Source: Roseinatronobacter sp. S2
GTDB taxonomy: Bacteria > Pseudomonadota > Alphaproteobacteria > Rhodobacterales > Rhodobacteraceae
DNA length: 64,000 nucleotides
Direction: 5' to 3'
Assembly: GCF_029581395.1 (NCBI RefSeq)
Contig: NZ_CP121113.1
Location: 2,352,001-2,416,000 of the forward strand
Below, piece after piece: positions 1 through 64,000 of this stretch. The notes under the pieces were generated by a model. That model was not told where the DNA came from. It saw only the letters and a list, made by a program, of their open reading frames with translations, and did no database searches. A program made the translations under genes and the position numbers. Within the stretch, counting starts at the first letter, position 1; each line of letters begins with the position of its first letter.

Positions 1-148
1 GGCCTGCCGATTTGGCCAGCGACACGCCAAGCGATTTAAGTAAGGGATATGCAGCTTGCATAAACTGCGCGTCTCAAATGCCGGACCGGCAGACCCCGGC
101 CCACCGTTGGTGCAGGCTTAGTCCCCGCGCGAATGTCCCCTTCAGGCC
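1..148 (+). repeat. MITE-like intergenic repeat, copy A (cut by window edge)
   Basis: This is the right part of a dispersed element that recurs six more times in the window. It contains the internal palindrome TATGCAGCTTGCATA (about 49-63), the right arm of the long inverted repeat (about 85-113) and the terminal sequence CTTCAGGCC near 140-148. The left end lies outside the window. It abuts the 3' side of the Sel1-repeat gene. Confidence 0.8.
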
Positions 149-242
149 TGCCCCCACCCGCCAACGGTGTTGCCTCGACCGGACATGAACATGGTCCAGA
201 CCCTCGCCACCACCGTTGCAGCGGGGAACGCTTGCGCTGGTA

Positions 243-1133
243 TCAGTCACATACCTCGGATTGCCGCGCTATACAGGTTTGCGCCAGTGCGCCCGCATCT
301 GCCTGCGCATCGGGGGGCATGACATCGCGCAGCGCCGCGATCAGGTCCTGCGCAGGATCGTGGCCTGCGTTTTGCGCGTTCAGCGCCCATGCCAGCGCAA
401 GGCGGTAACTGCCCCGCCCGCCCCGACCGCGTGCCTGCATCAGCGCCAGATTATACATTGCAGGGGCAAAGCCCGCATGGGCTGCGCGCAGATACCAGCC
501 GCGCGCGGCGGCGGCATCCTGCGCCACGCCGTGACCTGCCGCCAAGGCGCGGGCCAGTTCAAATTTCGCCGCAACATGGCCTTGCCCTGCGGCCTGTTCG
601 AACCAGTGCGCAGCCTGTTGGGGGTGCCCCCCCTCCATCAGCAGGGTCGCCAGCGCGAATTGCGCCTGTGCGTGACCTTGCTGTGCGGCCTGTTCATACC
701 AATGCCGGGCTGCATCGGGGTCACCTTCACCTGCCAGCCCCTGATCAAGGATAAGCCCCGACATGAATTGCGCAGTCACATCACCGGCCTGCGCGGCCCG
801 TTCATACCAATGTTCAGCCTGCACCCAATCATGCCGGTCAAGCGACAGGTCCGCCAGCGCGATTTTCGCGGGCAGGTATCCGGCCTGTGCGGCCTTGTCC
901 AACCAGTGATCCGCCTGATCTGTGCCAATACCACCCTGCCCTGCAAGCGCCAGAACGCCCAGATTGTATTGCGCCAGCACGTCCCCGCGCGATGCCAGCG
1001 GTTGCAGGATCTGCACCGCGCGGTCACTATCGCCCCGATCCAGATATGCCAGCGCATCATCGACGCGCAATTGCGCATTCGCGCCTGTGGGGTGCGCCAT
1101 CAACGCCAGCGCCACACATACCATTCGTATCAC
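243..1133 (-). CDS. Secreted Sel1-repeat (tetratricopeptide-like) protein
   Basis: The 296-residue product begins with a signal peptide ending near ANA-Q (residues 19-21) and then consists of tandem Sel1-like repeats, seen as recurring AQYNLG, A-WYERAAQAG and A-FELA blocks from about residue 50 to 260. Sel1 repeats form alpha-solenoids that bind protein partners, so a periplasmic scaffold role is likely; the partner is unknown. The start is a GTG at 1133, which keeps Arg3 in the signal peptide n-region; an ATG at 1124 would remove that charge. The gene stands alone on this strand, and a dispersed repeat follows its 3' end. Confidence 0.8.
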   Translation of the reverse strand: MIRMVCVALALMAHPTGANAQLRVDDALAYLDRGDSDRAVQILQPLASRGDVLAQYNLGVLALAGQGGIGTDQADHWLDKAAQAGYLPAKIALADLSLDRHDWVQAEHWYERAAQAGDVTAQFMSGLILDQGLAGEGDPDAARHWYEQAAQQGHAQAQFALATLLMEGGHPQQAAHWFEQAAGQGHVAAKFELARALAAGHGVAQDAAAARGWYLRAAHAGFAPAMYNLALMQARGRGGRGSYRLALAWALNAQNAGHDPAQDLIAALRDVMPPDAQADAGALAQTCIARQSEVCD

Positions 1134-1273
1134 GTTTCCCGCGCCCCGTATTTGCCCTGCTTTCGGTTTCTATACTTTGGGGTCGGGGCGCTGTCACGCC
1201 TTTGTGACATGCGCGCGACAGCTTGCGCCAGTGATGCAGGGACTTTATGCGTAGCGCACGAAAAGGAGGCCCC

Positions 1274-1897
1274 ATGACACCCGACCAGATTGAAGCGCTT
1301 TTCACCCGTTCCGATGGCAGTTTTCTGTGCGCACGCTGGGGCCGGCCCATCGTGCCGGTGATCTTCGGGGTGGAAGATGCCACGCTCGCCACCATCAAGG
1401 GCGCGATTGAAGCGGTTGTGGCACTTGCCGGTCACAAAATGGCGGAAACCGATCCCGAACTTGGCGCAAACCTGATGGTTTTTGTCTTCAGGGACTGGTC
1501 GGAATTGCTGGATGTGCCCAATCTGGACCGGCTGGTTGACGGGCTGAACCCACTGGTTGCGCGGTTGCGCGCGGCAGGGGCGAACCAGTATCGCGTGTTC
1601 CGGTTTGACGAGCGGAACGCAATCCGCGCGGCGTTCGTGTTTGTGCAGATGGATGAGGCATTATCCGATGTGCCCGCCGATGTTCTGGCACTGTCACAGG
1701 CGGTGCAGGTCATCCTGCTGTGGTCTGATCGTGCATTCACAGACATGTCGGCGCTGGCGGTCCATCAGGGCCAGACCATCCTGCGCCCCGAGATTGCAGG
1801 CGTTATCCGTGCGGCCTATGATCCTGTCCTGCCCGCTGTCTCTGATGACCGCACCCATGCGCTGCGCCTGTCTGCGCGTATCCGTGCGCATCAATAG
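1274..1897 (+). CDS. Conserved hypothetical protein, cytosolic
   Basis: This 207-residue protein has no signal peptide or membrane segment and I cannot assign a family with confidence. The start is the ATG at 1274, because a strong AAGGAGG site ends about 5 bases before it; an in-frame upstream ATG at 1247 has no such site. The sequence is mixed alpha/beta with a conserved-looking stretch FVFRDWSELLDVPNL near residue 70 and an acidic, globular composition. It is transcribed divergently from the Sel1 gene and followed by a repeat element and then xthA. Confidence 0.75.
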   Translation: MTPDQIEALFTRSDGSFLCARWGRPIVPVIFGVEDATLATIKGAIEAVVALAGHKMAETDPELGANLMVFVFRDWSELLDVPNLDRLVDGLNPLVARLRAAGANQYRVFRFDERNAIRAAFVFVQMDEALSDVPADVLALSQAVQVILLWSDRAFTDMSALAVHQGQTILRPEIAGVIRAAYDPVLPAVSDDRTHALRLSARIRAHQ

Positions 1898-1906
1898 GGG
1901 ATTGTG

Positions 1907-2133
1907 GGCCTTTTGCGGACATCGGGAAAGCCCCAAGGCGCGGAGCAAAGGGCGCAGCCCGCCGCGCCATCGGTGGGCCGTCCCGCGGCCTGCCGATTTG
2001 GCTGATGGCTGGCCAAGCCTTTGAAGTAAGGATATGCAGCCTGCATAAACTGCATTCTTATAATGTCGGATCGGCAGACCCCGACCCACCACTGGCGCGG
2101 GCTTTATCCAAGCGCTAATGACCGCAAAAGGCC
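1907..2133 (+). repeat. MITE-like intergenic repeat, copy B (complete)
   Basis: This complete copy has perfect 12-bp terminal inverted repeats, GGCCTTTTGCGG at 1907-1918 and its complement at 2122-2133. Inside lies an imperfect long inverted repeat (1963-1996 against 2071-2099) enclosing a small hairpin TATGCAGCCTGCATA. It fills the gap between two co-directional genes, the only full copy with both flanks visible that is not between convergent genes. No clear target-site duplication is visible. Confidence 0.85.
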
Positions 2134-2237
2134 AGAATTCCCTCCCCTTGCAGCCCTCAAGCGCTTTCGGTCTTGCCCAGCACCGGTGCGAACTGGCACA
2201 AGCGGGCCATCCCTGCGCCCAGCGAAAGGTCCGGTTC

Positions 2238-3047
2238 ATGAAAATCGCCAGTTTCAACATCAATGGCATCAAGGCCCGCGCGGGCGCGCTGACGCGCTGG
2301 CTGGATGACGCATCGCCAGACCTGCTGGTGATGCAGGAAATCAAATCCACCGATGAGACATTCCCGCGTGAGTTGATAGAGGATCGCGGCTATAATCTGC
2401 ACACGCATGGGCAAAAAGGGTTCAACGGCGTGGCCATTGCCAGCAAACTGCCGCTGGAAGATGTGGTCTGCGGCCTGCCCGGCGATGAGGACGATGTGCA
2501 GGCCCGCTGGATAGAAGCCACAGTCACAGGCGACAGCCACGCGCTGCGGGTGTGCGGGCTGTACCTGCCCAACGGGAACCCGGTTGAGCTGGACACGCAG
2601 GGCCAGCCGGTGGCGGGCGGCAAATACGCCTATAAGCTGGCATGGATGGCCCGCATGGAGGCGCGCTTGCGCGATCTGCTGGCGATGGAAATACCGCTGG
2701 CGGTGATGGGGGATTACAACATCATCCCGCAGGCCGAAGATGCCGCGCGCCCCGATGCATGGACGGAGGATGCGCTGTTTCGCCTGCCATCACGCATGGC
2801 GTTCCGGCGCATGGTGCATCTGGGGTTTACCGATGCCTTGCACGCCGTCAATCCGGCGCCGGGGCAATACACGTTCTGGGATTATCAGGCGGGGGCGTGG
2901 GCGCGCAATGACGGCATCCGCATTGACCATATCTTGCTGAATGCCCATGCCGCCGATCTGTTGCGCGATTGCCGGATCGACACGGAAACGCGCGCGGGCG
3001 AAAAACCCTCAGACCATGTGCCCATCTGGGCGGAACTGGCCGTATAG
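2238..3047 (+). CDS. xthA: Exodeoxyribonuclease III (AP endonuclease)
   Basis: The 269-residue product matches the exonuclease III family in length and motifs: NINGIKAR at the start, the metal-binding Glu in MQEIKS, the catalytic GDYNI block and the C-terminal SDHVPIW with the active-site histidine. It cleaves the backbone 5' to abasic sites and trims 3' blocks during base excision repair. The start at 2238 is chosen because MKIASFNING is the canonical N-terminus; the frame is open further upstream only through repeat-element sequence. It is transcribed away from the repeat, so its promoter may overlap the end of copy B. Confidence 0.97.
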   Translation: MKIASFNINGIKARAGALTRWLDDASPDLLVMQEIKSTDETFPRELIEDRGYNLHTHGQKGFNGVAIASKLPLEDVVCGLPGDEDDVQARWIEATVTGDSHALRVCGLYLPNGNPVELDTQGQPVAGGKYAYKLAWMARMEARLRDLLAMEIPLAVMGDYNIIPQAEDAARPDAWTEDALFRLPSRMAFRRMVHLGFTDALHAVNPAPGQYTFWDYQAGAWARNDGIRIDHILLNAHAADLLRDCRIDTETRAGEKPSDHVPIWAELAV

Positions 3048-3108
3048 CGCATCATCCTGTCCGGGCACCGCGCTGATTTGGCCGGGGGGGGCCGCAAGGG
3101 ACAGCCGC

Positions 3109-4440
3109 TTAAAACTCCCGCGTTGCGCCAAGTGATGCACGCAGGTTGCTGAAGGACCGTGACGGAATATTGCTGTCCTGACGTTCCACGCCCAGATGCA
3201 GCACAGGGGCAAACCCCTGCACTGTCAGTTCGCGGTGCATCAGCGATGCGGTCAGGCTAACATTGGTATCACGCGCGGGTGCAAATTGCGGCAATAGCGG
3301 GTTGGACGCGGCATATTGGGTCTGGGATGCAGCCACGCTAAGGCCCGTGGTTATGCCACCTGTATGCGCATATTGCCCGCCAAAATTCACACCTATATCG
3401 CTGCGCGTGTTGAAATCCATGGTCGCGTTCATCTTCGACAGCGTCACGCCCCCGTCCAGCCGGATTTGCGGGGTCAGAATATGGATTGTGTTGACAGACA
3501 GCGCCGTGCGCCACCCGTCCATCGCGTCATTGGCAACCTGCGGGTAACGCAACCTGTCGACATTTGCCCGCAGCGACACATGCGTGCGCGCCCCGAAACG
3601 GCGTTGGAAACTGGCATAGACACCAACCCCTTCCATAACGCGCCCCGCATCCGTGAACGCCGCCTGCAACGTTATGCCCGCACCAATCTGGCGGCCATGA
3701 TCACCCAATACCACCACACCCAGTTCATTGCGCAGACGCCAACTGTTCAGGCGGCTTTCTTCAAACACCTGCCCGTTGGCCATGAGATGCACGCGCCCGC
3801 GCAAATCCTGCCCCAATCTTGGCAACCAAGTCGCCCCGAGCCCCAGATCCACACCGACCCCGCGCTTGACAGGGGCCAGCGGCAGGGGAATGAAACCACC
3901 GACCATGACATGGCTTTCGCCGGACGCCCGCGTTGGGTTTGTTTGCGGCACAATGGCAAAACTGGCATGGCCCTGCCACGTCTTGCGCCGGTCCATGGCG
4001 GTCATGTATTCCTGAATGGCCGCGATTTCCCCCAGCGACAACTGCCCCGCCAATGCGCTGTCGAAATGAAACCTTGCGCGTTCATCCTGTTCGGTCAGGT
4101 AAAGCGCGCGCGCCAGTTCCAGCCGGAACCGTGTGACCTGCGGGGCAAGGGTGACAGTCCGTTCCAGATGCGGCAGCGCGGTGCGCGGGGCGTTTTCGCG
4201 CATATGCGACAGGCCGATAATCCACGCCTGTTCAACTTCATCCTCTGCGGTCTCAATAGTCGCATTTTGGGCGGCCACACGCGCGGTGGCGAAATCTTCG
4301 GCCACCATCAACCGCCCGGCCCGTTCCAGCGTATCTGCCTGAAGGCTGCCAGCGGCACACCAAATCACAACCGCAAGCGCCAGAGCCTTGTCTGAAAAAT
4401 ACATTTTACTGCTCAATACTGCAGCGACATTCGCCGCCAT
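3109..4440 (-). CDS. TPR plus beta-barrel outer-membrane protein (Slam/DUF560-like)
   Basis: The 443-residue product has a signal peptide ending at SLQA, a TPR-like helical part (about residues 40-130, with ARALYLTEQDERARFHFDSAL) and a C-terminal beta-barrel of alternating strands that ends in Phe, as outer-membrane proteins do. This architecture is that of the surface lipoprotein assembly modifier (Slam) family, which moves lipoproteins to the cell surface. The start at 4440 has an AGGAAA site 9 bases upstream; an alternative ATG at 4404 lacks one. No candidate substrate lipoprotein gene lies beside it, so the substrate is unknown. It could instead be a small-solute porin with a TPR domain. 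Confidence 0.7.
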   Translation of the reverse strand: MAANVAAVLSSKMYFSDKALALAVVIWCAAGSLQADTLERAGRLMVAEDFATARVAAQNATIETAEDEVEQAWIIGLSHMRENAPRTALPHLERTVTLAPQVTRFRLELARALYLTEQDERARFHFDSALAGQLSLGEIAAIQEYMTAMDRRKTWQGHASFAIVPQTNPTRASGESHVMVGGFIPLPLAPVKRGVGVDLGLGATWLPRLGQDLRGRVHLMANGQVFEESRLNSWRLRNELGVVVLGDHGRQIGAGITLQAAFTDAGRVMEGVGVYASFQRRFGARTHVSLRANVDRLRYPQVANDAMDGWRTALSVNTIHILTPQIRLDGGVTLSKMNATMDFNTRSDIGVNFGGQYAHTGGITTGLSVAASQTQYAASNPLLPQFAPARDTNVSLTASLMHRELTVQGFAPVLHLGVERQDSNIPSRSFSNLRASLGATREF

Positions 4441-4576
4441 TTTTATGATTTTCCTGATTCTTTCGCAATTTTCGGCGCAAGTCAATCAAACTGCACCGCC
4501 TGCCTGCATATCTTAACCGCTGGTCAATGAAATTGACGCAGTCTTGTCCGGCACAACAATTCTGACAGGCCATGCC

Positions 4577-4903
4577 ATGCGCTACCGCCCACGAAGACAG
4601 CACCTGACCACACCGGTGGGAATAATCCGTGACGGCACACGATTTCTGTCGCATCTGCTCGATCTTTCCGATGCGGGCTTGAAGCTGCAAACCAGTCTGG
4701 AAACCCGACCGGGCGAAGTGTTGCAATTGCATGCGAAAGGGGCTGTCGTTATGGCCGAAGTGCGCTGGATCAAGGGCAACCAGATTGGTTTGCAATTCAC
4801 CAAGGGCGGGTCTGCTGCGGACAAGTCGCGCTTCCTGCTGCGCCTGATGCCGGAAAAGCACCATGTCACCGGCGCAAGGGTCCACGGGTTTACCGAATTA
4901 TAG
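4577..4903 (+). CDS. PilZ domain protein (predicted c-di-GMP receptor)
   Basis: The 108-residue protein is essentially one PilZ domain. The c-di-GMP-binding features are visible: an arginine cluster near the N-terminus (RYRPRR), then LDLSDAGLKL, which matches the D/N-x-S-x-x-G box, and a C-terminal VRWIKGNQIGLQF strand pair. PilZ proteins link c-di-GMP to motility, adhesion or secretion. The gene is divergent from the Slam-like gene. The ATG at 4577 gives a domain-sized product; a TTG at 4544 is possible. No neighbouring diguanylate cyclase is present. Confidence 0.75.
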   Translation: MRYRPRRQHLTTPVGIIRDGTRFLSHLLDLSDAGLKLQTSLETRPGEVLQLHAKGAVVMAEVRWIKGNQIGLQFTKGGSAADKSRFLLRLMPEKHHVTGARVHGFTEL

Positions 4904-4950
4904 CGGCAGAATGTGCGCCCGTGGGGTGGTTGATCAGGTTGCAGCGGGGT

Positions 4951-5038
4951 GGTTTTGGGGCTGAAGCTGACACCCCAAGGCGCGGGATCAAGGGCGCGGG
5001 CTGTATCCAAGCGTGAATGACCGTAAAAGGCCAAAACC
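4951..5038 (+). repeat. MITE-like repeat, copy G (internal deletion derivative)
   Basis: Both ends of the family are present but the centre is missing. The left part reads CTGAAGCTGACACCCCAAGG and jumps to the right-end sequence GCGCGGGCTGTATCCAAGCG, followed by GACCGTAAAAGGCCA. Flanking GGTTTTGG (4951-4958) and CCAAAACC (5031-5038) are inverted repeats. The 88-bp remnant lies between the convergent PilZ and LysR genes. Confidence 0.7.
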
Positions 5039-5064
5039 AACGCCCCCGTGACCTGCAACAGACT

Positions 5065-5982
5065 TTAAACCTTTTCCGCCCTGTCCACCTGCGCTTGCAG
5101 GCGCGCCACTTCCTGCCGCAATCCGCGCACCAGTGCTTCTGCAAAACGGTTTAGCCGCGCAACGCGCCGGTCATCCAGATGCCGGATCAGAAAGAAACTG
5201 CGCGACAGGCTGAAAGTGTCGGGCAGAACCCGCTGGATATCGACGCCTGCGGGAATGGCGAAGTCATGCACCACCGCAATCCCTGCCCCGCTGCGCACCC
5301 AGTTGAACTGCACCGCGACCGAATTCGATGTCAGCGCCACCTGCTCCAGCCCCAGTTGCGCCAGATAATCCAGTTCGCGATCAAAAATCATGTCGGGAAT
5401 ATAGCCAATCACCCGATGCGCACGCAGATCCTGCAAATCCCTGATCGGGGGGTGGGCCGCCAGATAGCGCTTTGATGCCGCCAGATGCAGGTCGTACTCA
5501 GTGATTTTCTGCACCGACAGCCGCCCTGCTTCGGGGGCCGACACGCCAATGGCCATATCCGCTTCGCGCCGCGACAGGTTGAACACACGCGGCAGCGCGA
5601 TGATCTGCACCTCCAGTGCGGGGTTTTCCGCGCAGATCGCGGCCACCACTTGCGGCAACAGGTAATTCGCGCAGCCATCGGGCGCGCCAATGCGGATTTG
5701 TCCTGACAGGCCGGTTCCGCCGGTGGCCTGCGCGGCGTCGCTGGCGGCAATCAAGGCGGTTTCGGCCTCGATGGCGTGGGGCAACAGGCGCGCGCCGTCA
5801 TCTGTCAGCGCATAGCCCTGATGCGAGCGCGTGAACAAACGCCGCCCCAGCCCGTCTTCCAGCCGCGTGATGCGGCGGCCCACTGTGGCGGGGTCCAGCC
5901 GCAGCACCTGCCCTGCCCGCCCAAGGCTTTCGCCCCGCGCAAGCGCTAGAAACACACGCATGTCATCCCAATCCATCATCAT
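5065..5982 (-). CDS. LysR-family transcriptional regulator
   Basis: The product of about 305 residues has an N-terminal winged helix-turn-helix (MRVFLALARGESLGRAGQVL through RRITRLEDGLGRRLF) and a LysR substrate-binding domain from about residue 90. Three consecutive ATG codons (5976, 5979, 5982) make the exact start uncertain; an AAGGGTGA precedes them. It is transcribed divergently from mmsA with about 110 bp between, the usual layout of a LysR regulator and its target, so control of the valine-catabolism operon is likely. The effector cannot be read from the sequence. Confidence 0.9.
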   Translation of the reverse strand: MMMDWDDMRVFLALARGESLGRAGQVLRLDPATVGRRITRLEDGLGRRLFTRSHQGYALTDDGARLLPHAIEAETALIAASDAAQATGGTGLSGQIRIGAPDGCANYLLPQVVAAICAENPALEVQIIALPRVFNLSRREADMAIGVSAPEAGRLSVQKITEYDLHLAASKRYLAAHPPIRDLQDLRAHRVIGYIPDMIFDRELDYLAQLGLEQVALTSNSVAVQFNWVRSGAGIAVVHDFAIPAGVDIQRVLPDTFSLSRSFFLIRHLDDRRVARLNRFAEALVRGLRQEVARLQAQVDRAEKV

Positions 5983-6005
5983 GACAGCCAACGTCACCCT
6001 TTGCA

Positions 6006-6059
6006 AAAATGCAAGACCATTTTGGATTAATCCCTGTTCCCAGCGCGAAAATGCAAGAC
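6006..6059. promoter_or_regulatory. Direct repeat pair in the lysR-mmsA divergent region
   Basis: The 12-mer AAAATGCAAGAC occurs at 6006-6017 and again at 6048-6059, exactly 42 bp apart, which is about four helical turns. The pair lies between the divergent regulator and mmsA, and the second copy ends 36 bp before the mmsA start. This fits binding of a regulator to the same DNA face, but it is not the inverted T-N11-A type typical of LysR proteins. Confidence 0.45.
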
Positions 6060-6095
6060 TATGCTGCACCCCAGATCATTGGACAGGAGGATAGC

Positions 6096-7595
6096 ATGCG
6101 AGAGCTTTCACATTGGATTGACGGGCAGCGCGTTTCAGGCACATCAGGGCGGTTTGCCGATGTGTTCAACCCCGCCACGGGCGAGGTTCAGGCGCGTGTC
6201 CCGCTGGCATCAAAGGACGAGTTGGATGACGCGGTCGCGCGTGCAGCAACCGCACAGGTCAAATGGGGCGCCACAAACCCCCAACGCCGCGCACGCGTCA
6301 TGATGGCGGCGGTTCAGCTGATAAACCGTGACATGGACAAGCTGGCGGAGCAGCTGTCATCCGAGCATGGCAAGACATTCCCCGACGCCAAGGGTGATAT
6401 CCAGCGCGGGCTGGAAGTGATCGAATATTGCATCGGCGCGCCGCAATTGCTGAAGGGCGAATTCACCGACAGCGCTGGCCCCGGCATTGACATGTATTCC
6501 ATGCGCCAGCCGCTGGGCGTGGTTGCGGGCATCACGCCTTTCAACTTTCCGGCCATGATTCCGCTGTGGAAAATGGGGCCTGCACTGGCCTGCGGCAACG
6601 CGATGATCCTGAAACCGTCTGAACGCGACCCGTCCGTGCCGCTGATGTTGGCCGAGATTTTCAAGGAAGCGGGCCTGCCTGACGGCGTGCTGCAAGTGGT
6701 CAACGGCGACAAGGAATCGGTCGATGCGATTCTGGACAATGAGATCATCCAGGCCGTGGGCTTTGTAGGCTCCACCCCGATTGCGCATTACATCTATTCG
6801 CGCGGATGTGCGGCAGGCAAGCGCGTGCAGTGTTTTGGTGGCGCAAAAAACCACATGATCATCATGCCAGATGCCGATATGGATCTGGCCGCCGATGCGC
6901 TGATTGGTGCTGGCTACGGTGCAGCAGGGGAACGTTGCATGGCAATTTCGGTCGCCGTGCCCGTAGGCGAAGGCACGGCAGAGGCGCTGCGCGAACGGCT
7001 GGTGCCAAAAATCGAGGCGTTGAAAGTAGGCCCCTGGACCGCAGGCGATGATGTGGATTACGGCCCCGTTGTCACCGCTGCCGCCAAGGAAAACATCGAA
7101 CGGCTGGTGGAACTCGGCATCGAGCAAGGGGCCGAACTGGCGGTCGATGGTCGCGGATTCAGCCTGCAAGGCTATGAGAACGGCTTCTTTGTCGGCCCAC
7201 ATCTGTTTGACCATGTTACACCTAAGATGGACATCTACCGCAAGGAAATATTCGGCCCTGTTCTGTCGATGGTGCGCGCCGCCAGCTATGAAGAAGCCAT
7301 CGGCCTGGCGATGGATCATGAATATGGCAACGGCACCGCAATCTTTACCCGCGATGGCGATGCTGCGCGCGATTTTGCGCACCGTATCAATATTGGAATG
7401 GTGGGCATCAATGTGCCGATCCCTGTGCCGCTGGCTTATCACACCTTCGGTGGCTGGAAGAAATCGGGCTTTGGCGATCTGAACCAGCACGGGCCGGATG
7501 CGTTCAAGTTCTACACCCGCACCAAAACCGTAACATCGCGCTGGCCAAGCGGGATCAAGGAAGGGGCGGCTTTCAACTTCAAGGCCATGGACTAA
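6096..7595 (+). CDS. mmsA: CoA-acylating methylmalonate-semialdehyde dehydrogenase
   Basis: The 499-residue enzyme converts methylmalonate semialdehyde, NAD+ and CoA to propionyl-CoA, the last step of valine breakdown, and also handles malonate semialdehyde. Family signatures include FNPATGEV near the start, TPFNFPAMIPLWKMGPALA, and the catalytic cysteine in AGERCMAIS. The start at 6096 follows GGACAGGAGG with ideal spacing and gives the usual family length. It is the first gene of a four-gene block with the acyl-CoA dehydrogenase, hydrolase and mmsB, although a hairpin and a 137-bp gap separate it from the next gene. Confidence 0.97.
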   Translation: MRELSHWIDGQRVSGTSGRFADVFNPATGEVQARVPLASKDELDDAVARAATAQVKWGATNPQRRARVMMAAVQLINRDMDKLAEQLSSEHGKTFPDAKGDIQRGLEVIEYCIGAPQLLKGEFTDSAGPGIDMYSMRQPLGVVAGITPFNFPAMIPLWKMGPALACGNAMILKPSERDPSVPLMLAEIFKEAGLPDGVLQVVNGDKESVDAILDNEIIQAVGFVGSTPIAHYIYSRGCAAGKRVQCFGGAKNHMIIMPDADMDLAADALIGAGYGAAGERCMAISVAVPVGEGTAEALRERLVPKIEALKVGPWTAGDDVDYGPVVTAAAKENIERLVELGIEQGAELAVDGRGFSLQGYENGFFVGPHLFDHVTPKMDIYRKEIFGPVLSMVRAASYEEAIGLAMDHEYGNGTAIFTRDGDAARDFAHRINIGMVGINVPIPVPLAYHTFGGWKKSGFGDLNQHGPDAFKFYTRTKTVTSRWPSGIKEGAAFNFKAMD

Positions 7596-7602
7596 GACCA
7601 TC

Positions 7603-7623
7603 AGGGGGGCTTCGCGCCCCCCT
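7603..7623 (+). terminator. Hairpin after mmsA
   Basis: AGGGGGGC and GCCCCCCT pair perfectly around a five-base loop immediately after mmsA. There is only a weak following T-run, so it may be a partial terminator or an mRNA-stabilising hairpin that sets mmsA apart from the downstream genes. Confidence 0.55.
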
Positions 7624-7732
7624 CTTGGCGCTGGCGCGCCAATTCACCCCTTGCGGAGTATTTTACGGCAAGATGAAATATTGCTGAAAGATTCCCGCAC
7701 TATCGGGGAACTGGACTTTTTGGGAGGATGCA

Positions 7733-8875
7733 ATGGATTTCAGTTTGACCGAGGAGTCGGACGCGATTTTTGATATGGCGCGCGCGTTCGGGGCCGAGCA
7801 TATCGCACCATTTGCCCGCGCGTGGGAAGCGCAAGGCACCATCCCGAAAGAATTGTGGGGCAAACTGTCAGAGCTGGGCTTTGGGGGCCTCTATGTGCGC
7901 GAAGAAAGTGGCGGCGCGGGATTGTCGCGGCTGGATGCGACGCTGATATTTGAAGCGCTGTCCATGGCCTGCCCGTCAGTTGCGGCGTTTTTGTCCATTC
8001 ACAACATGTGCGCGGCCATGATCGACAAATTCGGGTCCGACCAGATGCGCGCTGATCTGTTGCCGCGCGTGGTCAGCCTGGAGTGTTTCATGTCCTATTG
8101 CCTGACCGAACCGGGGTCCGGGTCGGACGCGGCGGCGCTGAAAACGCGCGCCACACGCGACAACGCAGGCTATGTGCTGAACGGCACCAAGGCGTTCATT
8201 TCGGGCGCAGGGTATTCGGACGGCTATATTGTCATGGCGCGCACGGGCGAGCATGGGCCGCGCGGCATATCTGCGCTGGTGGTGATGGATGGCGCGCAGG
8301 GCTTGAGTTTCGGCGGGCTGGAAGACAAGATGGGCTGGCGGTCCCAGCCCACGCGTCAGGTGCAGTTTGATGATTGCCATGTGGGGGCGGACGCCCTGCT
8401 GGGCGAGGAAGGGCACGGGTTCCGCTATGCGATGGCGGGGCTTGACGGGGGGCGGCTGAATATCGCCGCGTGCTCGCTCGGGGGGGCGCAGGCGGCGCTT
8501 AATGCGACATTGGCCTATATGGGCGAACGGCACGCTTTTGGCCAAAGCATCGACCAGTTTCAGGCGCTGCAATTCCGGCTGGCGGATATGGAGATCGAGA
8601 TGCAGGCCGCGCGCGTGTTCCTGCGTCAGGCGGCATGGAAGCTGGACCAAGGCGCGCCGGATGCCACGAAATTCTGCGCCATGGCCAAGAAATTCGTGAC
8701 CGAAGCGGGCAGCCGCGTGGCTGATCAATGCCTGCAATTACATGGCGGTTATGGATATTTAGGCGATTACGGCATTGAAAAACTGGTGCGTGACCTGCGG
8801 GTTCACCAGATTCTGGAGGGGACAAATGAAATCATGCGCCTGATTGTTGCGCGCCAGATGCTGGCGGCGCGCTGA
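7733..8875 (+). CDS. Acyl-CoA dehydrogenase, probably isobutyryl-CoA dehydrogenase
   Basis: The 380-residue flavoenzyme has the acyl-CoA dehydrogenase signatures CLTEPGSGSDAAAL and ILEGTNEIMRLI, the latter carrying the catalytic glutamate. Its length and position between mmsA and the 3-hydroxyisobutyryl-CoA hydrolase point to oxidation of isobutyryl-CoA to methacrylyl-CoA in valine catabolism; this substrate is inferred from context. The start follows GGGAGGATGCA. Its stop codon overlaps the next start by one base, showing translational coupling. Confidence 0.93.
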   Translation: MDFSLTEESDAIFDMARAFGAEHIAPFARAWEAQGTIPKELWGKLSELGFGGLYVREESGGAGLSRLDATLIFEALSMACPSVAAFLSIHNMCAAMIDKFGSDQMRADLLPRVVSLECFMSYCLTEPGSGSDAAALKTRATRDNAGYVLNGTKAFISGAGYSDGYIVMARTGEHGPRGISALVVMDGAQGLSFGGLEDKMGWRSQPTRQVQFDDCHVGADALLGEEGHGFRYAMAGLDGGRLNIAACSLGGAQAALNATLAYMGERHAFGQSIDQFQALQFRLADMEIEMQAARVFLRQAAWKLDQGAPDATKFCAMAKKFVTEAGSRVADQCLQLHGGYGYLGDYGIEKLVRDLRVHQILEGTNEIMRLIVARQMLAAR

Positions 8876-9921
8876 TGGCTGATATTCATATCCGCCGCGA
8901 GGGGCGCGCAGGCCGCATTTCCCTGACCCGCGCAAAAGCGCTGAATGCGCTGAGTTATGATATGTGCATGGCCATAGATGCAGCACTGGTGGACTGGGCC
9001 GATGATGACAGCGTGGCCATCATCGTGATCGATGCCCAAGGGCAAAAAGCGTTCTGCGCAGGGGGTGATATTGCGCAGATGTATGAAACCGGCCGCGCGG
9101 GTGATTTCAGCTATGGTCGGAAATTCTGGGCCGATGAATACCGCATGAATGCGCGGCTGGCCGAATATGGCAAGCCTGTCGTTAGCTTCCTGCAGGGCTT
9201 TGTCATGGGCGGCGGCGTGGGTGTGGGCTGTCATGCCAGCCACCGTGTCGTATGCGAAAGCAGCCAGATCGCGATGCCTGAATGCAGCATTGGCCTGATA
9301 CCGGATGTTGGCGGCACATATTTGCTGGCGCGTGCCCCCGGACAGCTTGGCGCATATCTGGGCCTGACAGGCGCGCGCATGGGCGCAGGTGACGCCATTC
9401 GCGCGGGGTTTGCCGATCTGTTTGTGCCGGAAGCTGACTGGGACAGTATCAAGGCCGCGCTGGTGGCCAGCGGCAATACCGATGCGCTGGATGCGGGGAC
9501 ACAGGCGCCGCAGGGGCAACTGGCGGCGCATCAGGGCCTGATTGATGCCGCGTTCGGGCACGCGCTGCTTGCGGACATTGTCGCGTCGCTGGATAGGGAC
9601 GGATCGGATTTCGCGCAACGCACGGCAGCCACGCTGCGGCGCAATTCGCCCCTGGCAATGGCCTGTGCCTTGGAAATGCTGCACGCACGCAGCAAGCACG
9701 CGACCATCCGTGATGCGCTGGCGCGGGAGTTTCGCTTCACATGGCGGTCGATGGAACATGCGGATTTTCTGGAAGGCATTCGTGCCGCCATCATCGACAA
9801 GGACCGCACACCACACTGGCGCCATGACAGTATCGATGCAGTGCGCGGTGCAGATGTGGCCGCGATGCTGGCGTCCTTGGGACCGGATGAACTGACATTT
9901 GCCACAAGCGGGAAGGATTGA
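8875..9921 (+). CDS. 3-hydroxyisobutyryl-CoA hydrolase (enoyl-CoA hydratase family)
   Basis: The 348-residue crotonase-fold protein has the oxyanion-hole stretches FCAGGDIAQMYE and GFVMGGGVGVG, followed by MPECSIGLIPDVGG, which contains the Glu and Asp found in 3-hydroxyisobutyryl-CoA hydrolases. It is about 90 residues longer than simple enoyl-CoA hydratases, as this subfamily is. It would release 3-hydroxyisobutyrate, the substrate of MmsB encoded next. Start and stop overlap the neighbours, so the three genes are probably co-translated. A separate methacrylyl-CoA hydratase gene is not seen here. Confidence 0.93.
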   Translation: MADIHIRREGRAGRISLTRAKALNALSYDMCMAIDAALVDWADDDSVAIIVIDAQGQKAFCAGGDIAQMYETGRAGDFSYGRKFWADEYRMNARLAEYGKPVVSFLQGFVMGGGVGVGCHASHRVVCESSQIAMPECSIGLIPDVGGTYLLARAPGQLGAYLGLTGARMGAGDAIRAGFADLFVPEADWDSIKAALVASGNTDALDAGTQAPQGQLAAHQGLIDAAFGHALLADIVASLDRDGSDFAQRTAATLRRNSPLAMACALEMLHARSKHATIRDALAREFRFTWRSMEHADFLEGIRAAIIDKDRTPHWRHDSIDAVRGADVAAMLASLGPDELTFATSGKD

Positions 9922-9923
9922 GC

Positions 9924-10796
9924 ATGAAAATCGGGTTTATCGGATTGGGCAATATGGGCGGGCCTATGGCCGCCAATCTGGCCAGTGCAGGTCATAAGGT
10001 CACAGGGTTCGACCTTGTGGCCCCCTGCCCGCAAGGGGTAGCGCGCGCAACCAGCGCAACGGACGCCGCGGAAGGCGCGGATGTGGTCATAACAATGCTG
10101 CCCAATGGTGCGATCCTGCGCGATGTCGCCGCATCGGTCATTCCCGCCATGCGCGCGGGCGCGGTGCTGTGTGACTGCTCCACGGTCGATGTGGACAGCG
10201 CGCGCGCGGTGGCGCAGCAGGCTGCCGCCGCAGGGATTGGCGCACTGGATGCGCCCGTGTCGGGCGGGGTCGGCGGTGCCAGCGCGGGCACATTGACCTT
10301 TATGGCGGGTGGGTCCGACGCCGCGTTTGCGACCGTCCTGCCGCTGTTTGACATCATGGGCCAGAAGGCCGTTCATTGCGGCTCATCTGGCGCCGGTCAG
10401 GCGGCAAAAATCTGCAACAACATGATCCTTGGCGCAACAATGGCCGTTACCTGCGAGGCGTTTGCGCTGGCCGACAAGCTGGGGCTGGACCGCGCGCGTA
10501 TGTTCGATGTGGTGTCCACATCATCCGGCTATAGCTGGTCAATGAATGCCTATTGCCCCGCCCCCGGCATCGGCCCGCAAAGCCCTGCTGACAATGACTA
10601 CAAGCCGGGCTTTGCGGCGGAACTGATGCTGAAGGATCTGCGCCTGTCCCAGCAAGCCGCCGAAAGCGTGGACGCCCCCACCCCGATCGGCGCACGCGCA
10701 ACCGAACTCTATGCCCGTTTTGTCGAAGATGAGGGTGGCAAGGGGCGCGATTTTTCAGCGCTGCTGCCGCATTTCGCGGCGCGCGGGCGCGGCTGA
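9924..10796 (+). CDS. mmsB: 3-hydroxyisobutyrate dehydrogenase
   Basis: The 290-residue NAD-dependent enzyme oxidises 3-hydroxyisobutyrate to methylmalonate semialdehyde, the substrate of MmsA. The Rossmann motif GLGNMGGPMA, the substrate-binding DAPVSGGVGGA block and the catalytic lysine in GQAAKICNNM are all present. The ATG at 9924 is chosen over an in-frame TTG at 9918, since MKIGFIGLGNMG is the normal N-terminus and GGAAGG lies upstream. The last base overlaps the following regulator gene. Confidence 0.97.
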   Translation: MKIGFIGLGNMGGPMAANLASAGHKVTGFDLVAPCPQGVARATSATDAAEGADVVITMLPNGAILRDVAASVIPAMRAGAVLCDCSTVDVDSARAVAQQAAAAGIGALDAPVSGGVGGASAGTLTFMAGGSDAAFATVLPLFDIMGQKAVHCGSSGAGQAAKICNNMILGATMAVTCEAFALADKLGLDRARMFDVVSTSSGYSWSMNAYCPAPGIGPQSPADNDYKPGFAAELMLKDLRLSQQAAESVDAPTPIGARATELYARFVEDEGGKGRDFSALLPHFAARGRG

Positions 10797-11434
10797 TGGG
10801 ATGGGCGGCGCACGCCCTGCCGGGGCTGGCCCCGCACAGGGTTGCGCAACTTGACGCCCTGCCCCGACAAACCTGCGCGCCAGACCTGCGCCTGTTTCAC
10901 GCAGGTGATCTGGCGCAAGGGTTCGCCATCGTGCTGGATGGCCGCGTGGAGGTGCACCTGTCCAGCGCATCGGGCCGCGAGATCTTGCTTTATGCCATAG
11001 AACCCGGCCAAAGCTGCATTCAGACCACGCTGGGACTGATGGGCGACGCGCCCTATAGCGGCACGGCCACAACGGTCACGCATTGCACGCTTGTCATGAT
11101 CCCAGCGGCGCTGTTTCATGACCTGATCAATACCTCCTCCACCTTTCGCGGCTTTGTTTTTCGCGCCTTTGCCGCGCGCATGGGGGAAGTGACCGCCTTG
11201 CTGGAGCAGGTCGCGTTCATCCGCATTCAGGCGCGACTGGCGCGCGCCTTGCTGGACATGGAAACGGGGGGCGCCATTCACGCCACACATGCAGAACTGG
11301 CGGCCAGAATTGGCACGGCACGCGAAGTGATTTCACGGCAACTGGAACGCTGGACAGCAGCGGGCATTCTGCATACTGCGCGCGGCCATGTCAGTATTCG
11401 TGACAGGGCCGCATTGCTGGCGCTTGCGAAGTGA
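10796..11434 (+). CDS. Crp/Fnr-family transcriptional regulator
   Basis: The 212-residue protein has an N-terminal cyclic-nucleotide-binding-like beta barrel (about residues 15-120) and a C-terminal winged helix with AREVISRQLERW as recognition helix. Arg-Glu followed by Arg four positions later is the Crp-like DNA-reading pattern, predicting TGTGA-type sites. It has no cluster of four N-terminal cysteines, so it is not an iron-sulphur FNR; cysteines occur at 27, 74 (GQSC) and 97 (THC). The gene overlaps mmsB by one base and precedes a DUF2892 gene that has a palindrome ahead of it, suggesting it controls that gene rather than valine use. Confidence 0.88.
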   Translation: MGWAAHALPGLAPHRVAQLDALPRQTCAPDLRLFHAGDLAQGFAIVLDGRVEVHLSSASGREILLYAIEPGQSCIQTTLGLMGDAPYSGTATTVTHCTLVMIPAALFHDLINTSSTFRGFVFRAFAARMGEVTALLEQVAFIRIQARLARALLDMETGGAIHATHAELAARIGTAREVISRQLERWTAAGILHTARGHVSIRDRAALLALAK

Positions 11435-11446
11435 TCACGCCGCCTG

Positions 11447-11461
11447 TGTGACCATGTCACA
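11447..11461. promoter_or_regulatory. Crp/Fnr-type palindrome TGTGAC-CAT-GTCACA
   Basis: A perfect inverted repeat lies 12 bases after the stop of the Crp/Fnr gene and 63 bases before the DUF2892 start. The TGTGA half-site agrees with the Arg-Glu...Arg reading helix of the adjacent regulator. It is one base tighter than the canonical Crp spacing. Confidence 0.55.
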
Positions 11462-11523
11462 GACAGCACAAGATCGCTGTGATACCTTAGCGCCAGTCAG
11501 AAAACATTTAAGGAGTCTGTGTG

Positions 11524-11727
11524 ATGTTGGCACGAAATGTCGGCGGCATCGACCGCGTGTTGCGGATTGTTGTGGGCTTGGCCTTGATTGCAGGGTTCTT
11601 CGTGAACGCTGAAGCAAGCTTGCGCTGGCTGTATCTGATCGGAATCGTGCCCTTGGCGACCGGATTGATGCAGACCTGCCCGCTCTATTCCCTGATCGGG
11701 GTGAATACCTGTGCTGTGAAAAAATAA
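11524..11727 (+). CDS. DUF2892 (YgaP-like) two-helix membrane protein
   Basis: The 67-residue protein has two membrane segments (about residues 10-28 and 33-50) and the family's cysteine signature CPLYSLIGVNTC. In E. coli YgaP this domain is fused to a sulphur-transfer rhodanese domain, so a role near reactive-sulphur chemistry is plausible but inferred. The ATG at 11524 follows AAGGAGT. It lies 89 bp downstream of the Crp/Fnr gene and is followed by a clear terminator. Confidence 0.85.
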   Translation: MLARNVGGIDRVLRIVVGLALIAGFFVNAEASLRWLYLIGIVPLATGLMQTCPLYSLIGVNTCAVKK

Positions 11728-11745
11728 CCCCGCACAACGCCAGAT

Positions 11746-11785
11746 TGGTGGCATACACCTATGCCACCATTTCTTGCGTTTTTTT
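11746..11785 (+). terminator. Rho-independent terminator after DUF2892 gene
   Basis: TGGTGGCATA (11746-11755) pairs perfectly with TATGCCACCA (11760-11769) around a four-base loop. A T-rich tail with seven T residues follows at about 11779-11785. Confidence 0.75.
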
Positions 11786-11839
11786 CGTCAGAAGGGTCTT
11801 GCAGCCCAGCCCCGCCTTGGCTAAACAGCGCTTCACAGT

Positions 11840-11914
11840 TGGGGTGTAGCCAAGTGGTAAGGCATCGGTTTTTGGTACCGTGTATCGTAGGTTCGAATCC
11901 TACCACCCCAGCCA
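11840..11914 (+). tRNA. tRNA-Gln (anticodon UUG)
   Basis: The 75-nt sequence folds as a cloverleaf: acceptor TGGGGTG pairs with CACCCCA, the D-arm GCC/GGC and T-arm with GGTTCGAATCC are present, and the anticodon loop TTTTGGT gives TTG. The terminal GCCA includes an encoded CCA end. Confidence 0.95.
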
Positions 11915-12041
11915 GTTTTCCTGTAAGTATCTGATTTCAGTTTGTGTCTGCGAAGGTGGGCGTGCCTTCACAAATGCTGCATCATTTTGGCGAAACACAG
12001 CGCGCGCTTGATTGGTCTTGCGCAGCAGGCGGCGCGTGCAA

Positions 12042-13424
12042 TCAGAAGCTGCCGAACACAGTGCCCAAAGCGATCAGCAGCACCAGCGCGACAACCGGGA
12101 TAATCACCGCCACCACCGCGATGTCGCGATACGCCTGCCGGTGGGTCAGGCCGCAGATTGTCAGCAGCGTGATCACCGCGCCGTTATGCGGCAGCGCATC
12201 CAGCCCCCCTGTCGCCACCGCTGTCACGCGGTGCAGCAGGTCGGGCGCGATCCCTGCCGCCTGCCCCATCTGCATATATGTGTCGCCCAGCGTCGACAGC
12301 GCAATGCTCATCCCGCCAGAGGCTGATCCGGTGATCCCCGCCAGAAGGCTGGTGCCGACGGCCAGCGAAATCAGGGGATTGTCGCCCCCCACTGTCACAA
12401 CCCAGTCCCGGATCAGCCCGAATGCCGAGAGCGAGGCGATCACCGCACCAAACCCCACAAGGCTGGCGGTGTTGAAAATCGGCTTCAGCGAATCTGCGGC
12501 GCCGCGGTCCAGTGTGTCTGCCAGATTTGCGCGCAGCCTGCCAAAGTTCAGCGCCACCAGCCCGATTGACGACAGCGTCAGCGCCGCAATGATTGACCAC
12601 ACGCCCCGCAGCGACCCGACATCGGTTGCGCCATATTCGGGCAGACCCAGATAGCCTGTGTCCAGCGCCGGTATGATCACGAAGGTAAAGCACAGGTTCA
12701 GCACAATCACCAACACCAATGGCAGCGCCGCCATGGCCCGCGACGGGGGGGTGTCCATCTGCGCGCGTTTTTGCGGGGGTTCGTCATATGTGCCATATCC
12801 GGGACCAAGGCTGCGCGCACGCCGTTCCAGCCATTGCCAGCCCAACAGCAGCATGACAGCCCCTGTCAGAAGTCCCAGCCCGGGCGCGGCATAGGGCGTG
12901 GTGCCGAAATAGGGCATCGGGATCGCATTCTGGATTGCCGGTGTGCCCGGCAGCGCGGTCATGGTGAAGGTAAACGCGCCAAGCGCAATCGCAGCCGGTA
13001 TCAGCACCTTGGGCAAATCCGCCTGCCGGAACAGCGCCGATGCAATGGGATAGACCGCAAACGCCACCACAAACAGCGACACGCCCCCATAGGTCATGAC
13101 CGCGCACGACAGGATCACGGCCAGAATGGCCCGACCGGCCCCAAGCCTGTGAATAATTCCATCTGCCAGAACCTGCGCGCTGCCGGAGGCTTCCATCAGT
13201 TTGCCGAACACGGCCCCCAACAGGAACAGTGGAAAATACTGGATGATGAAACCGCCTGCCGCGTGCATGAACACTTGCGTGTAGCTTGCCAGCACGGGGC
13301 CGCCCTCGGACAGGGCCACGGCGAGGGTGGCCATCACCGGTGCAAGCAGCAACAGGCTGACGCCGCGATAGGCCAGAAACACCAAAGCGCCAAGCGCGAA
13401 AACAATGACGGCAATTCCGGTCAT
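12042..13424 (-). CDS. GntP-family permease (gluconate/hydroxy-acid transporter type)
   Basis: The protein of about 460 residues is highly hydrophobic with around twelve membrane segments and family-like blocks such as YFPLFLLGAVFGKLMEASGSA, shortened here to its core FGKLMEASG, and GGLDALPHNGAVITLL near the C-terminus. GntP members are proton symporters for gluconate, 3-hydroxybutyrate or related organic acids; the substrate cannot be read. The start is uncertain between ATG 13424 and ATG 13436. It is a single gene convergent with tRNA-Gln. Confidence 0.82.
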   Translation of the reverse strand: MTGIAVIVFALGALVFLAYRGVSLLLLAPVMATLAVALSEGGPVLASYTQVFMHAAGGFIIQYFPLFLLGAVFGKLMEASGSAQVLADGIIHRLGAGRAILAVILSCAVMTYGGVSLFVVAFAVYPIASALFRQADLPKVLIPAAIALGAFTFTMTALPGTPAIQNAIPMPYFGTTPYAAPGLGLLTGAVMLLLGWQWLERRARSLGPGYGTYDEPPQKRAQMDTPPSRAMAALPLVLVIVLNLCFTFVIIPALDTGYLGLPEYGATDVGSLRGVWSIIAALTLSSIGLVALNFGRLRANLADTLDRGAADSLKPIFNTASLVGFGAVIASLSAFGLIRDWVVTVGGDNPLISLAVGTSLLAGITGSASGGMSIALSTLGDTYMQMGQAAGIAPDLLHRVTAVATGGLDALPHNGAVITLLTICGLTHRQAYRDIAVVAVIIPVVALVLLIALGTVFGSF

Positions 13425-13599
13425 GTCACTTTGCATCCGGCGGCGGGGCGATGCACAATATGGCGCATCACGCGTTCATGCCCTGTATGGCCCGAAGCGA
13501 CAGGATTGATGCGCGCGCTTTGTGTGTTCAGTGCCATATGTGATCGCCCGCCTTGCTGCACCGCAGCATAAGCCGTCCATCGCGAAGGGTCAATGTGAT

Positions 13600-13618
13600 A
13601 CGCCCACCTTACGGGCGT
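13600..13618 (-). terminator. Weak hairpin downstream of DCC-family gene
   Basis: ACGCCC and GGGCGT form a six-base stem with a seven-base loop 22 bases beyond the stop of the DCC-family gene. There is no T-run, so termination is uncertain. Confidence 0.3.
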
Positions 13619-13639
13619 TCCATCGCGCCCCGAGTCCGC

Positions 13640-14002
13640 CTAAGCCCTGCGCAGGCGATACAGGTGCAATCTGTAAAGCGCAGGCGCGGCAATCCGGTTA
13701 TAGCCCCATGCGGCGATGTGGCGCACAACCGGCAGGTTGGCCACGCGCGCCATCCAGTGCAGCTTTGGCACGGCACGCCATATCAGAACAAATGCCGGAA
13801 AGCCGGAAATAATCACCCTGCCCTGCCTTGCATGAATGCGCCGCGTGGCCTGTTCGGGTGTCAGGCCCCAATCGTTCAACGGGGCGCTGTGAAGGTCCAC
13901 GAAATCCAGCGGGGCGGCCACTTCCATGGCCAGCTTGCGGTAATGCGCAATTTCCGCCGCGCAGATCGGGCATTGCCCGTTATACAGAATTTCCGTTGTC
14001 AT
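13640..14002 (-). CDS. DCC-family (DUF393) thiol-disulphide oxidoreductase-like protein
   Basis: The 120-residue protein starts with EILYNGQCPICAAEI, matching the YDGxCPxC signature of the DCC family except that Asp is replaced by Asn. These proteins have a thioredoxin-like fold and are predicted redox proteins. The ATG at 14002 puts the motif at residue 5, as in relatives; an in-frame ATG at 14014 is also possible. It lies about 30 bp after alkB on the same strand, so the two may be co-transcribed. Confidence 0.85.
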   Translation of the reverse strand: MTTEILYNGQCPICAAEIAHYRKLAMEVAAPLDFVDLHSAPLNDWGLTPEQATRRIHARQGRVIISGFPAFVLIWRAVPKLHWMARVANLPVVRHIAAWGYNRIAAPALYRLHLYRLRRA

Positions 14003-14032
14003 AACCCCGAACATAGTGCCCGCAGCGCGCGG

Positions 14033-15172
14033 TCAAGACGCCCCGCGCGGAATTGGGGTTTCATGGCGGTCATATTCCCCCCAATCCGATATATCGGGAT
14101 AGAACTGGCGCCGCCATGCGCGCACTTTCGGGTTCATGAACCGCCGCCACAAGGGTGGGACCATCGCCAGTGTCGTCAGCGCCGGATAGCCGAATGGCAG
14201 TTGCGGGGCCTGATCGGTGCCATAGGTCTGCAACAAGGGAAAACGGCGGTCGGGTTTGGTATGGTGGTCTGAATGGCGTTGCAGGTTGATCATCAGCCAG
14301 TTCGATGCCCGATGCGATGCGTTCCAGCTGTGATGCGGGCGCACGGGTTCATATTTTCCGTCCCCCAGATGCCGCCGTGTCAGACCGTAATGTTCAATGT
14401 AGTTCGTCAGTTCCAGCTGCCAGATGGCGATTAATGCCTGCCACATGAACAGCACCAGCCCCCATGCGCCGCCAATTACGAAAGCCAGCGCCAGCATTGC
14501 GCCCTGAAGGGCGGCGTAGCGCCAGAACGGGTTGGTGCGGTGCCACACCGGCAGGCCCTTGCGCGCCAGCATGGCCGCCTCTGCACGCCACGCAGATGGC
14601 GGGCAGTCGCGCAGCACGCGCAGGAAATAGGCCTGAAACCCTTCGCCCATGCGCGCGGTCACAGGGTCGCGCGGGGTGCCGATATAGCGGTGATGCACCT
14701 GCAAATGTTCCGACCGGAAATGCGAATACAGCACCGATGCCAGCAGCAGATCGCCCAGCCACCGCTCCATCGCCGTTTTCTGGTGCAGCAGTTCATGGCT
14801 ATAGACGATGCCAATCACCCCCGACATGACACCCACCCCGAACATCAGCGCCAGTTGCTCCAGCCAGTGCAGATGCGACGTTGTGGCGACCCACCACAGC
14901 GCGCCGAAAATGACCACGAATTGCACCGGAAACCAGATCAGCGTGATCAGCCGGTACCAGAACAGATCCGCCAGCGGGGTTTCGGTGTCGGGGTTGTCGT
15001 TATACAGGCCGGTGATGAAATCCATCACTGTAAAGGCGACCCAGCCATAAAGCGGCATCAGCGCCAGCCACCAGCCCCCCCAAAGCGCCGCCATCACAAC
15101 CAATGGCACAAAGCCCAACGACGCCCAGAAGGGAAGCGCTGCGGACAGGCGGCGGAACTGCTGTGGTGTCAC
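14033..15172 (-). CDS. alkB: Alkane 1-monooxygenase (AlkB-type membrane di-iron hydroxylase)
   Basis: The 379-residue membrane protein has the eight-histidine di-iron signatures of AlkB: HELLHQ, EHLQVHHR, the spaced NYIEHYG and LQRHSDHH. Six membrane segments are visible, two at the N-terminus around residues 15-50. AlkB hydroxylates terminal carbons of medium-chain alkanes using rubredoxin. The start is a GTG at 15172 with AAAGG nine bases upstream. No rubredoxin, rubredoxin reductase or alkS gene is nearby, so electron-transfer partners must be elsewhere. Confidence 0.93.
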   Translation of the reverse strand: MTPQQFRRLSAALPFWASLGFVPLVVMAALWGGWWLALMPLYGWVAFTVMDFITGLYNDNPDTETPLADLFWYRLITLIWFPVQFVVIFGALWWVATTSHLHWLEQLALMFGVGVMSGVIGIVYSHELLHQKTAMERWLGDLLLASVLYSHFRSEHLQVHHRYIGTPRDPVTARMGEGFQAYFLRVLRDCPPSAWRAEAAMLARKGLPVWHRTNPFWRYAALQGAMLALAFVIGGAWGLVLFMWQALIAIWQLELTNYIEHYGLTRRHLGDGKYEPVRPHHSWNASHRASNWLMINLQRHSDHHTKPDRRFPLLQTYGTDQAPQLPFGYPALTTLAMVPPLWRRFMNPKVRAWRRQFYPDISDWGEYDRHETPIPRGAS

Positions 15173-15278
15173 GATACTGGCCTTTCACTGATACGGGCCG
15201 TGCAATAAAGGGAATTCCCTTCGCCGCGCATGATACCAAAAACCGCGCCACATCAAAGCCCCGCCGGATGCGACAGAT

Positions 15279-15779
15279 TCACACCTTATGCTGCGCCAGC
15301 AACCCGTGCATCAGGTCGGGCTGCACGATTTCGATCCAGTAGCCATCAGGGTCGCGGATAAAGGCGATTTCCTTCATCCCCCCCGCGCCCAGCCGCTTCT
15401 GGAATGTCACGCCCATCGCATCGAACCGCGCGCAGGCGGCGGCAATATCGGGGACCGCCACGCAGATATGACCAAAGCCCTTGGGGTCGGAATTGCCCGA
15501 ATGCATGGCCCTGTCATCGTCTTCGGTGCCCCAGTTATGGGTTAGTTCCAACAGGCCCATAGCGCTGAACGCGTGTTCCAGCGACCCGTCGGACTGGTCG
15601 GAATGGCCGCGCGGTTGCAGGAAATACAGCGAAAAGCGCGCTTCCTCAAAGTCCAGCCGTGTGACAAGGCGGAACCCCAGCACTTCCTCGTAGAATTCCA
15701 GCGCGCGCGCAGGTTCCTTGATGCGCAGCATCGTATGGGTCAGTTTATACTGCGCTGTCTGGGATAGGTCGTTTGTCAT
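15279..15779 (-). CDS. gloA: Lactoylglutathione lyase (glyoxalase I)
   Basis: The 166-residue protein shows the glyoxalase I pattern: HTMLRIKEPARALEFYEEVLG at the start (metal-binding His), ELTHNWGTE (Glu), GFGHICVAVPD (His) and PDGYWIEIVQP (Glu). It isomerises the methylglyoxal-glutathione adduct to lactoylglutathione. The start at 15779 is preceded by GAAGG; the frame remains open upstream only over mutY sequence. It is 16 bases after mutY on the same strand. Confidence 0.95.
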   Translation of the reverse strand: MTNDLSQTAQYKLTHTMLRIKEPARALEFYEEVLGFRLVTRLDFEEARFSLYFLQPRGHSDQSDGSLEHAFSAMGLLELTHNWGTEDDDRAMHSGNSDPKGFGHICVAVPDIAAACARFDAMGVTFQKRLGAGGMKEIAFIRDPDGYWIEIVQPDLMHGLLAQHKV

Positions 15780-15795
15780 GATGCCTTCGTCCTTT

Positions 15796-16842
15796 TCATA
15801 TGTCGGTGAAATAAGGGGCCGCCAGCGCATGCGCCTTGCGCATGACAGTCGGCAGCGCGGTCGGGGTGAAATCCTGCGCGGGCACAAACAGCCCCTGCGT
15901 GTTCATGGGCAGATGGGCCACTTCCAGCGTCAGGCGCAAGTGGAAATGCGTGAAGGTGTGGCGCACCTCCCCGCCCAGTGGCGTCCAGTCGGCGGCCACG
16001 GGCGCGGCAGGTATGGGCGGCATTTCGGCCCATGTACTGCCGGGCCAGCCCAGCATACCGCCCAGCAGCCCGTGATCGGGGCGGCGTTCCATCAGCCATG
16101 CCCCGTCCACGCGCCGCCCGACATAGGCGATGCCCAGACGCACAGGAATGGATGCCTTGCGCGATTTCTGCGGCAGCATGGCCGCCGTGCCCGCCACGCG
16201 CGCCGCGCAATCGCCCATCAGCGGGCAAATGCCGCAGGCGGGGCTGCGCGGGGTGCACACCGTGGCCCCAAGATCCATGACCGCCTGCGCATAATCGCCC
16301 GCCCGCCGCGCAGGTGTCAGACCTGCCGCCAGTGCCGTCAGCCGGGGTTTGGCCGCAGGCAGGGGCGTGTGTTCATCAAACAACCGCGCCATCACACGTT
16401 CGACATTGCCATCAACCACGGTTTCAGGATGGTCAAAGGCAATCGCCGCAATCGCCGCCGATGTGTAGGGGCCAATTCCGGGCAATGCCTGCAACCCTTC
16501 GCGCGTGTCGGGAAAACCGCCCTGCCCTGCGACCACGCGCGCGCATTTCAGCAGATTGCGCGCCCGCGCATAATATCCAAGCCCCGCCCATTCGGCCATC
16601 ACATCGGCGTCGTCGGCTGCCGCCAGTGCCTGCACATCGGGCCAGCGGGTGGTGAAGCGGTGAAAATAGTCCTTCACCGCCGCCACGGTGGTTTGTTGCA
16701 ACATCACTTCCGACAGCCAGATGCGGTAAGGGTCCGGCCGCGCGCCGGAATGTGGCGGTATGCGCCATGGCAAATCGCGGGCGTGGCGGTCATACCAGTC
16801 CAGCAACCGTGTTGAAATATCCGTGGCCGCGCTGTCGCGCAT
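15796..16842 (-). CDS. mutY: A/G-specific adenine DNA glycosylase
   Basis: The 348-residue enzyme removes adenine mispaired with 8-oxoguanine. It has the helix-hairpin-helix LQALPGIGPYTSAAI, the catalytic Asp in VDGNVERVMAR, the iron-sulphur cysteines in CTPRSPACGICPLMGDC and a C-terminal NUDIX-like domain. The start at 16842 (MRDSAATDIS) gives normal length; extending the frame further upstream would overlap the dciA-like gene. It is divergent from that gene with about 100 bp between. Confidence 0.96.
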   Translation of the reverse strand: MRDSAATDISTRLLDWYDRHARDLPWRIPPHSGARPDPYRIWLSEVMLQQTTVAAVKDYFHRFTTRWPDVQALAAADDADVMAEWAGLGYYARARNLLKCARVVAGQGGFPDTREGLQALPGIGPYTSAAIAAIAFDHPETVVDGNVERVMARLFDEHTPLPAAKPRLTALAAGLTPARRAGDYAQAVMDLGATVCTPRSPACGICPLMGDCAARVAGTAAMLPQKSRKASIPVRLGIAYVGRRVDGAWLMERRPDHGLLGGMLGWPGSTWAEMPPIPAAPVAADWTPLGGEVRHTFTHFHLRLTLEVAHLPMNTQGLFVPAQDFTPTALPTVMRKAHALAAPYFTDI

Positions 16843-16941
16843 GGGTGTGGTCCTTCTTGTCAAATTCGCGTGCGCCCTCTGGCCCTCGGCGTCATAAAGG
16901 GTAAACTGCACATCACAACCCGCAAGAGTACATCGCGCATT

Positions 16942-17496
16942 ATGGCAAAAAAACAGTCCCCCAAACCGAATGGCTTCGTGCCACCCGCGCGCCGCAGGCG
17001 CGGGTTCGAGGCGGCGTCGGGCCTGTTGAACACGCAGATTCGCAAAGTAGGCGAAGCGCGCGGTTTTGCTGTCAGCCGGCTGCTGACCCATTGGGCCGAA
17101 ATTGCAGGCACCGATCTGGCCGCCTGCTGCCGCCCCGTCAAGGTCAGCTACGGGCGCGGCGGCCTTGGGGCCACACTGACACTTCTGACAACAGGCGCGG
17201 CGGGGCCAATGCTGCAAATGCGCCTGCCCGCCCTGCGCGAGAAGGTGAACGCCTGCTATGGCTATAACGCCATTGCGCGCATCACCCTGACCCAGACCGC
17301 GCCCATGGGCTTTTCCGAAGGGCAGGCAGAATTCACCCCCGCCCCCAAACCCGCGCCCAAGGCCCCCGATCCCCACATATTGCGTCAGGCCAAAGCGGTT
17401 GCCGATGGCGTGCATGATGACGGGCTGCGCACAGCCCTTGAACGACTGGCAGGAAATGTGCTTTCCAAGGCCTCGAACAACAAAGGACATATCTGA
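16942..17496 (+). CDS. DciA-like protein (DUF721)
   Basis: The 184-residue protein carries a DUF721/DciA domain from about residue 25 to 125, with LTHWAEIAGTDLA and a following beta-rich region. DciA is the ancestral loader or recruiter of the replicative helicase in bacteria lacking DnaC; whether this copy does so is inference. The N-terminus is basic and the C-terminal third is Pro/Ala-rich and probably disordered. The ATG at 16942 has only a weak ribosome site. Its stop overlaps the start of the DsbA-like gene. Confidence 0.75.
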   Translation: MAKKQSPKPNGFVPPARRRRGFEAASGLLNTQIRKVGEARGFAVSRLLTHWAEIAGTDLAACCRPVKVSYGRGGLGATLTLLTTGAAGPMLQMRLPALREKVNACYGYNAIARITLTQTAPMGFSEGQAEFTPAPKPAPKAPDPHILRQAKAVADGVHDDGLRTALERLAGNVLSKASNNKGHI

Positions 17497-18152
17497 TGAA
17501 CAAAACCCTTATCCCTGCGCTTGCTGTGGTTGCTGCACTGGGGGGCGGTGGCTGGTGGTATATGTCACAAGGCCAGACACAGGCCACTGTGGCCAACGCA
17601 CAGACACACGGCAGCCTGCACCAGATCCACGAACTGGACATGCCGCTGGGCAACCCTGATGCGCCGGTGGTGGTTGTGGAATATTCATCCTTCACCTGCC
17701 CGCATTGCGCGACCTTCAATCAAGGTGCCTATCAACAGATCAAGGAAGAATTCATCGATACCGACCAGATCCTGTATCTGAAGCGCGAGGTTTATTTCGA
17801 CCGCTACGGCCTGTGGGCGGCAATGGTCGCGCGCTGCGGCGGCGATCAGCGCTATCACGGGCTGGTTGAACTGATCTATGAACAACAGCGCGTCTGGGCG
17901 GGGTCGAACGACCCGATGGAAGTTGCCAATAACCTGCGGCGGCTGGGCCGTCAGGCGGGCATGAATGATGCCGAAGTGAATGCCTGTCTGGAAGATGCGG
18001 ACAAGGCACTTGAACTGACGGAATTCTATCAGGCCAATGCCGAAGCAGATGAAATTCGCGCCACGCCCACCTTCATGATCAACGGGCAGCAATATTCCAA
18101 CATGCCGTTTTCCGAATTCCAGCAGGTGCTGAACGACCGTCTGGGCAACTGA
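17496..18152 (+). CDS. DsbA-family periplasmic thiol:disulphide interchange protein
   Basis: The 218-residue protein has one N-terminal hydrophobic segment (residues 5-25), either a signal peptide or an anchor, then a thioredoxin-like DsbA domain with the active site CPHC at about residue 68 and the cis-proline region RATPTFMINGQ. It should oxidise or isomerise cysteines of exported proteins. It overlaps the upstream DciA-like gene (TGATG) and is four bases from the next gene, so the three are probably one transcript. Confidence 0.92.
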   Translation: MNKTLIPALAVVAALGGGGWWYMSQGQTQATVANAQTHGSLHQIHELDMPLGNPDAPVVVVEYSSFTCPHCATFNQGAYQQIKEEFIDTDQILYLKREVYFDRYGLWAAMVARCGGDQRYHGLVELIYEQQRVWAGSNDPMEVANNLRRLGRQAGMNDAEVNACLEDADKALELTEFYQANAEADEIRATPTFMINGQQYSNMPFSEFQQVLNDRLGN

Positions 18153-18156
18153 ACCG

Positions 18157-19275
18157 ATGGCTGGACCATTACAGGGGGTTCGCGTCATTGAACTGGCGCG
18201 CATTCTGGCTGGCCCATGGGCTGGCCAGACACTGGCCGATCTGGGCGCGGACGTGATCAAGGTCGAATCCCCGCAAGGCGACGACACGCGCCGCTGGGGG
18301 CCACCCTTCATCGACCGCGACGGCACACCAGAGGCGGCCTATTTCCATGCCACCAATCGCGGCAAGAAATCCGTGACCGCCGATTTCCGCACGCCCGAAG
18401 GGCAGGAGAAAGTTCGCGCCCTGATCCGCGACGCCGATATTGTGATCGAAAATTTCAAGCTGGGCGGATTGGCGAAATACGGGCTGGATTATGCCAGCCT
18501 GTCGGCCGAATTTCCGGGGCTGATCTATTGCTCGATCACAGGGTTCGGGCACACTGGCCCCTATGCCAGCCGCGCGGGCTATGATTACATCATCCAGGGC
18601 ATGTCAGGGTTGATGTCGGTTACTGGCCCCGCTGACGGGCAGCCCCACAAGGTGGGCGTGGCGGTCACCGATATTTTCACCGGAATTTATGCCAGCACGG
18701 CCATTCTGGCCGCCCTTCATGCGCGCGGGCACACCGGCAAGGGGCAGCATATCGACATGTCCTTGATGGATTGCGCCGTGTCGATCATGGCCAATCAGGC
18801 AATGAACTATCTGGCCACCGGCACTGCGCCGGGGCGGCTGGGCAATTTTCATCCCAATCTGGCCCCCTATCAGGTTGTGCCTTGTTCGGATGGGCATATC
18901 ATCATTGCGACCGGCAATGACGGGCAATACCAGCGCCTGTGTTCGGTTCTGGGACTGGACGCACTGGCGCAGCACCCCGATTACGCCACCAATGCCGTTC
19001 GCGTGCACCACCGTGACGCGCTGTCAGACGTGATTTGCGCACGCACTGCGGGCTGGACCAAGGCCGATCTGCTAAGCGCATGCGAGGCGCAGGGCGTGCC
19101 CGCAGGGCCGATCAACACCATGGACGAAGTATTCGCCGACCCGCAGGTTATTGCGCGCGGGCTGCAACTGGATATGTGCGGACTGAAGGGCGTGCGCGCG
19201 CCGTTTACGTTTTCGGACAGTGATCTGGATTTCAGCCGCCCCGCCCCCGCCTTGGGGCAGGATGACCCGACCTGA
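18157..19275 (+). CDS. CaiB/BaiF-type class III CoA-transferase
   Basis: The 372-residue protein has the family N-terminus GVRVIELARILAGPWAGQTL and the block HIDMSLMD containing the catalytic aspartate, which forms an anhydride with the acyl group. Class III transferases exchange CoA between carboxylic acids; the actual acids cannot be read here. It follows the DsbA-like gene by four bases. A strong bidirectional terminator lies downstream. Confidence 0.93.
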   Translation: MAGPLQGVRVIELARILAGPWAGQTLADLGADVIKVESPQGDDTRRWGPPFIDRDGTPEAAYFHATNRGKKSVTADFRTPEGQEKVRALIRDADIVIENFKLGGLAKYGLDYASLSAEFPGLIYCSITGFGHTGPYASRAGYDYIIQGMSGLMSVTGPADGQPHKVGVAVTDIFTGIYASTAILAALHARGHTGKGQHIDMSLMDCAVSIMANQAMNYLATGTAPGRLGNFHPNLAPYQVVPCSDGHIIIATGNDGQYQRLCSVLGLDALAQHPDYATNAVRVHHRDALSDVICARTAGWTKADLLSACEAQGVPAGPINTMDEVFADPQVIARGLQLDMCGLKGVRAPFTFSDSDLDFSRPAPALGQDDPT

Positions 19276-19397
19276 GGCGCACGGACGGATCGGCGGGTCA
19301 TGCAGAACTGGCCAGCTTTGGCCTTTGCGCCGCGCCTTCGGCATATCCGACCGCTGCATCCCGTCAAATCCGCACGCACGACCTGATCAGCACATGT

Positions 19398-19429
19398 AAT
19401 AAGGGCCTGCATTTTTGCAGGCCCTTATT
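19398..19429. terminator. Bidirectional terminator between CoA-transferase and outer-membrane protein genes
   Basis: AATAAGGGCCTGCA (19398-19411) pairs perfectly over 14 bases with TGCAGGCCCTTATT (19416-19429) around a TTTT loop. It lies between two convergent genes and has A/T at both stem bases, so it can serve both. Confidence 0.8.
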
Positions 19430-19455
19430 CAGTTCGTCACATGACGCGGCAGGTA

Positions 19456-20088
19456 TCAGAATTTGAAACCGATGCCGACATTGGCGCTGGTATTGCGCAC
19501 GCGTGTGTTCTCAATACCGACGGAATTCACGCGGGTATGCGCAACACCGCCGCGCACCAACATGTTGTCGTTCAGCATGTAATCCACACCAACGCCCACA
19601 GTGCCACCTGTGGATGTGTCAGACGATTCGCCACCACCACCGGTGCGCAGGAATGTCGGGCCTGCATTCACATAGGCCAATGTGCGCTGGTCTGCGCCCA
19701 AGGGGACACCAGCGGACAACAGCAGCGACGCGCTGCCGCGAATGCTGTCATCACCCGGCAGGGTCGAGCTGCCCGGATATACCGGCGTCACCACGCCTTC
19801 GACACCCAGAACGGCCTGCCCCATATCCATGCGGTAGCCGCCGAACAGGCTGGCTGTGCCGCCGTTGCGGTTGGGCGCGTTATTCAGGCTTAGCTGGCCA
19901 TAGCCCAGCTGCGCACCTGCATAGCCACCCGTCCAGCTAAAACGTGGCGCGGGGGGCGTCATGGGTTGCTGCGGCTGTGTCACCGGTGGTTCAACAGTTG
20001 CATCGGCGGTTTTGGACGTTGACTGTGCGAAAGCGGGCATCGCCAGAAGGCTGGCTGATACTGCTGCAGTTGCGAAGGTCCTGATCAT
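19456..20088 (-). CDS. Outer-membrane beta-barrel protein (Omp25/31-like)
   Basis: The 210-residue protein has a signal peptide ending at PAFA-Q, a Pro/Thr-rich linker (residues 25-48) and then an eight-strand-type barrel beginning SWTGGYAGAQLGYG and ending in GFKF, with terminal Phe as required for Bam recognition. It belongs to the small-porin/OmpA-like barrel families common in alphaproteobacteria; transport is not implied. The gene stands alone with an AT-rich leader. Confidence 0.88.
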   Translation of the reverse strand: MIRTFATAAVSASLLAMPAFAQSTSKTADATVEPPVTQPQQPMTPPAPRFSWTGGYAGAQLGYGQLSLNNAPNRNGGTASLFGGYRMDMGQAVLGVEGVVTPVYPGSSTLPGDDSIRGSASLLLSAGVPLGADQRTLAYVNAGPTFLRTGGGGESSDTSTGGTVGVGVDYMLNDNMLVRGGVAHTRVNSVGIENTRVRNTSANVGIGFKF

Positions 20089-20289
20089 GATTCTTACCTC
20101 ATTCGTTTATAGGCCAGCGTCAGGTGTGACGCCCAGGTTGCAGGTAATTGACTTACCCTGTGACCGTAACCCGCCAGACCGCTCACAGTTCCACACATCG
20201 AGGTGAGGGTTGCGTGAACTGGCATTTTTATGCCGATTGCTTTATTGCGTGCGCTCAAATCAAATGACACGACAGGGCCGATATCAGGT

Positions 20290-20739
20290 ATGACACTATT
20301 GCTTCTTGCCCTTGCAGGCCTGTTCGCAGCTGCATTTCTGGCCGCAACGATCATTCCCTTCCAGTCGGAAGCGGTCTTCATTGCCATGCAGGCCGCCAAC
20401 CTGACAACAGTGGTTACGCTGGTGGTGGTGGCATCATTGGGCAATACGCTGGGGGCTTTCGTAAATTACGCCATTGGCGCGCGGGTGGAACAGTATCGCG
20501 ACCGGCGCTGGTTCCCCGCCCGCCCCGCGCAGCTGGAACGCGCACAACGCTGGTTTGCCCGCTATGGCGTGTGGTCCTTGCTGTTAAGCTGGGCACCGCT
20601 GCTGGGGTGGTTCACACTGGTTGCGGGCATCATGCGAACGCCCTTGTGGCAATTCGCCATTCTGGTGGCCATCGCAAAGACCACGCGCTACACGCTGCTT
20701 GCATGGCTGACATTGCGCGCGGTCGATCTGGTGGCCTAA
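20290..20739 (+). CDS. YqaA-family (DedA/SNARE-associated) membrane protein
   Basis: The 149-residue protein has four to five membrane segments and the YqaA signatures FQSEAVFIAM, GNTLGAFVNYAIG, RYGVWSLLLSW-PLLGW and KTTRYTLLAW. DedA-superfamily members are thought to flip phospholipids or undecaprenyl phosphate. The ATG at 20290 matches the family N-terminus; an upstream ATG at 20230 would add 20 residues. It converges with the TauE-like gene with seven bases between. Confidence 0.85.
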   Translation: MTLLLLALAGLFAAAFLAATIIPFQSEAVFIAMQAANLTTVVTLVVVASLGNTLGAFVNYAIGARVEQYRDRRWFPARPAQLERAQRWFARYGVWSLLLSWAPLLGWFTLVAGIMRTPLWQFAILVAIAKTTRYTLLAWLTLRAVDLVA

Positions 20740-20746
20740 GCGCACG

Positions 20747-21520
20747 CTACAACCCCGCCGCCTGCCGCAACAGGTTCAGCCCCGTCACAACCAGCATGAT
20801 CAAGGTCCAGCGCCGGAAACGATCGGCGTTCAGCCGGTCCTGAATGAAATACCCCACCCACAGGCCAATCATCCCCGGCGCGACCATCGCGGCCGAAAAC
20901 CACACGGATTGCGCATTCAGCACCCCTGACGCGCTATGGCCCGCAATCAGCGCAATCGCACCCACCAGAAACACAACCCCCAACACCCGCACCATATCGC
21001 GTTTGCCGGTATCGACGGAAATCAGATACATCATCACCGGCGGTCCCCAGACCCCCGACACCCCGCCATACAGCCCCCCAACCGCGCCGCTGATCCATTC
21101 CGCACGCCTGCGCCGGTCCACCCGCACACGCAGTGGAATGTTCATCAGTTGCAGCACCGCAAACGCCACAATCGGCCCGCCCAGAATGGCCAGCAAAACC
21201 GCATGCGGCAGAAAACTAAGCATCTGCGCGCTGATCAACAGCAAAACCACCAGCGCCAGCAACATGCGCCAGTAGACCTTGACCGATGCAAATGCCGCCG
21301 CACTGCCCTGACGAAAAGCCTGACTGATATTCGTGACCAATGTAGGCAAGGCCAGCCCCGCAAGCGCCAGCTCCACCGGCATGATCGAACTGAACCCCGA
21401 AATCATGACCATCGGCATGGCAAAGCCCAAAGCGCCTTTGACCAGCCCAGCAAATAGCGAAATGGCAATCGCGGCCAGAAATGCGGACAGGGGCAACCCC
21501 GCGAAAACAACGTCCAGCAT
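20747..21520 (-). CDS. TauE/SafE-family sulphite/anion exporter
   Basis: The 257-residue membrane protein has seven to eight membrane segments in two halves, with LFAGLVKGALGFAMPMVMI near the start, cut here to its core GLVKGALGFA, and GGLYGGVSGVWGPPVMMYL in the second half, the family repeats. TauE/SafE proteins export sulphite, sulphoacetate or related small anions. The start at 21520 is fixed by AAGGAGTTATGAA. No sulphur-metabolism gene is adjacent. Confidence 0.9.
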   Translation of the reverse strand: MLDVVFAGLPLSAFLAAIAISLFAGLVKGALGFAMPMVMISGFSSIMPVELALAGLALPTLVTNISQAFRQGSAAAFASVKVYWRMLLALVVLLLISAQMLSFLPHAVLLAILGGPIVAFAVLQLMNIPLRVRVDRRRRAEWISGAVGGLYGGVSGVWGPPVMMYLISVDTGKRDMVRVLGVVFLVGAIALIAGHSASGVLNAQSVWFSAAMVAPGMIGLWVGYFIQDRLNADRFRRWTLIMLVVTGLNLLRQAAGL

Positions 21521-21780
21521 TTCATAACTCCTTAAGATTTCACGCCCGCGCGCAAGATAGGATGGATCGCAGGCGGCTGCACCCCGATTCAGGCCATGGA
21601 CACGCCCCATCGCAGCACCAACGCCCACAGATCACGCCTGCGCTGGCAACGCGCCCCACTCGCGCGACAGAATGATAAAGAAAAAGCGCATTAATTTGAA
21701 TTTTTCTTGCGCAGCCCTGTTGAAGTCTCTATGTCATGCTGCATATGCGAAATAGAGAATGACAATGACCGGAGTGACCC

Positions 21781-23445
21781 ATGCCGCATGATGGACAAAT
21801 AGTGCCGACGATCCTGCTTGATGATCTGCTTGCGTTGACAAAAGCAGCCCTGTCCCCTGCCGAAGATGCATTGGCGCAGGCCAAGGACAACATGCGCGCA
21901 CGCGTGGCCCCCGCAGGCAAGGTGGATGCTGCCCTGCTGGAGGGGGACCAATACGCGGCGCACGCGCTGGCATGGCTGGCAACCTATGTCGAAAGCCTGC
22001 GCCAGATGCAGGGTTGGGCGGAACAGCTGCACGCGGATGGCAAGTTTGGGCAGATGGAGCGCCTGATTCACCAGATCGGGTTTGGCGAATACCTGAACCA
22101 GATCGCAGGCGGCATTGCCATGACACAGGGCGAGGTGGCGCGCCTGTCGGATCTGGGTGTCAGCGTTGATCTTGACAGCGGCGCCGCCGGACAATTGCGC
22201 GCGGCTGGCAACAGCGATGGCGCGCGCATGGCATTGGTTGCGCTGATGCGCCAGAATCATGGCCGCGCGACATTCGGCGCAACGGGTCTGGACGACGATC
22301 TGGAAATGATCCGCGACCAGTTCCGCCGCTATGCCGAAGAACAGGTCACCCCCCACGCCCATCAATGGCACCTGAAGGACGAATTGATCCCGATGTCGGT
22401 GATTGACCAACTGGCGGAAATGGGCGTGTTCGGCCTGACCATCCCCGAAGAATTCGGCGGGCTTGGCATGCCGAAGGCTGCAATGGTGGTTGTGTCCGAA
22501 GAACTGTCACGCGGCTATATCGGGGTTGGCAGCCTGGGCACGCGCACCGAAATCGCCGCTGAATTGATTATCTGTGGCGGCACCGATGCACAGAAGGAAT
22601 ACTGGCTGCCCAAACTGGCGTCGGGGGAAATTCTGCCGACAGCCGTTTTCACCGAACCCAATACCGGATCGGACCTTGGCGCATTGCGCACGCGCGCGGT
22701 CAAAACGGGGGAAGATTGGGAAATTACCGGAAACAAGACATGGATTACCCATGCCGCGCGCACCCATGTCATGACCGTGCTGGCGCGCAGCATTCCCGAA
22801 ACGCAGGATTATCGTGGCCTGTCCATGTTTCTGGCCGAAAAGGAACCCGGCACCGATGAACACCCCTTCCCCACCCCCGGCATGACCGGCGGCGAGATAG
22901 AGGTGCTGGGTTATCGCGGCATGAAGGAATATGAACTGGCCTTTGACGGCTTCAAGGTGAAGGGTGAAAACCTGCTGGGCGGGATTGAAGGGCAAGGGTT
23001 CAAGCAATTGATGCAAACCTTTGAATCCGCGCGCATCCAGACTGCGGCGCGCGCCATTGGTGTGGCCCAGAATGCGCTGGAAGTGGCCATGCAATATGCC
23101 GAAGACCGCAAGCAGTTCGGCAAATCCCTGATCGAATTCCCGCGCGTCGCCAGCAAACTGGCGATGATGGCGGTGGAAATCATGATCGCGCGGCAACTGA
23201 CCTATTTCAGCGCGCGTGAAAAGGATGCAGACCGCCGCTGTGATCTGGAAGCGGGCATGGCCAAATTGCTGGGCGCGCGCGTGGCATGGGCCGCCGCCGA
23301 TAACGGGTTGCAAATTCATGGCGGTAACGGGTTTGCACTGGAATACCAGATCAGCCGCATTCTGTGCGATGCGCGCATCCTGAACATATTCGAGGGGGCC
23401 GGCGAAATTCAGGCGCAGGTCATCGCGCGGCGTTTGCTGGGATAA
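21781..23445 (+). CDS. mcd: (2S)-methylsuccinyl-CoA dehydrogenase
   Basis: The 554-residue product is an acyl-CoA dehydrogenase with an extra N-terminal domain of about 155 residues (LDDLLALTKAALSPAEDALA onwards), the hallmark of methylsuccinyl-CoA dehydrogenase of the ethylmalonyl-CoA pathway. Core signatures are FTEPNTGSDLGALRTRA and ILNIFEGAGEIQ with the catalytic Glu. It makes mesaconyl-C1-CoA during acetyl-CoA assimilation without isocitrate lyase. The other pathway genes (ccr, ecm, mch) are not in the window. It is a single gene with a strong terminator. Confidence 0.9.
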   Translation: MPHDGQIVPTILLDDLLALTKAALSPAEDALAQAKDNMRARVAPAGKVDAALLEGDQYAAHALAWLATYVESLRQMQGWAEQLHADGKFGQMERLIHQIGFGEYLNQIAGGIAMTQGEVARLSDLGVSVDLDSGAAGQLRAAGNSDGARMALVALMRQNHGRATFGATGLDDDLEMIRDQFRRYAEEQVTPHAHQWHLKDELIPMSVIDQLAEMGVFGLTIPEEFGGLGMPKAAMVVVSEELSRGYIGVGSLGTRTEIAAELIICGGTDAQKEYWLPKLASGEILPTAVFTEPNTGSDLGALRTRAVKTGEDWEITGNKTWITHAARTHVMTVLARSIPETQDYRGLSMFLAEKEPGTDEHPFPTPGMTGGEIEVLGYRGMKEYELAFDGFKVKGENLLGGIEGQGFKQLMQTFESARIQTAARAIGVAQNALEVAMQYAEDRKQFGKSLIEFPRVASKLAMMAVEIMIARQLTYFSAREKDADRRCDLEAGMAKLLGARVAWAAADNGLQIHGGNGFALEYQISRILCDARILNIFEGAGEIQAQVIARRLLG

Positions 23446-23464
23446 GCAAGCCCCATACGCCGAC

Positions 23465-23506
23465 ACAGGGCGCGCGGAGGGAGGAGCCGCGCGCCCTGTT
23501 TCATTT
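23465..23506 (+). terminator. Rho-independent terminator after mcd
   Basis: ACAGGGCGCGCGG (23465-23477) pairs perfectly with CCGCGCGCCCTGT (23487-23499) over 13 bases, followed by TTCATTT. Confidence 0.75.
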
Positions 23507-23519
23507 GCGGGCGCACGGT

Positions 23520-23750
23520 TTGGCCTGAAGCAGACATCTGGACTGCCCCAAGGCGCGGAGCAAAGGCCGAAGGCCGCCGCGCCATCGGCGGGCCGTCCCG
23601 CGGCCTGCCGATTTGGTCAGCGACACGCCAAGCCTTGGAAGTAAGGATATGCAGCTTGCATAAACTGCATTCCCATAATGTCGGATCGGCAGACCCCGGC
23701 CCACCGATGGCGCGGGCTTGGTTCCAATGCGAAGGGCAGCTTCAGGCCAA
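23520..23750 (+). repeat. MITE-like intergenic repeat, copy C (complete, best preserved)
   Basis: Terminal inverted repeats are perfect over 12 bases: TTGGCCTGAAGC at 23520-23531 and its complement at 23739-23750. Inside are a long inverted repeat (23578-23611 against 23686-23714) and the perfect palindrome TATGCAGCTTGCATA (23648-23662). The copy lies in the 564-bp gap between the convergent mcd and rmuC genes. In the remaining 259 bp (23751-24009) I see no gene. Confidence 0.88.
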
Positions 23751-24009
23751 CTTCAACCGGTTTGCACTGCCAGCCGGCAAGCAAAGCTGCAACAGCTGGG
23801 CCGGATAAATGATCTGGGGGATTTTATTCGTCACCTTGCCCCCCCCTGTTGCATGCGGCCGGATCGCCAGATCCCGACCGCGCGGGCATTCGGACAGCCG
23901 AACGCCTGCCGCGCATGTTGCGTAATGGTATGCCATCCGCCCCGCCCCCTGTCGTGTTCGCGGCACACCCAGCGTGACACGCAGGCGGTCCAATGGGGGC
24001 GCAGGTCTG

Positions 24010-25056
24010 TCATTCCGGCGATCTGGTGAAATCGAAATCATCCAGCCGCGCGCCGCGCCGGGTGATCTTGTCGGCGGAAATACGAATGCCCGACAGGTCG
24101 TTCTGCACCTGCGCGAAATGGCTTTCCAGCTTGGCCACACGCGCGGCCACACGTTCGGCATCTTCGACCAGCAACTGCACTTCGCGGCGCACAGCGCGCG
24201 CTTCAGACCGCAGGCGCGTATCCTTCATCACGGCGCGCAAGGTGTTCAGCGTGGCCATCATCGTGGTGGGGGATACAATCCAGACCTTGGCCACAAACCC
24301 TTCGCGCACGACATCGGACAGGTTGGCGTGCAGTTCCGCATAAATCGCTTCAGATGGCAGGAACATCAGCGCGCCATCGGCGGTTTCACCGGGCAGGATA
24401 TAGCGTTCTGATATTGCCTTGATATGCGCGCGCATGGCCTGTGCCAATGCGCGGCGCGCCGTCATGCGCGCGCCATCATCGGGCGCGCGTGTCAGGGCCT
24501 GATACGCTTCCAGCGGGAATTTCGCATCCACAGCCAGCGGCTGCGCCATATGGATCAGCGCATCCACCCGCCGCCCGTTCGACAGGCTGGCCTGCAAGCT
24601 GAAGGCATCGGGCGGCAGTGCATCTGACAGCAGCGCTTCAAGCTGCACCTCGCCAAACGCGCCGCGCGCCTGTTTGTTGGACAGAATATCCTGCAAGGAC
24701 AGCACATTGCCAGACAGCGCTTCAATTTTGGCTTGTGCCGCGTCAATCACCTGCAAGCGTTCGCGCAAGGCCCCCATGCTGGATGCTGTGGTCTGCGCAT
24801 TGCCCGCAAGTGTGTCGCCCATGTAGCGGCCCATATCGGCCAGCCGCGCTTCCACCAGAGAGATCACCTGCGTCTGGCTTTGGGCCACATGCCCCAGCCC
24901 GCCTGCAAGTTGGTTCTGCGTATCCGACAGGCTGGACAGGCGCGCATCCAGCCCCGACAGAACGGCAACCGCGCGCAACAAGCGCCACAGCACGAAAACT
25001 GCAACCACGCCAAGCGCCAGCGCAATCAGCAGCGGGTCGGTCCAGTCAATGTTCAT
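24010..25056 (-). CDS. rmuC: DNA recombination protein RmuC
   Basis: The 348-residue protein has an N-terminal membrane segment (residues 8-28), a coiled-coil region (about 35-105) and the RmuC nuclease-like domain containing [17 protein letters not shown] and [13 protein letters not shown]. RmuC limits inversions at short inverted repeats in E. coli. Its start overlaps the mutL stop by four bases (ATGA), so it is translationally coupled to mismatch repair. This is notable next to a repeat family rich in inverted repeats. Confidence 0.93.
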
Positions 25057-26912
25057 TTGCGACCGAACAGCTTTTCAATATCATCCAGACCCAGTTCCAC
25101 ATAGGTGGGCCGCCCGTGGTTGCACTGGCCAGAATGGGGTGTCGCTTCCATTTCACGCAGCAGCGCGTTCATTTCTTCCAGCCGCATGGCGCGGCCTGAC
25201 CGGACAGACCCGTGACAGGCCATGCGCGACAACACTGCATCGATACGCGCTTGCAGGCTTTGGCTTTTGCCAAGATCGGCCAGTTCATCCAGCATATCGC
25301 GGATCAGCGCGCGTGCATCCACCGCGCCCAGCAATGCGGGTGTTTCGCGCACCACGATCGCACCGCCCCCGAACGCATCGATCACCAGCCCCAACGCCGC
25401 CAGATCATCCGACAGGGCCAGCAGTTGCGCGGCATCCGCATCGGGCAGTTCCACGATTTCAGGGATCAGCAGCGCCTGCGCGGCCACGCCGTTTTCCGCG
25501 CGCTGGCGTTTCAGCCGTTCATAGACCAGCCGTTCATGCGCAGCATGCTGGTCCACAATGACCATGCCGCGCGCAGTCTGGGCCACAATGTAGTTCTGAT
25601 GCAATTGCGCCCGCGCTGCCCCTAACGGCGCGTCATCGGGCACGGGTGCTGCCGTATCGGGCGCATCATGGCGCGCTGATATCGCTTCGGCCCCTGACCA
25701 GAAGGCGGCGGGTGCATCATCCATCTGAAACGGGGCCTGCAACTGGTAGCTGGCCGCGCGGGCCTGCGCAGACGGGCGGTCCATCTGATAGGGGGCATGT
25801 TGATACGGCACGGGCGGTGCGGCCTGCGGCTGCATCGCCCCCAGCATCGCGCCCGCAACCGTGCTGGACGCGCGGTGCCCCGCATTGGCCAGCCCGTGGC
25901 GCAGCCCGCTAACGACCAGCCCCCGCGCCAGCCCCGGATCGCGAAAACGGACTTCGGATTTAGCGGGGTGAACATTCACATCCACCAGATCGGGCGCGCA
26001 GGTGATGAACAGTGCCGCGACAGGGTGGCGGTCGCGTGACAGGAAATCCATATAGGCCGCGCGCAAGGCCCCGATCAGCAGCTTGTCGCGCACGGGGCGG
26101 CCATTGACGAACAGATATTGCGCCACGGCTGCCCCGCGCGAATAGGTGGGCAGACCGGCAAGCCCTGTCAGGTGCAGCCCGTCGCGCTCTGCATCGATGC
26201 GAATGGCGTTGTCGGTGAATTCACGGCCCAGAATGGCGGCCATCCGGTCTTCCAGCGCGTCAAACAGCGCACCTTGGGCGGCATCGGCGCGGAAAATCTG
26301 GCGCGGGGCATCATTGGACACATCCGACAGCGTGAAACTGACATAAGGTTCGGCCATGGCAAGCCGTTTCACCACATCGGCGATGGCCTGCGCCTCGGCC
26401 CTCTCTGATCGCATGAATTTCAGCCGTGCTGGCGTCGCGTGAAACAGATCGCGCAATTCCACAAGCGTGCCGTGTTGCGCGGCGTCTGGCCGGACCTGCC
26501 CTACACGCCCGCCATTGACGGTGATGCTCGCGCCGTCCCCGCCCTGCGTGCGAGAGGTGATAACCAGTCGCCCCACAGCGCCAAGGCTGGGCAGCGCTTC
26601 GCCGCGAAACCCAAAAGACCGGATATTCAGCAAATCTGTCCCGTCAATCTTGGATGTGGCATGGCGTGACAGCGCAAGTGGCAGGTCGTCAGGGGCCATG
26701 CCATGCCCGTCATCGCGCACGCGGATCAGGGTTTTGCCACCATCGCCGTAAGCCACGTCAATGCGGGTAGCCCCCGCATCCAGCGCGTTTTCAACCAGTT
26801 CCTTGACCGCAGATGCGGGCCGTTCCACCACTTCGCCAGCCGCAATGCGGTTGGCGCAAGCTTCGTCAAGCTGGCGTATTTCGGGGCGGATATTGCGGTG
26901 CGCGGTGTTCAT
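25053..26912 (-). CDS. mutL: DNA mismatch repair protein MutL (endonuclease type)
   Basis: The 619-residue protein has the GHKL ATPase motifs [23 protein letters not shown] and [11 protein letters not shown] in the first 110 residues, a variable linker (about 335-430) and a dimerisation domain. The metal-dependent endonuclease motif [12 protein letters not shown] is present, together with CNHGRP near the C-terminus. MutL proteins with this motif nick DNA themselves and work without MutH. It heads a mutL-rmuC operon and is separated by about 40 bp from the M16 protease genes upstream on the same strand. Confidence 0.97.
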
Positions 26913-26953
26913 ACCACAGAATATAGCATGCCTGCCGCGCCACTGCCAAGGTG

Positions 26954-28261
26954 CTATTCCAGCCCTTCGGGTTGTCCCACCACCACGAAATGCAGCGCAT
27001 CCGCATCATACAGGCGCGCGGCCATGGCATTGACCTGATCCAGCGTCAAAGCGTCAATCAGGTCATTGCGGATATTGACATAATCAATGTCAAAGCCCTG
27101 ATACTGCATCGACGCCATGGTCGACGCAATCGCGGCATTACCGTCAAACCGCAGCGGGTAGGCCCCTGTCAGATAGGTCTGGATGCGCGACAGGTCTTCT
27201 TCAGTAATGCCGCTTTCGGCAATTCCCGCCCATTCCTCGCGCAGCAGATCGATCGCTGCCGCCGCGTTCACATTGTCGGTGGACATGCGCCCCTGATAGC
27301 TTTCGCCCAACAGACCAGAGGCCAGAAAACTGCCCACGCCATAAGTCAGGCCGCGCTGCACGCGCAGGCTTTCCATCAGCCTTGTGCCAAAACGGCCACC
27401 GCCAAACACTTCATTCACGACATAGGCGGTCAGGAAATCGGGGTCATCCCGGGCAATCCCGTCATGACCAAACGCAATCACCGATTGCGGGCCATCGAAG
27501 GGAATCACCTCTAGCCCTGCGGGGGCGGAAAATTCGGCGCGCTCGGGGATAGGGGCGCCCTGCTGCGGAATGCCCTCGAACAGCCGGTCGATCAGCCGCG
27601 CCAATTCATCCGCATCAATATCGCCCGCGGCCCCGATGAACACGCGGTCACGCGCAAACGCGCCCTGATGGGCGGCAAGCAGCGCGTCGACATCCAGCGC
27701 GGCCACGGTTTCCACGGCGCCATCACTGCCCCGTCCATAAGGGTGGCCCCCATAAGCGGCCTGTGCGAAAGCCCGCGAAGCCAGCGTGTTGGGGTCCAGC
27801 GCGTCACGGCGCAGTTTCGACAGCATCTGTCCGCGCACCCGTTCAACAGCATCCGCATCAAAGCGCGGGTCGGTCAGGGCCGCGCGCACATGGTCAATCA
27901 CATCATCCGCATCTTCGGTCAGAAACCGCACGGACACCGACACGGTATCGCGCCCGGCATCAAACCCGATGCGCGCGGCCAGTTCTTCGCTGCGCGCGGC
28001 GTATTCCTGCGCGTTCATGTCCCCTGCCCCTTCGGACAAAAGCGCGGTCATCAGGCTTGTTGCACCGGCGGTCGCATCGCTGTCCAGCGTAGCGCCACCC
28101 GCGAAGATCAATTCCAGCGCCACAAAGGGGATGCTGCGTTCCTCGACCAGCCATGCCTGCAACCCGGAGTCTGATGTGACAGGGGTAATGGACACTTCGG
28201 CGCGCAGGGGTGCGGCAAGGGCCAGGAACAGACCAAGGGTCAGGGCCAGCAAACGGGTCAT
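26954..28261 (-). CDS. M16-family peptidase homologue lacking the zinc motif
   Basis: The 435-residue secreted protein (signal peptide ending PLRA) has the M16 fold, but the HxxEH zinc-binding motif expected near residue 70 is replaced by [13 protein letters not shown]. It is therefore probably the non-catalytic partner of the protease encoded just upstream, as in two-subunit M16B enzymes. The arginine/tyrosine-containing [21 protein letters not shown] block of the C-terminal half is retained. Its start overlaps the upstream stop by four bases. Confidence 0.9.
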
Positions 28262-29610
28262 TGTGTCACCTCCGATGTGCTGGTTGCAGTGGGCTGGGTC
28301 AGGTAGCCTGTGACCGAATTGCGGCGGTCCAGCAGCATCTGGCCTGCGGCGATCACATCCTCCCGCGTCACTGCGTCCAGCGCGTCCACCCAGCCATCAA
28401 TGTCATCGACGCCAAGCCCGACGGACAGGCCAACACCATATTGGCGCGCGCGGCCCTGCATGTCGTCAAGCGCGTATATTTCCGACGCCCTGATCTGATG
28501 GCGCACGCGGTCAAACTGCGCCTGATCAACGCCTTCTTCTAGAAAATCGGCCACGGCTGCATCAAGCGCTGCTTCTGCGTCTTTCAGCGTGACGCCCTCT
28601 ACCGGCGCAATTCCAAGGCTGAAGGTGCCATAATCGCGCGCCATTCCGTTGTAACCCGCCCATGCTTGCAACGCGATGCCCTGTTCAAAATTCAGGGTTC
28701 GTTCCAGAACCGATGTGGTGGAACTGCCGCCCAGAAGTGCTGCCAGCATTTGCAGCGCCGCTGCCTGCGACTGATCGCCCGCGCGGCGTACAGGGGCCAG
28801 ATACATGCGGTTGACATAGGGCGTGCCCACGCGCGCATCTTCAAACCGCAGGCGGCGTTCTGCCAGATGTGGGGGTTCCATAGTGCGCGACACGGGCGCG
28901 ATGGCCGGGTTAGGCAACACAGGTCCATAAATCTGCTGCGCCATTTCCAGTGCATCGCCGGTGTCCACATCCCCTGCAATCACCAGAATGGCGTTGTTCG
29001 GGCCATAATGCTGATCGTAAAAATCCATCGCATTCTGACCGGTCAGGGTTTCCATCTCATGGCGCCAGCCGATGATCGGAATGCCGTAGGGGTGCGATTT
29101 ATACAGCGCGGCCATCATGCTTTCGTTGAACTGCCCGCCCACGCGGCTTTCCAGCACCTGCCCGCGTTCTTCCAAAATGACGGCGCGTTCGGGCAACCAG
29201 TCATCTTCGGTGAAGGACAGGTTTGCCATACGGTCCGCTTCCATCTGCATCATCAATTCCAGCCGGTCGGACGCCACACGCTGGAAATAGCCGGTGTAAT
29301 CCCAGCTGGTGAAGGCATTGTCGCGCCCGCCATTGGCCTCGACCACGCGGGAAAATTCGCCCGATTCCATGGTGTCGGTGCCCTTGAACATCAGGTGTTC
29401 CAGAAAATGCGCGATGCCCGATTGCAGCGGCGGCTCATCTGCCGCGCCGACCTTGTACCACACCATATGCACGACAACCGGCGCGCGGCGGTCCTCAATA
29501 ACGACGACCTCCAGTCCATTCTCGAATGTGGTGTGGGTTACAGGTTCGGCGCTTGCGGCACGCAGCGCCAACAGGCCGATCACGACGAAAGCTGTCAGAC
29601 GGAAAAACAT
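28258..29610 (-). CDS. M16-family zinc metalloprotease (catalytic subunit)
   Basis: The 450-residue secreted protein has a signal peptide ending SAEP and the zinc motif HFLEHLMFKGT (HxxEH), with the third metal-binding Glu further on in LEERGQVLESR. M16B peptidases degrade peptides in a clamshell chamber, probably periplasmic here. The start at 29610 (MFFRLTAF) gives a proper signal peptide; an extension upstream would bury it. It forms an operon with the inactive partner. Confidence 0.94.
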   Translation of the reverse strand: MFFRLTAFVVIGLLALRAASAEPVTHTTFENGLEVVVIEDRRAPVVVHMVWYKVGAADEPPLQSGIAHFLEHLMFKGTDTMESGEFSRVVEANGGRDNAFTSWDYTGYFQRVASDRLELMMQMEADRMANLSFTEDDWLPERAVILEERGQVLESRVGGQFNESMMAALYKSHPYGIPIIGWRHEMETLTGQNAMDFYDQHYGPNNAILVIAGDVDTGDALEMAQQIYGPVLPNPAIAPVSRTMEPPHLAERRLRFEDARVGTPYVNRMYLAPVRRAGDQSQAAALQMLAALLGGSSTTSVLERTLNFEQGIALQAWAGYNGMARDYGTFSLGIAPVEGVTLKDAEAALDAAVADFLEEGVDQAQFDRVRHQIRASEIYALDDMQGRARQYGVGLSVGLGVDDIDGWVDALDAVTREDVIAAGQMLLDRRNSVTGYLTQPTATSTSEVTQ

Positions 29611-29759
29611 AGGATGCGCATACCTTTGGGTCAGAAAAACTGCTGTGGTGCAGAAACTACTGCCGCCGGGCACAGGTTCAAGGGGGTCAACGCGGTTGTT
29701 ACCGCGTCAGCCCCGACAGAGCGTGTGTGCAAAGCGTCCCGAACCGTGAAAGGCGCAGA

Positions 29760-30293
29760 TCAGTTTTCCAGCAATTCGCGCGGCGGTGCAGTGGGCGTGC
29801 GTGCGCCTGCGCGCCGCCAACGATCCAGCTCGGCGTATTTGTCCAGCCACATATGTTCATAGGCGTCATAATAGACATTCACGCCAAAAACACGTTCCAG
29901 CAGCCTGCCGCGATTGCGCTGGCGATGTTCCAGATCTTCGGCGGCAAGTTGCGCGCGAATATCGCCGCTGCGCCCGAAACGACTGGCATAATTGACAATG
30001 CCGCCATCAGCCGCACCCGGATTTAGCGCAGCCGCAGGGCTGCCGCCCAAGGCGCGCGCGACATCTGCGCGCGGTTGCGGATCGACACGGTTGCCACCGC
30101 CGGGATTGGGCGTGGGCAAGGCTGCCAGATCATCGGGCATTTCCAGCGGTAATGTGGGCAGGATTGCGAATTCATCAGGGCCGCGATCCTGCGCGCCTGC
30201 ATGCATCAAAATGGGATCACTTGAATCCGAGCAGGCCCCCAATGCCAGCACGGACGCGCCAAGGGCTGCAAAAACCACCTGCCTGACTGCCAT
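29760..30293 (-). CDS. bamF: BamF (DUF3035) outer-membrane assembly lipoprotein
   Basis: The 177-residue protein has a lipoprotein signal peptide with lipobox LGAC at residues 18-21 and a DUF3035 domain with DEFAILPTLPLEMPDDLAALP, cut here to EFAILPTLPLEMPDDLA. In alphaproteobacteria this family is the BamF component of the barrel-assembly machine. The ATG at 30293 follows AAGGGGG. It lies between lspA, which would process its signal peptide, and the M16 pair, all on one strand. Confidence 0.85.
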   Translation of the reverse strand: MAVRQVVFAALGASVLALGACSDSSDPILMHAGAQDRGPDEFAILPTLPLEMPDDLAALPTPNPGGGNRVDPQPRADVARALGGSPAAALNPGAADGGIVNYASRFGRSGDIRAQLAAEDLEHRQRNRGRLLERVFGVNVYYDAYEHMWLDKYAELDRWRRAGARTPTAPPRELLEN

Positions 30294-30389
30294 TCCGACC
30301 CCCTTCAATCCAACACTTCGCGCTTGGTCTTAGCGCATTCCAATCGTAACGTCACGCCCTGTCGCAGCCCCAAAGCACAAATTCGCGCC

Positions 30390-30878
30390 TTACTCTGTCC
30401 GCCTGCCCTTTTCACTGCGGCCCGCGAACACGATCAACCCGAAAGCGCCCGCAAAAACCGCAACATCAGCAATGTTGAAAGAATACGGATTTTGCAGACC
30501 ACAACAAGACATGTTGATGAAATCAGCAACCGCGCCCCAACGCAACCGGTCAATAACATTGCCCAAAGCCCCGCCAATCAGCAAACCGGCAGAAACCTGC
30601 ATCCATTTGCGCGCCCCGTCACGGCGCACCCAAATCCATACCCATGTGCAAATCGCCAGCGCAATCGCAATCAAAACCGCGCGGGCCGCCCAGCTTCCTG
30701 AACTGAACAGCCCGAAATTTATGCCGGTATTCCACGCCATCGCAAAATTCAGATAGGGGTCGAACACAGGGATGAACAGGCGTTGGTCCAACCCCATGAC
30801 GTTTACCACGGCCCATTTGCTGGCCTGATCGGCCACCAGAATAACGGCCAGAACCCCGATTGCGATGCGCATACCCAT
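30390..30878 (-). CDS. lspA: Lipoprotein signal peptidase (signal peptidase II)
   Basis: The 162-residue inner-membrane protease has four membrane segments and the two catalytic aspartates in GNVIDRL and NIADVAV. It cleaves prolipoproteins before the lipidated cysteine. The gene starts nine bases after purH; ATG 30872 is an alternative start. Confidence 0.96.
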
Positions 30879-30886
30879 GGCCCCGT

Positions 30887-32476
30887 TCAGTGCCGGAAAT
30901 GGCGTTGGCCGGTAAAGACCATGGCAAGGCCCGCCTCATCTGCGGCGGCGATGACGTCATCATCACGCATTGACCCGCCCGGCTGGATAATCGCGCGCGC
31001 ACCTGCGGCGGCTGCGGCCAGAAGCCCGTCCGCGAAGGGAAAAAACGCATCTGACGCCACGACAGACCCTTGCGTCAACGGTGCATCCAGACCCAGCGCT
31101 TCAGCCATGTCCTGCGCCTTGCGCGCGGCAATGCGTGACGAATCAACACGGCTCATCTGGCCCGCCCCCACGCCCACGGTCGCGCCATCCTTCACATAAA
31201 CGATGGCATTGGATTTGACATGCTTGGCCACTTTCCACGCAAACAGCAGATCGGCCAGTTCCGCATCGGTGGGGGCGCGTTTGGTCACCACCTTCAGATC
31301 ATCCGGGCCGATCATGCCATTGTCGCGATCCTGCACCAGGAACCCGCCGGATACCTGCTTGAACGCAAGCCCGCCAAGGGCCGGATTGGCCAGCCCCTTG
31401 GTTGTCAGCAGGCGCAGGTTCTTCTTGGTGGCGAAATGGTCAATCGCGGCCTGATCGGCGGCAGGCGCAATCACCACTTCGGTCAGTATACCGGTGATCG
31501 CCTTGGCGGTGTCCAGATCCAGCTTCATGTTCAGCGCAATAATCCCGCCAAATGCCGATGTCCGGTCACAATCATAGGCGCGCGCATAAGCTTCCGCCAA
31601 ACTCGCCCCGCGCGCAACGCCACAAGGGTTTGCGTGCTTGATGATGGCGCAGGCAGGCCCATCGGATGGCGCAAACTCCGACACCAGTTCAAAGGCTGCA
31701 TCCGTGTCGTTGATGTTGTTATAGCTTAATTCCTTGCCCTGATGCTGGGTGGCCGTGGCCACGCCGGGCCTGTCGGACCCGTCACGGTAAAACGCCGCCG
31801 TCTGATGGGGGTTTTCGCCATAGCGCAGGGTTTGCGCCAATGCGCCGGCAAATGCACGGCGGCGCGGGGCTGCATCGTCAATTGCGCCAGCCATCCATGT
31901 GGACACTGCCGCGTCATAGGCGGCGGTGCGCGCATAGGCGCGTTGCGCCTGCTTGCGCCGAAAGGTCAGCCGCGTCTTGCCGTCCTGCGCGTCCAGTTCG
32001 GACAGCAGCGGCATGTAATCTTCGGGGTCGGTCACGACAGTCACGAAATCATGGTTCTTGGCGGCGGCGCGAATCATTGCGGGGCCGCCAATGTCGATAT
32101 TCTCGATGGCTTCACCATAGCTTGCGCCGCGCGCCACTGTCGCTTCAAACGGATACAGATTGACCACCAGCAGATCGATCGCCTTGATCCCGTGCGCCAC
32201 CATTGCACCAACATGCGCTTCATCATTGCGCAGCGCCAGCAAGCCCCCATGAACGCCCGGATGCAGGGTTTTCACGCGCCCGTCCATCATTTCAGGAAAA
32301 CCGGTCAGGTCCGACACATCCTGCACAGCAAGCCCCGCTTCGCGCAAAGCGCGCGCCGTGCCGCCGGTGGACACAAGCTCCACCTTGCGCGCAGCCAGCG
32401 CCTTGGCCAGATCAATAAGGCCGGTCTTGTCGGAAACGGATATCAACGCGCGTTTCAGCGGGGCAAGGTCAGTCAT
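30887..32476 (-). CDS. purH: Bifunctional AICAR transformylase / IMP cyclohydrolase
   Basis: The 529-residue enzyme catalyses the last two steps of IMP synthesis. The N-terminal cyclohydrolase has [17 protein letters not shown] and STGGTARAL; the C-terminal transformylase has ECL-type KHANPCGVA and the terminal block RHFRH. The ATG at 32476 has AAGGATG upstream at proper spacing; the ATG at 32488 sits directly on AAGG. It heads the purH-lspA-bamF-M16 run. Confidence 0.98.
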
Positions 32477-32501
32477 CGGTGAAGGCATCCTTGGTCAGAT
32501 C

Positions 32502-34205
32502 TTACAGTTCAGGCACAGCCAGCGGGTTTTCCTGCATCGTATCGCGCAGGGCAATCGGGGTGTCCTGCGCTTTTGCAACAACCCAGTTCACCTGGCTGGT
32601 ATAGTCTTGTGCGCGCAAGGACAACACGATCTGAAGACTTGCGCGCGGTTTCAGGCGGGCTTTTTCCAGATAGACCGACGGCGCAAGCGTCAGGGCATGG
32701 CCATCAGCGCGAAACACCCAGATTTCGCCCGACCGCAGCACAATGGACACCGCCATGCCGTTCATGTCGACCGAGGCATCGACTTCGGGGTGCAGGTGAA
32801 ACCGCAGGCTATAGGCAATACCCGCGCCGCGCGTGCGCGCCAGTACATCATCGAACCGCTTGCGCGCCGCGCGCCCGCTGGACAACAGCATATCCTCGCC
32901 GCTCAGGACGCGGCCATCTGCCGACAGGTCCAGAAAGCGCGTATGCTCCAGCCCGTGTGTGTCCAGATAGCCGTCATGCGACAGCGCGACCGCGCGCGAA
33001 TAGGACGTATGGCGAAAATCGCAGCCCACGTTGCGCGGCCCGTCCGTCAGCTTCAGGCGGTTGCGGTCCGTGCCCATGAACCGGGCCGAGGAATAGCCGT
33101 CAATCGACAGGGTTGAATGCGACGCACTTGCACGACTGGCGCGCTGCCAGTCCACCCCCAGACTGGTGCCGTCGCCGCATGACACCACCACCGGACGCCG
33201 GTTCGATGTCAATTCAAACGCCAGCGTCGAGGCATGCGCGCGCCCGGGCGCCGCACCAACCGGCGGCGGGGCTGCATCAACAATCACTGTGCTGCGCCCC
33301 GCAGACAGCCGCGCAAACCCCATAACCTGCCCTGCGGGGCCTTTGGGTGGCATCGGGTTCAGGGTGTCATGCACCGCCAGCGCGGCCACCAGATCGGCCT
33401 CATTTCCGCGCCCGCCACCGTGAAACCGCGCAAGCCCGCCATCGGCGTGGCGCAACATGCGCAGCGCAGCCGCCACACGCACCAGAAGCCCCAGCATTCG
33501 GGGGTCGGGTGCGCGGCCCTGTTCATCCAGCGCCTGCGCCGCCCATGACAGCAGCACGAAGATCTGCAACAGATCTTCTGGACTGCGCGTGGCAATGCCG
33601 CCATCCTTGCCAATCTGGCGATCACAATCGGCAATCAACGCACGCGCGGTAGGCTCTATGCGCCGCTCCCATCCTTCCAGCGACAGGGCCGCAAACAACA
33701 AGCCAGCATGCGCCGTAATGCGCGGCAACCCCGGCGCCGCCTTGCCCGCGCGGCGCGCAAGAAACGCGGCATGATGCGACAGCGCACGCAGGAAACGGTC
33801 CTGAAAGGGCTTTTCCTGCCCTTGCATCAGCATCACGGCATGGGTCAGCCAGTTCATCAACCGCCGCCCCGCCACACCCGCGCCCCAACCTGGGCCACGC
33901 CCGCGCCCATAGCGTTCCAGCCAGTCTGCAAGGCCCGTCTGCCCCAGTTTGCGCGCATTCTGGTCGCCCACGGCCGCAAGATCATCCAGCCAGTCGAACC
34001 CATGCAACGCATCGACAGCAGCGCCCGATATGGCCCTGAACGGCACGGCACCGTCGGATTTCAGCAATTCGCCCGCCATCAGGAAATTTCCCGCAAGCAT
34101 TTGCTTGCCGCGCGCGAATTGCCCTGTGCCACGCGGTTGCGGATGCGCGACCAGCGCCGTTACAGGCTGCCCGCGCGCCAGCAACCGGGCGGCAAGACGG
34201 TCCAT
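32502..34205 (-). CDS. Heparinase II/III-family protein
   Basis: The protein of about 567 residues has an N-terminal alpha-toroid part (with RWLMNW-like GRRLMNWLTHAVML) and a C-terminal heparinase II/III beta domain with ASHSTLSIDGYSSARF. Members are polysaccharide lyases, but many proteobacterial copies beside purH or rsmB are uncharacterised and no sulphated-glycan cluster is present. No signal peptide is seen, arguing for cytoplasmic substrates. The start is uncertain: ATG 34205 fits relatives, and a GTG at 34247 would add 14 residues. Confidence 0.8.
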   Translation of the reverse strand: MDRLAARLLARGQPVTALVAHPQPRGTGQFARGKQMLAGNFLMAGELLKSDGAVPFRAISGAAVDALHGFDWLDDLAAVGDQNARKLGQTGLADWLERYGRGRGPGWGAGVAGRRLMNWLTHAVMLMQGQEKPFQDRFLRALSHHAAFLARRAGKAAPGLPRITAHAGLLFAALSLEGWERRIEPTARALIADCDRQIGKDGGIATRSPEDLLQIFVLLSWAAQALDEQGRAPDPRMLGLLVRVAAALRMLRHADGGLARFHGGGRGNEADLVAALAVHDTLNPMPPKGPAGQVMGFARLSAGRSTVIVDAAPPPVGAAPGRAHASTLAFELTSNRRPVVVSCGDGTSLGVDWQRASRASASHSTLSIDGYSSARFMGTDRNRLKLTDGPRNVGCDFRHTSYSRAVALSHDGYLDTHGLEHTRFLDLSADGRVLSGEDMLLSSGRAARKRFDDVLARTRGAGIAYSLRFHLHPEVDASVDMNGMAVSIVLRSGEIWVFRADGHALTLAPSVYLEKARLKPRASLQIVLSLRAQDYTSQVNWVVAKAQDTPIALRDTMQENPLAVPEL

Positions 34206-34369
34206 GAACCCGACCGGAAGGGTGCCTGTCGTGGAAAACTGCGTCACTGGGAACCGGACCTGTCTGGAATCATAATCATAATTCGGCGGGGTTTACTGCG
34301 GCGCAGAATAACCCACAAGCGAAGGTTTTGTCAGCCTTTGCGCGCAAGTCTTGCGGGTCGCAAGGCAAA

Positions 34370-35659
34370 TTACCCCATATGTTGCAAAACTATCATATAG
34401 AACCCGTCCATGCCGCCCAATTCCTGCCAATAATCAGGGCGTGTGCGAATGCCCCCCTCAGGGGTGCGCCAGTCATCGGGCACGCCGGGCAGATCAACGC
34501 GTATCGCCTGAACATTGTGGCGGGTCATGGCGGCGGTGGCCTGCGCGTCGCCCTCGTCCGGCAGCAGCGAGCAGGTGCAATACACCACCCGCCCGCCTGC
34601 GCGCAAAAGGCCCTGCGCGGGGTCCAGCACACGGTCCAGAAGCTGCGCCTGCAAGGTGCACAGCGCCTTGACATCGGCGCGGCTGCGCAGATGGGGCACT
34701 TCCGGATGACGCCGTATGGTGCCCGTGGCCGAACAGGGTGCATCCAGCAAGATCGCGTCAAAGGGTGCGTCTGGCGTCCAGTGCAGCGCATCGCCCTGCG
34801 CCACATCTGCCACAAGCCCCGTGCGCGCCAGATTTTCGCGCAACCGCACCAGTCGCGGGCCGGACATGTCCAGCGCGCACACCCTCGCCCCGCCTGCGGC
34901 AAGTTGCATGGCCTTGCCCCCAGGGGCTGCGCATATGTCCAGCACCGACAGGCCCTGCACAGCACCCAGCAAACGCGCAGGCAGGCTGGCGGCGGCGTCC
35001 TGAACCCACCATGTGCCGCCATCATAGCCCGGCAAGGCGCTGACCTGCCCTGCCTGATGCAGCCGCAGGCTGCCAGTGGGCAACAGCTGTGCGTCCAGCC
35101 CTTCGGGCAGGGTGGACGGGTCGCGCAGGGTCAGATCAAGCGGTGCAGGCTGTTGATGCGCGGCCTCGATCGCTTGGGTGACGGGCGTGCCATAGGCGTT
35201 TTGCAGCGCACCGCGCAGCCATGCAGGCAGGCGCGGCACAGGGGTTTGCGCCCAGTCCTGTGCCGTATGCTGTGCCATCTGGCGCAGAACCGCATTCACC
35301 AATCCTGTCAATTTAGGCTCGTTCGCCCAGCCGCGCGTCAGCGCAACCGCATCATTGATCACCCCATGCGCAGGCGCCCCCAACGCCAGCATTTCAACAC
35401 ATGCAAGGTGCAGCACCCACGCCACGCGGTCCGGCGGGGATTTGCGCAAGGCGCGGCGCAACAGATGATCGGCGCGGCCCGTCTGGCGCAGCGTTTCCTG
35501 CGCCAGCCTTGCGGCGCGCGCGCGCCCGTCCGGCGGCAGGGCCGCGAAGCTGTCTTGCGGCGCGACACGCGCATCCGACAGGCTGCGGCGCTGCTCATAT
35601 ACTGCGGCGATCAGGTCTAATGCGGCGGTGCGCGGCGCAACTGTGGCAGATTGGGGCAT
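34370..35659 (-). CDS. rsmB: 16S rRNA (cytosine-C5)-methyltransferase RsmB-like
   Basis: The 429-residue protein has an N-terminal NusB-like domain (residues 10-130) and a Rossmann methyltransferase domain with LDICAAPGGKAMQLA (AdoMet), DAPCSATGTIRRHPE (motif IV cysteine) and VYCTCSLLPDEG (catalytic cysteine of motif VI). RsmB methylates C967 of 16S rRNA. It is divergent from the SDHAF4-like gene with 50 bp between. Confidence 0.95.
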   Translation of the reverse strand: MPQSATVAPRTAALDLIAAVYEQRRSLSDARVAPQDSFAALPPDGRARAARLAQETLRQTGRADHLLRRALRKSPPDRVAWVLHLACVEMLALGAPAHGVINDAVALTRGWANEPKLTGLVNAVLRQMAQHTAQDWAQTPVPRLPAWLRGALQNAYGTPVTQAIEAAHQQPAPLDLTLRDPSTLPEGLDAQLLPTGSLRLHQAGQVSALPGYDGGTWWVQDAAASLPARLLGAVQGLSVLDICAAPGGKAMQLAAGGARVCALDMSGPRLVRLRENLARTGLVADVAQGDALHWTPDAPFDAILLDAPCSATGTIRRHPEVPHLRSRADVKALCTLQAQLLDRVLDPAQGLLRAGGRVVYCTCSLLPDEGDAQATAAMTRHNVQAIRVDLPGVPDDWRTPEGGIRTRPDYWQELGGMDGFYMIVLQHMG

Positions 35660-35709
35660 GAACGGTTTCTTGTCCTTTGGTATAATCGGCGTATATCAGG
35701 AATAGGAAT

Positions 35710-35949
35710 ATGACAAGCAGGCCCCACATGCCCCCGATTGACCCCAAAGACACTGCCCCCGCCCCCCGGACCGAAGCAGAGCGCCGCGCCGAATTGCCGC
35801 TGGCCGCACAGCGCGCATTGGCCGAAGCAGAAGCGCGCCGCGCCAGCACGCCAGACCTCGACCGCCCCCGCGAACTGGGCGGGCGCAAGGGACCGGAACC
35901 CGTGCGCTATGGCGATTGGGAGAAAAAGGGCATCGCCGTCGATTTCTGA
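35710..35949 (+). CDS. SDHAF4/DUF1674 succinate dehydrogenase assembly-factor homologue
   Basis: The 79-residue protein has a disordered Ala/Arg-rich N-terminal half and the conserved C-terminal DUF1674 signature ELGGRKGPEPVRYGDWEKKG. The mitochondrial homologue SDHAF4 assists maturation of the flavoprotein subunit of complex II. The ATG at 35710 is preceded by AGGAATAGG; ATG 35728 is an alternative. No sdh genes are adjacent. Confidence 0.9.
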   Translation: MTSRPHMPPIDPKDTAPAPRTEAERRAELPLAAQRALAEAEARRASTPDLDRPRELGGRKGPEPVRYGDWEKKGIAVDF

Positions 35950-36215
35950 GCGCTTGTGGCGGAAAGACGGCAACAGGTTCTCTGCGTCGCAAGCATGCGG
36001 TATCAAAAGGTCGGAATGCGATGCAGGCACGTTTTGAACACGGCTTGCGCATCCGCCCATCGGCAGGCGGATTACGCTTTCCCGTTTGACGACGGCCGCA
36101 TAGTGCAGGTTTTGCTGTTTCGCGCGTCGCGGGCGAATGCGCCCCACAGCACCGGACGCGTTGCCAGTTTTATCGCTAAGCATTGCCTTGGCCGCCACGG
36201 TGGGCGCATATATAC

Positions 36216-36440
36216 AAGGCTGCCTTATGGGGACGTCGACATATACACCAAGCCCGCGCCATCGGTGGGCCTGGAACTGCCGATCCACCGTTATATGAAT
36301 ACAATTTATGCGGGCTGCATACTCCTGCGTTCAAAGGCTTGAACTGTCGTCTGGGTAATCGGCAGGCCGTGGGACGGCCCACCGATGGCGCGGCGGCCTT
36401 CGGCCTCGATTCCGCACCTTTGCGCGTCCCCTACAGGCCA
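36216..36440 (-). repeat. MITE-like intergenic repeat, copy D (inverted, one degraded end)
   Basis: The copy is in the reverse orientation. It keeps the long inverted repeat, including GCGCCATCGGTGGG near 36257 and CCCACCGATGGCGCG near 36378, and the right end CTACAGGCCA, but the left end is decayed. It lies in the 690-bp gap between the convergent SDHAF4-like and rpoH genes. In 35950-36215 and 36593-36639 I see no gene. Confidence 0.8.
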
Positions 36441-36490
36441 CACCCCCCGCAAGCGCGACGGTCTGTTCAGATCAGCCGCCACGACCCGCT

Positions 36491-36592
36491 AGAGCATATA
36501 ACGTTCATTCGCATTCACGAGTCATGCTCTAACTTATTGATTTCGCATGTTCGAGAAGCACAAAACCGGTTCCCACTTTTGAGCAACATGCT
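36491..36592 (+). repeat. 104-bp AGAGCAT intergenic repeat, copy 1
   Basis: This sequence is about 94 percent identical to 46663-46766. It starts AGAGCATATAACGTTC, contains ATGCTCT inverted repeats and the core AAAACCGGTTCCCACTTTT, and ends in AACATGCT. Similar cores are, as I recall, dispersed in other alphaproteobacterial genomes. It lies between copy D and the 3' end of rpoH. Confidence 0.85.
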
Positions 36593-36639
36593 TGTATTCA
36601 GGGCCGCGTCACGCCCGAATAAGCCGGACCGCACGACGG

Positions 36640-37539
36640 TCAATTCACAGGAACCACCATACCTTTGTCGCGCGCCAAGGTGCGCATGCGTGCTTGCAGT
36701 TTTTCAAACGCGCGCACCTCGATCTGGCGGATACGTTCGCGGCTGACCTCGAATTGCTGGGACAAATCTTCCAGCGTCACCGGGTCTTCGCTCAGGCGGC
36801 GGGCGGTCAGAACATCGCGCTCGCGCTCGTTCAGGGCATCCATTGCTTCGACAAGCAATTCGCGGCGCAGGTCCAGCTCGTCACGTTCGGCATAATCGGC
36901 GGCCTGATTTGCATCTTCATCTTCCAGCCAATCCTGCCAGCTTGACGCCCCCTCCTCGCTGCCGATGGTGGCATTCAGCGAACTGTCACCACCTGACAAA
37001 CGGCGGTTCATGGCGATGACCTCGCCTTCGGTGACGTTCAGTTCGCGCGCGATACGGGCTACGTTTTCAGGCCGCAGATCCCCGTCTTCCAGCGCGCCGA
37101 TCTTGGATTTTGCCTTGCGCAGGTTGAAAAACAGCTTCTTTTGCGCACTGGTCGTGCCCAGTTTGACCAATGACCATGACCGCAGCACATATTCCTGAAT
37201 GCTGGCCCTGATCCACCACATGGCATAAGTCGCCAGCCGGAACCCCTTGTCAGGATCAAACCGTTTGACCGCCTGCATCAGCCCGACATTCGCTTCGGAT
37301 ATGACTTCGGCCTGTGGCAGGCCGTAGCCGCGATAGCCCATGGCAATTTTTGCGGCAAGACGCAGATGGCTGGTCACCAGTTTGTGCGCGGCTTCGGTAT
37401 CCTGATGGTCCACCCAGCGCTTGGCCAGCATGAATTCCTCTTCCGGTTCCAGCATGGGAAACCGGCGGATTTCCTGCATGTAGCGGTTCAGCCCCTGTTC
37501 CGGGCTTGGCGCTGGAAGATTGGCATAGCTGCTGCTCAT
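36640..37539 (-). CDS. rpoH: RNA polymerase heat-shock sigma factor RpoH (sigma-32)
   Basis: The 299-residue sigma factor has region 2 (ISEANVGLMQAVKRFDPDKG, YAMWWIRASIQEYVLRSW) and region 4 ([20 protein letters not shown]), and between them the RpoH box QKKLFFNLRKAK that contacts core RNA polymerase and marks sigma-32. The start at 37539 has AAGGGGATGTTCC upstream. It is downstream of rluD on the same strand across about 120 bp. Many Rhodobacterales have two rpoH genes; only one is here. Confidence 0.97.
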   Translation of the reverse strand: MSSSYANLPAPSPEQGLNRYMQEIRRFPMLEPEEEFMLAKRWVDHQDTEAAHKLVTSHLRLAAKIAMGYRGYGLPQAEVISEANVGLMQAVKRFDPDKGFRLATYAMWWIRASIQEYVLRSWSLVKLGTTSAQKKLFFNLRKAKSKIGALEDGDLRPENVARIARELNVTEGEVIAMNRRLSGGDSSLNATIGSEEGASSWQDWLEDEDANQAADYAERDELDLRRELLVEAMDALNERERDVLTARRLSEDPVTLEDLSQQFEVSRERIRQIEVRAFEKLQARMRTLARDKGMVVPVN

Positions 37540-37662
37540 GGAACATCCCCTTATCACGACCGGTAAGTGCAGATATGCGTGACACTTTCAGTATTCAAGC
37601 AAACCTACGTCATAATTATTTCTATCAGGTAAACGCACAGGCGCGAGGGTTTGAAACACTCC

Positions 37663-38721
37663 TCACCTGCTTGTGTCATCAGGTGAGGGCTGCAATGCCG
37701 CAAGAAGCGCCGCGAAATCATCCGGAAGGGGCGCTGCAAATTCCAGCGCTTCATCCGTGACGGGGTGCACGAAACCCAGTGTCGCCGCATGCAGCGCCTG
37801 ACGCGAAAAGGCGCCACAGGCCTCAATCGCGCTGGATGGCAGGGCCTTGGGCGATAGTTTGCGCCGCCCCCCGCCATAGACCGGATCGCCCACCAACGCG
37901 TGACCAGCATGGGTCATATGCACGCGGATCTGGTGGGTGCGCCCGGTTTCCAGCCAGCATTCGACCAGCGCCAGTTGGGCCGGCGTGCCAAAGGACTGCA
38001 AAACGCGCGCGCGTGTCACCGCATGCCGCCCGCCGGACCACACCACCGCCTGACGCTGCCGGTCGGTGCGATGCCGCGCAAGCTGGCTGGTGATTTTCAT
38101 GATGTTTGCCATCTCGAAACTGACACCACGCGCGCCGCGCAACCGCGGATCGCCCGCATCGGGGCAGCCATAGACCAGCGCCAGATAACGCCGGTTCACG
38201 CTATGGCGTTCAAACTGCGTGGCCAGCCCATGATGCGCGCGGTCGGATTTCGCCACAACCAGCAGCCCGCTTGTGTCCTTGTCGATGCGGTGCACAATTC
38301 CGGGCCGCTTTTCACCCCCGATGCCCGACAGGCTGTCACCGCAATGATGCAACAGCGCGTTCACAAGCGTCTGGTCGGGCGAGCCGGGTGCGGGATGCAC
38401 CACCATGCCCGCCGGTTTGTTGATCACAATCAGGTCTTCATCTTCATGCAGCACATCAAGCGCAATGTCCTGCGCAACTGTGGCCACCTGTGCGCTATGC
38501 ACGACATGCAAGACCAGCACATCGCCTTCGGCCACCTGCGCGCGCGGATTGTCCAGCACCACATCGCCGCGCCGGACCGCGCCATCGGCAATCATGCGCA
38601 TCAGCCGCGAGCGTGACAGCGCCGCTTGCTCTGGCACATCGCGGGCCAAGGCCTTATCAAGGCGGCCAGGGGGCTGCGGCCCGATGACAACCTGCAATTC
38701 TGTGAAAGGCGTTTCTGCCAT
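37663..38721 (-). CDS. rluD: 23S rRNA pseudouridine synthase RluD-type
   Basis: The 352-residue enzyme has an S4 RNA-binding domain (residues 15-80) and the catalytic RluA-family motif HRIDKDTSGLLVVAK with the active-site Asp. It modifies helix 69 of 23S rRNA and supports ribosome assembly. The start at 38721 shares bases with the start codon of the divergent DUF6476 gene (CATG). Extending the frame upstream would run antisense through that gene. Confidence 0.93.
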   Translation of the reverse strand: MAETPFTELQVVIGPQPPGRLDKALARDVPEQAALSRSRLMRMIADGAVRRGDVVLDNPRAQVAEGDVLVLHVVHSAQVATVAQDIALDVLHEDEDLIVINKPAGMVVHPAPGSPDQTLVNALLHHCGDSLSGIGGEKRPGIVHRIDKDTSGLLVVAKSDRAHHGLATQFERHSVNRRYLALVYGCPDAGDPRLRGARGVSFEMANIMKITSQLARHRTDRQRQAVVWSGGRHAVTRARVLQSFGTPAQLALVECWLETGRTHQIRVHMTHAGHALVGDPVYGGGRRKLSPKALPSSAIEACGAFSRQALHAATLGFVHPVTDEALEFAAPLPDDFAALLAALQPSPDDTSR

Positions 38722-39061
38722 GACCCTGCCCCCGGACATGCCCCCGCCAGAAGGACAATCCCCCGACGTGCGTTTGGTCAAACGACTTGTTGTCGTGCTG
38801 ACCAGTGTGATGATCCTTGGCGTCATAGTCATCATTGGACTGCTTGTCACCCAGATAGCCCGCAGCCCTGCCCCGTTTGACCTGCCCGACAACATCAGCC
38901 TGCCCGAAGGGGCGCGCGCACAGGCTGTCACCTTGTCGCGCGACTGGGTTCTGGTTGTGACGGAAAACCAGACCGTGCTGGTGTTTGACCGCCGGAACGG
39001 AACGCTTTTGCACGAAATGGACCTGCCGCAACCCACGGAAGAAAACCTGTCAACCAACTGA
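38720..39061 (+). CDS. DUF6476-like single-pass membrane protein
   Basis: The 113-residue protein has a Pro-rich cytoplasmic start, one membrane segment (about residues 24-48, VVVLTSVMILGVIVIIGLL) and a periplasmic domain ending in a beta-propeller-like VLVFDRRNGTLLHEM strand. It resembles small inner-membrane proteins found beside rluD in Rhodobacterales; function is unknown. The start ATG (38720-38722) overlaps the rluD start; ATG 38738 is the only close alternative. Confidence 0.78.
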   Translation: MTLPPDMPPPEGQSPDVRLVKRLVVVLTSVMILGVIVIIGLLVTQIARSPAPFDLPDNISLPEGARAQAVTLSRDWVLVVTENQTVLVFDRRNGTLLHEMDLPQPTEENLSTN

Positions 39062-39119
39062 ACTCTGGGGTGTAAGTGCTTGTTCTGACTGACGGCTTGC
39101 CAAGATTACACAGTGATTC

Positions 39120-39188
39120 GGAAACCAATTGTTTCCATTTTCGATTATTGTGAAAATCAGGACTTCGTTTACAAAAAGTTTTTATAAA
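39120..39188 (+). promoter_or_regulatory. AT-rich leader with inverted repeat and -10-like box
   Basis: GGAAAC-CAATT-GTTTCC (39120-39136) is a perfect inverted repeat. It is followed by an AT-rich stretch with TATAAA at 39183-39188, 19 bases before the acidic-protein start. A good -35 match at standard spacing is not visible. Confidence 0.35.
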
Positions 39189-39206
39189 TTGTTTGTGAGG
39201 TGAAAC

Positions 39207-40085
39207 ATGTCTTTTCTGCTCAAGAAGCTGCTCGCTGTCAAAGCTGCCAAAGCCGCAGTATTGAAACCGGTGATCAAGCCCGCACCCGTCGAAAAAGTTT
39301 GCAACATCAGCGCGGCGCGCGAAAAGCTGATCCAGAAGAAAATTGACGCCTTGGAAGCAAAGGCTGCGAAACTGGACGCAAAAGCCGAAAGCGTACGCGA
39401 CCACTATCAGGACAAGGCTGATGGGATTCGCGACTTGTATGAGAAGAAAGCGGATTTCTATTCGTGCAAAGGCGGGCGTCTGGGCGAAAAATTCGCCGCC
39501 AAGTTCAGCGCATTGGGCGACAAGAAAGCCAGTCTGCTGGAATCTATTGGCGAAAAGAAGGCATTTGCGCTGGAATGTGCATCTGACAAGCTGAAGGCAA
39601 AGGCCGACCTGCTGCGCGAAAAGCTGGCCAAAGACGAAGATCCCAGCGATGATGATCTGGATGACGACGATGATGACGACATCATTGATGATGATGACGA
39701 TAACGGTGATGAAACCGGAACAGAACTACCAGAAGACACCGCTTCGGTTAAATTTTTCCTGGATGTCGAAGAAGATAACGGCCTGAACTACATGTATTAC
39801 CTGACCATTCAGGCCGGTGAGGGCGATGAAGAGTTCACGCTGGAAGATGCCTATGAACAGGCATTGGCATATCTGGACGAAAGAAATCTGGAACTGAAAG
39901 ACCTGACGCAGGTCGATATCCAGAACGCTGACGGCGAAAAAATCGCTGAGTATCAATTTGTTGATGGTCAATTCGTCAAGGTCGGCGAAGCAATGGACGG
40001 GCTTTGGGTCGAAACATCCGAAGACGATCTTGCCGCAAACCTGGATGATGAAGACGAAGACGAGGATGAGTCGGCAAACGGGTAA
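39207..40085 (+). CDS. Acidic coiled-coil protein with poly-Asp linker, function unknown
   Basis: I do not recognise this 292-residue protein. It has a basic start (LLKKLLAVKAAKAAVLKP), a Lys/Ala/Glu-rich coiled coil of about 85 residues (35-120), an Asp run near residues 145-165, a compact alpha/beta segment (about 172-262) and a second Asp/Glu tail. There is no signal peptide or membrane segment; cysteines are few (32, 87, 123). The codons are less GC-rich than in neighbours. GAGGTGA precedes the start and a strong terminator follows, so it is a single-gene unit. A charged scaffold or cation-binding protein is possible. Confidence 0.8.
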   Translation: MSFLLKKLLAVKAAKAAVLKPVIKPAPVEKVCNISAAREKLIQKKIDALEAKAAKLDAKAESVRDHYQDKADGIRDLYEKKADFYSCKGGRLGEKFAAKFSALGDKKASLLESIGEKKAFALECASDKLKAKADLLREKLAKDEDPSDDDLDDDDDDDIIDDDDDNGDETGTELPEDTASVKFFLDVEEDNGLNYMYYLTIQAGEGDEEFTLEDAYEQALAYLDERNLELKDLTQVDIQNADGEKIAEYQFVDGQFVKVGEAMDGLWVETSEDDLAANLDDEDEDEDESANG

Positions 40086-40125
40086 ACCACGCCCCTGTCG
40101 AAACAGCCTACCTTCAGATGAAATC

Positions 40126-40155
40126 AAAAATGCGCCCGACCGGGGCGCATTTTTT
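40126..40155 (+). terminator. Rho-independent terminator after acidic protein gene
   Basis: AAAAATGCGCCC pairs with GGGCGCATTTTT around the loop GACCG and runs into a T-tract. It may also serve the convergent receiver gene. Confidence 0.85.
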
Positions 40156-40187
40156 CTGTCAGAAACTGGTCAGAAGCCTGTCAGTGA

Positions 40188-40640
40188 TCAGGCGTATTCC
40201 ATGACTGCGCGGCTACGTTGGTTCTGGCTGCAAATCAGGATTGCGTCCAGCAGACGTGTCTGAGAGATCGGTTTCATCAAGGTGCCATCGCAAACGGATT
40301 TGCGCTCGCTGCCGAAATCATCGCCGCTGACTTCATCAGAGATCAGGATAATCTTCATGTCCGGCAGGGCCTTGCGGATGGTCAGGCAGAAGTTAATTGC
40401 CTTGTGGACACCGCCCAAATGCTCGACATCGACAATCACGAAATCCAGTGAAATACCACTGGTGGTCAACCATTCCAACGCACGTTCGGAATAGGACACT
40501 GCCATGATGTTGACGCGCAGCAGATCATACACCCAGTTTTGCATGTCCTGCGCTTCATCGCTGAACCCCATGAACGCGGCCGCCACGCCATCGAAGCGCG
40601 GGAGCGAGGGTATACTCATATCTTTTCCATAGTCATACAT
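40188..40640 (-). CDS. Atypical stand-alone receiver (response-regulator-like) protein
   Basis: The protein of about 150 residues looks like a receiver domain: a beta strand with the putative phospho-acceptor in DFVIVDVEHLGG, then MKIILISDEVSGDD and the conserved lysine in TLMKPIS. The N-terminal acidic pair is not obvious, and no output domain follows, so it may be a degenerate or signal-relay receiver. ATG 40640 is chosen because GAAGGA lies eight bases upstream; ATG 40649 sits directly on that site. No histidine kinase is nearby. Confidence 0.65.
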   Translation of the reverse strand: MYDYGKDMSIPSLPRFDGVAAAFMGFSDEAQDMQNWVYDLLRVNIMAVSYSERALEWLTTSGISLDFVIVDVEHLGGVHKAINFCLTIRKALPDMKIILISDEVSGDDFGSERKSVCDGTLMKPISQTRLLDAILICSQNQRSRAVMEYA

Positions 40641-40750
40641 GAGTGCCATCCTTCAGTGGGTTACAGGCGTCGCAGACTGCCTGAATGGATATTTCCATGA
40701 TCCGTTTATAACATGTGAACAAACACATATACAACCTAAAAGTGTGTTAC

Positions 40751-40776
40751 ATGTTCTCAATTAACGGCGAGAACAT
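40751..40776. promoter_or_regulatory. Inverted repeat upstream of receiver gene
   Basis: ATGTTCTC (40751-40758) and GAGAACAT (40769-40776) are perfect inverted repeats 10 bases apart, about 110 bp upstream of the receiver start, in AT-rich DNA. They could be an operator, for example for the nearby XRE regulator. The rest of 40650-40883 holds no evident gene. Confidence 0.45.
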
Positions 40777-40883
40777 ACACCTAGGGTTGTATTTTACATG
40801 GAAGCCATAGTAGGCAGATTCCATGAACCCTACTCGATACCCTTTGAATTCAACGCGAACGCGTCGACAAAAGCAAGAAAATA

Positions 40884-41045
40884 ATGTGTGATATTTCTCA
40901 TCAGGCTAAAAACGCGGCACAACCCAACCCGTTAGAGTTGTGGGTGATACGGGCGTTGCTTACCTACCAATCTGAATCAGGTGGCGAATTGAATCTAAAA
41001 GAGATTCTCGCTCTGATTGAGAAAGAGATGACAGAAATCCGTTGA
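40884..41045 (+). CDS. Possible 53-residue protein antisense to the XRE gene end
   Basis: An ATG-initiated frame encodes 53 residues with a mid-section LELWVIRALLTYQS and a strongly amphipathic helix NLKEILALIEKEM at the end. It overlaps the last 29 codons of the XRE gene on the other strand. The ribosome site is weak and codons are AT-rich. It may be chance; I list it because its C-terminal half is unusually protein-like. Confidence 0.25.
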   Translation: MCDISHQAKNAAQPNPLELWVIRALLTYQSESGGELNLKEILALIEKEMTEIR

Positions 41046-41313
41046 CCACTGGCGCGTCCATCGCGGCGCCTCGCCCGTCCTGATCCAGATCGCGAAGTCC
41101 AAGCAACACTTCCTGCGCAACGTCCAAAGCGCGTGCAAATTTGAACACCGTTGATATCCGTGGGCTGCCGGTGCGACGTTCCTCGATGTCCTTGACCGCG
41201 CGATTGTTCAATCCGGCCTCGCGCGAAAGCGATGCGGCAGAAAACCCGCGCAGTTTCATGTAATGTAATAGATTCTTACGAAAAATCTCTGATTCGCTTT
41301 CCGGATCGGACAT
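40960..41313 (-). CDS. XRE-family helix-turn-helix regulator
   Basis: The 117-residue protein has a Cro/CI-type helix-turn-helix at about residues 10-65 (FSAASLSREAGLNNRAVKDI is the core) followed by a short helical C-terminal part. Such proteins are dimeric repressors. ATG 41313 is the start; an in-frame TTG precedes it. The promoter side is very AT-rich. It is flanked by the receiver gene and rpoD on the same strand, and no toxin or phage gene accompanies it. Confidence 0.82.
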   Translation of the reverse strand: MSDPESESEIFRKNLLHYMKLRGFSAASLSREAGLNNRAVKDIEERRTGSPRISTVFKFARALDVAQEVLLGLRDLDQDGRGAAMDAPVVNGFLSSLSQSERESLLDSIRHLIQIGR

Positions 41314-41446
41314 CAAATACCCATTTTTTCAAATGCATTTATCTGACTACATATATATCAATATTCAAACTTAGAATGTATCAAAACTTCAGCTTGCCGC
41401 AACAAATGTCACGGCCTGTGCAAAATTACACCGCCCTACAATAGCA

Positions 41447-41477
41447 TCAGGGCGCCCCCGATCAAGAGACGCCCTGA
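41447..41477 (-). terminator. Hairpin downstream of rpoD
   Basis: TCAGGGCG (41447-41454) pairs with CGCCCTGA (41470-41477) across a 15-base loop, 19 bases beyond the rpoD stop. On the minus strand it is followed by AT-rich DNA. Confidence 0.5.
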
Positions 41478-41495
41478 ATATCTGGCTAAAATTTC

Positions 41496-43493
41496 TTACT
41501 GGTCCAGGAAACTGCGTAACTTGCGCGATCTGCTGGGGTGCTTCAGTTTGCGCAGCGCCTTCGCTTCGATCTGCCGGATGCGTTCGCGCGTCACACTGAA
41601 TTGCTGCCCCACTTCTTCCAGTGTGTGGTCGGTATTCATGCCGATCCCGAACCGCATCCGCAAAACGCGTTCTTCACGCGGGGTCAGCGATGACAGCACG
41701 CGCGTTGTCGTTTCGCGCAAATTGTCCTGAATGGCCGAATCCAGCGGCAGAAGCGCGTTCTTGTCCTCGATGAAATCACCAAGCTGGCTGTCTTCCTCAT
41801 CACCGATCGGGGTTTCAAGACTGATGGGTTCTTTGGCGATTTTCATCACCTTGCGCACCTTATCCAGCGGCATTTGCAGCTTTTCTGCCAATTCCTCGGA
41901 TGTGGGTTCGCGGCCGATTTCATGCAGCATCTGCCGGCCGGTGCGCACCAGCTTGTTGATGGTTTCGATCATATGCACCGGAATACGGATCGTGCGCGCC
42001 TGATCGGCGATGGATCGGGTAATCGCCTGCCTGATCCACCATGTCGCATAGGTGCTGAACTTGTAGCCCCGGCGGTATTCGAACTTGTCCACCGCCTTCA
42101 TCAGGCCAATATTGCCTTCCTGAATAAGGTCAAGGAATTGCAGGCCGCGATTGGTGTATTTCTTGGCAATCGAGATCACCAGACGCAAGTTCGCCTCGAC
42201 CATTTCCTTCTTGGCCTGACGGGCTTCTTTTTCGCCTTTCTGGACCTGACCGACAATGCGGCGGTATTCCTGAATATCCACACCGACATATTGGCCAACC
42301 TGCGCCATATCGTTGCGCAGCTCGTCAACCTTGTCGCGCGAACGCTCCATCAGGGCCTGCCAGCCACGGCCACCTTTTTCGATCATGCGGTCGCACCATG
42401 TCGGGTCCAGTTCGGCACCACGATATTCGTCGATAAACTCACGACGGTTGATGCGGGCCTGATCCGCAAGTTTGACCATGGCACTATCAATCGACATGAT
42501 GCGCCGGTTGATGCCATAAAGCTGGTCAATAAGCGCTTCGATCCGGTTATTGTGCAGATGAAGCGAATTCACCAGTTCCACGATTTCAGACCGAAGCGTC
42601 TGGTATTTCTGTTCCTGAACCTCGGAAAAGCGCCCCTCCTCCAGAAGGGTGGCGTTCATCCGTTGATCCTGCATTTCCGACAGCATTTCAAAATCACGCG
42701 CAATCCGGTCCAGCGTTTCCAGAACACGCGGCTTCAGCGCGCTTTCCATTGCGGCCAGTGACACATTCGACTGTTCGTCGTCATCCTCGTCATCGTCATT
42801 GGATGAAATCGGGTTCCCGTCGGCATCCAGTTCGGGTTCGGTGCTGCGTTCGCGTTTGGGGGACGCCGCTGCGGCGGCCTCTCCTATGCCTTCGCTGACA
42901 GGCATTCCTTCTTCTTCGTCAAGCGCATTGCCGAAGGTGGTTTCCAGATCGATCACGTCGCGCAGCAGAACGTCTTCGTTCAGCAATTCGTCGCGCCAGA
43001 TGGTGATCGCCTGAAATGTCAGCGGGCTTTCGCACAAGCCCAGAATCATGGTGTTGCGGCCAGCCTCGATGCGCTTGGCGATGGCAATTTCGCCTTCGCG
43101 CGACAGCAACTCGACAGACCCCATCTCGCGCAGATACATGCGCACCGGATCATCGGTGCGGTCCAGCGTTTCACTGCCGGTTCCCGATGCCACGGCAACT
43201 TCCCGCGATCCGGCGGTTTCCACCAGCTCGCCGCCCTTGGCGTCGGGTTCATCACTTTCTTCGTCGTCTTCGACAACATTGATGCCCATTTCCGACAGCA
43301 TCGACATAACGTCTTCGATCTGTTCAGAGGCGACCTGTTCGGGCGGCAGTGACTTGTTCAACTGCTCATAGGTGATGTAGCCACGTTCCTTGGCCTGAGC
43401 GATCATTCGTTTGATCGAGGCCTGGCTGACAATCTGCCCGCCTTCACTATCCTGATCGTCGGGTCTGGTGTCGTCGGTATCTTTGGCGGCCAT
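41496..43493 (-). CDS. rpoD: Primary sigma factor RpoD (sigma-70)
   Basis: The 665-residue protein has an acidic region 1.1, conserved [11 protein letters not shown] (1.2), the non-conserved acidic insert, region 2 ([32 protein letters not shown]), region 3 and region 4 with [20 protein letters not shown]. It directs RNA polymerase to housekeeping promoters. The start at 43493 is preceded by GGGAGCTTTC; the frame upstream has no such site. It follows dnaG on the same strand, the usual macromolecular-synthesis arrangement. Confidence 0.98.
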
Positions 43494-43659
43494 GAAAGCT
43501 CCCGAAAAACTAAGGCGAGGCATGCGAATTGGCGAATCGATTCGGCGAATCACCCGGCTGCCTACGCGGACTGCTCTTGATGTAGGGAAAAGAAACGTGT
43601 TTTTCCAGTTCCCGAACGCATTTTGACGGGCTAATGCGTGCGTATCGGCAACGATTCGA

Positions 43660-45558
43660 TCACTTTTTCTGCTTTATCCAGACTTGTGATTCGATTAGCC
43701 GGCTCAACTCGCCCGAAAGTGCCGCGCGATCTTCGCCCAGATCGGCAGAGTCCGACAGGTTCGAACGCTCTGATCTGTCGCGCAACTCCGCCGCCTGCTT
43801 CAGCCGCCATGTCAGCCCTTCATCGGGCAGATGGGCCAGATCCTCGACCGCGTCACGCAATTCTGCATCGGCGCCACGACGCGCCAGAAGCTTGGCAAAT
43901 TCTTCGCGCAGGCACAGGCGCGCAAGGTCAATGTCGTCATTGCGCACAGGCGGGGCAATGCGCACATGACCCAGTTCCATCAGCGCCGACACCTGCTCAG
44001 CGTCCGGCGGCGCGCCGCCGGACAGCAATGCGACCCGCAGCGCGCTGTTGCGCTTGTCGCGCATCTCTGCGCGTTCCAGATCGGATTCGAATTCACGCAC
44101 CAGACCGGGGTGCCGCAGCAGAATCGCCAGAATAATCTCTTCGCGCATTTTTTCGGCGACTGCGGTGCCATCCCCGCCCGCCAGCAATGTGTTGCGCGTG
44201 GCGGCCAGTGACGGTGCGGGGGGGGGCTGCCATTTGCCCCCTGCCCGCCATGCCCCGCGTTTGGGCGCGGTCGCGGCGCGAAAGAATGCAGCCCGCAGTG
44301 ATTTCAGTTCCTCGGCATAATGCGCCCGCAGGCCCTGATCGGCGATCTTGGCAAGGGCTGCGCGCAGGCGTTTGTCCAGTGCGGCGCGGCGTTCGGGGCT
44401 GTCGAAAACCTGCCCTTCGGTTTCGCGCTGCCACAGCAGGCGCACCAGCGGCACGGCCCCGTCAACCAGCTTGCGCATGGTTCCAGCACCGCCACTGCGC
44501 AGCACATCATCGGGGTCCATCTTCTCGGGCAACAGGCAAAACCGCAACGATTGCTCGGCGCTTAGCAGTGGCAGTGCCAGATCCATCAGCCGGTAGCCCG
44601 CGCGCAGGCCAGCGGTATCGCCATCAAGGGCGATCACGGGTTCCGGCGCAATGCGCCAGATCATGCGCAACTGGTCTTCGGTAATCGCGGTGCCCAGCGG
44701 GGCCACCGCTGCCGCGAACCCTGCCTCGACCAAGGCTATGACATCCATATACCCTTCGGCAACGATCAGCGGGTGGTCCTTGCCCGACGCCGCACGCGCA
44801 GGCCCCGCGTTGTAAAGCGACCGCCCCTTGTCAAACAGCACCGTTTCCGGCGAATTCAGGTATTTCGCGCGCGCATCGGGGTCCATGGACCGCCCGCCAA
44901 AGGCAATGCAGCGCCCGCGCGTATCGCGGATGGGGAAAATAATGCGCCCGCGAAACCGGTCATAGGGCGCGCCGCCATCATCGGGACGCGCCGCAAGGCC
45001 CGCATCAATTATCTTGTCGGGGGCCACGCCCGCAGCCGTCAAATGCGCCCACAGGCCGTGCCTTGAATCGGGGGCAAAGCCAATTTCGAATCGGTCCAGC
45101 GCTTGTGCGGACAGGGCGCGACCGGCCAGATAGTCGCGCGCGGTTGCGGCGGCATTCGTGTTCAGTTGCAGCCGGAAATAGCGCACCGCCTGTTCTGTAA
45201 CCTCTGCCAGTTCGGACAGTCTGTCGGCTTTTTGGGCCGCTTTGGGGTCGCGCGCGGGCATTGTCATGCCAGCCTCTCGGGCCAGCACCTCGACCGCTTC
45301 CATAAACCCCATGTTTTCCGTCTCGCACAGGAATTTCAGCGTGTCCCCTTTGGCATGACACCCAAAGCAGTAATAAAACCCCTTGCGGTCATCCACATGA
45401 AAAGATGCAGATTTTTCCTGATGAAACGGGCATGGCGCCCAGTAATCGCCCTTTGCCTGATTGGATTTGCGCATATCCCATGTCACCTTGCGCCCGACCA
45501 CCGAAGAGATCGAGACACGATTGCGCAATTCATCAAGGAAACCGGGGGGCAGACTCAT
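43660..45558 (-). CDS. dnaG: DNA primase
   Basis: The 632-residue primase has the CHC2-type zinc finger [26 protein letters not shown] (residues 38-66), the RNA-polymerase core with EGYMDVIAL and ALDGDTAG (TOPRIM metal site) and a C-terminal helicase-binding domain. It makes the RNA primers for replication. It is the upstream partner of rpoD and divergent from msrB. Confidence 0.98.
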
Positions 45559-45676
45559 GCGGGCAATAATGACAGATCACGCAGCTTTGTTGAAGCGGTG
45601 ATACGTCTTTGCGCTAATTGTTGAAACAAAGGCACACAGGCAGACGTAAAAGGGTTATATTCACAGGAGGATGACC

Positions 45677-46201
45677 ATGTTCAACAGACGCGGATTTATG
45701 TTTGCAAGCGTAGCAATGATTTCAGGGGGTGCAGCAGGCGCCCAAAACAACAGCTTCCCCTTTTCCCTGTCACCAGAGGAATGGCGCGGCCGCCTGACAC
45801 CTGCGCAATATGCGGTGTTGCGCGATCACGCCACCGAAGAAGCCTATAGCAACCGGTTGCTTGGCGAACGCTCGCCCTTGTTGGAGGAAGACCGCGCAGG
45901 CACCTATAATTGTGCGGGCTGCGGGCAAGGGCTGTACCGGTCTGAAACCAAATATGACAGCCGCACCGGCTGGCCCAGTTTCTGGGATGTGATTGACGGC
46001 GCGACCGGCACACAGGAAGACCGGACCTTGTTTTTCATGGTCCGCACCGAAGAGCATTGCAGCAACTGCGGCGGGCATCTGGGCCATATCTTTGATGATG
46101 GTCCCGCGCCCACTGGCAAACGGCATTGCATCAACGGGCTTGCCATGACATTTACCCCCGACGATACCGGAGTGGTTGAAGGATTGCCTGTAAGTGCATA
46201 A
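45677..46201 (+). CDS. msrB: Peptide methionine-R-sulphoxide reductase, exported (MsrB)
   Basis: The 174-residue enzyme has the zinc cysteines in CAGCGQGLY and CSNCGGHLGH and the catalytic cysteine in RHCINGLAM. It repairs methionine-R-sulphoxide. The N-terminus MFNRRGFMFASVAMISGG resembles a twin-arginine signal, so a periplasmic location is likely. The start is ATG 45677, not ATG 45671, because AGGAGG ends immediately before 45671 and is at proper spacing only for 45677. It overlaps the next gene by eight bases. Confidence 0.95.
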   Translation: MFNRRGFMFASVAMISGGAAGAQNNSFPFSLSPEEWRGRLTPAQYAVLRDHATEEAYSNRLLGERSPLLEEDRAGTYNCAGCGQGLYRSETKYDSRTGWPSFWDVIDGATGTQEDRTLFFMVRTEEHCSNCGGHLGHIFDDGPAPTGKRHCINGLAMTFTPDDTGVVEGLPVSA

Positions 46202-46664
46202 TATATTTAAGAAAATAATGGGCGCCCTTAACCCTGACTCCGGGGCGCCCAAACCTGCGATACCCGATGGACGCCATGCCCTTGCCGCACTTCTGGTGCG
46301 TGCGGCCCGCGCAAGCGAGGTGTATGACGACCGCCAGATCGCGCAGATCGATGCAATTCTTGCACGCCGTTTCGACCTGCCCGTGCCAGATGCAGACAAA
46401 TTACGCCTGAGCGCCGCAGACTATGAACAACGCGCCGGTGACACTGTTCACCTGACCCGCGCCATCAAGGAGATCGTGCCGCTGGATGAACGCCCAAGCC
46501 TGCTGGAAGATCTGTGGTGCGTTATTCTGGCCGATGGTGGCAGGCATGAAAATGAAGACGGGTTAATGCGGCTTGTGTCCAACCTGCTTGGGTTGGCCGA
46601 CCGCGAGTCTGCATTTGCGCGCCAAAAGGTGATGGCGCGCAATGCTGGCATTCACACCGCTTAG
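46194..46664 (+). CDS. TerB-like (tellurite-resistance-type) helical protein
   Basis: The 156-residue, all-helical protein resembles the TerB/DUF533 family: DGRHALAALLVRAARAS, then RFDLPVPDADKLRLSAADYE and a C-terminal LWCVILADGGRHENEDGLM with acidic residues that can bind metal. Stand-alone TerB-like proteins are common in alphaproteobacteria and need not confer tellurite resistance. The start is a GTG at 46194 overlapping msrB; ATG 46218 is an alternative. Its TAG stop is shared with the first bases of the 104-bp repeat. Confidence 0.8.
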   Translation: MHNIFKKIMGALNPDSGAPKPAIPDGRHALAALLVRAARASEVYDDRQIAQIDAILARRFDLPVPDADKLRLSAADYEQRAGDTVHLTRAIKEIVPLDERPSLLEDLWCVILADGGRHENEDGLMRLVSNLLGLADRESAFARQKVMARNAGIHTA

Positions 46665-46766
46665 AGCATATCACGTTCATTCGCATTCACGAGACATGCT
46701 CTAACTTATTGATCTCGCATGTTCGAGAAGCTCAAAACCGGTTCCCACTTTTGAGCAACATGCTCT
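46663..46766 (+). repeat. 104-bp AGAGCAT intergenic repeat, copy 2
   Basis: The copy starts AGAGCATATCACGTTC and ends AACATGCTCT, with perfect AGAGCAT/ATGCTCT ends and the core AAAACCGGTTCCCACTTTT. It overlaps two bases of the TerB-like stop codon on the left and two bases of the glutamate dehydrogenase stop codon on the right, thus exactly filling the convergent gap. Confidence 0.9.
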
Positions 46767-48195
46767 AAAGCCCCTTGGCGCGGTAGCTGGCCGCAACCCG
46801 TTCAATCGCCACGATAAAGGCTGCGGTGCGCAAATCCTTCACATCGGGGCGTTCGCGCCAGACCTTGGAAATCGACTGATACGCGGTGCGCATTGTGTCA
46901 TCCAGCCCCGAACGCACCAGTTGCAGTTCATCTGCGCCCTGCAAATAGCGGCGCTTGAAATCAGGCGCCAGTTCCCACCCCAGTTGCTTGTCCGACGACA
47001 GGCGTTCCAGTTCCTGAACCAGCAGCAGCGCATGCGCTTCTTCATTGCGGCGTTGCATCCGGCCAAAGCGGATATGGCTAAGGTTCTTGACCCATTCGAA
47101 ATAGGACACTGTCACACCACCGGCATTGGCATAAAGGTCCGGTATGATGACAATTTCCTTTTCGCGCAGGATTTCATCGGCCCCTGCGGTAATCGGGCCA
47201 TTTGCTGCCTCGATGATCAGCGGGGCCTGAATGCGATCTGCATTGTTGATATTGATCACCCCTTCCAGCGCGGCGGGTATCAGAATGTCACATTCCGCTT
47301 CCAGCACAGATGCGCCATCGGCAATATACTCGCCCCCGTCAAACCCCTTGACGCCGCCGGTCTGGACAATCCAGTCGCGCAGGGCATCAGGGTCCAGCCC
47401 CGACGGGTTCACAATGGCCCCGTCACGTTCGATAACCCCCGTGATCACTGAATCATCTTCTTCGCGCAGGAACTTCGCGGCGTGGTACCCCACATTGCCC
47501 AGTCCCTGCACGATGATCCGCTTGCCTGACAAACTGCCTTTCAGGCCCGTCACCTTCACATCCTCGGGGTGGCGGAAAAACTCGCGCAGCGCGTATTGCA
47601 CCCCGCGGCCCGTCGCCTCGACCCGGCCCTTGATGCCGCCTGCATTCAACGGCTTGCCGGTCACGCAGGCGCGCGCGTTGATGTCGGTGGTGTTCATGCG
47701 GGCATACTGGTCGGCAATCCATGCCATTTCACGCTCGCCCGTGCCCATATCGGGCGCGGGCACGTTTTGCGCGGGGTGAATCAGATCGCGCTTGGCCAGT
47801 TCATAGGCAAAGCGACGGGTAATCTGTTCCAGTTCGTGTTCTTCATATTTGCGCGGGTCGATGCACAACCCGCCCTTCGCCCCGCCAAAGGGTGTTTCGA
47901 CCAGCGCACATTTATACGTCATCAGCGCGGCCAGTGCTTCCACCTCGTTCTGATCGACTTCGGGCGCATAGCGGATACCGCCCTTTACAGGTTCCATATG
48001 CTCGGAATGCACAGCGCGATACCCGACAAAGGTTTCCATCTTGCCGCGCAGCCGCACCCCGAAACGCACGGTATAGGTAGAGTTGCAAATCTGGATTTTC
48101 TCAGCCAGTCCGGGCGGCAGGTCCAGATGCGCTACCGCACGACGGAACATCAAATCCACATTCTCGCGAAAGCCCGGTTCCTTGACATCCAGCAT
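46765..48195 (-). CDS. Glutamate dehydrogenase (Glu/Leu/Phe/Val family)
   Basis: The 476-residue enzyme has the catalytic lysine region KGGIRYAPEVDQNEVEALA, PFGGAKGGL, the Asp in PAPDMGTGEREM and the Rossmann motif VQGLGNVGYHAA. It interconverts glutamate and 2-oxoglutarate; NAD versus NADP preference is not certain. ATG 48195 is chosen because AAGGAG lies eight bases upstream; ATG 48201 is too close to it. It is downstream of a TetR gene on the same strand. Confidence 0.95.
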   Translation of the reverse strand: MLDVKEPGFRENVDLMFRRAVAHLDLPPGLAEKIQICNSTYTVRFGVRLRGKMETFVGYRAVHSEHMEPVKGGIRYAPEVDQNEVEALAALMTYKCALVETPFGGAKGGLCIDPRKYEEHELEQITRRFAYELAKRDLIHPAQNVPAPDMGTGEREMAWIADQYARMNTTDINARACVTGKPLNAGGIKGRVEATGRGVQYALREFFRHPEDVKVTGLKGSLSGKRIIVQGLGNVGYHAAKFLREEDDSVITGVIERDGAIVNPSGLDPDALRDWIVQTGGVKGFDGGEYIADGASVLEAECDILIPAALEGVININNADRIQAPLIIEAANGPITAGADEILREKEIVIIPDLYANAGGVTVSYFEWVKNLSHIRFGRMQRRNEEAHALLLVQELERLSSDKQLGWELAPDFKRRYLQGADELQLVRSGLDDTMRTAYQSISKVWRERPDVKDLRTAAFIVAIERVAASYRAKGL

Positions 48196-48333
48196 GGTCA
48201 TCTCTCCTTGATCTGCGCAGAATGACTGCGCCGGTTCGTGGTTTGCCAAGGATAACAGGTTAAAATGTTTAAGGAATACGAAACGCCGGAAAAATGCGGA
48301 AAAAACAGGCATTCTGGAAATGCAATTCCGCAG

Positions 48334-48921
48334 TCAGACACCCACAGATTTGCGCACCATGTCCCAGTATATGTCTTCGACACGCGCCAGGCTTAGCCTG
48401 CCCCCTTCGCGATACCATGTGTTCACCCCCGTCAGCATTGCGATCACCGCGAAGGTGGCCAGCTTGGTATCGGGCAATTCAAACACACCAGCCTCGCGCC
48501 CGCGTTCCAGCACATCATGAAGGCGCGCTTCATAGCTGCGCCGCATTGCCTCGATCCGGGAAAAATTGTCACCCTCAAGGTTGCGCAATTCCATATAGGC
48601 AATAAAAACCGCATCGCTTCGTGCGTTGTGAAACCGGATATGGAAACGCGTGAACTGCTCCAGCGCGGCCAGCGGGTCGGCGCATTCGGACAGGGCCGCA
48701 TGCGAGGCCAGCAGTTCCGCCAGATGGTCATGCATCATATCATACAGCAGGCTTTGCTTGTCGGGCGTATACAGATACAGCGCGCCCGCCTGCACGCCCA
48801 CTTCGGCTGCGATCTGGCGCATCGACACCGCTGCATACCCGTGGCGCGCAAACAGACGCTGCGCCGCAGAACGAATGCGCGGTCCGGTCACTTCGGCAGA
48901 GGAGTTCTTTTTGCGGGCCAT
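48334..48921 (-). CDS. TetR-family transcriptional regulator
   Basis: The 195-residue protein has an N-terminal TetR helix-turn-helix (GYAAVSMRQIAAEVGVQAGA-LYLYTPDKQSLL) and a helical ligand-binding domain. The ATG at 48921 gives the typical basic start MARKK. It lies about 140 bp upstream of glutamate dehydrogenase on the same strand and is divergent from a small lipoprotein gene; its target is unknown. Confidence 0.92.
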   Translation of the reverse strand: MARKKNSSAEVTGPRIRSAAQRLFARHGYAAVSMRQIAAEVGVQAGALYLYTPDKQSLLYDMMHDHLAELLASHAALSECADPLAALEQFTRFHIRFHNARSDAVFIAYMELRNLEGDNFSRIEAMRRSYEARLHDVLERGREAGVFELPDTKLATFAVIAMLTGVNTWYREGGRLSLARVEDIYWDMVRKSVGV

Positions 48922-49066
48922 CGCCTGCTTTTTGGCCCCAAATCCCGCCAAAGTGCAAGCGCAACAATTCCCCCACCCGACGAAGCCCCTGTCTGGCCCC
49001 GCAGCAAGCCCTTGCACCCACGCCAGAACTGGCGCATTCTACGATGGGGAATTTACTGGGCAAATT

Positions 49067-49381
49067 ATGGTTATTTCGTTGCTTCAGCGCAAATGCGGAA
49101 ACGGTATTATGCTGGCCATCACAACGGCGCTGCTTGCCTGCACTGCGGGGCCGGATATGCCCCCGCGCAACGCTGCCACGAATGCCGCTGCCCCCTCGCT
49201 TTTGCCCATATCGCATGTTTTGCGCCAGACTGTTGACGGGCCGAATACGGCGCTTCTGACCGACACATCCGCAGATGCGCGCGCTGATGCGCTGCGTGCG
49301 CGCGCGGCACGCCTGCGCGGGCCGGTCATTTCCGGAACAGACAGCGACAGCATGCGCGCATCCGGTGCCGCGCTGCGGTGA
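49067..49381 (+). CDS. Small predicted lipoprotein
   Basis: The product of 104 residues has a lipoprotein-type signal: basic residues (QRKCGNG), hydrophobic MLAITTALLA and a lipobox ending LLAC at about residue 25. The mature part is Ala/Arg-rich with ARADALRARAARLRGPVI, a pattern I associate with small Rhodobacterales lipoproteins of unknown function. ATG 49109 is an alternative start that would leave a signal without basic residues. Confidence 0.65.
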   Translation: MVISLLQRKCGNGIMLAITTALLACTAGPDMPPRNAATNAAAPSLLPISHVLRQTVDGPNTALLTDTSADARADALRARAARLRGPVISGTDSDSMRASGAALR

Positions 49382-49438
49382 TATGATTGGGCCATTGCCC
49401 GCCACGCACGGTCCCTATGCGGTTGAAATAGGTGATGC

Positions 49439-49660
49439 TGGCCTGAAGATGACGTTTGCGCTTGGAGATAGCCCGCGCCATCGGTGGGCCGGGGTCTGCC
49501 GATCGACGTTATAGGAATGCAGTTTATGCAGGCTTCATACTCCCAAAATCACAAGCTTGGACTGCCATCAGCCAAATCGGCAGGCCGCGGGACGGCCAGA
49601 CCTATGGCGTGGGCCACCTTCGGCCTTTGCTCCGCGCCTTGGGGCATCCCCTTCAGGCGA
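49439..49660 (-). repeat. MITE-like intergenic repeat, copy E (inverted)
   Basis: The ends are TGGCCTGAAG (49439-49448) and CTTCAGGCGA (49651-49660), inverted repeats with one mismatch. The inner inverted repeat (GCGCCATCGGTGGG near 49476) and the TATGCAGGCTTCATA palindrome relic are present. It lies in the 393-bp gap between the convergent lipoprotein and permease genes; nothing else is seen in that gap. Confidence 0.85.
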
Positions 49661-49774
49661 CAAATAACCAGCCTTAGGATTCCCCTTGATGTGTCGCCCT
49701 TACAGCCCGCGCATACAGAAAAAGGGGACGCGAACGCCCCCTTCATCAATTTCCAGTATCAGATGCGCCCGCGC

Positions 49775-50626
49775 TTATTGCGGGGACAGACCGCGCATCC
49801 GCTCGCCCCGGCGGCGCAGCAATTCCACCACCGTCAGCAGGGCAATCGACACCATGACCAGAATGGTCGCCACTGCCAGAATTGTCGGGCTGATATCTTC
49901 GCGAATGCCGGACCACATTTCGCGCGGGATGGTGCGTTGCTCAACACCGGCCACAAACAGCACCACGACGATTTCATCAAACGAGGTGATGAACGCAAAC
50001 AACGCGCCTGAAATCACACCGGGCAGGATAAGCGGCATCGTAATCTTGAAAAACGTCCGTGTGGGTGACGCCCCAAGATTTGCCGCAGCGCGTGTCAGCG
50101 AATGGTCAAAGCCCACCAATGTGGCAGTCACGGTGATCACCACAAAAGGCGTGCCAAGGGCCGCATGCGCCAGCACAACCCCCAGATAGGTTTGCGCGAG
50201 ATTTATGCTGGAGAAGAAAAAGAACATTCCCGCAGCCGAAATGATCAGCGGCACAATCATCGGCGAAATCAGAATGCCCATGATCAGCCCTTTTGCGGGC
50301 ATTTCAGACCGCGACAGCCCAAGGGCCGCCAACGTGCCCAGAAAGGTCGACACCAGCATCGCCGCGATCCCGATCCCGAAGGAGTTGCGAATTGACCGCT
50401 TCCAGCTGTCAGACGCCAAGAAGTCCTGATACCAGCGCAGACTGTATCCATCGGGGTTCAATGTCAGCATTTCGCGCGTGAACGTGAAATAGGGCAGCGC
50501 ATTGAAACTTAGCGGGATCATGATCAGGATCGGCGCCAGCAGAAAGAAGAAAATGGCAAAGCAGATCACCCGAAAGGCATAATGCCAGATCTTATCCTTG
50601 GCGGTGTAATAGGCGGGAAGTGCCAT
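49775..50626 (-). CDS. ABC transporter permease, PotC-like (spermidine/putrescine type)
   Basis: The 283-residue membrane protein has six membrane segments and the permease EAA loop (LTRAAANLGASPTRTFFKIT). It matches the PotC half of polyamine-type importers. AAAGGGG lies before the ATG, inside the 12-base gap after the PotB-like gene. It ends the four-gene transporter block. Confidence 0.93.
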   Translation of the reverse strand: MALPAYYTAKDKIWHYAFRVICFAIFFFLLAPILIMIPLSFNALPYFTFTREMLTLNPDGYSLRWYQDFLASDSWKRSIRNSFGIGIAAMLVSTFLGTLAALGLSRSEMPAKGLIMGILISPMIVPLIISAAGMFFFFSSINLAQTYLGVVLAHAALGTPFVVITVTATLVGFDHSLTRAAANLGASPTRTFFKITMPLILPGVISGALFAFITSFDEIVVVLFVAGVEQRTIPREMWSGIREDISPTILAVATILVMVSIALLTVVELLRRRGERMRGLSPQ

Positions 50627-50638
50627 CTCTATGCCCCT

Positions 50639-51928
50639 TTACCCAAATTTCAGGCTGTCAGCGCCGACAAGCCGGTTATACAGCCAATACAGCACCAGAA
50701 CGCCCACCAGCAGCATTGTTCCAAGCGCGGCCGCCAGGCCCCAGTTCAGGGATTGCTGGATATGGCGTGCAATTTCATTGGAAATCATCCGCCCTGACTG
50801 GCCGCCCACAAGCGCGGGCGTGATGTAATACCCGATAGAGATGATGAACACCAACACCCCCCCGGCCCCGATACCGGGCAATGTTTGCGGGAAATACACG
50901 CGGCGGAAGGCCGTCCATGGCGTGGCCCCAAGGCTTTTGGCGGCACGGGTGTAACTGACAGGTATGGTGCGCATCACGGAATATAGCGGCAACACCATAA
51001 ACGGCAGCAAAATATGCGTCATCGCTATGATTGTGCCGGTCTGGTTATAGATCATACTTATTCGGTTACCGTCCGATATTAACCCTATATTGACCAGTAA
51101 TTCGTTTATGACGCCTTGTTGTTGCAACAGCACAATCCACGCCGATGTTCGCACCAGAAGCGATGTCCAGAAGGGCAACAGCACCGCGATCATCAGCAAA
51201 TTGGCGTAGCGCATCGGCATATTCGCAAGGAAATAGGCAATCGGGAAACCAAGCGCGAACGTCATGAAGGTAATGGCAAGGCTCAGCGCGAGCGTTCGCC
51301 CGAACAGCGAGACGTAGATCTGCCGGTTCTCTGGCCGTTTGACGATATTTCCTGCCTCGTCATATTCGCGGTCGGTTGCCGCAATATAATAGGACAGCGT
51401 CAGCGGGCGCCCTTCGCGCTTGATGATGCGCCACAATTCCGGCTGCCCCCACAAACGATGCGCGTCCATGAACGCGTCGGAATAAGGGGCATCAAAATTC
51501 TGCACTGCACGCGATGTGCGCGAAATCGCACTGCGCGCGGCACTAAGTTCGTAGTTCAGTCGAATTCCAAGCGGACCGATCGTCTGCTCGCGGCGCGGGC
51601 GATCAAGGTCCTCTATCATATCGGCATGAAGGGCTGCGAAAACAGCCTCATTCGGCACGCCCTGGCCGTCCCAGGTATCGAGCGCCTGAAGCGTGCGGGG
51701 CAATGCATTTACGATCTGCGGGTTGTCGACGGACCGCCACATCATCTGCGCAATGGGAAAGGCAAAGAAGATCAGGATAAACGCAAGCAGCGGTCCCACC
51801 AGTGCCAACGCGGTCAGCTTGCGGCGGCGGTTCGCGCGCTCCAGCGCCTTGCGCAATGGCGTGCCATCTGCGGTGAACAGTTTTTCACGTTTGGGGGGCG
51901 CAGCTTGGGTCGCATCGGCCTGAGACAT
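50639..51928 (-). CDS. ABC transporter permease, PotB-like, with large periplasmic insert
   Basis: The 429-residue permease has a basic cytoplasmic start, membrane segment 1 at about residues 38-58, then some 140 residues of soluble sequence (about 60-200) before segment 2, and an EAA loop YTRAAKSLGATPWTAFRRVY. Typical PotB proteins are about 285 residues, so the insert is extra and would face the periplasm, perhaps touching the binding protein. ATG 51928 follows AAGGAATTTACCT. Confidence 0.92.
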   Translation of the reverse strand: MSQADATQAAPPKREKLFTADGTPLRKALERANRRRKLTALALVGPLLAFILIFFAFPIAQMMWRSVDNPQIVNALPRTLQALDTWDGQGVPNEAVFAALHADMIEDLDRPRREQTIGPLGIRLNYELSAARSAISRTSRAVQNFDAPYSDAFMDAHRLWGQPELWRIIKREGRPLTLSYYIAATDREYDEAGNIVKRPENRQIYVSLFGRTLALSLAITFMTFALGFPIAYFLANMPMRYANLLMIAVLLPFWTSLLVRTSAWIVLLQQQGVINELLVNIGLISDGNRISMIYNQTGTIIAMTHILLPFMVLPLYSVMRTIPVSYTRAAKSLGATPWTAFRRVYFPQTLPGIGAGGVLVFIISIGYYITPALVGGQSGRMISNEIARHIQQSLNWGLAAALGTMLLVGVLVLYWLYNRLVGADSLKFG

Positions 51929-51978
51929 AGGTAAATTCCTTGCAGCATAGGCAGGACGCCGGTCAGACAATCAGAGTA

Positions 51979-52004
51979 TCGGGCGCGCGATTGCGCGCGC
52001 CCGA
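51979..52004 (-). terminator. Intercistronic hairpin after the binding-protein gene
   Basis: TCGGGCGCGC (51979-51988) pairs perfectly over 10 bases with GCGCGCCCGA (51995-52004). It lies between the binding-protein stop and the PotB-like start, where such hairpins stabilise the binding-protein mRNA or partly terminate transcription. There is no T-run. Confidence 0.6.
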
Positions 52005-52023
52005 AATCGTCAGGGACGCAGGA

Positions 52024-53127
52024 TTATTGCAGCATCCAGTTTGCAAACCGCTCGCGCAGCTCGTCGCCGTAATCGACCCAGAAGTCGTTATCCAGAATGA
52101 TTGGGGCGAAATAGTTTTCAGGGGCAGTTGGCATGTGTTGATTCATGTCAATTCCCAGATCGGCGTGATCACCAACAAGAGCGGCTGATGATGCGCGTGC
52201 TGGACCATATGGAATGTATTTGGCCTGGTCAGCTAACCGCTGGGTATCCGTCGCAAAATACAGGTAGTCCATCACGACATCAAGGTTCGGGCCATCTGCG
52301 GGCACAACCCAACCATCCCATTCGACAATTTGACCATCATAGACGATCCTGGCATCCATGCCTTCTACTTCGATCGCCTCAAACATACGACCGTTATAGC
52401 CGGTGGCAAAGGCCACTTCGCCATCTGCCAGAAGCTGTGGTGCCTGCGCACCTTCTGTCCAGAAGATGATGTGGTCCTTGATCGTATCCAGTTTCGCAAA
52501 GGCACGGTCCACACCTTCAGGGGTGCTGAGCACATCATAGATATCATCGGGGTCTACCCCATCGGCGTAAAGCGCCCATTCCAGATTTGTGCCTGGCCGG
52601 TCTTGCAGCGCGCGCCGACCGGGGAAGTTCTCCACATCGAACAGATCCATAATCGTTTCTGGCTGCGCGTCGTCAGGAAAAGCACCCGGGCGGACAGTCA
52701 AAATGGTCGAATACACAATTTGCGGAATGAAACATTCCCCAAGGCTGCCGGGCAGGAAATCCTCGCTAGCAGGTGTCCCATCGGGGGCTGCGGCCAGCAT
52801 TTCATCATGATCGATCTGCATGATGATGCCTTCGTCACAGGCAAGCTGTGCATCCGATGGCAGCATGTCGACCAGATCCCACGTCACGTTCCCTGCCTGG
52901 GACTGGGCGCGCAGACCGGCCAGCGCATTGGCCGACCCGTCGTCATTGTTGATGGTTACATGCGGGTTCGCTTCCATGAACGGCTCATGATAGGCGCGTT
53001 GCTGGCTGGTGGTGTAGGCACCGCCCCATGATACGATGGTCAGCGAAACCGGGTCTTGCGCGGCTGCGCTGAGTGCCAGAACACTGACAGCGGCACTTAG
53101 ACCAAACAGTTTTGTAGTCGATGACAT
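52024..53127 (-). CDS. ABC transporter substrate-binding protein, PotD/spermidine-putrescine type
   Basis: The 367-residue protein has a signal peptide ending SAAAQ without lipobox cysteine, then a type II periplasmic-binding fold beginning LTIVSWGGAYTTSQQRAY, which is typical of the extracellular solute-binding family 1/PotD group. The ligand may be a polyamine or a small amine or organic compound; the key binding aspartates cannot be aligned by eye. GGAGG lies eight bases before the ATG. Confidence 0.92.
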   Translation of the reverse strand: MSSTTKLFGLSAAVSVLALSAAAQDPVSLTIVSWGGAYTTSQQRAYHEPFMEANPHVTINNDDGSANALAGLRAQSQAGNVTWDLVDMLPSDAQLACDEGIIMQIDHDEMLAAAPDGTPASEDFLPGSLGECFIPQIVYSTILTVRPGAFPDDAQPETIMDLFDVENFPGRRALQDRPGTNLEWALYADGVDPDDIYDVLSTPEGVDRAFAKLDTIKDHIIFWTEGAQAPQLLADGEVAFATGYNGRMFEAIEVEGMDARIVYDGQIVEWDGWVVPADGPNLDVVMDYLYFATDTQRLADQAKYIPYGPARASSAALVGDHADLGIDMNQHMPTAPENYFAPIILDNDFWVDYGDELRERFANWMLQ

Positions 53128-53152
53128 AGATAACCTCCTAGGTTAGTTAATC

Positions 53153-53173
53153 GCGCCAGAGTTGATCTGGCGC
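53153..53173 (-). terminator. Intercistronic hairpin between ATPase and binding-protein genes
   Basis: GCGCCAGA (53153-53160) pairs with TCTGGCGC (53166-53173) around a five-base loop. It sits in the 99-bp gap upstream of the binding-protein gene and could end or process the ATPase message. Confidence 0.45.
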
Positions 53174-53226
53174 TTTGCAAGCTGTCCCGTCCCCGGTCCA
53201 TGCAATTCTTGGCCGCGCGCCCCGCC

Positions 53227-54330
53227 CTAGGCGTGGTCGAGCGCGCGACAATCTGTCGGCATCCAGCCGATTTCTATCATGTCACCCGGCTTGTGGCGCA
53301 CCTGATCCGGCGCGTTGCGGGTTTTCATGATGAAATTCTCATTTCCGGCCACTTTCAGGCGCGTGCGGAACACATCGCCCATATAGATGAACTCCATCAC
53401 CTCGGCCTTGATTGTGTGGGCATCGTCATCCAGCCTGCTTTTGTTGGCCTCGACCCGTTCGGGACGAATGGAAACAGTTGTGCGTTCCCCAACTTTTTGC
53501 ACATTGACTGGCTTGGCATCGATCACTTCGCCACCGTCAAGTTCAACAATACAGGTTTCGCCCTTAATCTCTTTGACAACGCCGTCCAACGTATTGTTTT
53601 CACCGATGAACTGCGCAACGAAGCTGTTGCACGGAGCTTCATAAAGCACATCAGGCGGGTCAAGCTGCTGGATACGCCCGTCATCAAACACGGCGACATT
53701 GTCGGACATTGTCAACGCTTCGGTCTGGTCATGCGTGACATAGACTGTCGTAATGCCCAGATCATGCGCCAGGCGGGTGATTTCAAACTGCATATGTTCG
53801 CGCAACTGTTTGTCCAGCGCGCCCAGCGGTTCGTCCATCAACACCAGTTCGGGTTCAAACACCAGTGCGCGGGCAAGTGCAATACGCTGTTGCTGGCCGC
53901 CAGAAAGCTGGGCTGGCCTGCGGTTGGCAAATGCCCCCATCTGCACCATGTCCAGCGCGCGCATAATTTTCTTTTCCCGGTCAGATTTGCCAAGCCCCCG
54001 CACTTCAAGCGGAAAGGACAGGTTTTCCCCGACGGTCATGTGCGGAAACAAGGCGTAGTTCTGAAACACCATCCCGATGCCGCGTTTATGCGGGGGCACC
54101 GAATTGATCGGCCGCCCGTCCAGCAGGATTTCGCCATGTGTTGCAGTTTCGAACCCTGCCAGCATCATAAGGCAGGTTGTTTTGCCCGACCCGGACGGGC
54201 CGAGCATGGTTAAAAACTCTCCCCTGGCGACCGAAAGGTTCAGGTCTTTGACCACCAGTGTTTCGCCATCATAGCTTTTCTGGACGCCATCAAATACGAC
54301 AAATCCGTCGCGCTTTTCAGGTGCGCTCAC
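53227..54330 (-). CDS. ABC transporter ATP-binding protein, PotA-like
   Basis: The 367-residue ATPase has Walker A GPSGSGKTT, the Q-loop FQNYALFPHMTV, signature LSGGQQQRIALARAL, Walker B LVLMDEPLGALD and switch TVYVTHDQTEAL, followed by a C-terminal TOBE domain (from about 260). It powers the adjacent permeases. The start is a GTG at 54330, fixed by GGGGAG six bases upstream. It is the first gene of the transporter block. Confidence 0.95.
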   Translation of the reverse strand: MSAPEKRDGFVVFDGVQKSYDGETLVVKDLNLSVARGEFLTMLGPSGSGKTTCLMMLAGFETATHGEILLDGRPINSVPPHKRGIGMVFQNYALFPHMTVGENLSFPLEVRGLGKSDREKKIMRALDMVQMGAFANRRPAQLSGGQQQRIALARALVFEPELVLMDEPLGALDKQLREHMQFEITRLAHDLGITTVYVTHDQTEALTMSDNVAVFDDGRIQQLDPPDVLYEAPCNSFVAQFIGENNTLDGVVKEIKGETCIVELDGGEVIDAKPVNVQKVGERTTVSIRPERVEANKSRLDDDAHTIKAEVMEFIYMGDVFRTRLKVAGNENFIMKTRNAPDQVRHKPGDMIEIGWMPTDCRALDHA

Positions 54331-54590
54331 GCTGATCTCCCCGTGTGTCGGCGGTATTCCGCTCTTTTCATGACACCAGTAAAACCAACGGCACCCCACA
54401 TTGCAACCAGTAACTAAGAATATACCGGAATATCATTTAATTCAGTAGTATTTCCGGTAAAGTTGCTCAAAAACAGTCACAAAGGCTGCAAAAAGCATAG
54501 CTGTTCGACAATTCAACTGCGGGCCTGGCGCGCGCATATACGGTTCATGGACCGGTGCCGGTCTGGAAAAACACCAAAAGTTTGGAAAAA
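54331..54590. other. 260-bp AT-rich stretch without evident gene
   Basis: Between the transporter operon and tRNA-Leu the DNA is AT-rich near 54415-54470 and probably holds the promoter of the transporter operon on the minus strand. I see no open frame with a credible start. Confidence 0.5.
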
Positions 54591-54677
54591 TGGTGCGGTC
54601 GAGAAGACTCGAACTTCCACGGGAGTTACCCCACAGCGACCTCAACGCTGCGCGTCTACCAATTCCGCCACGACCGC
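54591..54677 (-). tRNA. tRNA-Leu (anticodon GAG)
   Basis: The minus strand folds as a class II tRNA: acceptor GCGGTCG pairs with CGACCGC, a long variable arm follows the anticodon stem CAGCG/CGCTG with loop TTGAGGT (GAG), and the T-loop GTTCGAGTC is present. The CCA end is encoded. Confidence 0.95.
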
Positions 54678-54779
54678 ACATGACTTGGTTGCGGCGTCAT
54701 ACTCGGTCACTTGGCGCTTGTGAAGGGGAAAAACGCGCGGATTTCGCGAAAGCAACATCATCGTCACGCCCGCCCGCAG

Positions 54780-54813
54780 GTTAAGGGCGCGCAAGTGACT
54801 GCGCGCCCTTAAC
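54780..54813 (-). terminator. Strong hairpin downstream of peptidoglycan-binding protein gene
   Basis: GTTAAGGGCGCGCA (54780-54793) pairs perfectly over 14 bases with TGCGCGCCCTTAAC (54800-54813) around a six-base loop, 26 bases beyond the stop. There is no long T-run. Confidence 0.65.
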
Positions 54814-54839
54814 ATGTTGGCAATTCACGACGTGCAAGA

Positions 54840-56516
54840 TCACTGCTGCGGGATGGCAAAGACCGGCAACGTCGCGGGTGCGGCGGGTGCCGCTTGTTGC
54901 GGGGTCTGGCCGAATACCGCGTCGCGCAACAGGCTGTCACGTTCGGGCTGCATGGGCGCAAAGACCGCGCGTTTTGCCGGATCAAACCCCAACTCGAACC
55001 ACGCCAGCGCCAGATCATCACGCCTGGTCGCGCCAAACCCCTGAACCAGATGGTGGCCCATCAACTCGCCATAGGCGCGTTCTCCCAAAGTGGTCAGCAG
55101 CAACGCCGCACCAACGGCCACATCCATATTATCCTGACGATACCCCACGGCCAGACAAATGCGCGCTGTGTCAGTCAGCTGTTGCGGGCTCATGCCGGTT
55201 TGCAAAACGAATGCGCTGACAGATTGCATCACCTCGTCTTGGGGCTGGACCGACAGCGCCGAGACAAAAGGTTGCAGCGAAGGTGCAAATGCCATGCATT
55301 GCTCTGTAATCTGCGCTGCACTTACCCCCTGCACCTGCGCGATCAGTTCCTCGCCATCTGCCATGGCATAGGTGCGCGCAAGGCAGAACTGTTCATTCAG
55401 AACCTGTGACGCGTCGGTCATGGTGTCACGCGTGGCAAAGCCACCGTTGGCATTGGTCAGCAGGTTCACACGGTCACAATGCGACGCAAGCGACCGTTCA
55501 GCCGGAGCACCACCCCCAAAGAAATTGGGAATCGCGGGTGCAGCGGCGATTGTGGCACCAACATCAGAACCCGCATCAGGGTTGCGCGCGGCCGGCTGCG
55601 CCGATGGCACGGACAGCGCGACGTCAGTTGTGGGCGATGGCGCGGCGGGGACCGCCGGCTGGGCCGCGGCCACAGTCACCGGCTGTTGGGGCGCGCCCAA
55701 CTCGCATGTGCCCCGCGTGCAGGTGAACATGGCAGGTGTCACATTGAATGCCTGAAAATCGTTGCGCACATAGCCTTCGGGCGTCGATACGAACACTTGC
55801 ACCGTGCAGGCCTGCGCGCTGCACCAGAACGCACTGCCCGTTACCGATGTGTCCAGAATATAATCGGTGCGCCCGTCGCCATTCAGATCGGCAAGCTGGA
55901 TGAACCCTGCCCGCTGGACAAGCTGCGCAGCACTTGGGTCGGACGAGGCCGCGATTTCATCCACCGCGCTGGCCACCGCTGCTGGCAGCCCGTAATTTCC
56001 TGCACTTTGCGCAGGGCTGCGGCCCGACATCTCGTCGCGCACCACCAGCACCAGACCACGCAGCCCTTGCGGATGGCTGGACACGGTTTGCGCGACCTGT
56101 GGCCCGCCGGAAATGGCGCGTTGATGGGCCGTCAGCAAAATGTTTCGCTCAAATTCTGACAACTGCCCGGTGCCTGCGAAGCCCAGAAACGCCTGATATT
56201 CCGAAATCCCTGCACGCGATCTTGGCCCGATGGCACCGTCGGGCGTGCCCACATTCCAGCCAAAATGGTTCAGCGCAGTCTGCACGGACCGGTTCTGTTC
56301 GCGTTGCACATTGCTGACGGCGGGGCGCGGTGCGGTGCGCTGACGAACCTGCGGCTGCGCCCGCTGCGCGCGGTTGCGCTGGTCATTGGCGATCGCGCCG
56401 CCAATGATGCCCCCGATAATTCCCCCGACAATTCCTTCTTGCGCTTGCGCCTGATCGACAGGGAACGCCGCAGCGCTGATAGACAGCGCAGCTATTAGAC
56501 TATATCTGGCAAACAT
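54840..56516 (-). CDS. Secreted protein with glycine zipper and peptidoglycan-binding domain
   Basis: The 558-residue protein has a signal peptide ending QAQA, a glycine-zipper GGIIGGIIGGAIA (residues 30-45) that can insert in membranes, a peptidoglycan-binding domain 1-like segment (about 78-140, with FGWNVGTPDGAIGPRSRAGI) and a long Ala/Pro/Gln-rich remainder. An FG-GAP-like LADLNGDGRTDYILD stretch lies mid-protein. The role is unknown; an envelope structural protein is likely. ATG 56516 follows AGGAG. It is divergent from lipB. Confidence 0.8.
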   Translation of the reverse strand: MFARYSLIAALSISAAAFPVDQAQAQEGIVGGIIGGIIGGAIANDQRNRAQRAQPQVRQRTAPRPAVSNVQREQNRSVQTALNHFGWNVGTPDGAIGPRSRAGISEYQAFLGFAGTGQLSEFERNILLTAHQRAISGGPQVAQTVSSHPQGLRGLVLVVRDEMSGRSPAQSAGNYGLPAAVASAVDEIAASSDPSAAQLVQRAGFIQLADLNGDGRTDYILDTSVTGSAFWCSAQACTVQVFVSTPEGYVRNDFQAFNVTPAMFTCTRGTCELGAPQQPVTVAAAQPAVPAAPSPTTDVALSVPSAQPAARNPDAGSDVGATIAAAPAIPNFFGGGAPAERSLASHCDRVNLLTNANGGFATRDTMTDASQVLNEQFCLARTYAMADGEELIAQVQGVSAAQITEQCMAFAPSLQPFVSALSVQPQDEVMQSVSAFVLQTGMSPQQLTDTARICLAVGYRQDNMDVAVGAALLLTTLGERAYGELMGHHLVQGFGATRRDDLALAWFELGFDPAKRAVFAPMQPERDSLLRDAVFGQTPQQAAPAAPATLPVFAIPQQ

Positions 56517-56607
56517 CAGAATACTCCTGCTGAAATAACATGTCCTCACATTAGCGTGAGTTTTCGCACAGGCCCATCATTTTTTTGCTCGAATGCAAGA
56601 GGACCGC

Positions 56608-57288
56608 ATGACCACCGCCCCCGTCGAATGGCGCACCCTGCCCGGATTGTCGGATTACACCCAGACCCTGCGCGCCATGGAAGACCGCGTCGCGCGCATT
56701 GCCGCCGGTGACGCCACTGAGGCGATATGGCTGCTGGAACACCCGCCCCTGTATACCGCAGGCACCAGCGCACGCCCCGAGGACCTGACCGCCCCCGACA
56801 GGTTTCCGGTGTTCAATGCGGGGCGCGGCGGACAATATACCTACCATGGCCCCGGCCAGCGTGTCGCCTATGCGATGCTGGACCTGAACCGGCGCGGCCG
56901 CGACGTGCGGTGTTTTGTGCACCAGATGGAAGACTGGGTCATAGCCACGCTGGACCAGTTCGGCATTCGCGGCGAACGGCGCGCGGGCCGTGTGGGCGTC
57001 TGGGTCATGCGCCCCGACAAGGCCCCCAACCCCGACGGCACCGTGCGCGAAGACAAGGTTGCGGCCATCGGGATCAAACTGCGCCGCTGGGTCAGCTTTC
57101 ACGGGCTGTCCATCAATGTTGAACCCGACCTTGGGCATTTCGACGGAATCATCCCCTGCGGAATCAGGGAACACGGTGTCACATCGCTGGTCGATCTTGG
57201 GCTGCCGGTCACGCTGGAAGATGTCGATCTGGCGCTGCAACGGGCATTTGGGCAGGTCTTTGGCGACACACCGCCAGACTGCGCTTGA
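56608..57288 (+). CDS. lipB: Lipoate-protein ligase B (octanoyltransferase)
   Basis: The 226-residue enzyme transfers octanoyl from acyl carrier protein to lipoyl domains. Signatures are [13 protein letters not shown], the lysine in [17 protein letters not shown] and the catalytic cysteine in [17 protein letters not shown] 56608 follows AGAGGA; ATG 56593 would place that site inside the gene. It stands 234 bp before ctaD on the same strand. Confidence 0.96.
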
Positions 57289-57316
57289 TTCGCCGCGTCA
57301 ACATGTCACAGGCCCT

Positions 57317-57330
57317 TTGATCCAGATCAA
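57317..57330. promoter_or_regulatory. FNR/FnrL-type box TTGATCCAGATCAA
   Basis: A perfect match to the TTGAT-N4-ATCAA consensus lies 192 bp upstream of the ctaD start. FnrL in Rhodobacter controls terminal-oxidase genes by oxygen, so oxygen-dependent control of ctaD is likely. A possible -35 (TTGACG) begins 23 bp downstream of the box. Confidence 0.7.
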
Positions 57331-57352
57331 AAAAACCCGCATTTGCGACATA

Positions 57353-57382
57353 TTGACGTTGCCGAAACGCATGTCACATTCT
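57353..57382 (+). promoter_or_regulatory. Possible ctaD promoter
   Basis: TTGACG at 57353-57358 is a fair -35. An ACATTC/CATTCT -10 is weak at 17-18 bp spacing. The FNR box just upstream supports a promoter here. Confidence 0.3.
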
Positions 57383-57521
57383 AGAACCATGATATAGCGC
57401 CTGTGCGAAAACAGACATCTCTGAGCACGCAGGACGGACGACGCGCGGGCGGGAAAGCCACCCGTTTACGAAGGAAAGCAGTCGCGAACAACGCGACAGG
57501 AACCGGGAACTGGAGTAGCCA

Positions 57522-59189
57522 ATGGCCGACGCAGCCACCCATGATCACGGGCACGAAGACACCCGCGGGTTCTTCACCCGCTGGTTCATGTCCACGAATC
57601 ATAAAGATATCGGGATCTTGTATCTTTTTACCGCCGGTATAGTCGGCTTCATCGCAGTCGCATTCTCGATCTATATGCGACTGGAACTGATGGAACCCGG
57701 CGTTCAGTATATGTGCATGGAAGGTGCCAGCTTCACCGCACAGGATGAATGCACGCCCAACGGCCATATCTGGAACGTGCTGGTCACAGCGCACGGCATC
57801 CTGATGATGTTCTTCGTGCTGATCCCGGCGCTGTTCGGTGGTTTTGGCAACTACTTCATGCCGCTGCATATCGGTGCGCCCGACATGGCGTTCCCGCGCC
57901 TTAACAACCTGTCCTACTGGCTGTTCGTTGCGGGTTCGGCACTGGCCGTCGCATCAGTTCTGTCGCCGGGCGGAAATGGCCAGCTTGGGTCGGGCGTCGG
58001 CTGGGTTCTGTACCCGCCGCTTTCCACCAATGAAGCGGGCTATTCCATGGACCTTGCGATTTTCGCAGTCCATGTGTCGGGCGCATCCTCCATTCTGGGG
58101 GCCATCAATATTATCACCACATTCCTGAACATGCGCGCACCGGGCATGACCCTGTTCAAAGTGCCGCTGTTTGCCTGGTCGATCTTCATCACCGCATGGA
58201 TGATCCTGCTGGCGCTGCCGGTTCTGGCAGGTGCGATCACGATGCTGCTGACAGACCGGAATTTCGGCACCACCTTCTTTGATCCCGCAGGTGGCGGCGA
58301 TCCGATCCTGTATCAGCACATCCTGTGGTTCTTTGGTCACCCGGAAGTGTATATCATTATCATTCCCGGCTTCGGCATCATCAGCCATGTGATTGCGACC
58401 TTCTCGCGCAAGCCCATCTTTGGTTATATGCCCATGGTCTGGGCGATGATCGCGATTGCGGTTCTGGGCTTCATCGTCTGGGCACACCACATGTATACGG
58501 TGGGCATGTCGCTGACGCAGCAGACCTATTTCATGATGGCAACCATGGTGATCGCGGTGCCTACCGGCATCAAGATCTTCAGTTGGATCGCAACTATGTG
58601 GCGCGGGTCGGTGTCGTTTGAAACGCCCATGCTATGGGCGTTCGGGTTCCTGTTCCTGTTCACTGTGGGCGGGGTTACAGGTCTGGTTCTGTCACAGGCC
58701 CCCATCGACCGCATCTATCACGATACCTATTATGTGGTGGCGCATTTCCATTATGTGATGTCACTGGGGGCGGTGTTCGCATTGTTCGCAGGGATCTACT
58801 TCTGGATGGGCAAAATGTCGGGGCGGCAATACCCCGAATGGGCAGGCAAGCTGCATTTCTGGGCCATGTTCATCGGTGCCAACATCACCTTCTTCCCGCA
58901 GCACTTTCTGGGCCGTCAGGGTATGCCGCGCCGCTATATCGATTACCCTGAAGCCTATGCGCTGTGGAACTACATCAGCTCCATCGGGGCGTTCATCAGC
59001 TTTGCATCCTTCCTGTTCTTCATCGGCATCGTGTTCTACACGCTGAAATTCGGCCGCCGCGTGACGGAAAAGAACTACTGGAACGAGCATGCGGACACGC
59101 TGGAATGGACCCTGCCCTCGCCCCCGCCCGAGCACACGTTCGAGCAGCTTCCCAAGCGCGAGGACTGGGACAGAGCGCCCTCGCATTGA
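57522..59189 (+). CDS. ctaD: Cytochrome c oxidase subunit I (aa3 type)
   Basis: The 555-residue protein has twelve membrane segments and the haem-copper ligands: THDH-type start, [10 protein letters not shown] (haem a His), WFFGHPEVY (CuB His and cross-linked Tyr), AHHMYTVGM (two CuB His) and [11 protein letters not shown] (both haem irons). Proton-channel residues are in [18 protein letters not shown], cut here for length. It is the catalytic subunit of the proton-pumping oxidase. It is not followed by ctaC/ctaE, as in Rhodobacter where subunit I stands apart. GGAG lies before the ATG. Confidence 0.98.
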
Positions 59190-59212
59190 CAGCACGAAGC
59201 AAGGCATAAGCA

Positions 59213-59749
59213 ATGCCAGCATCATGGACGATAACACCAAAGGCCCCGGGCACTCCGCCCGGGGCCTTTGCGTTGGCCACCGCAGCAGGTGCTGAATACC
59301 AGCTTCACCTGCGGCCAAATATTTCCATGGGCAACCGTGGCTTTGTCCGTGTCATCGGGCTAAGCGCGTTTTTCCTTGCTTTGCCGTTGATCGGTGTTCT
59401 GGGCACACCGGTTCTGTGGGGGTTATTGCCGTTTCTGGGCGTGGCGCTTTGGGCCTTGTGGTATGCGCTGATGCGCAACCGCACCGATCGCGAGTCGTTG
59501 CAAGAAACCTTGCGCCTGACGCGCGACGAAATCGAACTGACCCATATCACGCCCCGCCAGCCCCCGCAGCACTGGCAGGCCAACCCGTTCTGGGTGCAAA
59601 TTTCGCTGAGGGAAAAGGGCGGTCCGGTCGAGAATTACCTGACCCTGCGCGGTGGCGGGCGCGAAGTGGAACTTGGGCGGTTCCTAAGCCCCGAAGAACG
59701 CGCAACGCTGCATGATGACCTGTCGCGCGCCCTACGCCACTTGCGATAG
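59213..59749 (+). CDS. DUF2244 membrane protein (start uncertain)
   Basis: The 178-residue product has a short N-terminal region, two membrane segments (about residues 48-66 and 70-86) and a DUF2244 domain starting LRPNISMGNRGF and ending near the C-terminus. Members often lie near cytochrome c oxidase genes; function unknown. The start at ATG 59213 places a terminator-like hairpin (59239-59269) inside the coding sequence, so TTG 59273 may be the true start, giving a domain-length protein of 158 residues. Confidence 0.78.
   Translation: MPASWTITPKAPGTPPGAFALATAAGAEYQLHLRPNISMGNRGFVRVIGLSAFFLALPLIGVLGTPVLWGLLPFLGVALWALWYALMRNRTDRESLQETLRLTRDEIELTHITPRQPPQHWQANPFWVQISLREKGGPVENYLTLRGGGREVELGRFLSPEERATLHDDLSRALRHLR
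59239..59269 (+). terminator. Hairpin after ctaD, inside the DUF2244 5' end
   Basis: AAAGGCCCCGGG (59239-59250) pairs perfectly over 12 bases with CCCGGGGCCTTT (59258-59269). It lies 49 bases beyond the ctaD stop and could terminate or protect the ctaD message. Confidence 0.6.
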
Positions 59750-59788
59750 GGCAATTCCGATCAATCGGGCCGGGCCGTTTGGGTAGTA

Positions 59789-60020
59789 TTGGCCTTTTGC
59801 TGCCCTTCACACTTGAACAAAGCCCGCGCCAGCGGTGGGCCGGGGTCTGCCGGTCCGACGCCAGTGAAGTTCACTTTATGCAGGCGGCATACTCCTGACT
59901 TCTAAGGATTGAATCACCATCAGCGAAATCGGCAGGCCGCGGGACGGCCCACCGATGGCGCGGCGGCCTGCGGCCTTGATTCCGCGCCTTGGGAAGCTCC
60001 CCAATGGCCGCTTCAGGCCA
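59789..60020 (-). repeat. MITE-like intergenic repeat, copy F (inverted, hybrid ends)
   Basis: The left end is of the TTGGCCTTTTGC type and the right end of the CTTCAGGCCA type, so the copy combines the two terminal variants of the family. The inner inverted repeat (GCGCCAGCGGTGGG and CCCACCGATGGCGCG) is intact. It lies in the 344-bp gap between the convergent DUF2244 and amidase genes. Confidence 0.85.
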
Positions 60021-60093
60021 GAAAATCCGAACGAAAGCACCATAGGTGCGGGACAAAACACTGTCGGACCTACCAAACAGCAAGCATCAAATC

Positions 60094-60756
60094 CTACCGA
60101 CGCGCGGCGATAATCCCGTCGGCCACGGCGGTCGCGCGCATCCGGTCTTGCGCGCATTCGGGCCCCTGCCCCCATGGCCTGAACCGCAGGCGAAAAGCTT
60201 GCAGGCGCTTGTCGGGTGCAGCATCAGGGTAGCCGATCGCATCAAGACTGTCGCGCAACGGGCGGTCCTGCCCCAACCCTTCGGGCCAAAGCGCCAGTCC
60301 TTGCAGCGCCAGTCTGCGCCAGTCAAACCGCGCGCCGGGGTCTTCCTTGCGGTCCGGGGCCATATCCGAATGCGCAATCACATTCACAGGGGGAATGTCC
60401 CACCGTGCAAGTATTTGGCGCAACAGGGCTTCCAACGCAGTCATTTGCACATGTGAAAACGGCCTGTCGCCACGATTGGCCAATTCAACCCCGAGAGAGC
60501 GCGAATTGACATCAGGCATCCCACACCACTGACCGGCCCCTGCATGCCATGCGCGCTGGTCTTCAGCCACCAATTGAAACAACGCGCCCTGCGGCGAAAT
60601 CAGGTAATGGGCCGACACTTCGAACGCGGGATCACACAGACGCTGCAACGCGGCCTGCGTGGTTTTCATGCCGGTATAATGCAGCACAACCAGTTCAGGT
60701 TGCAACCCACCGCGCCGGGGCCCGAAATTCGGCGAGGGGTGCCACTCTGACGCCAT
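60094..60756 (-). CDS. N-acetylmuramoyl-L-alanine amidase (AmpD-like)
   Basis: The 220-residue protein is an amidase_2/AmpD-type zinc enzyme: VVLHYTGMKTTQAAL (zinc His), SAHYLISPQG, NSRSLGVELANRG and AHSDMAPDRKEDPG (zinc His and Asp). No signal peptide is seen, so it probably recycles muropeptides in the cytoplasm. It is six bases from the upstream lipoprotein gene. Confidence 0.92.
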   Translation of the reverse strand: MASEWHPSPNFGPRRGGLQPELVVLHYTGMKTTQAALQRLCDPAFEVSAHYLISPQGALFQLVAEDQRAWHAGAGQWCGMPDVNSRSLGVELANRGDRPFSHVQMTALEALLRQILARWDIPPVNVIAHSDMAPDRKEDPGARFDWRRLALQGLALWPEGLGQDRPLRDSLDAIGYPDAAPDKRLQAFRLRFRPWGQGPECAQDRMRATAVADGIIAARR

Positions 60757-60762
60757 CTGAAC

Positions 60763-61557
60763 CTATTGACGCGCGCGCACAGACGTTGCGGCCTGACGGA
60801 ATGGCGTCGGGTCCCACCAGCACGCAAAACCATCCCCATCGGGGTCCATATGGTTGGGGTCGCGTTCCGGCCCGCCTGCCATCAGAAATGCATCCTGCGC
60901 CAGATCCTGCGTTGCGAATTGCGAACAGGCCGCTTCCCAGCGTTGCCAGCGCAGCGGGTGGCGGCGGGTATAGCGCTGCTCGCCGACATTGTGGCGTGTG
61001 GACAGGGCATAGACAAACAGGTTTGGCCCGTCGCCGGTGCCGATTTCATCCTGACTGACGCGCACCTGCGGAACATGATCGCGGGTCACAACGCGGTTTT
61101 GCTGCGGCGTGCCAAAGGGTTGCGGGGTAAATTGCTGGTCACTGACGCCCACGCTGCCGCTGGCAGGTGCCTGCGTTTGCGTTTGGGTTTGGGGCGCCGC
61201 GCTGGCGGTTTCAAACTGGCCCGTGGGCTGTTGCTGGCCTTGCGTTGCAGGCACAGGCTGACCACCGCGCAGCGCCGCGACCGCTTCGGCACCAATGGTG
61301 TCGCCCGTGCGCGTTTGCTGGGGGGTGGATTGTTGCTGCGATGCAAATTGCGGGCCAGCGCCCTGCCCTTGCGCGGCCTGTTGCCGCCGGATGCGTGACA
61401 GTTCTTCCTGCGCACGCATGTATTGCGCATAATCGCTGAAACCGACACCACGGCCAGTCGCGTCAACCACGTTGGAATAAGGTGGTGCCGTGTCACACGC
61501 AGCAAGCGTGATCAGCGCGGCCAGTGCCACAACGGGAGCAAGGGAAATTCGTGTCAC
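60763..61557 (-). CDS. Lipoprotein with C-terminal Excalibur-like domain
   Basis: The 264-residue protein has a lipoprotein signal with lipobox LAAC, a Gln/Thr-rich low-complexity middle (about 60-140) and a C-terminal Excalibur-type block DPNHMDPDGDGFACWWD that may bind calcium. The start is GTG 61557, preceded by GAGG; ATG 61599 is an alternative giving a poor signal peptide. Function is unknown. The downstream gene encodes an envelope amidase. Confidence 0.82.
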   Translation of the reverse strand: MTRISLAPVVALAALITLAACDTAPPYSNVVDATGRGVGFSDYAQYMRAQEELSRIRRQQAAQGQGAGPQFASQQQSTPQQTRTGDTIGAEAVAALRGGQPVPATQGQQQPTGQFETASAAPQTQTQTQAPASGSVGVSDQQFTPQPFGTPQQNRVVTRDHVPQVRVSQDEIGTGDGPNLFVYALSTRHNVGEQRYTRRHPLRWQRWEAACSQFATQDLAQDAFLMAGGPERDPNHMDPDGDGFACWWDPTPFRQAATSVRARQ

Positions 61558-61589
61558 GTTATTTGTGCCTCGGACAGTTTTGCCAGAAC

Positions 61590-63071
61590 TTACCACCATT
61601 TCGCAGGTTTGGAAACAAATCCGGCGGCCCCCTCAAGAACATGTGCGGTCTTCAGCAACTCGCCTTCTTCCCAGGGGCGGCCAATCAACTGCAACCCCAG
61701 CGGCAGGCCCTGCGCATCCAGCCCGGCAGGCAGGGCAATGCCCGGCAGACCGGCCAGATTGACCGTGACCGTGAACACGTCATTCAGATACATCTGCACG
61801 GGGTCGGCATTGGCCATTTCGCCCAAGCCAAACGCGGCGGACGGGGTTGCGGGGGTCAGAATGGCGTCGATACCATCGGCAAACACCGTGTCGAAATCGC
61901 GTTTGATCAGGCTGCGCACCTTGCGCGCGCGGTTATAATACGCGTCATAAAACCCCGCCGACAGCACATAGGTGCCTATCATCACGCGGCGCTGCACTTC
62001 GGCCCCGAACCCTTCGGCGCGGGTTTTCTCATACATCTGGGTAATGCCGTCGCCTGCCGCCAGTTTCGCGCGGTGGCCGTAACGCACCCCGTCATACCGC
62101 GCCAGATTGCTGGACGCTTCGGCAGGGGCAATAACATAATAGGCAGGCAGCGCGTATTTCGTATGCGGCAGCGAGATATCAACGATTTCGGCGCCTGCAT
62201 CACGCAGCATATCGGCCCCTTTGGACCAAAGCGCTGCAATTTCGGCGGGCATGCCGTCGATCTGGTATTCGCGCGGGATGCCGATTTTCTTGCCGCGAAT
62301 ATCACCTGTCAGCATTGCCTCAAAGTCCGGCACTGGCAGGTCTGCGCTGGTCGAATCCTTGGCATCATGGCCGCACATTGCCTGTAGCATGATGGCCGCA
62401 TCGCGCACGGTTTTTGTCATCGGTCCCGCCTGATCCAGGCTGGACGCAAAGGCCACAATCCCCCAGCGCGAACAACGCCCATAGGTGGGTTTAATCCCCA
62501 CAGTGCCGGTAAATGCGGCAGGCTGCCTGATGGACCCGCCCGTGTCCGTGCCGGTGGCTGCAAGGCACAGATCCGCCGCGACCGCTGCCGCCGACCCGCC
62601 CGATGAGCCCCCCGGTGTCAGGTCGCGATCATCTGTTTTCCACGGGTTGATCACATTGCCATAGACAGAGGTTTCATTGCTGGACCCCATGGCAAATTCA
62701 TCCATGTTCAGCTTGCCCAGCATGACCGCGCCCGCATCACGCAACTGCGCCGAAACGGTCGATTCGTATTCGGGGCGAAAGCCGTTCAGAATGCCGCTGG
62801 CCGCCTGTGACGCCACGCCTTCGGTGCAGAACAGATCCTTGATGCCCACGGGAATGCCGCACATTGCCGGTGCATCACCTTGCTGAATGCGCGCATCCGC
62901 CGCCTTCGCGCGCTCCAGCGCCAGATCGGGGGTTTTATGCACAAAGGCGTTTAAGGCGTCGGCACCGTCGATGGCGCGCAGGCAGGCTTCGGTCAGATCA
63001 ACCGATGTTACGTCACCTGCACGCAACCGGTCGCGCGCGTCAGCAAGCGTCAATTTGTTCAGATCGCTCAT
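61590..63071 (-). CDS. gatA: Aspartyl/glutamyl-tRNA amidotransferase subunit A
   Basis: The 493-residue amidase has the Ser-cisSer-Lys triad in [23 protein letters not shown] and [13 protein letters not shown]. It hydrolyses glutamine to amidate mischarged Glu-tRNA(Gln) or Asp-tRNA(Asn). Its start overlaps the gatC stop by four bases (ATGA). gatB is not adjacent. Confidence 0.98.
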
Positions 63072-63358
63072 TCGACCACCTTCGGGACTGCAAAAAAACC
63101 TTCGCGCGCATCGGGGGCATTGGACAGGATGCGCGCCTGAACATCGCCATCTGTGACCACATCCGCGCGGCGTTTCAACCGCATCGGCGTCACCGACGTC
63201 ATCGGCTCCACGCCATCCACGTCGACTTCGTTCAATTCTTCCATAAAGGTCAGAATACGCGACAGGTCCTGCGCCAGCGCGGGCAGGTTTTCATCAGGAA
63301 CGGCAATGCGCGCCAGATGGGCGACCTTGCGCGCGGTTTCCAGATCGATTTCGGACAT
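63068..63358 (-). CDS. gatC: Aspartyl/glutamyl-tRNA amidotransferase subunit C
   Basis: The 96-residue protein has the GatC pattern [16 protein letters not shown] at the start and [20 protein letters not shown] in the middle, cut here to [18 protein letters not shown]. It stabilises GatA in the complex. ATG 63358 follows GGAG. It is the upstream member of a gatC-gatA pair. Confidence 0.96.
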
Positions 63359-63436
63359 GATGGCTCCGGCTTGCACAGGGATACACGGGGGTTCATGCGC
63401 GGTTTAGCGGGATGGGCCGTGGGGTGCAAGCGGCGC

Positions 63437-63471
63437 GACATGGCAAGGCGATATTCACGCCCCGCCATGTC
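63437..63471 (-). terminator. Hairpin downstream of cysC
   Basis: GACATGGC (63437-63444) pairs with GCCATGTC (63464-63471), with an inner GGCG/CGCC pair across a small loop. It lies 10 bases beyond the cysC stop; no T-run follows on the coding strand. Confidence 0.4.
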
Positions 63472-63480
63472 CTTTTCAGA

Positions 63481-64000
63481 TCACGGGATCAGCTTCGAGA
63501 TGATCAGATCAGCCGCCGCATCCGGTGTCATGCGGGTGGTGTCTATGCGGATTTCCGGCGCATCAGGGGCTTCATAGGGGGAATCGATCCCGGTAAAGTT
63601 TTTCAACTGCCCCGCGCGCGCTTTCGCATAAAGGCCCTTCACATCGCGTTTTTCGGCCTCTTCCAGGGGGGTATCCACGAACACTTCGACGAATTCGCCC
63701 GCAGGCAGCATGGACCGCACCATGTCACGTTCCGACCGGAAGGGCGAGATAAACGCCGTAATCACAATCAGCCCCGCATCGGCCATCAGCTTGGCCACTT
63801 CGCCCACACGGCGGATGTTTTCGACACGGTCCGCTTCGGTAAAGCCCAAATCCTTGTTCAGGCCATGGCGCACGTTATCCCCGTCCAGCAGGAAAGTATG
63901 CCGGTTCATACGCGCAAGTTTCTTTTCCACCAGATTGGCGATGGTCGATTTCCCCGACCCTGACAACCCCGTCATCCACAGAACCAGCGGCTTCTGGTTC
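63481..64000 (-). CDS. cysC: Adenylylsulphate kinase, 5' end beyond the window
   Basis: The visible 172 residues contain the P-loop GLSGSGKST and further APS kinase blocks [26 protein letters not shown] and [18 protein letters not shown]. It phosphorylates APS to PAPS. The frame is open to the window edge upstream (KPLVLWMTG), so the start is outside. It may be a stand-alone cysC or the C-terminal domain of a CysN-CysC or Sat-CysC fusion; the window cannot tell. Confidence 0.93.

Follow-up and report, generated by a model that had tools for sequence, protein, structure and literature searches.

The window analysed here, that is, the whole stretch of 64,000 nt (C1:2352001-2416000 of Roseinatronobacter sp. 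S2, G000, below referred to as the own genome), carries at 23520-23750 a quasi-palindrome that a first-pass annotation had assigned to a MITE-like family with seven copies. We wondered what kind of element this is, how its copies come to resemble one another, and whether their position relative to genes is consistent with a role in the host.

The repeat family and its ends

The family was found at all seven positions first listed, and the description of a dispersed, MITE-sized family with terminal inverted repeats held up. The window contains five full-length copies: copy B (1907-2134, plus strand), in which both terminal repeats are of the GGCCTTTTGC type; copy D (23520-23750, plus strand), located in the convergent gap 23446-24009; copy E (36216-36440, minus strand), with degenerate terminal repeats and also in a convergent gap; copy F (49439-49660, minus strand); and copy G (59789-60020, minus strand), in the convergent gap 59750-60093. 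Copy A (1-148, plus strand) is truncated by the window boundary (in full it begins at C1:2351920), and copy C (4951-5038, plus strand), again in a convergent gap, is an internal-deletion form in which the core is gone and the ends are retained. A doubtful remnant at 19310-19341 (minus strand), likewise in a convergent gap, was called on the weak basis of a short resemblance to the 5' arm.

For the genome as a whole, we used a covariance model covering the inner 147 nt of the element, with 150 of 4463 candidates scored. From the resulting 146 matches, 37 were removed as reverse-strand matches of the palindrome or ~50-nt deletion forms, which left 109 copies of this family of ~230 nt, 107 on contig C1 and two on C3. 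All are full length (107/109) except C1:800365 and C1:1789007, the mean core identity between copies is 0.838 (600 random pairs), and with copy D as the query the 40 own-genome matches that were scored, out of 152 candidates, all had E values of at most 2.6e-51. Folding z-scores were -5.57 on the plus strand and -5.33 on the minus strand. The earlier extrapolation to hundreds of copies per genome thus proved too high: with 107 copies per 3.48 Mb, C1 carries approximately one per 32 kb, and the 64-kb window is denser than average.

Other repeats are present in the window as well. A 103-nt intergenic repeat, unrelated to the hairpin family, occurs at 36490-36592 and 46662-46764 (96% alike); one copy occupies a 100-nt convergent gap and the other lies in the gap of copy E. 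Full-length matches to it were located near further own-genome copies (L007, L170, L021, L026, and L188), and none was found in the named-genome loci from L260 on. A predicted gene, which perhaps encodes a repeat protein, contains four 48-nt direct repeats (561-908) with a spacing of 96-108 nt.

Read from left to right, copy D consists of a terminal repeat (TTGGCCTGAAGC, 23520-23531, plus strand), a small 5' hairpin (GGCC-GAA-GGCC, 23565-23575, plus strand), a long conserved stem whose 5' arm (23577-23612) and 3' arm (23684-23717, both plus strand) enclose a loop with a conserved ATAAA (23660-23664, plus strand; present in 106 of the 109 own copies), and a right terminal repeat (23739-23750, minus strand) that is the exact inverse of the left one. 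The 12-bp terminal inverted repeats described earlier are present, but they are degenerate across the family, with a strict pattern fitting both ends in 27/109 copies, one end in 39/109, and neither end in 43/109. Perfect repeats that differ between copies do exist (1907-2134 and 23520-23750), as does a copy with one repeat of each type (59789-60020), although the copy letters used in the first-pass annotation do not follow that annotation's own list. Among the 27 copies typed at both ends, eight were GAA/GAA, four were TTT/TTT, and 15 were mixed, so that the type at one end of a copy is independent of the type at the other. Together with the exchange between copies at shared sites that is described below, this bears out the suggestion of two subfamilies that recombine.

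The terminal repeats are also not the outer limits of the element. One or both of two motifs (M1 and M2) lie outside them in 46 of 109 copies, with scores above those of all reversed-sequence controls. An M1+M2 pair was present in 15 of the 17 copies typed at both ends (the other two were M2+M2, each with one low-scoring end), and the core direction between them was M2-core-M1 in nine cases and M1-core-M2 in six, or 24 versus 20 with single-end copies included. Because of this pairing and the nine-to-six split, we consider M1 and M2 a directed pair relative to which the direction of the core is not fixed. The possibility that they form a separate repeat hosting a nested core was rejected: nearly all M1/M2 matches flank a core, core remnants being kept at L044 and L046 and no core being seen at L053 (three mismatches), and the motifs were therefore taken as outer ends.

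Interiors are replaced at occupied sites

Copies in two related genomes were compared with the own-genome copies site by site; in the main aligned blocks, identity to the own genome is 93-96% for the sister genome G012 and 82-86% for G018. Consistently filled orthologous sites speak against a mobile family, and this is in part what was found, since 16 of the 20 G012 copies compared match both flanks of one own copy, two match one flank (one of these being reversed and at a contig end), and two match neither. At the 16 common sites the core has the same direction in nine cases and is reversed in seven. Each of the seven reversed cores is more similar to some other copy (identity 0.90-0.95) than to the ortholog (0.81-0.89), which takes ranks 13-97 among the 109 copies. 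Among the nine unreversed cores, five can clearly be recognised as orthologs, with identities of 0.925-0.993 and rank 1 or 2. The remaining four cannot (0.81-0.897, rank 11-70); for L224, whose flanks are only 88% identical, plain divergence may be the cause. The reversed sites have 14 junctions, of which 11 are located within the terminal repeat and three up to ~22 nt beyond it, and at L235 the site-specific variant repeat GGCGTATTGC was retained while the interior had changed. As these 16 sites show, the interior between the ~12-nt terminal repeats has been replaced, since the divergence of G012 and the own genome, by that of another copy, in either orientation, and the flanks, often with the terminal-repeat variant of the site itself, persist through the replacement. 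The exchange is not universal, because five of the 16 common sites keep the ortholog.

The 24 G018 copies compared comprise four at common sites with a reversed core (including the sites of copies D and E), three at common sites with the same direction, six with one matching flank, ten with none, and one mixed case. Six of the seven common G018 cores rank 30th or lower against the own core at the site and are not closest to the ortholog; the reversed core L251 ranks first (0.867, with flanks at 0.90-0.91). Outside this count, the aligned blocks of G018 place a reversed copy at site B, a copy in the same orientation at site G, and no copy at site F. A sequence profile detected no copy at sites D and E in the partly rearranged stretches of six other congeners, in which diverged copies could escape such a profile.

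In-place inversion of the core, in the style of phase variation and by recombination between the inverted ends, would fit the reversal of seven of 16 common G012 sites with most junctions in terminal repeats, and it would also fit L251, one of the four reversed G018 cores. However, none of the seven reversed G012 cores is the inverted ortholog, as their identities and ranks show, and the other three reversed G018 cores rank 30-59, which makes this explanation improbable overall, although L251 itself may be such an inversion.

A second concern is that repeats may have been misjoined during assembly. G012 is apparently a metagenome-assembled genome and G018 apparently a draft, both are fragmented, and some G012 contigs end inside copies, so that the orientation evidence comes in part from fragmented assemblies. 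Against this, the variant-repeat junction at L235 has, in our own reading, ~4 bases common to both alternatives, which is too few for joining by an assembler, and the own genome, with most copies on a 3.48-Mb contig, has the same mixture of core directions relative to M1 and M2, an observation that is independent of the G012 and G018 assemblies. We consider it very improbable that an assembly artefact explains the replacements.

Gain or loss of whole copies also occurs, since ten of the 24 G018 copies have no flank match and one site that is filled in G018 is empty in the own genome (window position ~29704). The first-pass annotation had suggested that such filled and empty sites be compared for target duplications; in the single pair that was read, no target duplication was seen and ~50 nt were replaced. 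One G018 locus (L247, G018:C54:280930-283480) holds two copies ~330 bp apart, the second with an extra insert inside the stem.

We also searched for the source of mobility. In the own genome, 59 end-like matches were found (0 and 1 in the controls), of which 50 fall at known copies. The nine stray matches, one of which (C1:2430197) has a copy 1.5 kb away, include no facing pair around a gene-sized insert, and apart from the ends of neighbouring window copies no facing pair that could delimit a parental transposon with the same ends surrounds a gene-sized insert. The only transposase family searched, Y1_Tnp, gave no match above the PF01797 cut-off in any of 11 genomes, in a search in which controls gave a signal in 5 of 14. 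The own genome has one fragmentary match at 22.6 bits (cut-off 23), with no listed copy within 180 kb. A REPIN/RAYT system was rejected on these grounds, with no Y1 match above the cut-off and one fragment just under it. The proposed mobilisation by related transposases likewise finds no support in anything we observed, be it the end pairs, the Y1_Tnp search of 11 genomes, or the one filled/empty site.

An ordinary MITE could nevertheless mimic replacement if a transposase acting in trans moved the core, so that new copies landed in or beside residents and old ones were lost. The terminal repeats, the size, and the dispersed copies are what such an element would have, and so are the G018 copy at a site that is empty in the own genome, the two G018 copy pairs (~240 and 330 bp apart), and the copies with internal deletions that occur both in the window and on C3. 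What tells against it is that replaced sites retain their own terminal-repeat variants and flanks, that no target duplication accompanies the one site read, that most end-like matches belong to known copies and the remaining nine frame no gene-sized insert, and that within the Y1 family searched only a fragment just below the cut-off was seen. Altogether, we regard this explanation as unlikely.

Gene ends and conserved pairing

All counts of gene context were based on gene calls from a crude codon-usage script rather than on an annotation. With these calls, 83 of the 109 own copies lie in convergent gaps, 22 between co-directional genes, two in divergent gaps, and two in gaps of undetermined type. 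Among all gaps in the window 10/55 are convergent, and among those free of elements or fragments 5/48; the difference between the latter and the 83/109 copies has p 2e-15. The same bias was observed in named genomes outside the genus, where 45 of 75 classified copies are in convergent gaps, whereas of the other gaps in these stretches 59 of 423 are convergent (p 3e-16), while divergent gaps hold 5/75 copies versus 89/423 other gaps; 30 further matches at edges or without a neighbour were left out of the 75. With same-genus records included, the convergent fractions are 51/85 and 63/469. In the set called A3 below, ten of the 20 distant loci lie in convergent gaps, and one or more gene 3' ends adjoin 18 of them. 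In convergent gaps, the median distance from the stop codon to the start of the terminal repeat is 42 nt.

A role as an intrinsic terminator was set aside for want of support, as few T-run terminators were found: of 166 convergent gene ends, 14 have one within the element and 18 before it, counted without a control run. The element lies near the ends of both genes, would fold alike in both orientations, and accompanies convergent ends that mostly have no T-run terminator; in our view, the most likely host role would be that of a putative symmetric hairpin at 3' ends, which would block read-through or exonucleases.

We determined whether the pairing is conserved using an alignment (A3) of 25 sequences, of which five come from the own genome, three from a congener, and 17 from the family outside the genus. 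In A3, 96.6% of the cells are paired versus 84.2% after shuffling, there are 76 two-sided cells versus 21 (neither value being reached in any of 500 shuffles), and 14 of 30 pairs have two-sided changes. When the partner was shifted by 1-3 columns, pairing fell to 32-51%. Since A3 is biased, its 20 distant rows having been found with a structural model, the count was repeated on A4, a set of 42 sequences thinned from 75 usable ones among 80 stretches that were selected by a one-sided 5' pattern alone. Here, 87.7% of the cells are paired versus 79.5% after shuffling (maximum of 300 shuffles 81.0%), with 71 two-sided cells versus 18.5 (maximum of 300 shuffles 29) and a two-sided change in 14 of 26 pairs, and this count includes at least six rows that by eye show the 5' hairpin only as well as six same-genus rows. 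ATAAA is present in 34 of the 42 A4 sequences. A structure for A4 taken from one minimum free energy fold was discarded in favour of the A3 stem, as it did not contain the long stem and had a pairing of 58.6% without any two-sided change, and the own-genome set A2, which has no two-sided change, was judged uninformative.

The stem is thus conserved across genera of the family with compensatory pair changes. Such changes could mean that pairing matters, or they could be produced by hairpin-templated DNA repair without selection on RNA, and they leave RNA and DNA undistinguished as the structured form. A vertically inherited structured RNA or terminator at gene 3' ends, with apparent replacement reflecting fast divergence of unpaired parts, would agree with the compensatory changes, with the convergent location, and with the five of 16 common G012 sites that are vertically conserved. 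It has little likelihood in our view, because reversed cores, and cores nearer to other copies than to the ortholog, are impossible by point divergence, and this contradiction would disappear only if the G012 orientation and core-identity results were assembly artefacts.

Regarding its range, the element was matched in 20 of 60 relatives, which correspond to 20 of the 36 genomes of the same genus (including the own genome) and leave 16 congeners without a match; none of the 24 relatives from other families of the class matched. A family-wide search gave matches in at least 61 of 296 genomes, many of them weak (with ten candidates scored per genome, negatives and copy numbers from this search are weak). 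In a class-wide search of 289 genomes at least five matched, namely the own genome, two further members of its family, and two genomes from other families with weak matches (26.9 and 25.7 bits); negatives and copy numbers are weak here too, as nine candidates were scored per genome. The exact 5' pattern is present in at least 119 stretches of named genomes, and the genera among the matches listed are Roseovarius, Sulfitobacter, Salipiger, Pseudaestuariivita, Ruegeria, Shimia, and Roseinatronobacter. By eye, the end inverted repeats in Rhodobacter sp. MO_188.B50 and Roseovarius sp. MMSF_3359 resemble those of the own genome. No Rfam family was accepted as the source of the element, as none explains it: at the gathering score, the window contains two tRNAs only, and among four matches of ten loci up to an E value of 1, only M23 in L158 (26.6 bits, gathering score 41.2) overlaps the element.

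In several other genera (loci L269, L273, L301, L310, L318, L319, and L333), the 5' arm is interrupted after ATCG, at approximately one and the same position, by an extra small palindrome, which looks as if hairpins insert into a hairpin. In the congener G010, there are many pieces of ~67 nt that resemble one arm only and perhaps belong to a related shorter family.

A proposed mechanism and comparison with known systems

We consider it probable that the family consists of long-lived, REP/MITE-like quasi-palindromes which stay at mostly fixed sites at gene 3' ends and whose interiors are exchanged regardless of orientation. The near identity of the element to its own inverse would allow an incoming copy to pair with a resident one via the terminal repeats in both orientations, and either orientation would be accepted because the ends are alike on both sides. 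The exchange itself may be gene-conversion-like recombination, or it may involve a transposase that acts on the ends of the resident. Repeated exchange would homogenise the family and randomise its orientation, and the host would tolerate or use the element as a symmetric hairpin that serves the 3' ends of the transcripts on both sides and acts alike in either orientation. Plain homologous recombination across ends of ~12 nt is a poor fit for the reversed exchanges. A more specific version, which we put forward tentatively and with considerable doubt, is that a dedicated recombination or transposition activity of Rhodobacterales recognises the resident terminal repeats and swaps the interiors, such that ~100 fixed convergent sites would act as exchangeable cassettes under concerted evolution and the symmetry of the hairpin would make orientation neutral. 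Being paired in many genera, mostly located between convergent genes, and without an Rfam model, the element would also offer a test bed for what happens where transcripts meet.

Among known repeats, CIR are inverted repeats, and GANTC is the usual methylation site of alphaproteobacteria. In the review PMC10969869, CIR are described as long intergenic repeats with GANTC methylation sites in Caulobacter and other alphaproteobacteria. By this description, to which the comparison is confined, our element is similar in being long, intergenic, and alphaproteobacterial, and GANTC is present in 42/109 own copies and absent from 67/109. In the window as a whole, GANTC is depleted, with 72 occurrences versus 189 expected by shuffling. 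The same review describes bacterial MITEs (ERIC, Correia, CIR, and others) as small, intergenic, and bounded by terminal inverted repeats (PMC10969869). The element shares all this in being short and intergenic with terminal inverted repeats, but differs in that no target duplication, parent, or transposase was found within our searches (one site, end pairs, and Y1, respectively), that its paired core is conserved across many genera of one family, and that it has a strong bias towards convergent genes. A literature search, for which subscription papers were largely out of reach, returned no publication on such an element in Rhodobacterales.

The element can also be compared with the REP, BIME, and REPIN sequences of Pseudomonas and enterobacteria. 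According to PMC3733652, REPs are high-copy extragenic palindromes located mainly between convergent or co-directional genes, and the title of a review cited there indicates that gene conversion was proposed for them long ago. The element resembles them as a high-copy extragenic palindrome at gene 3' ends. It is unlike them in the size of its unit, which is ~230 nt (~330 nt with the end motifs) compared to 20-40 nt for a REP with its GTAG/CGTC tag, in having its own terminal repeats and a conserved interior, and in the lack of a Y1 (RAYT-type) transposase above the cut-off in the 11 genomes. In addition, the replacement of interiors by those of other copies, in either orientation and at common sites, is documented here for the element. 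For REP sequences, it is an old debate whether dispersed bacterial repeats evolve through transposition or through gene conversion; in the present case, the aligned sites directly show that occupied sites undergo replacement, with the terminal repeats as its boundaries and in either orientation.
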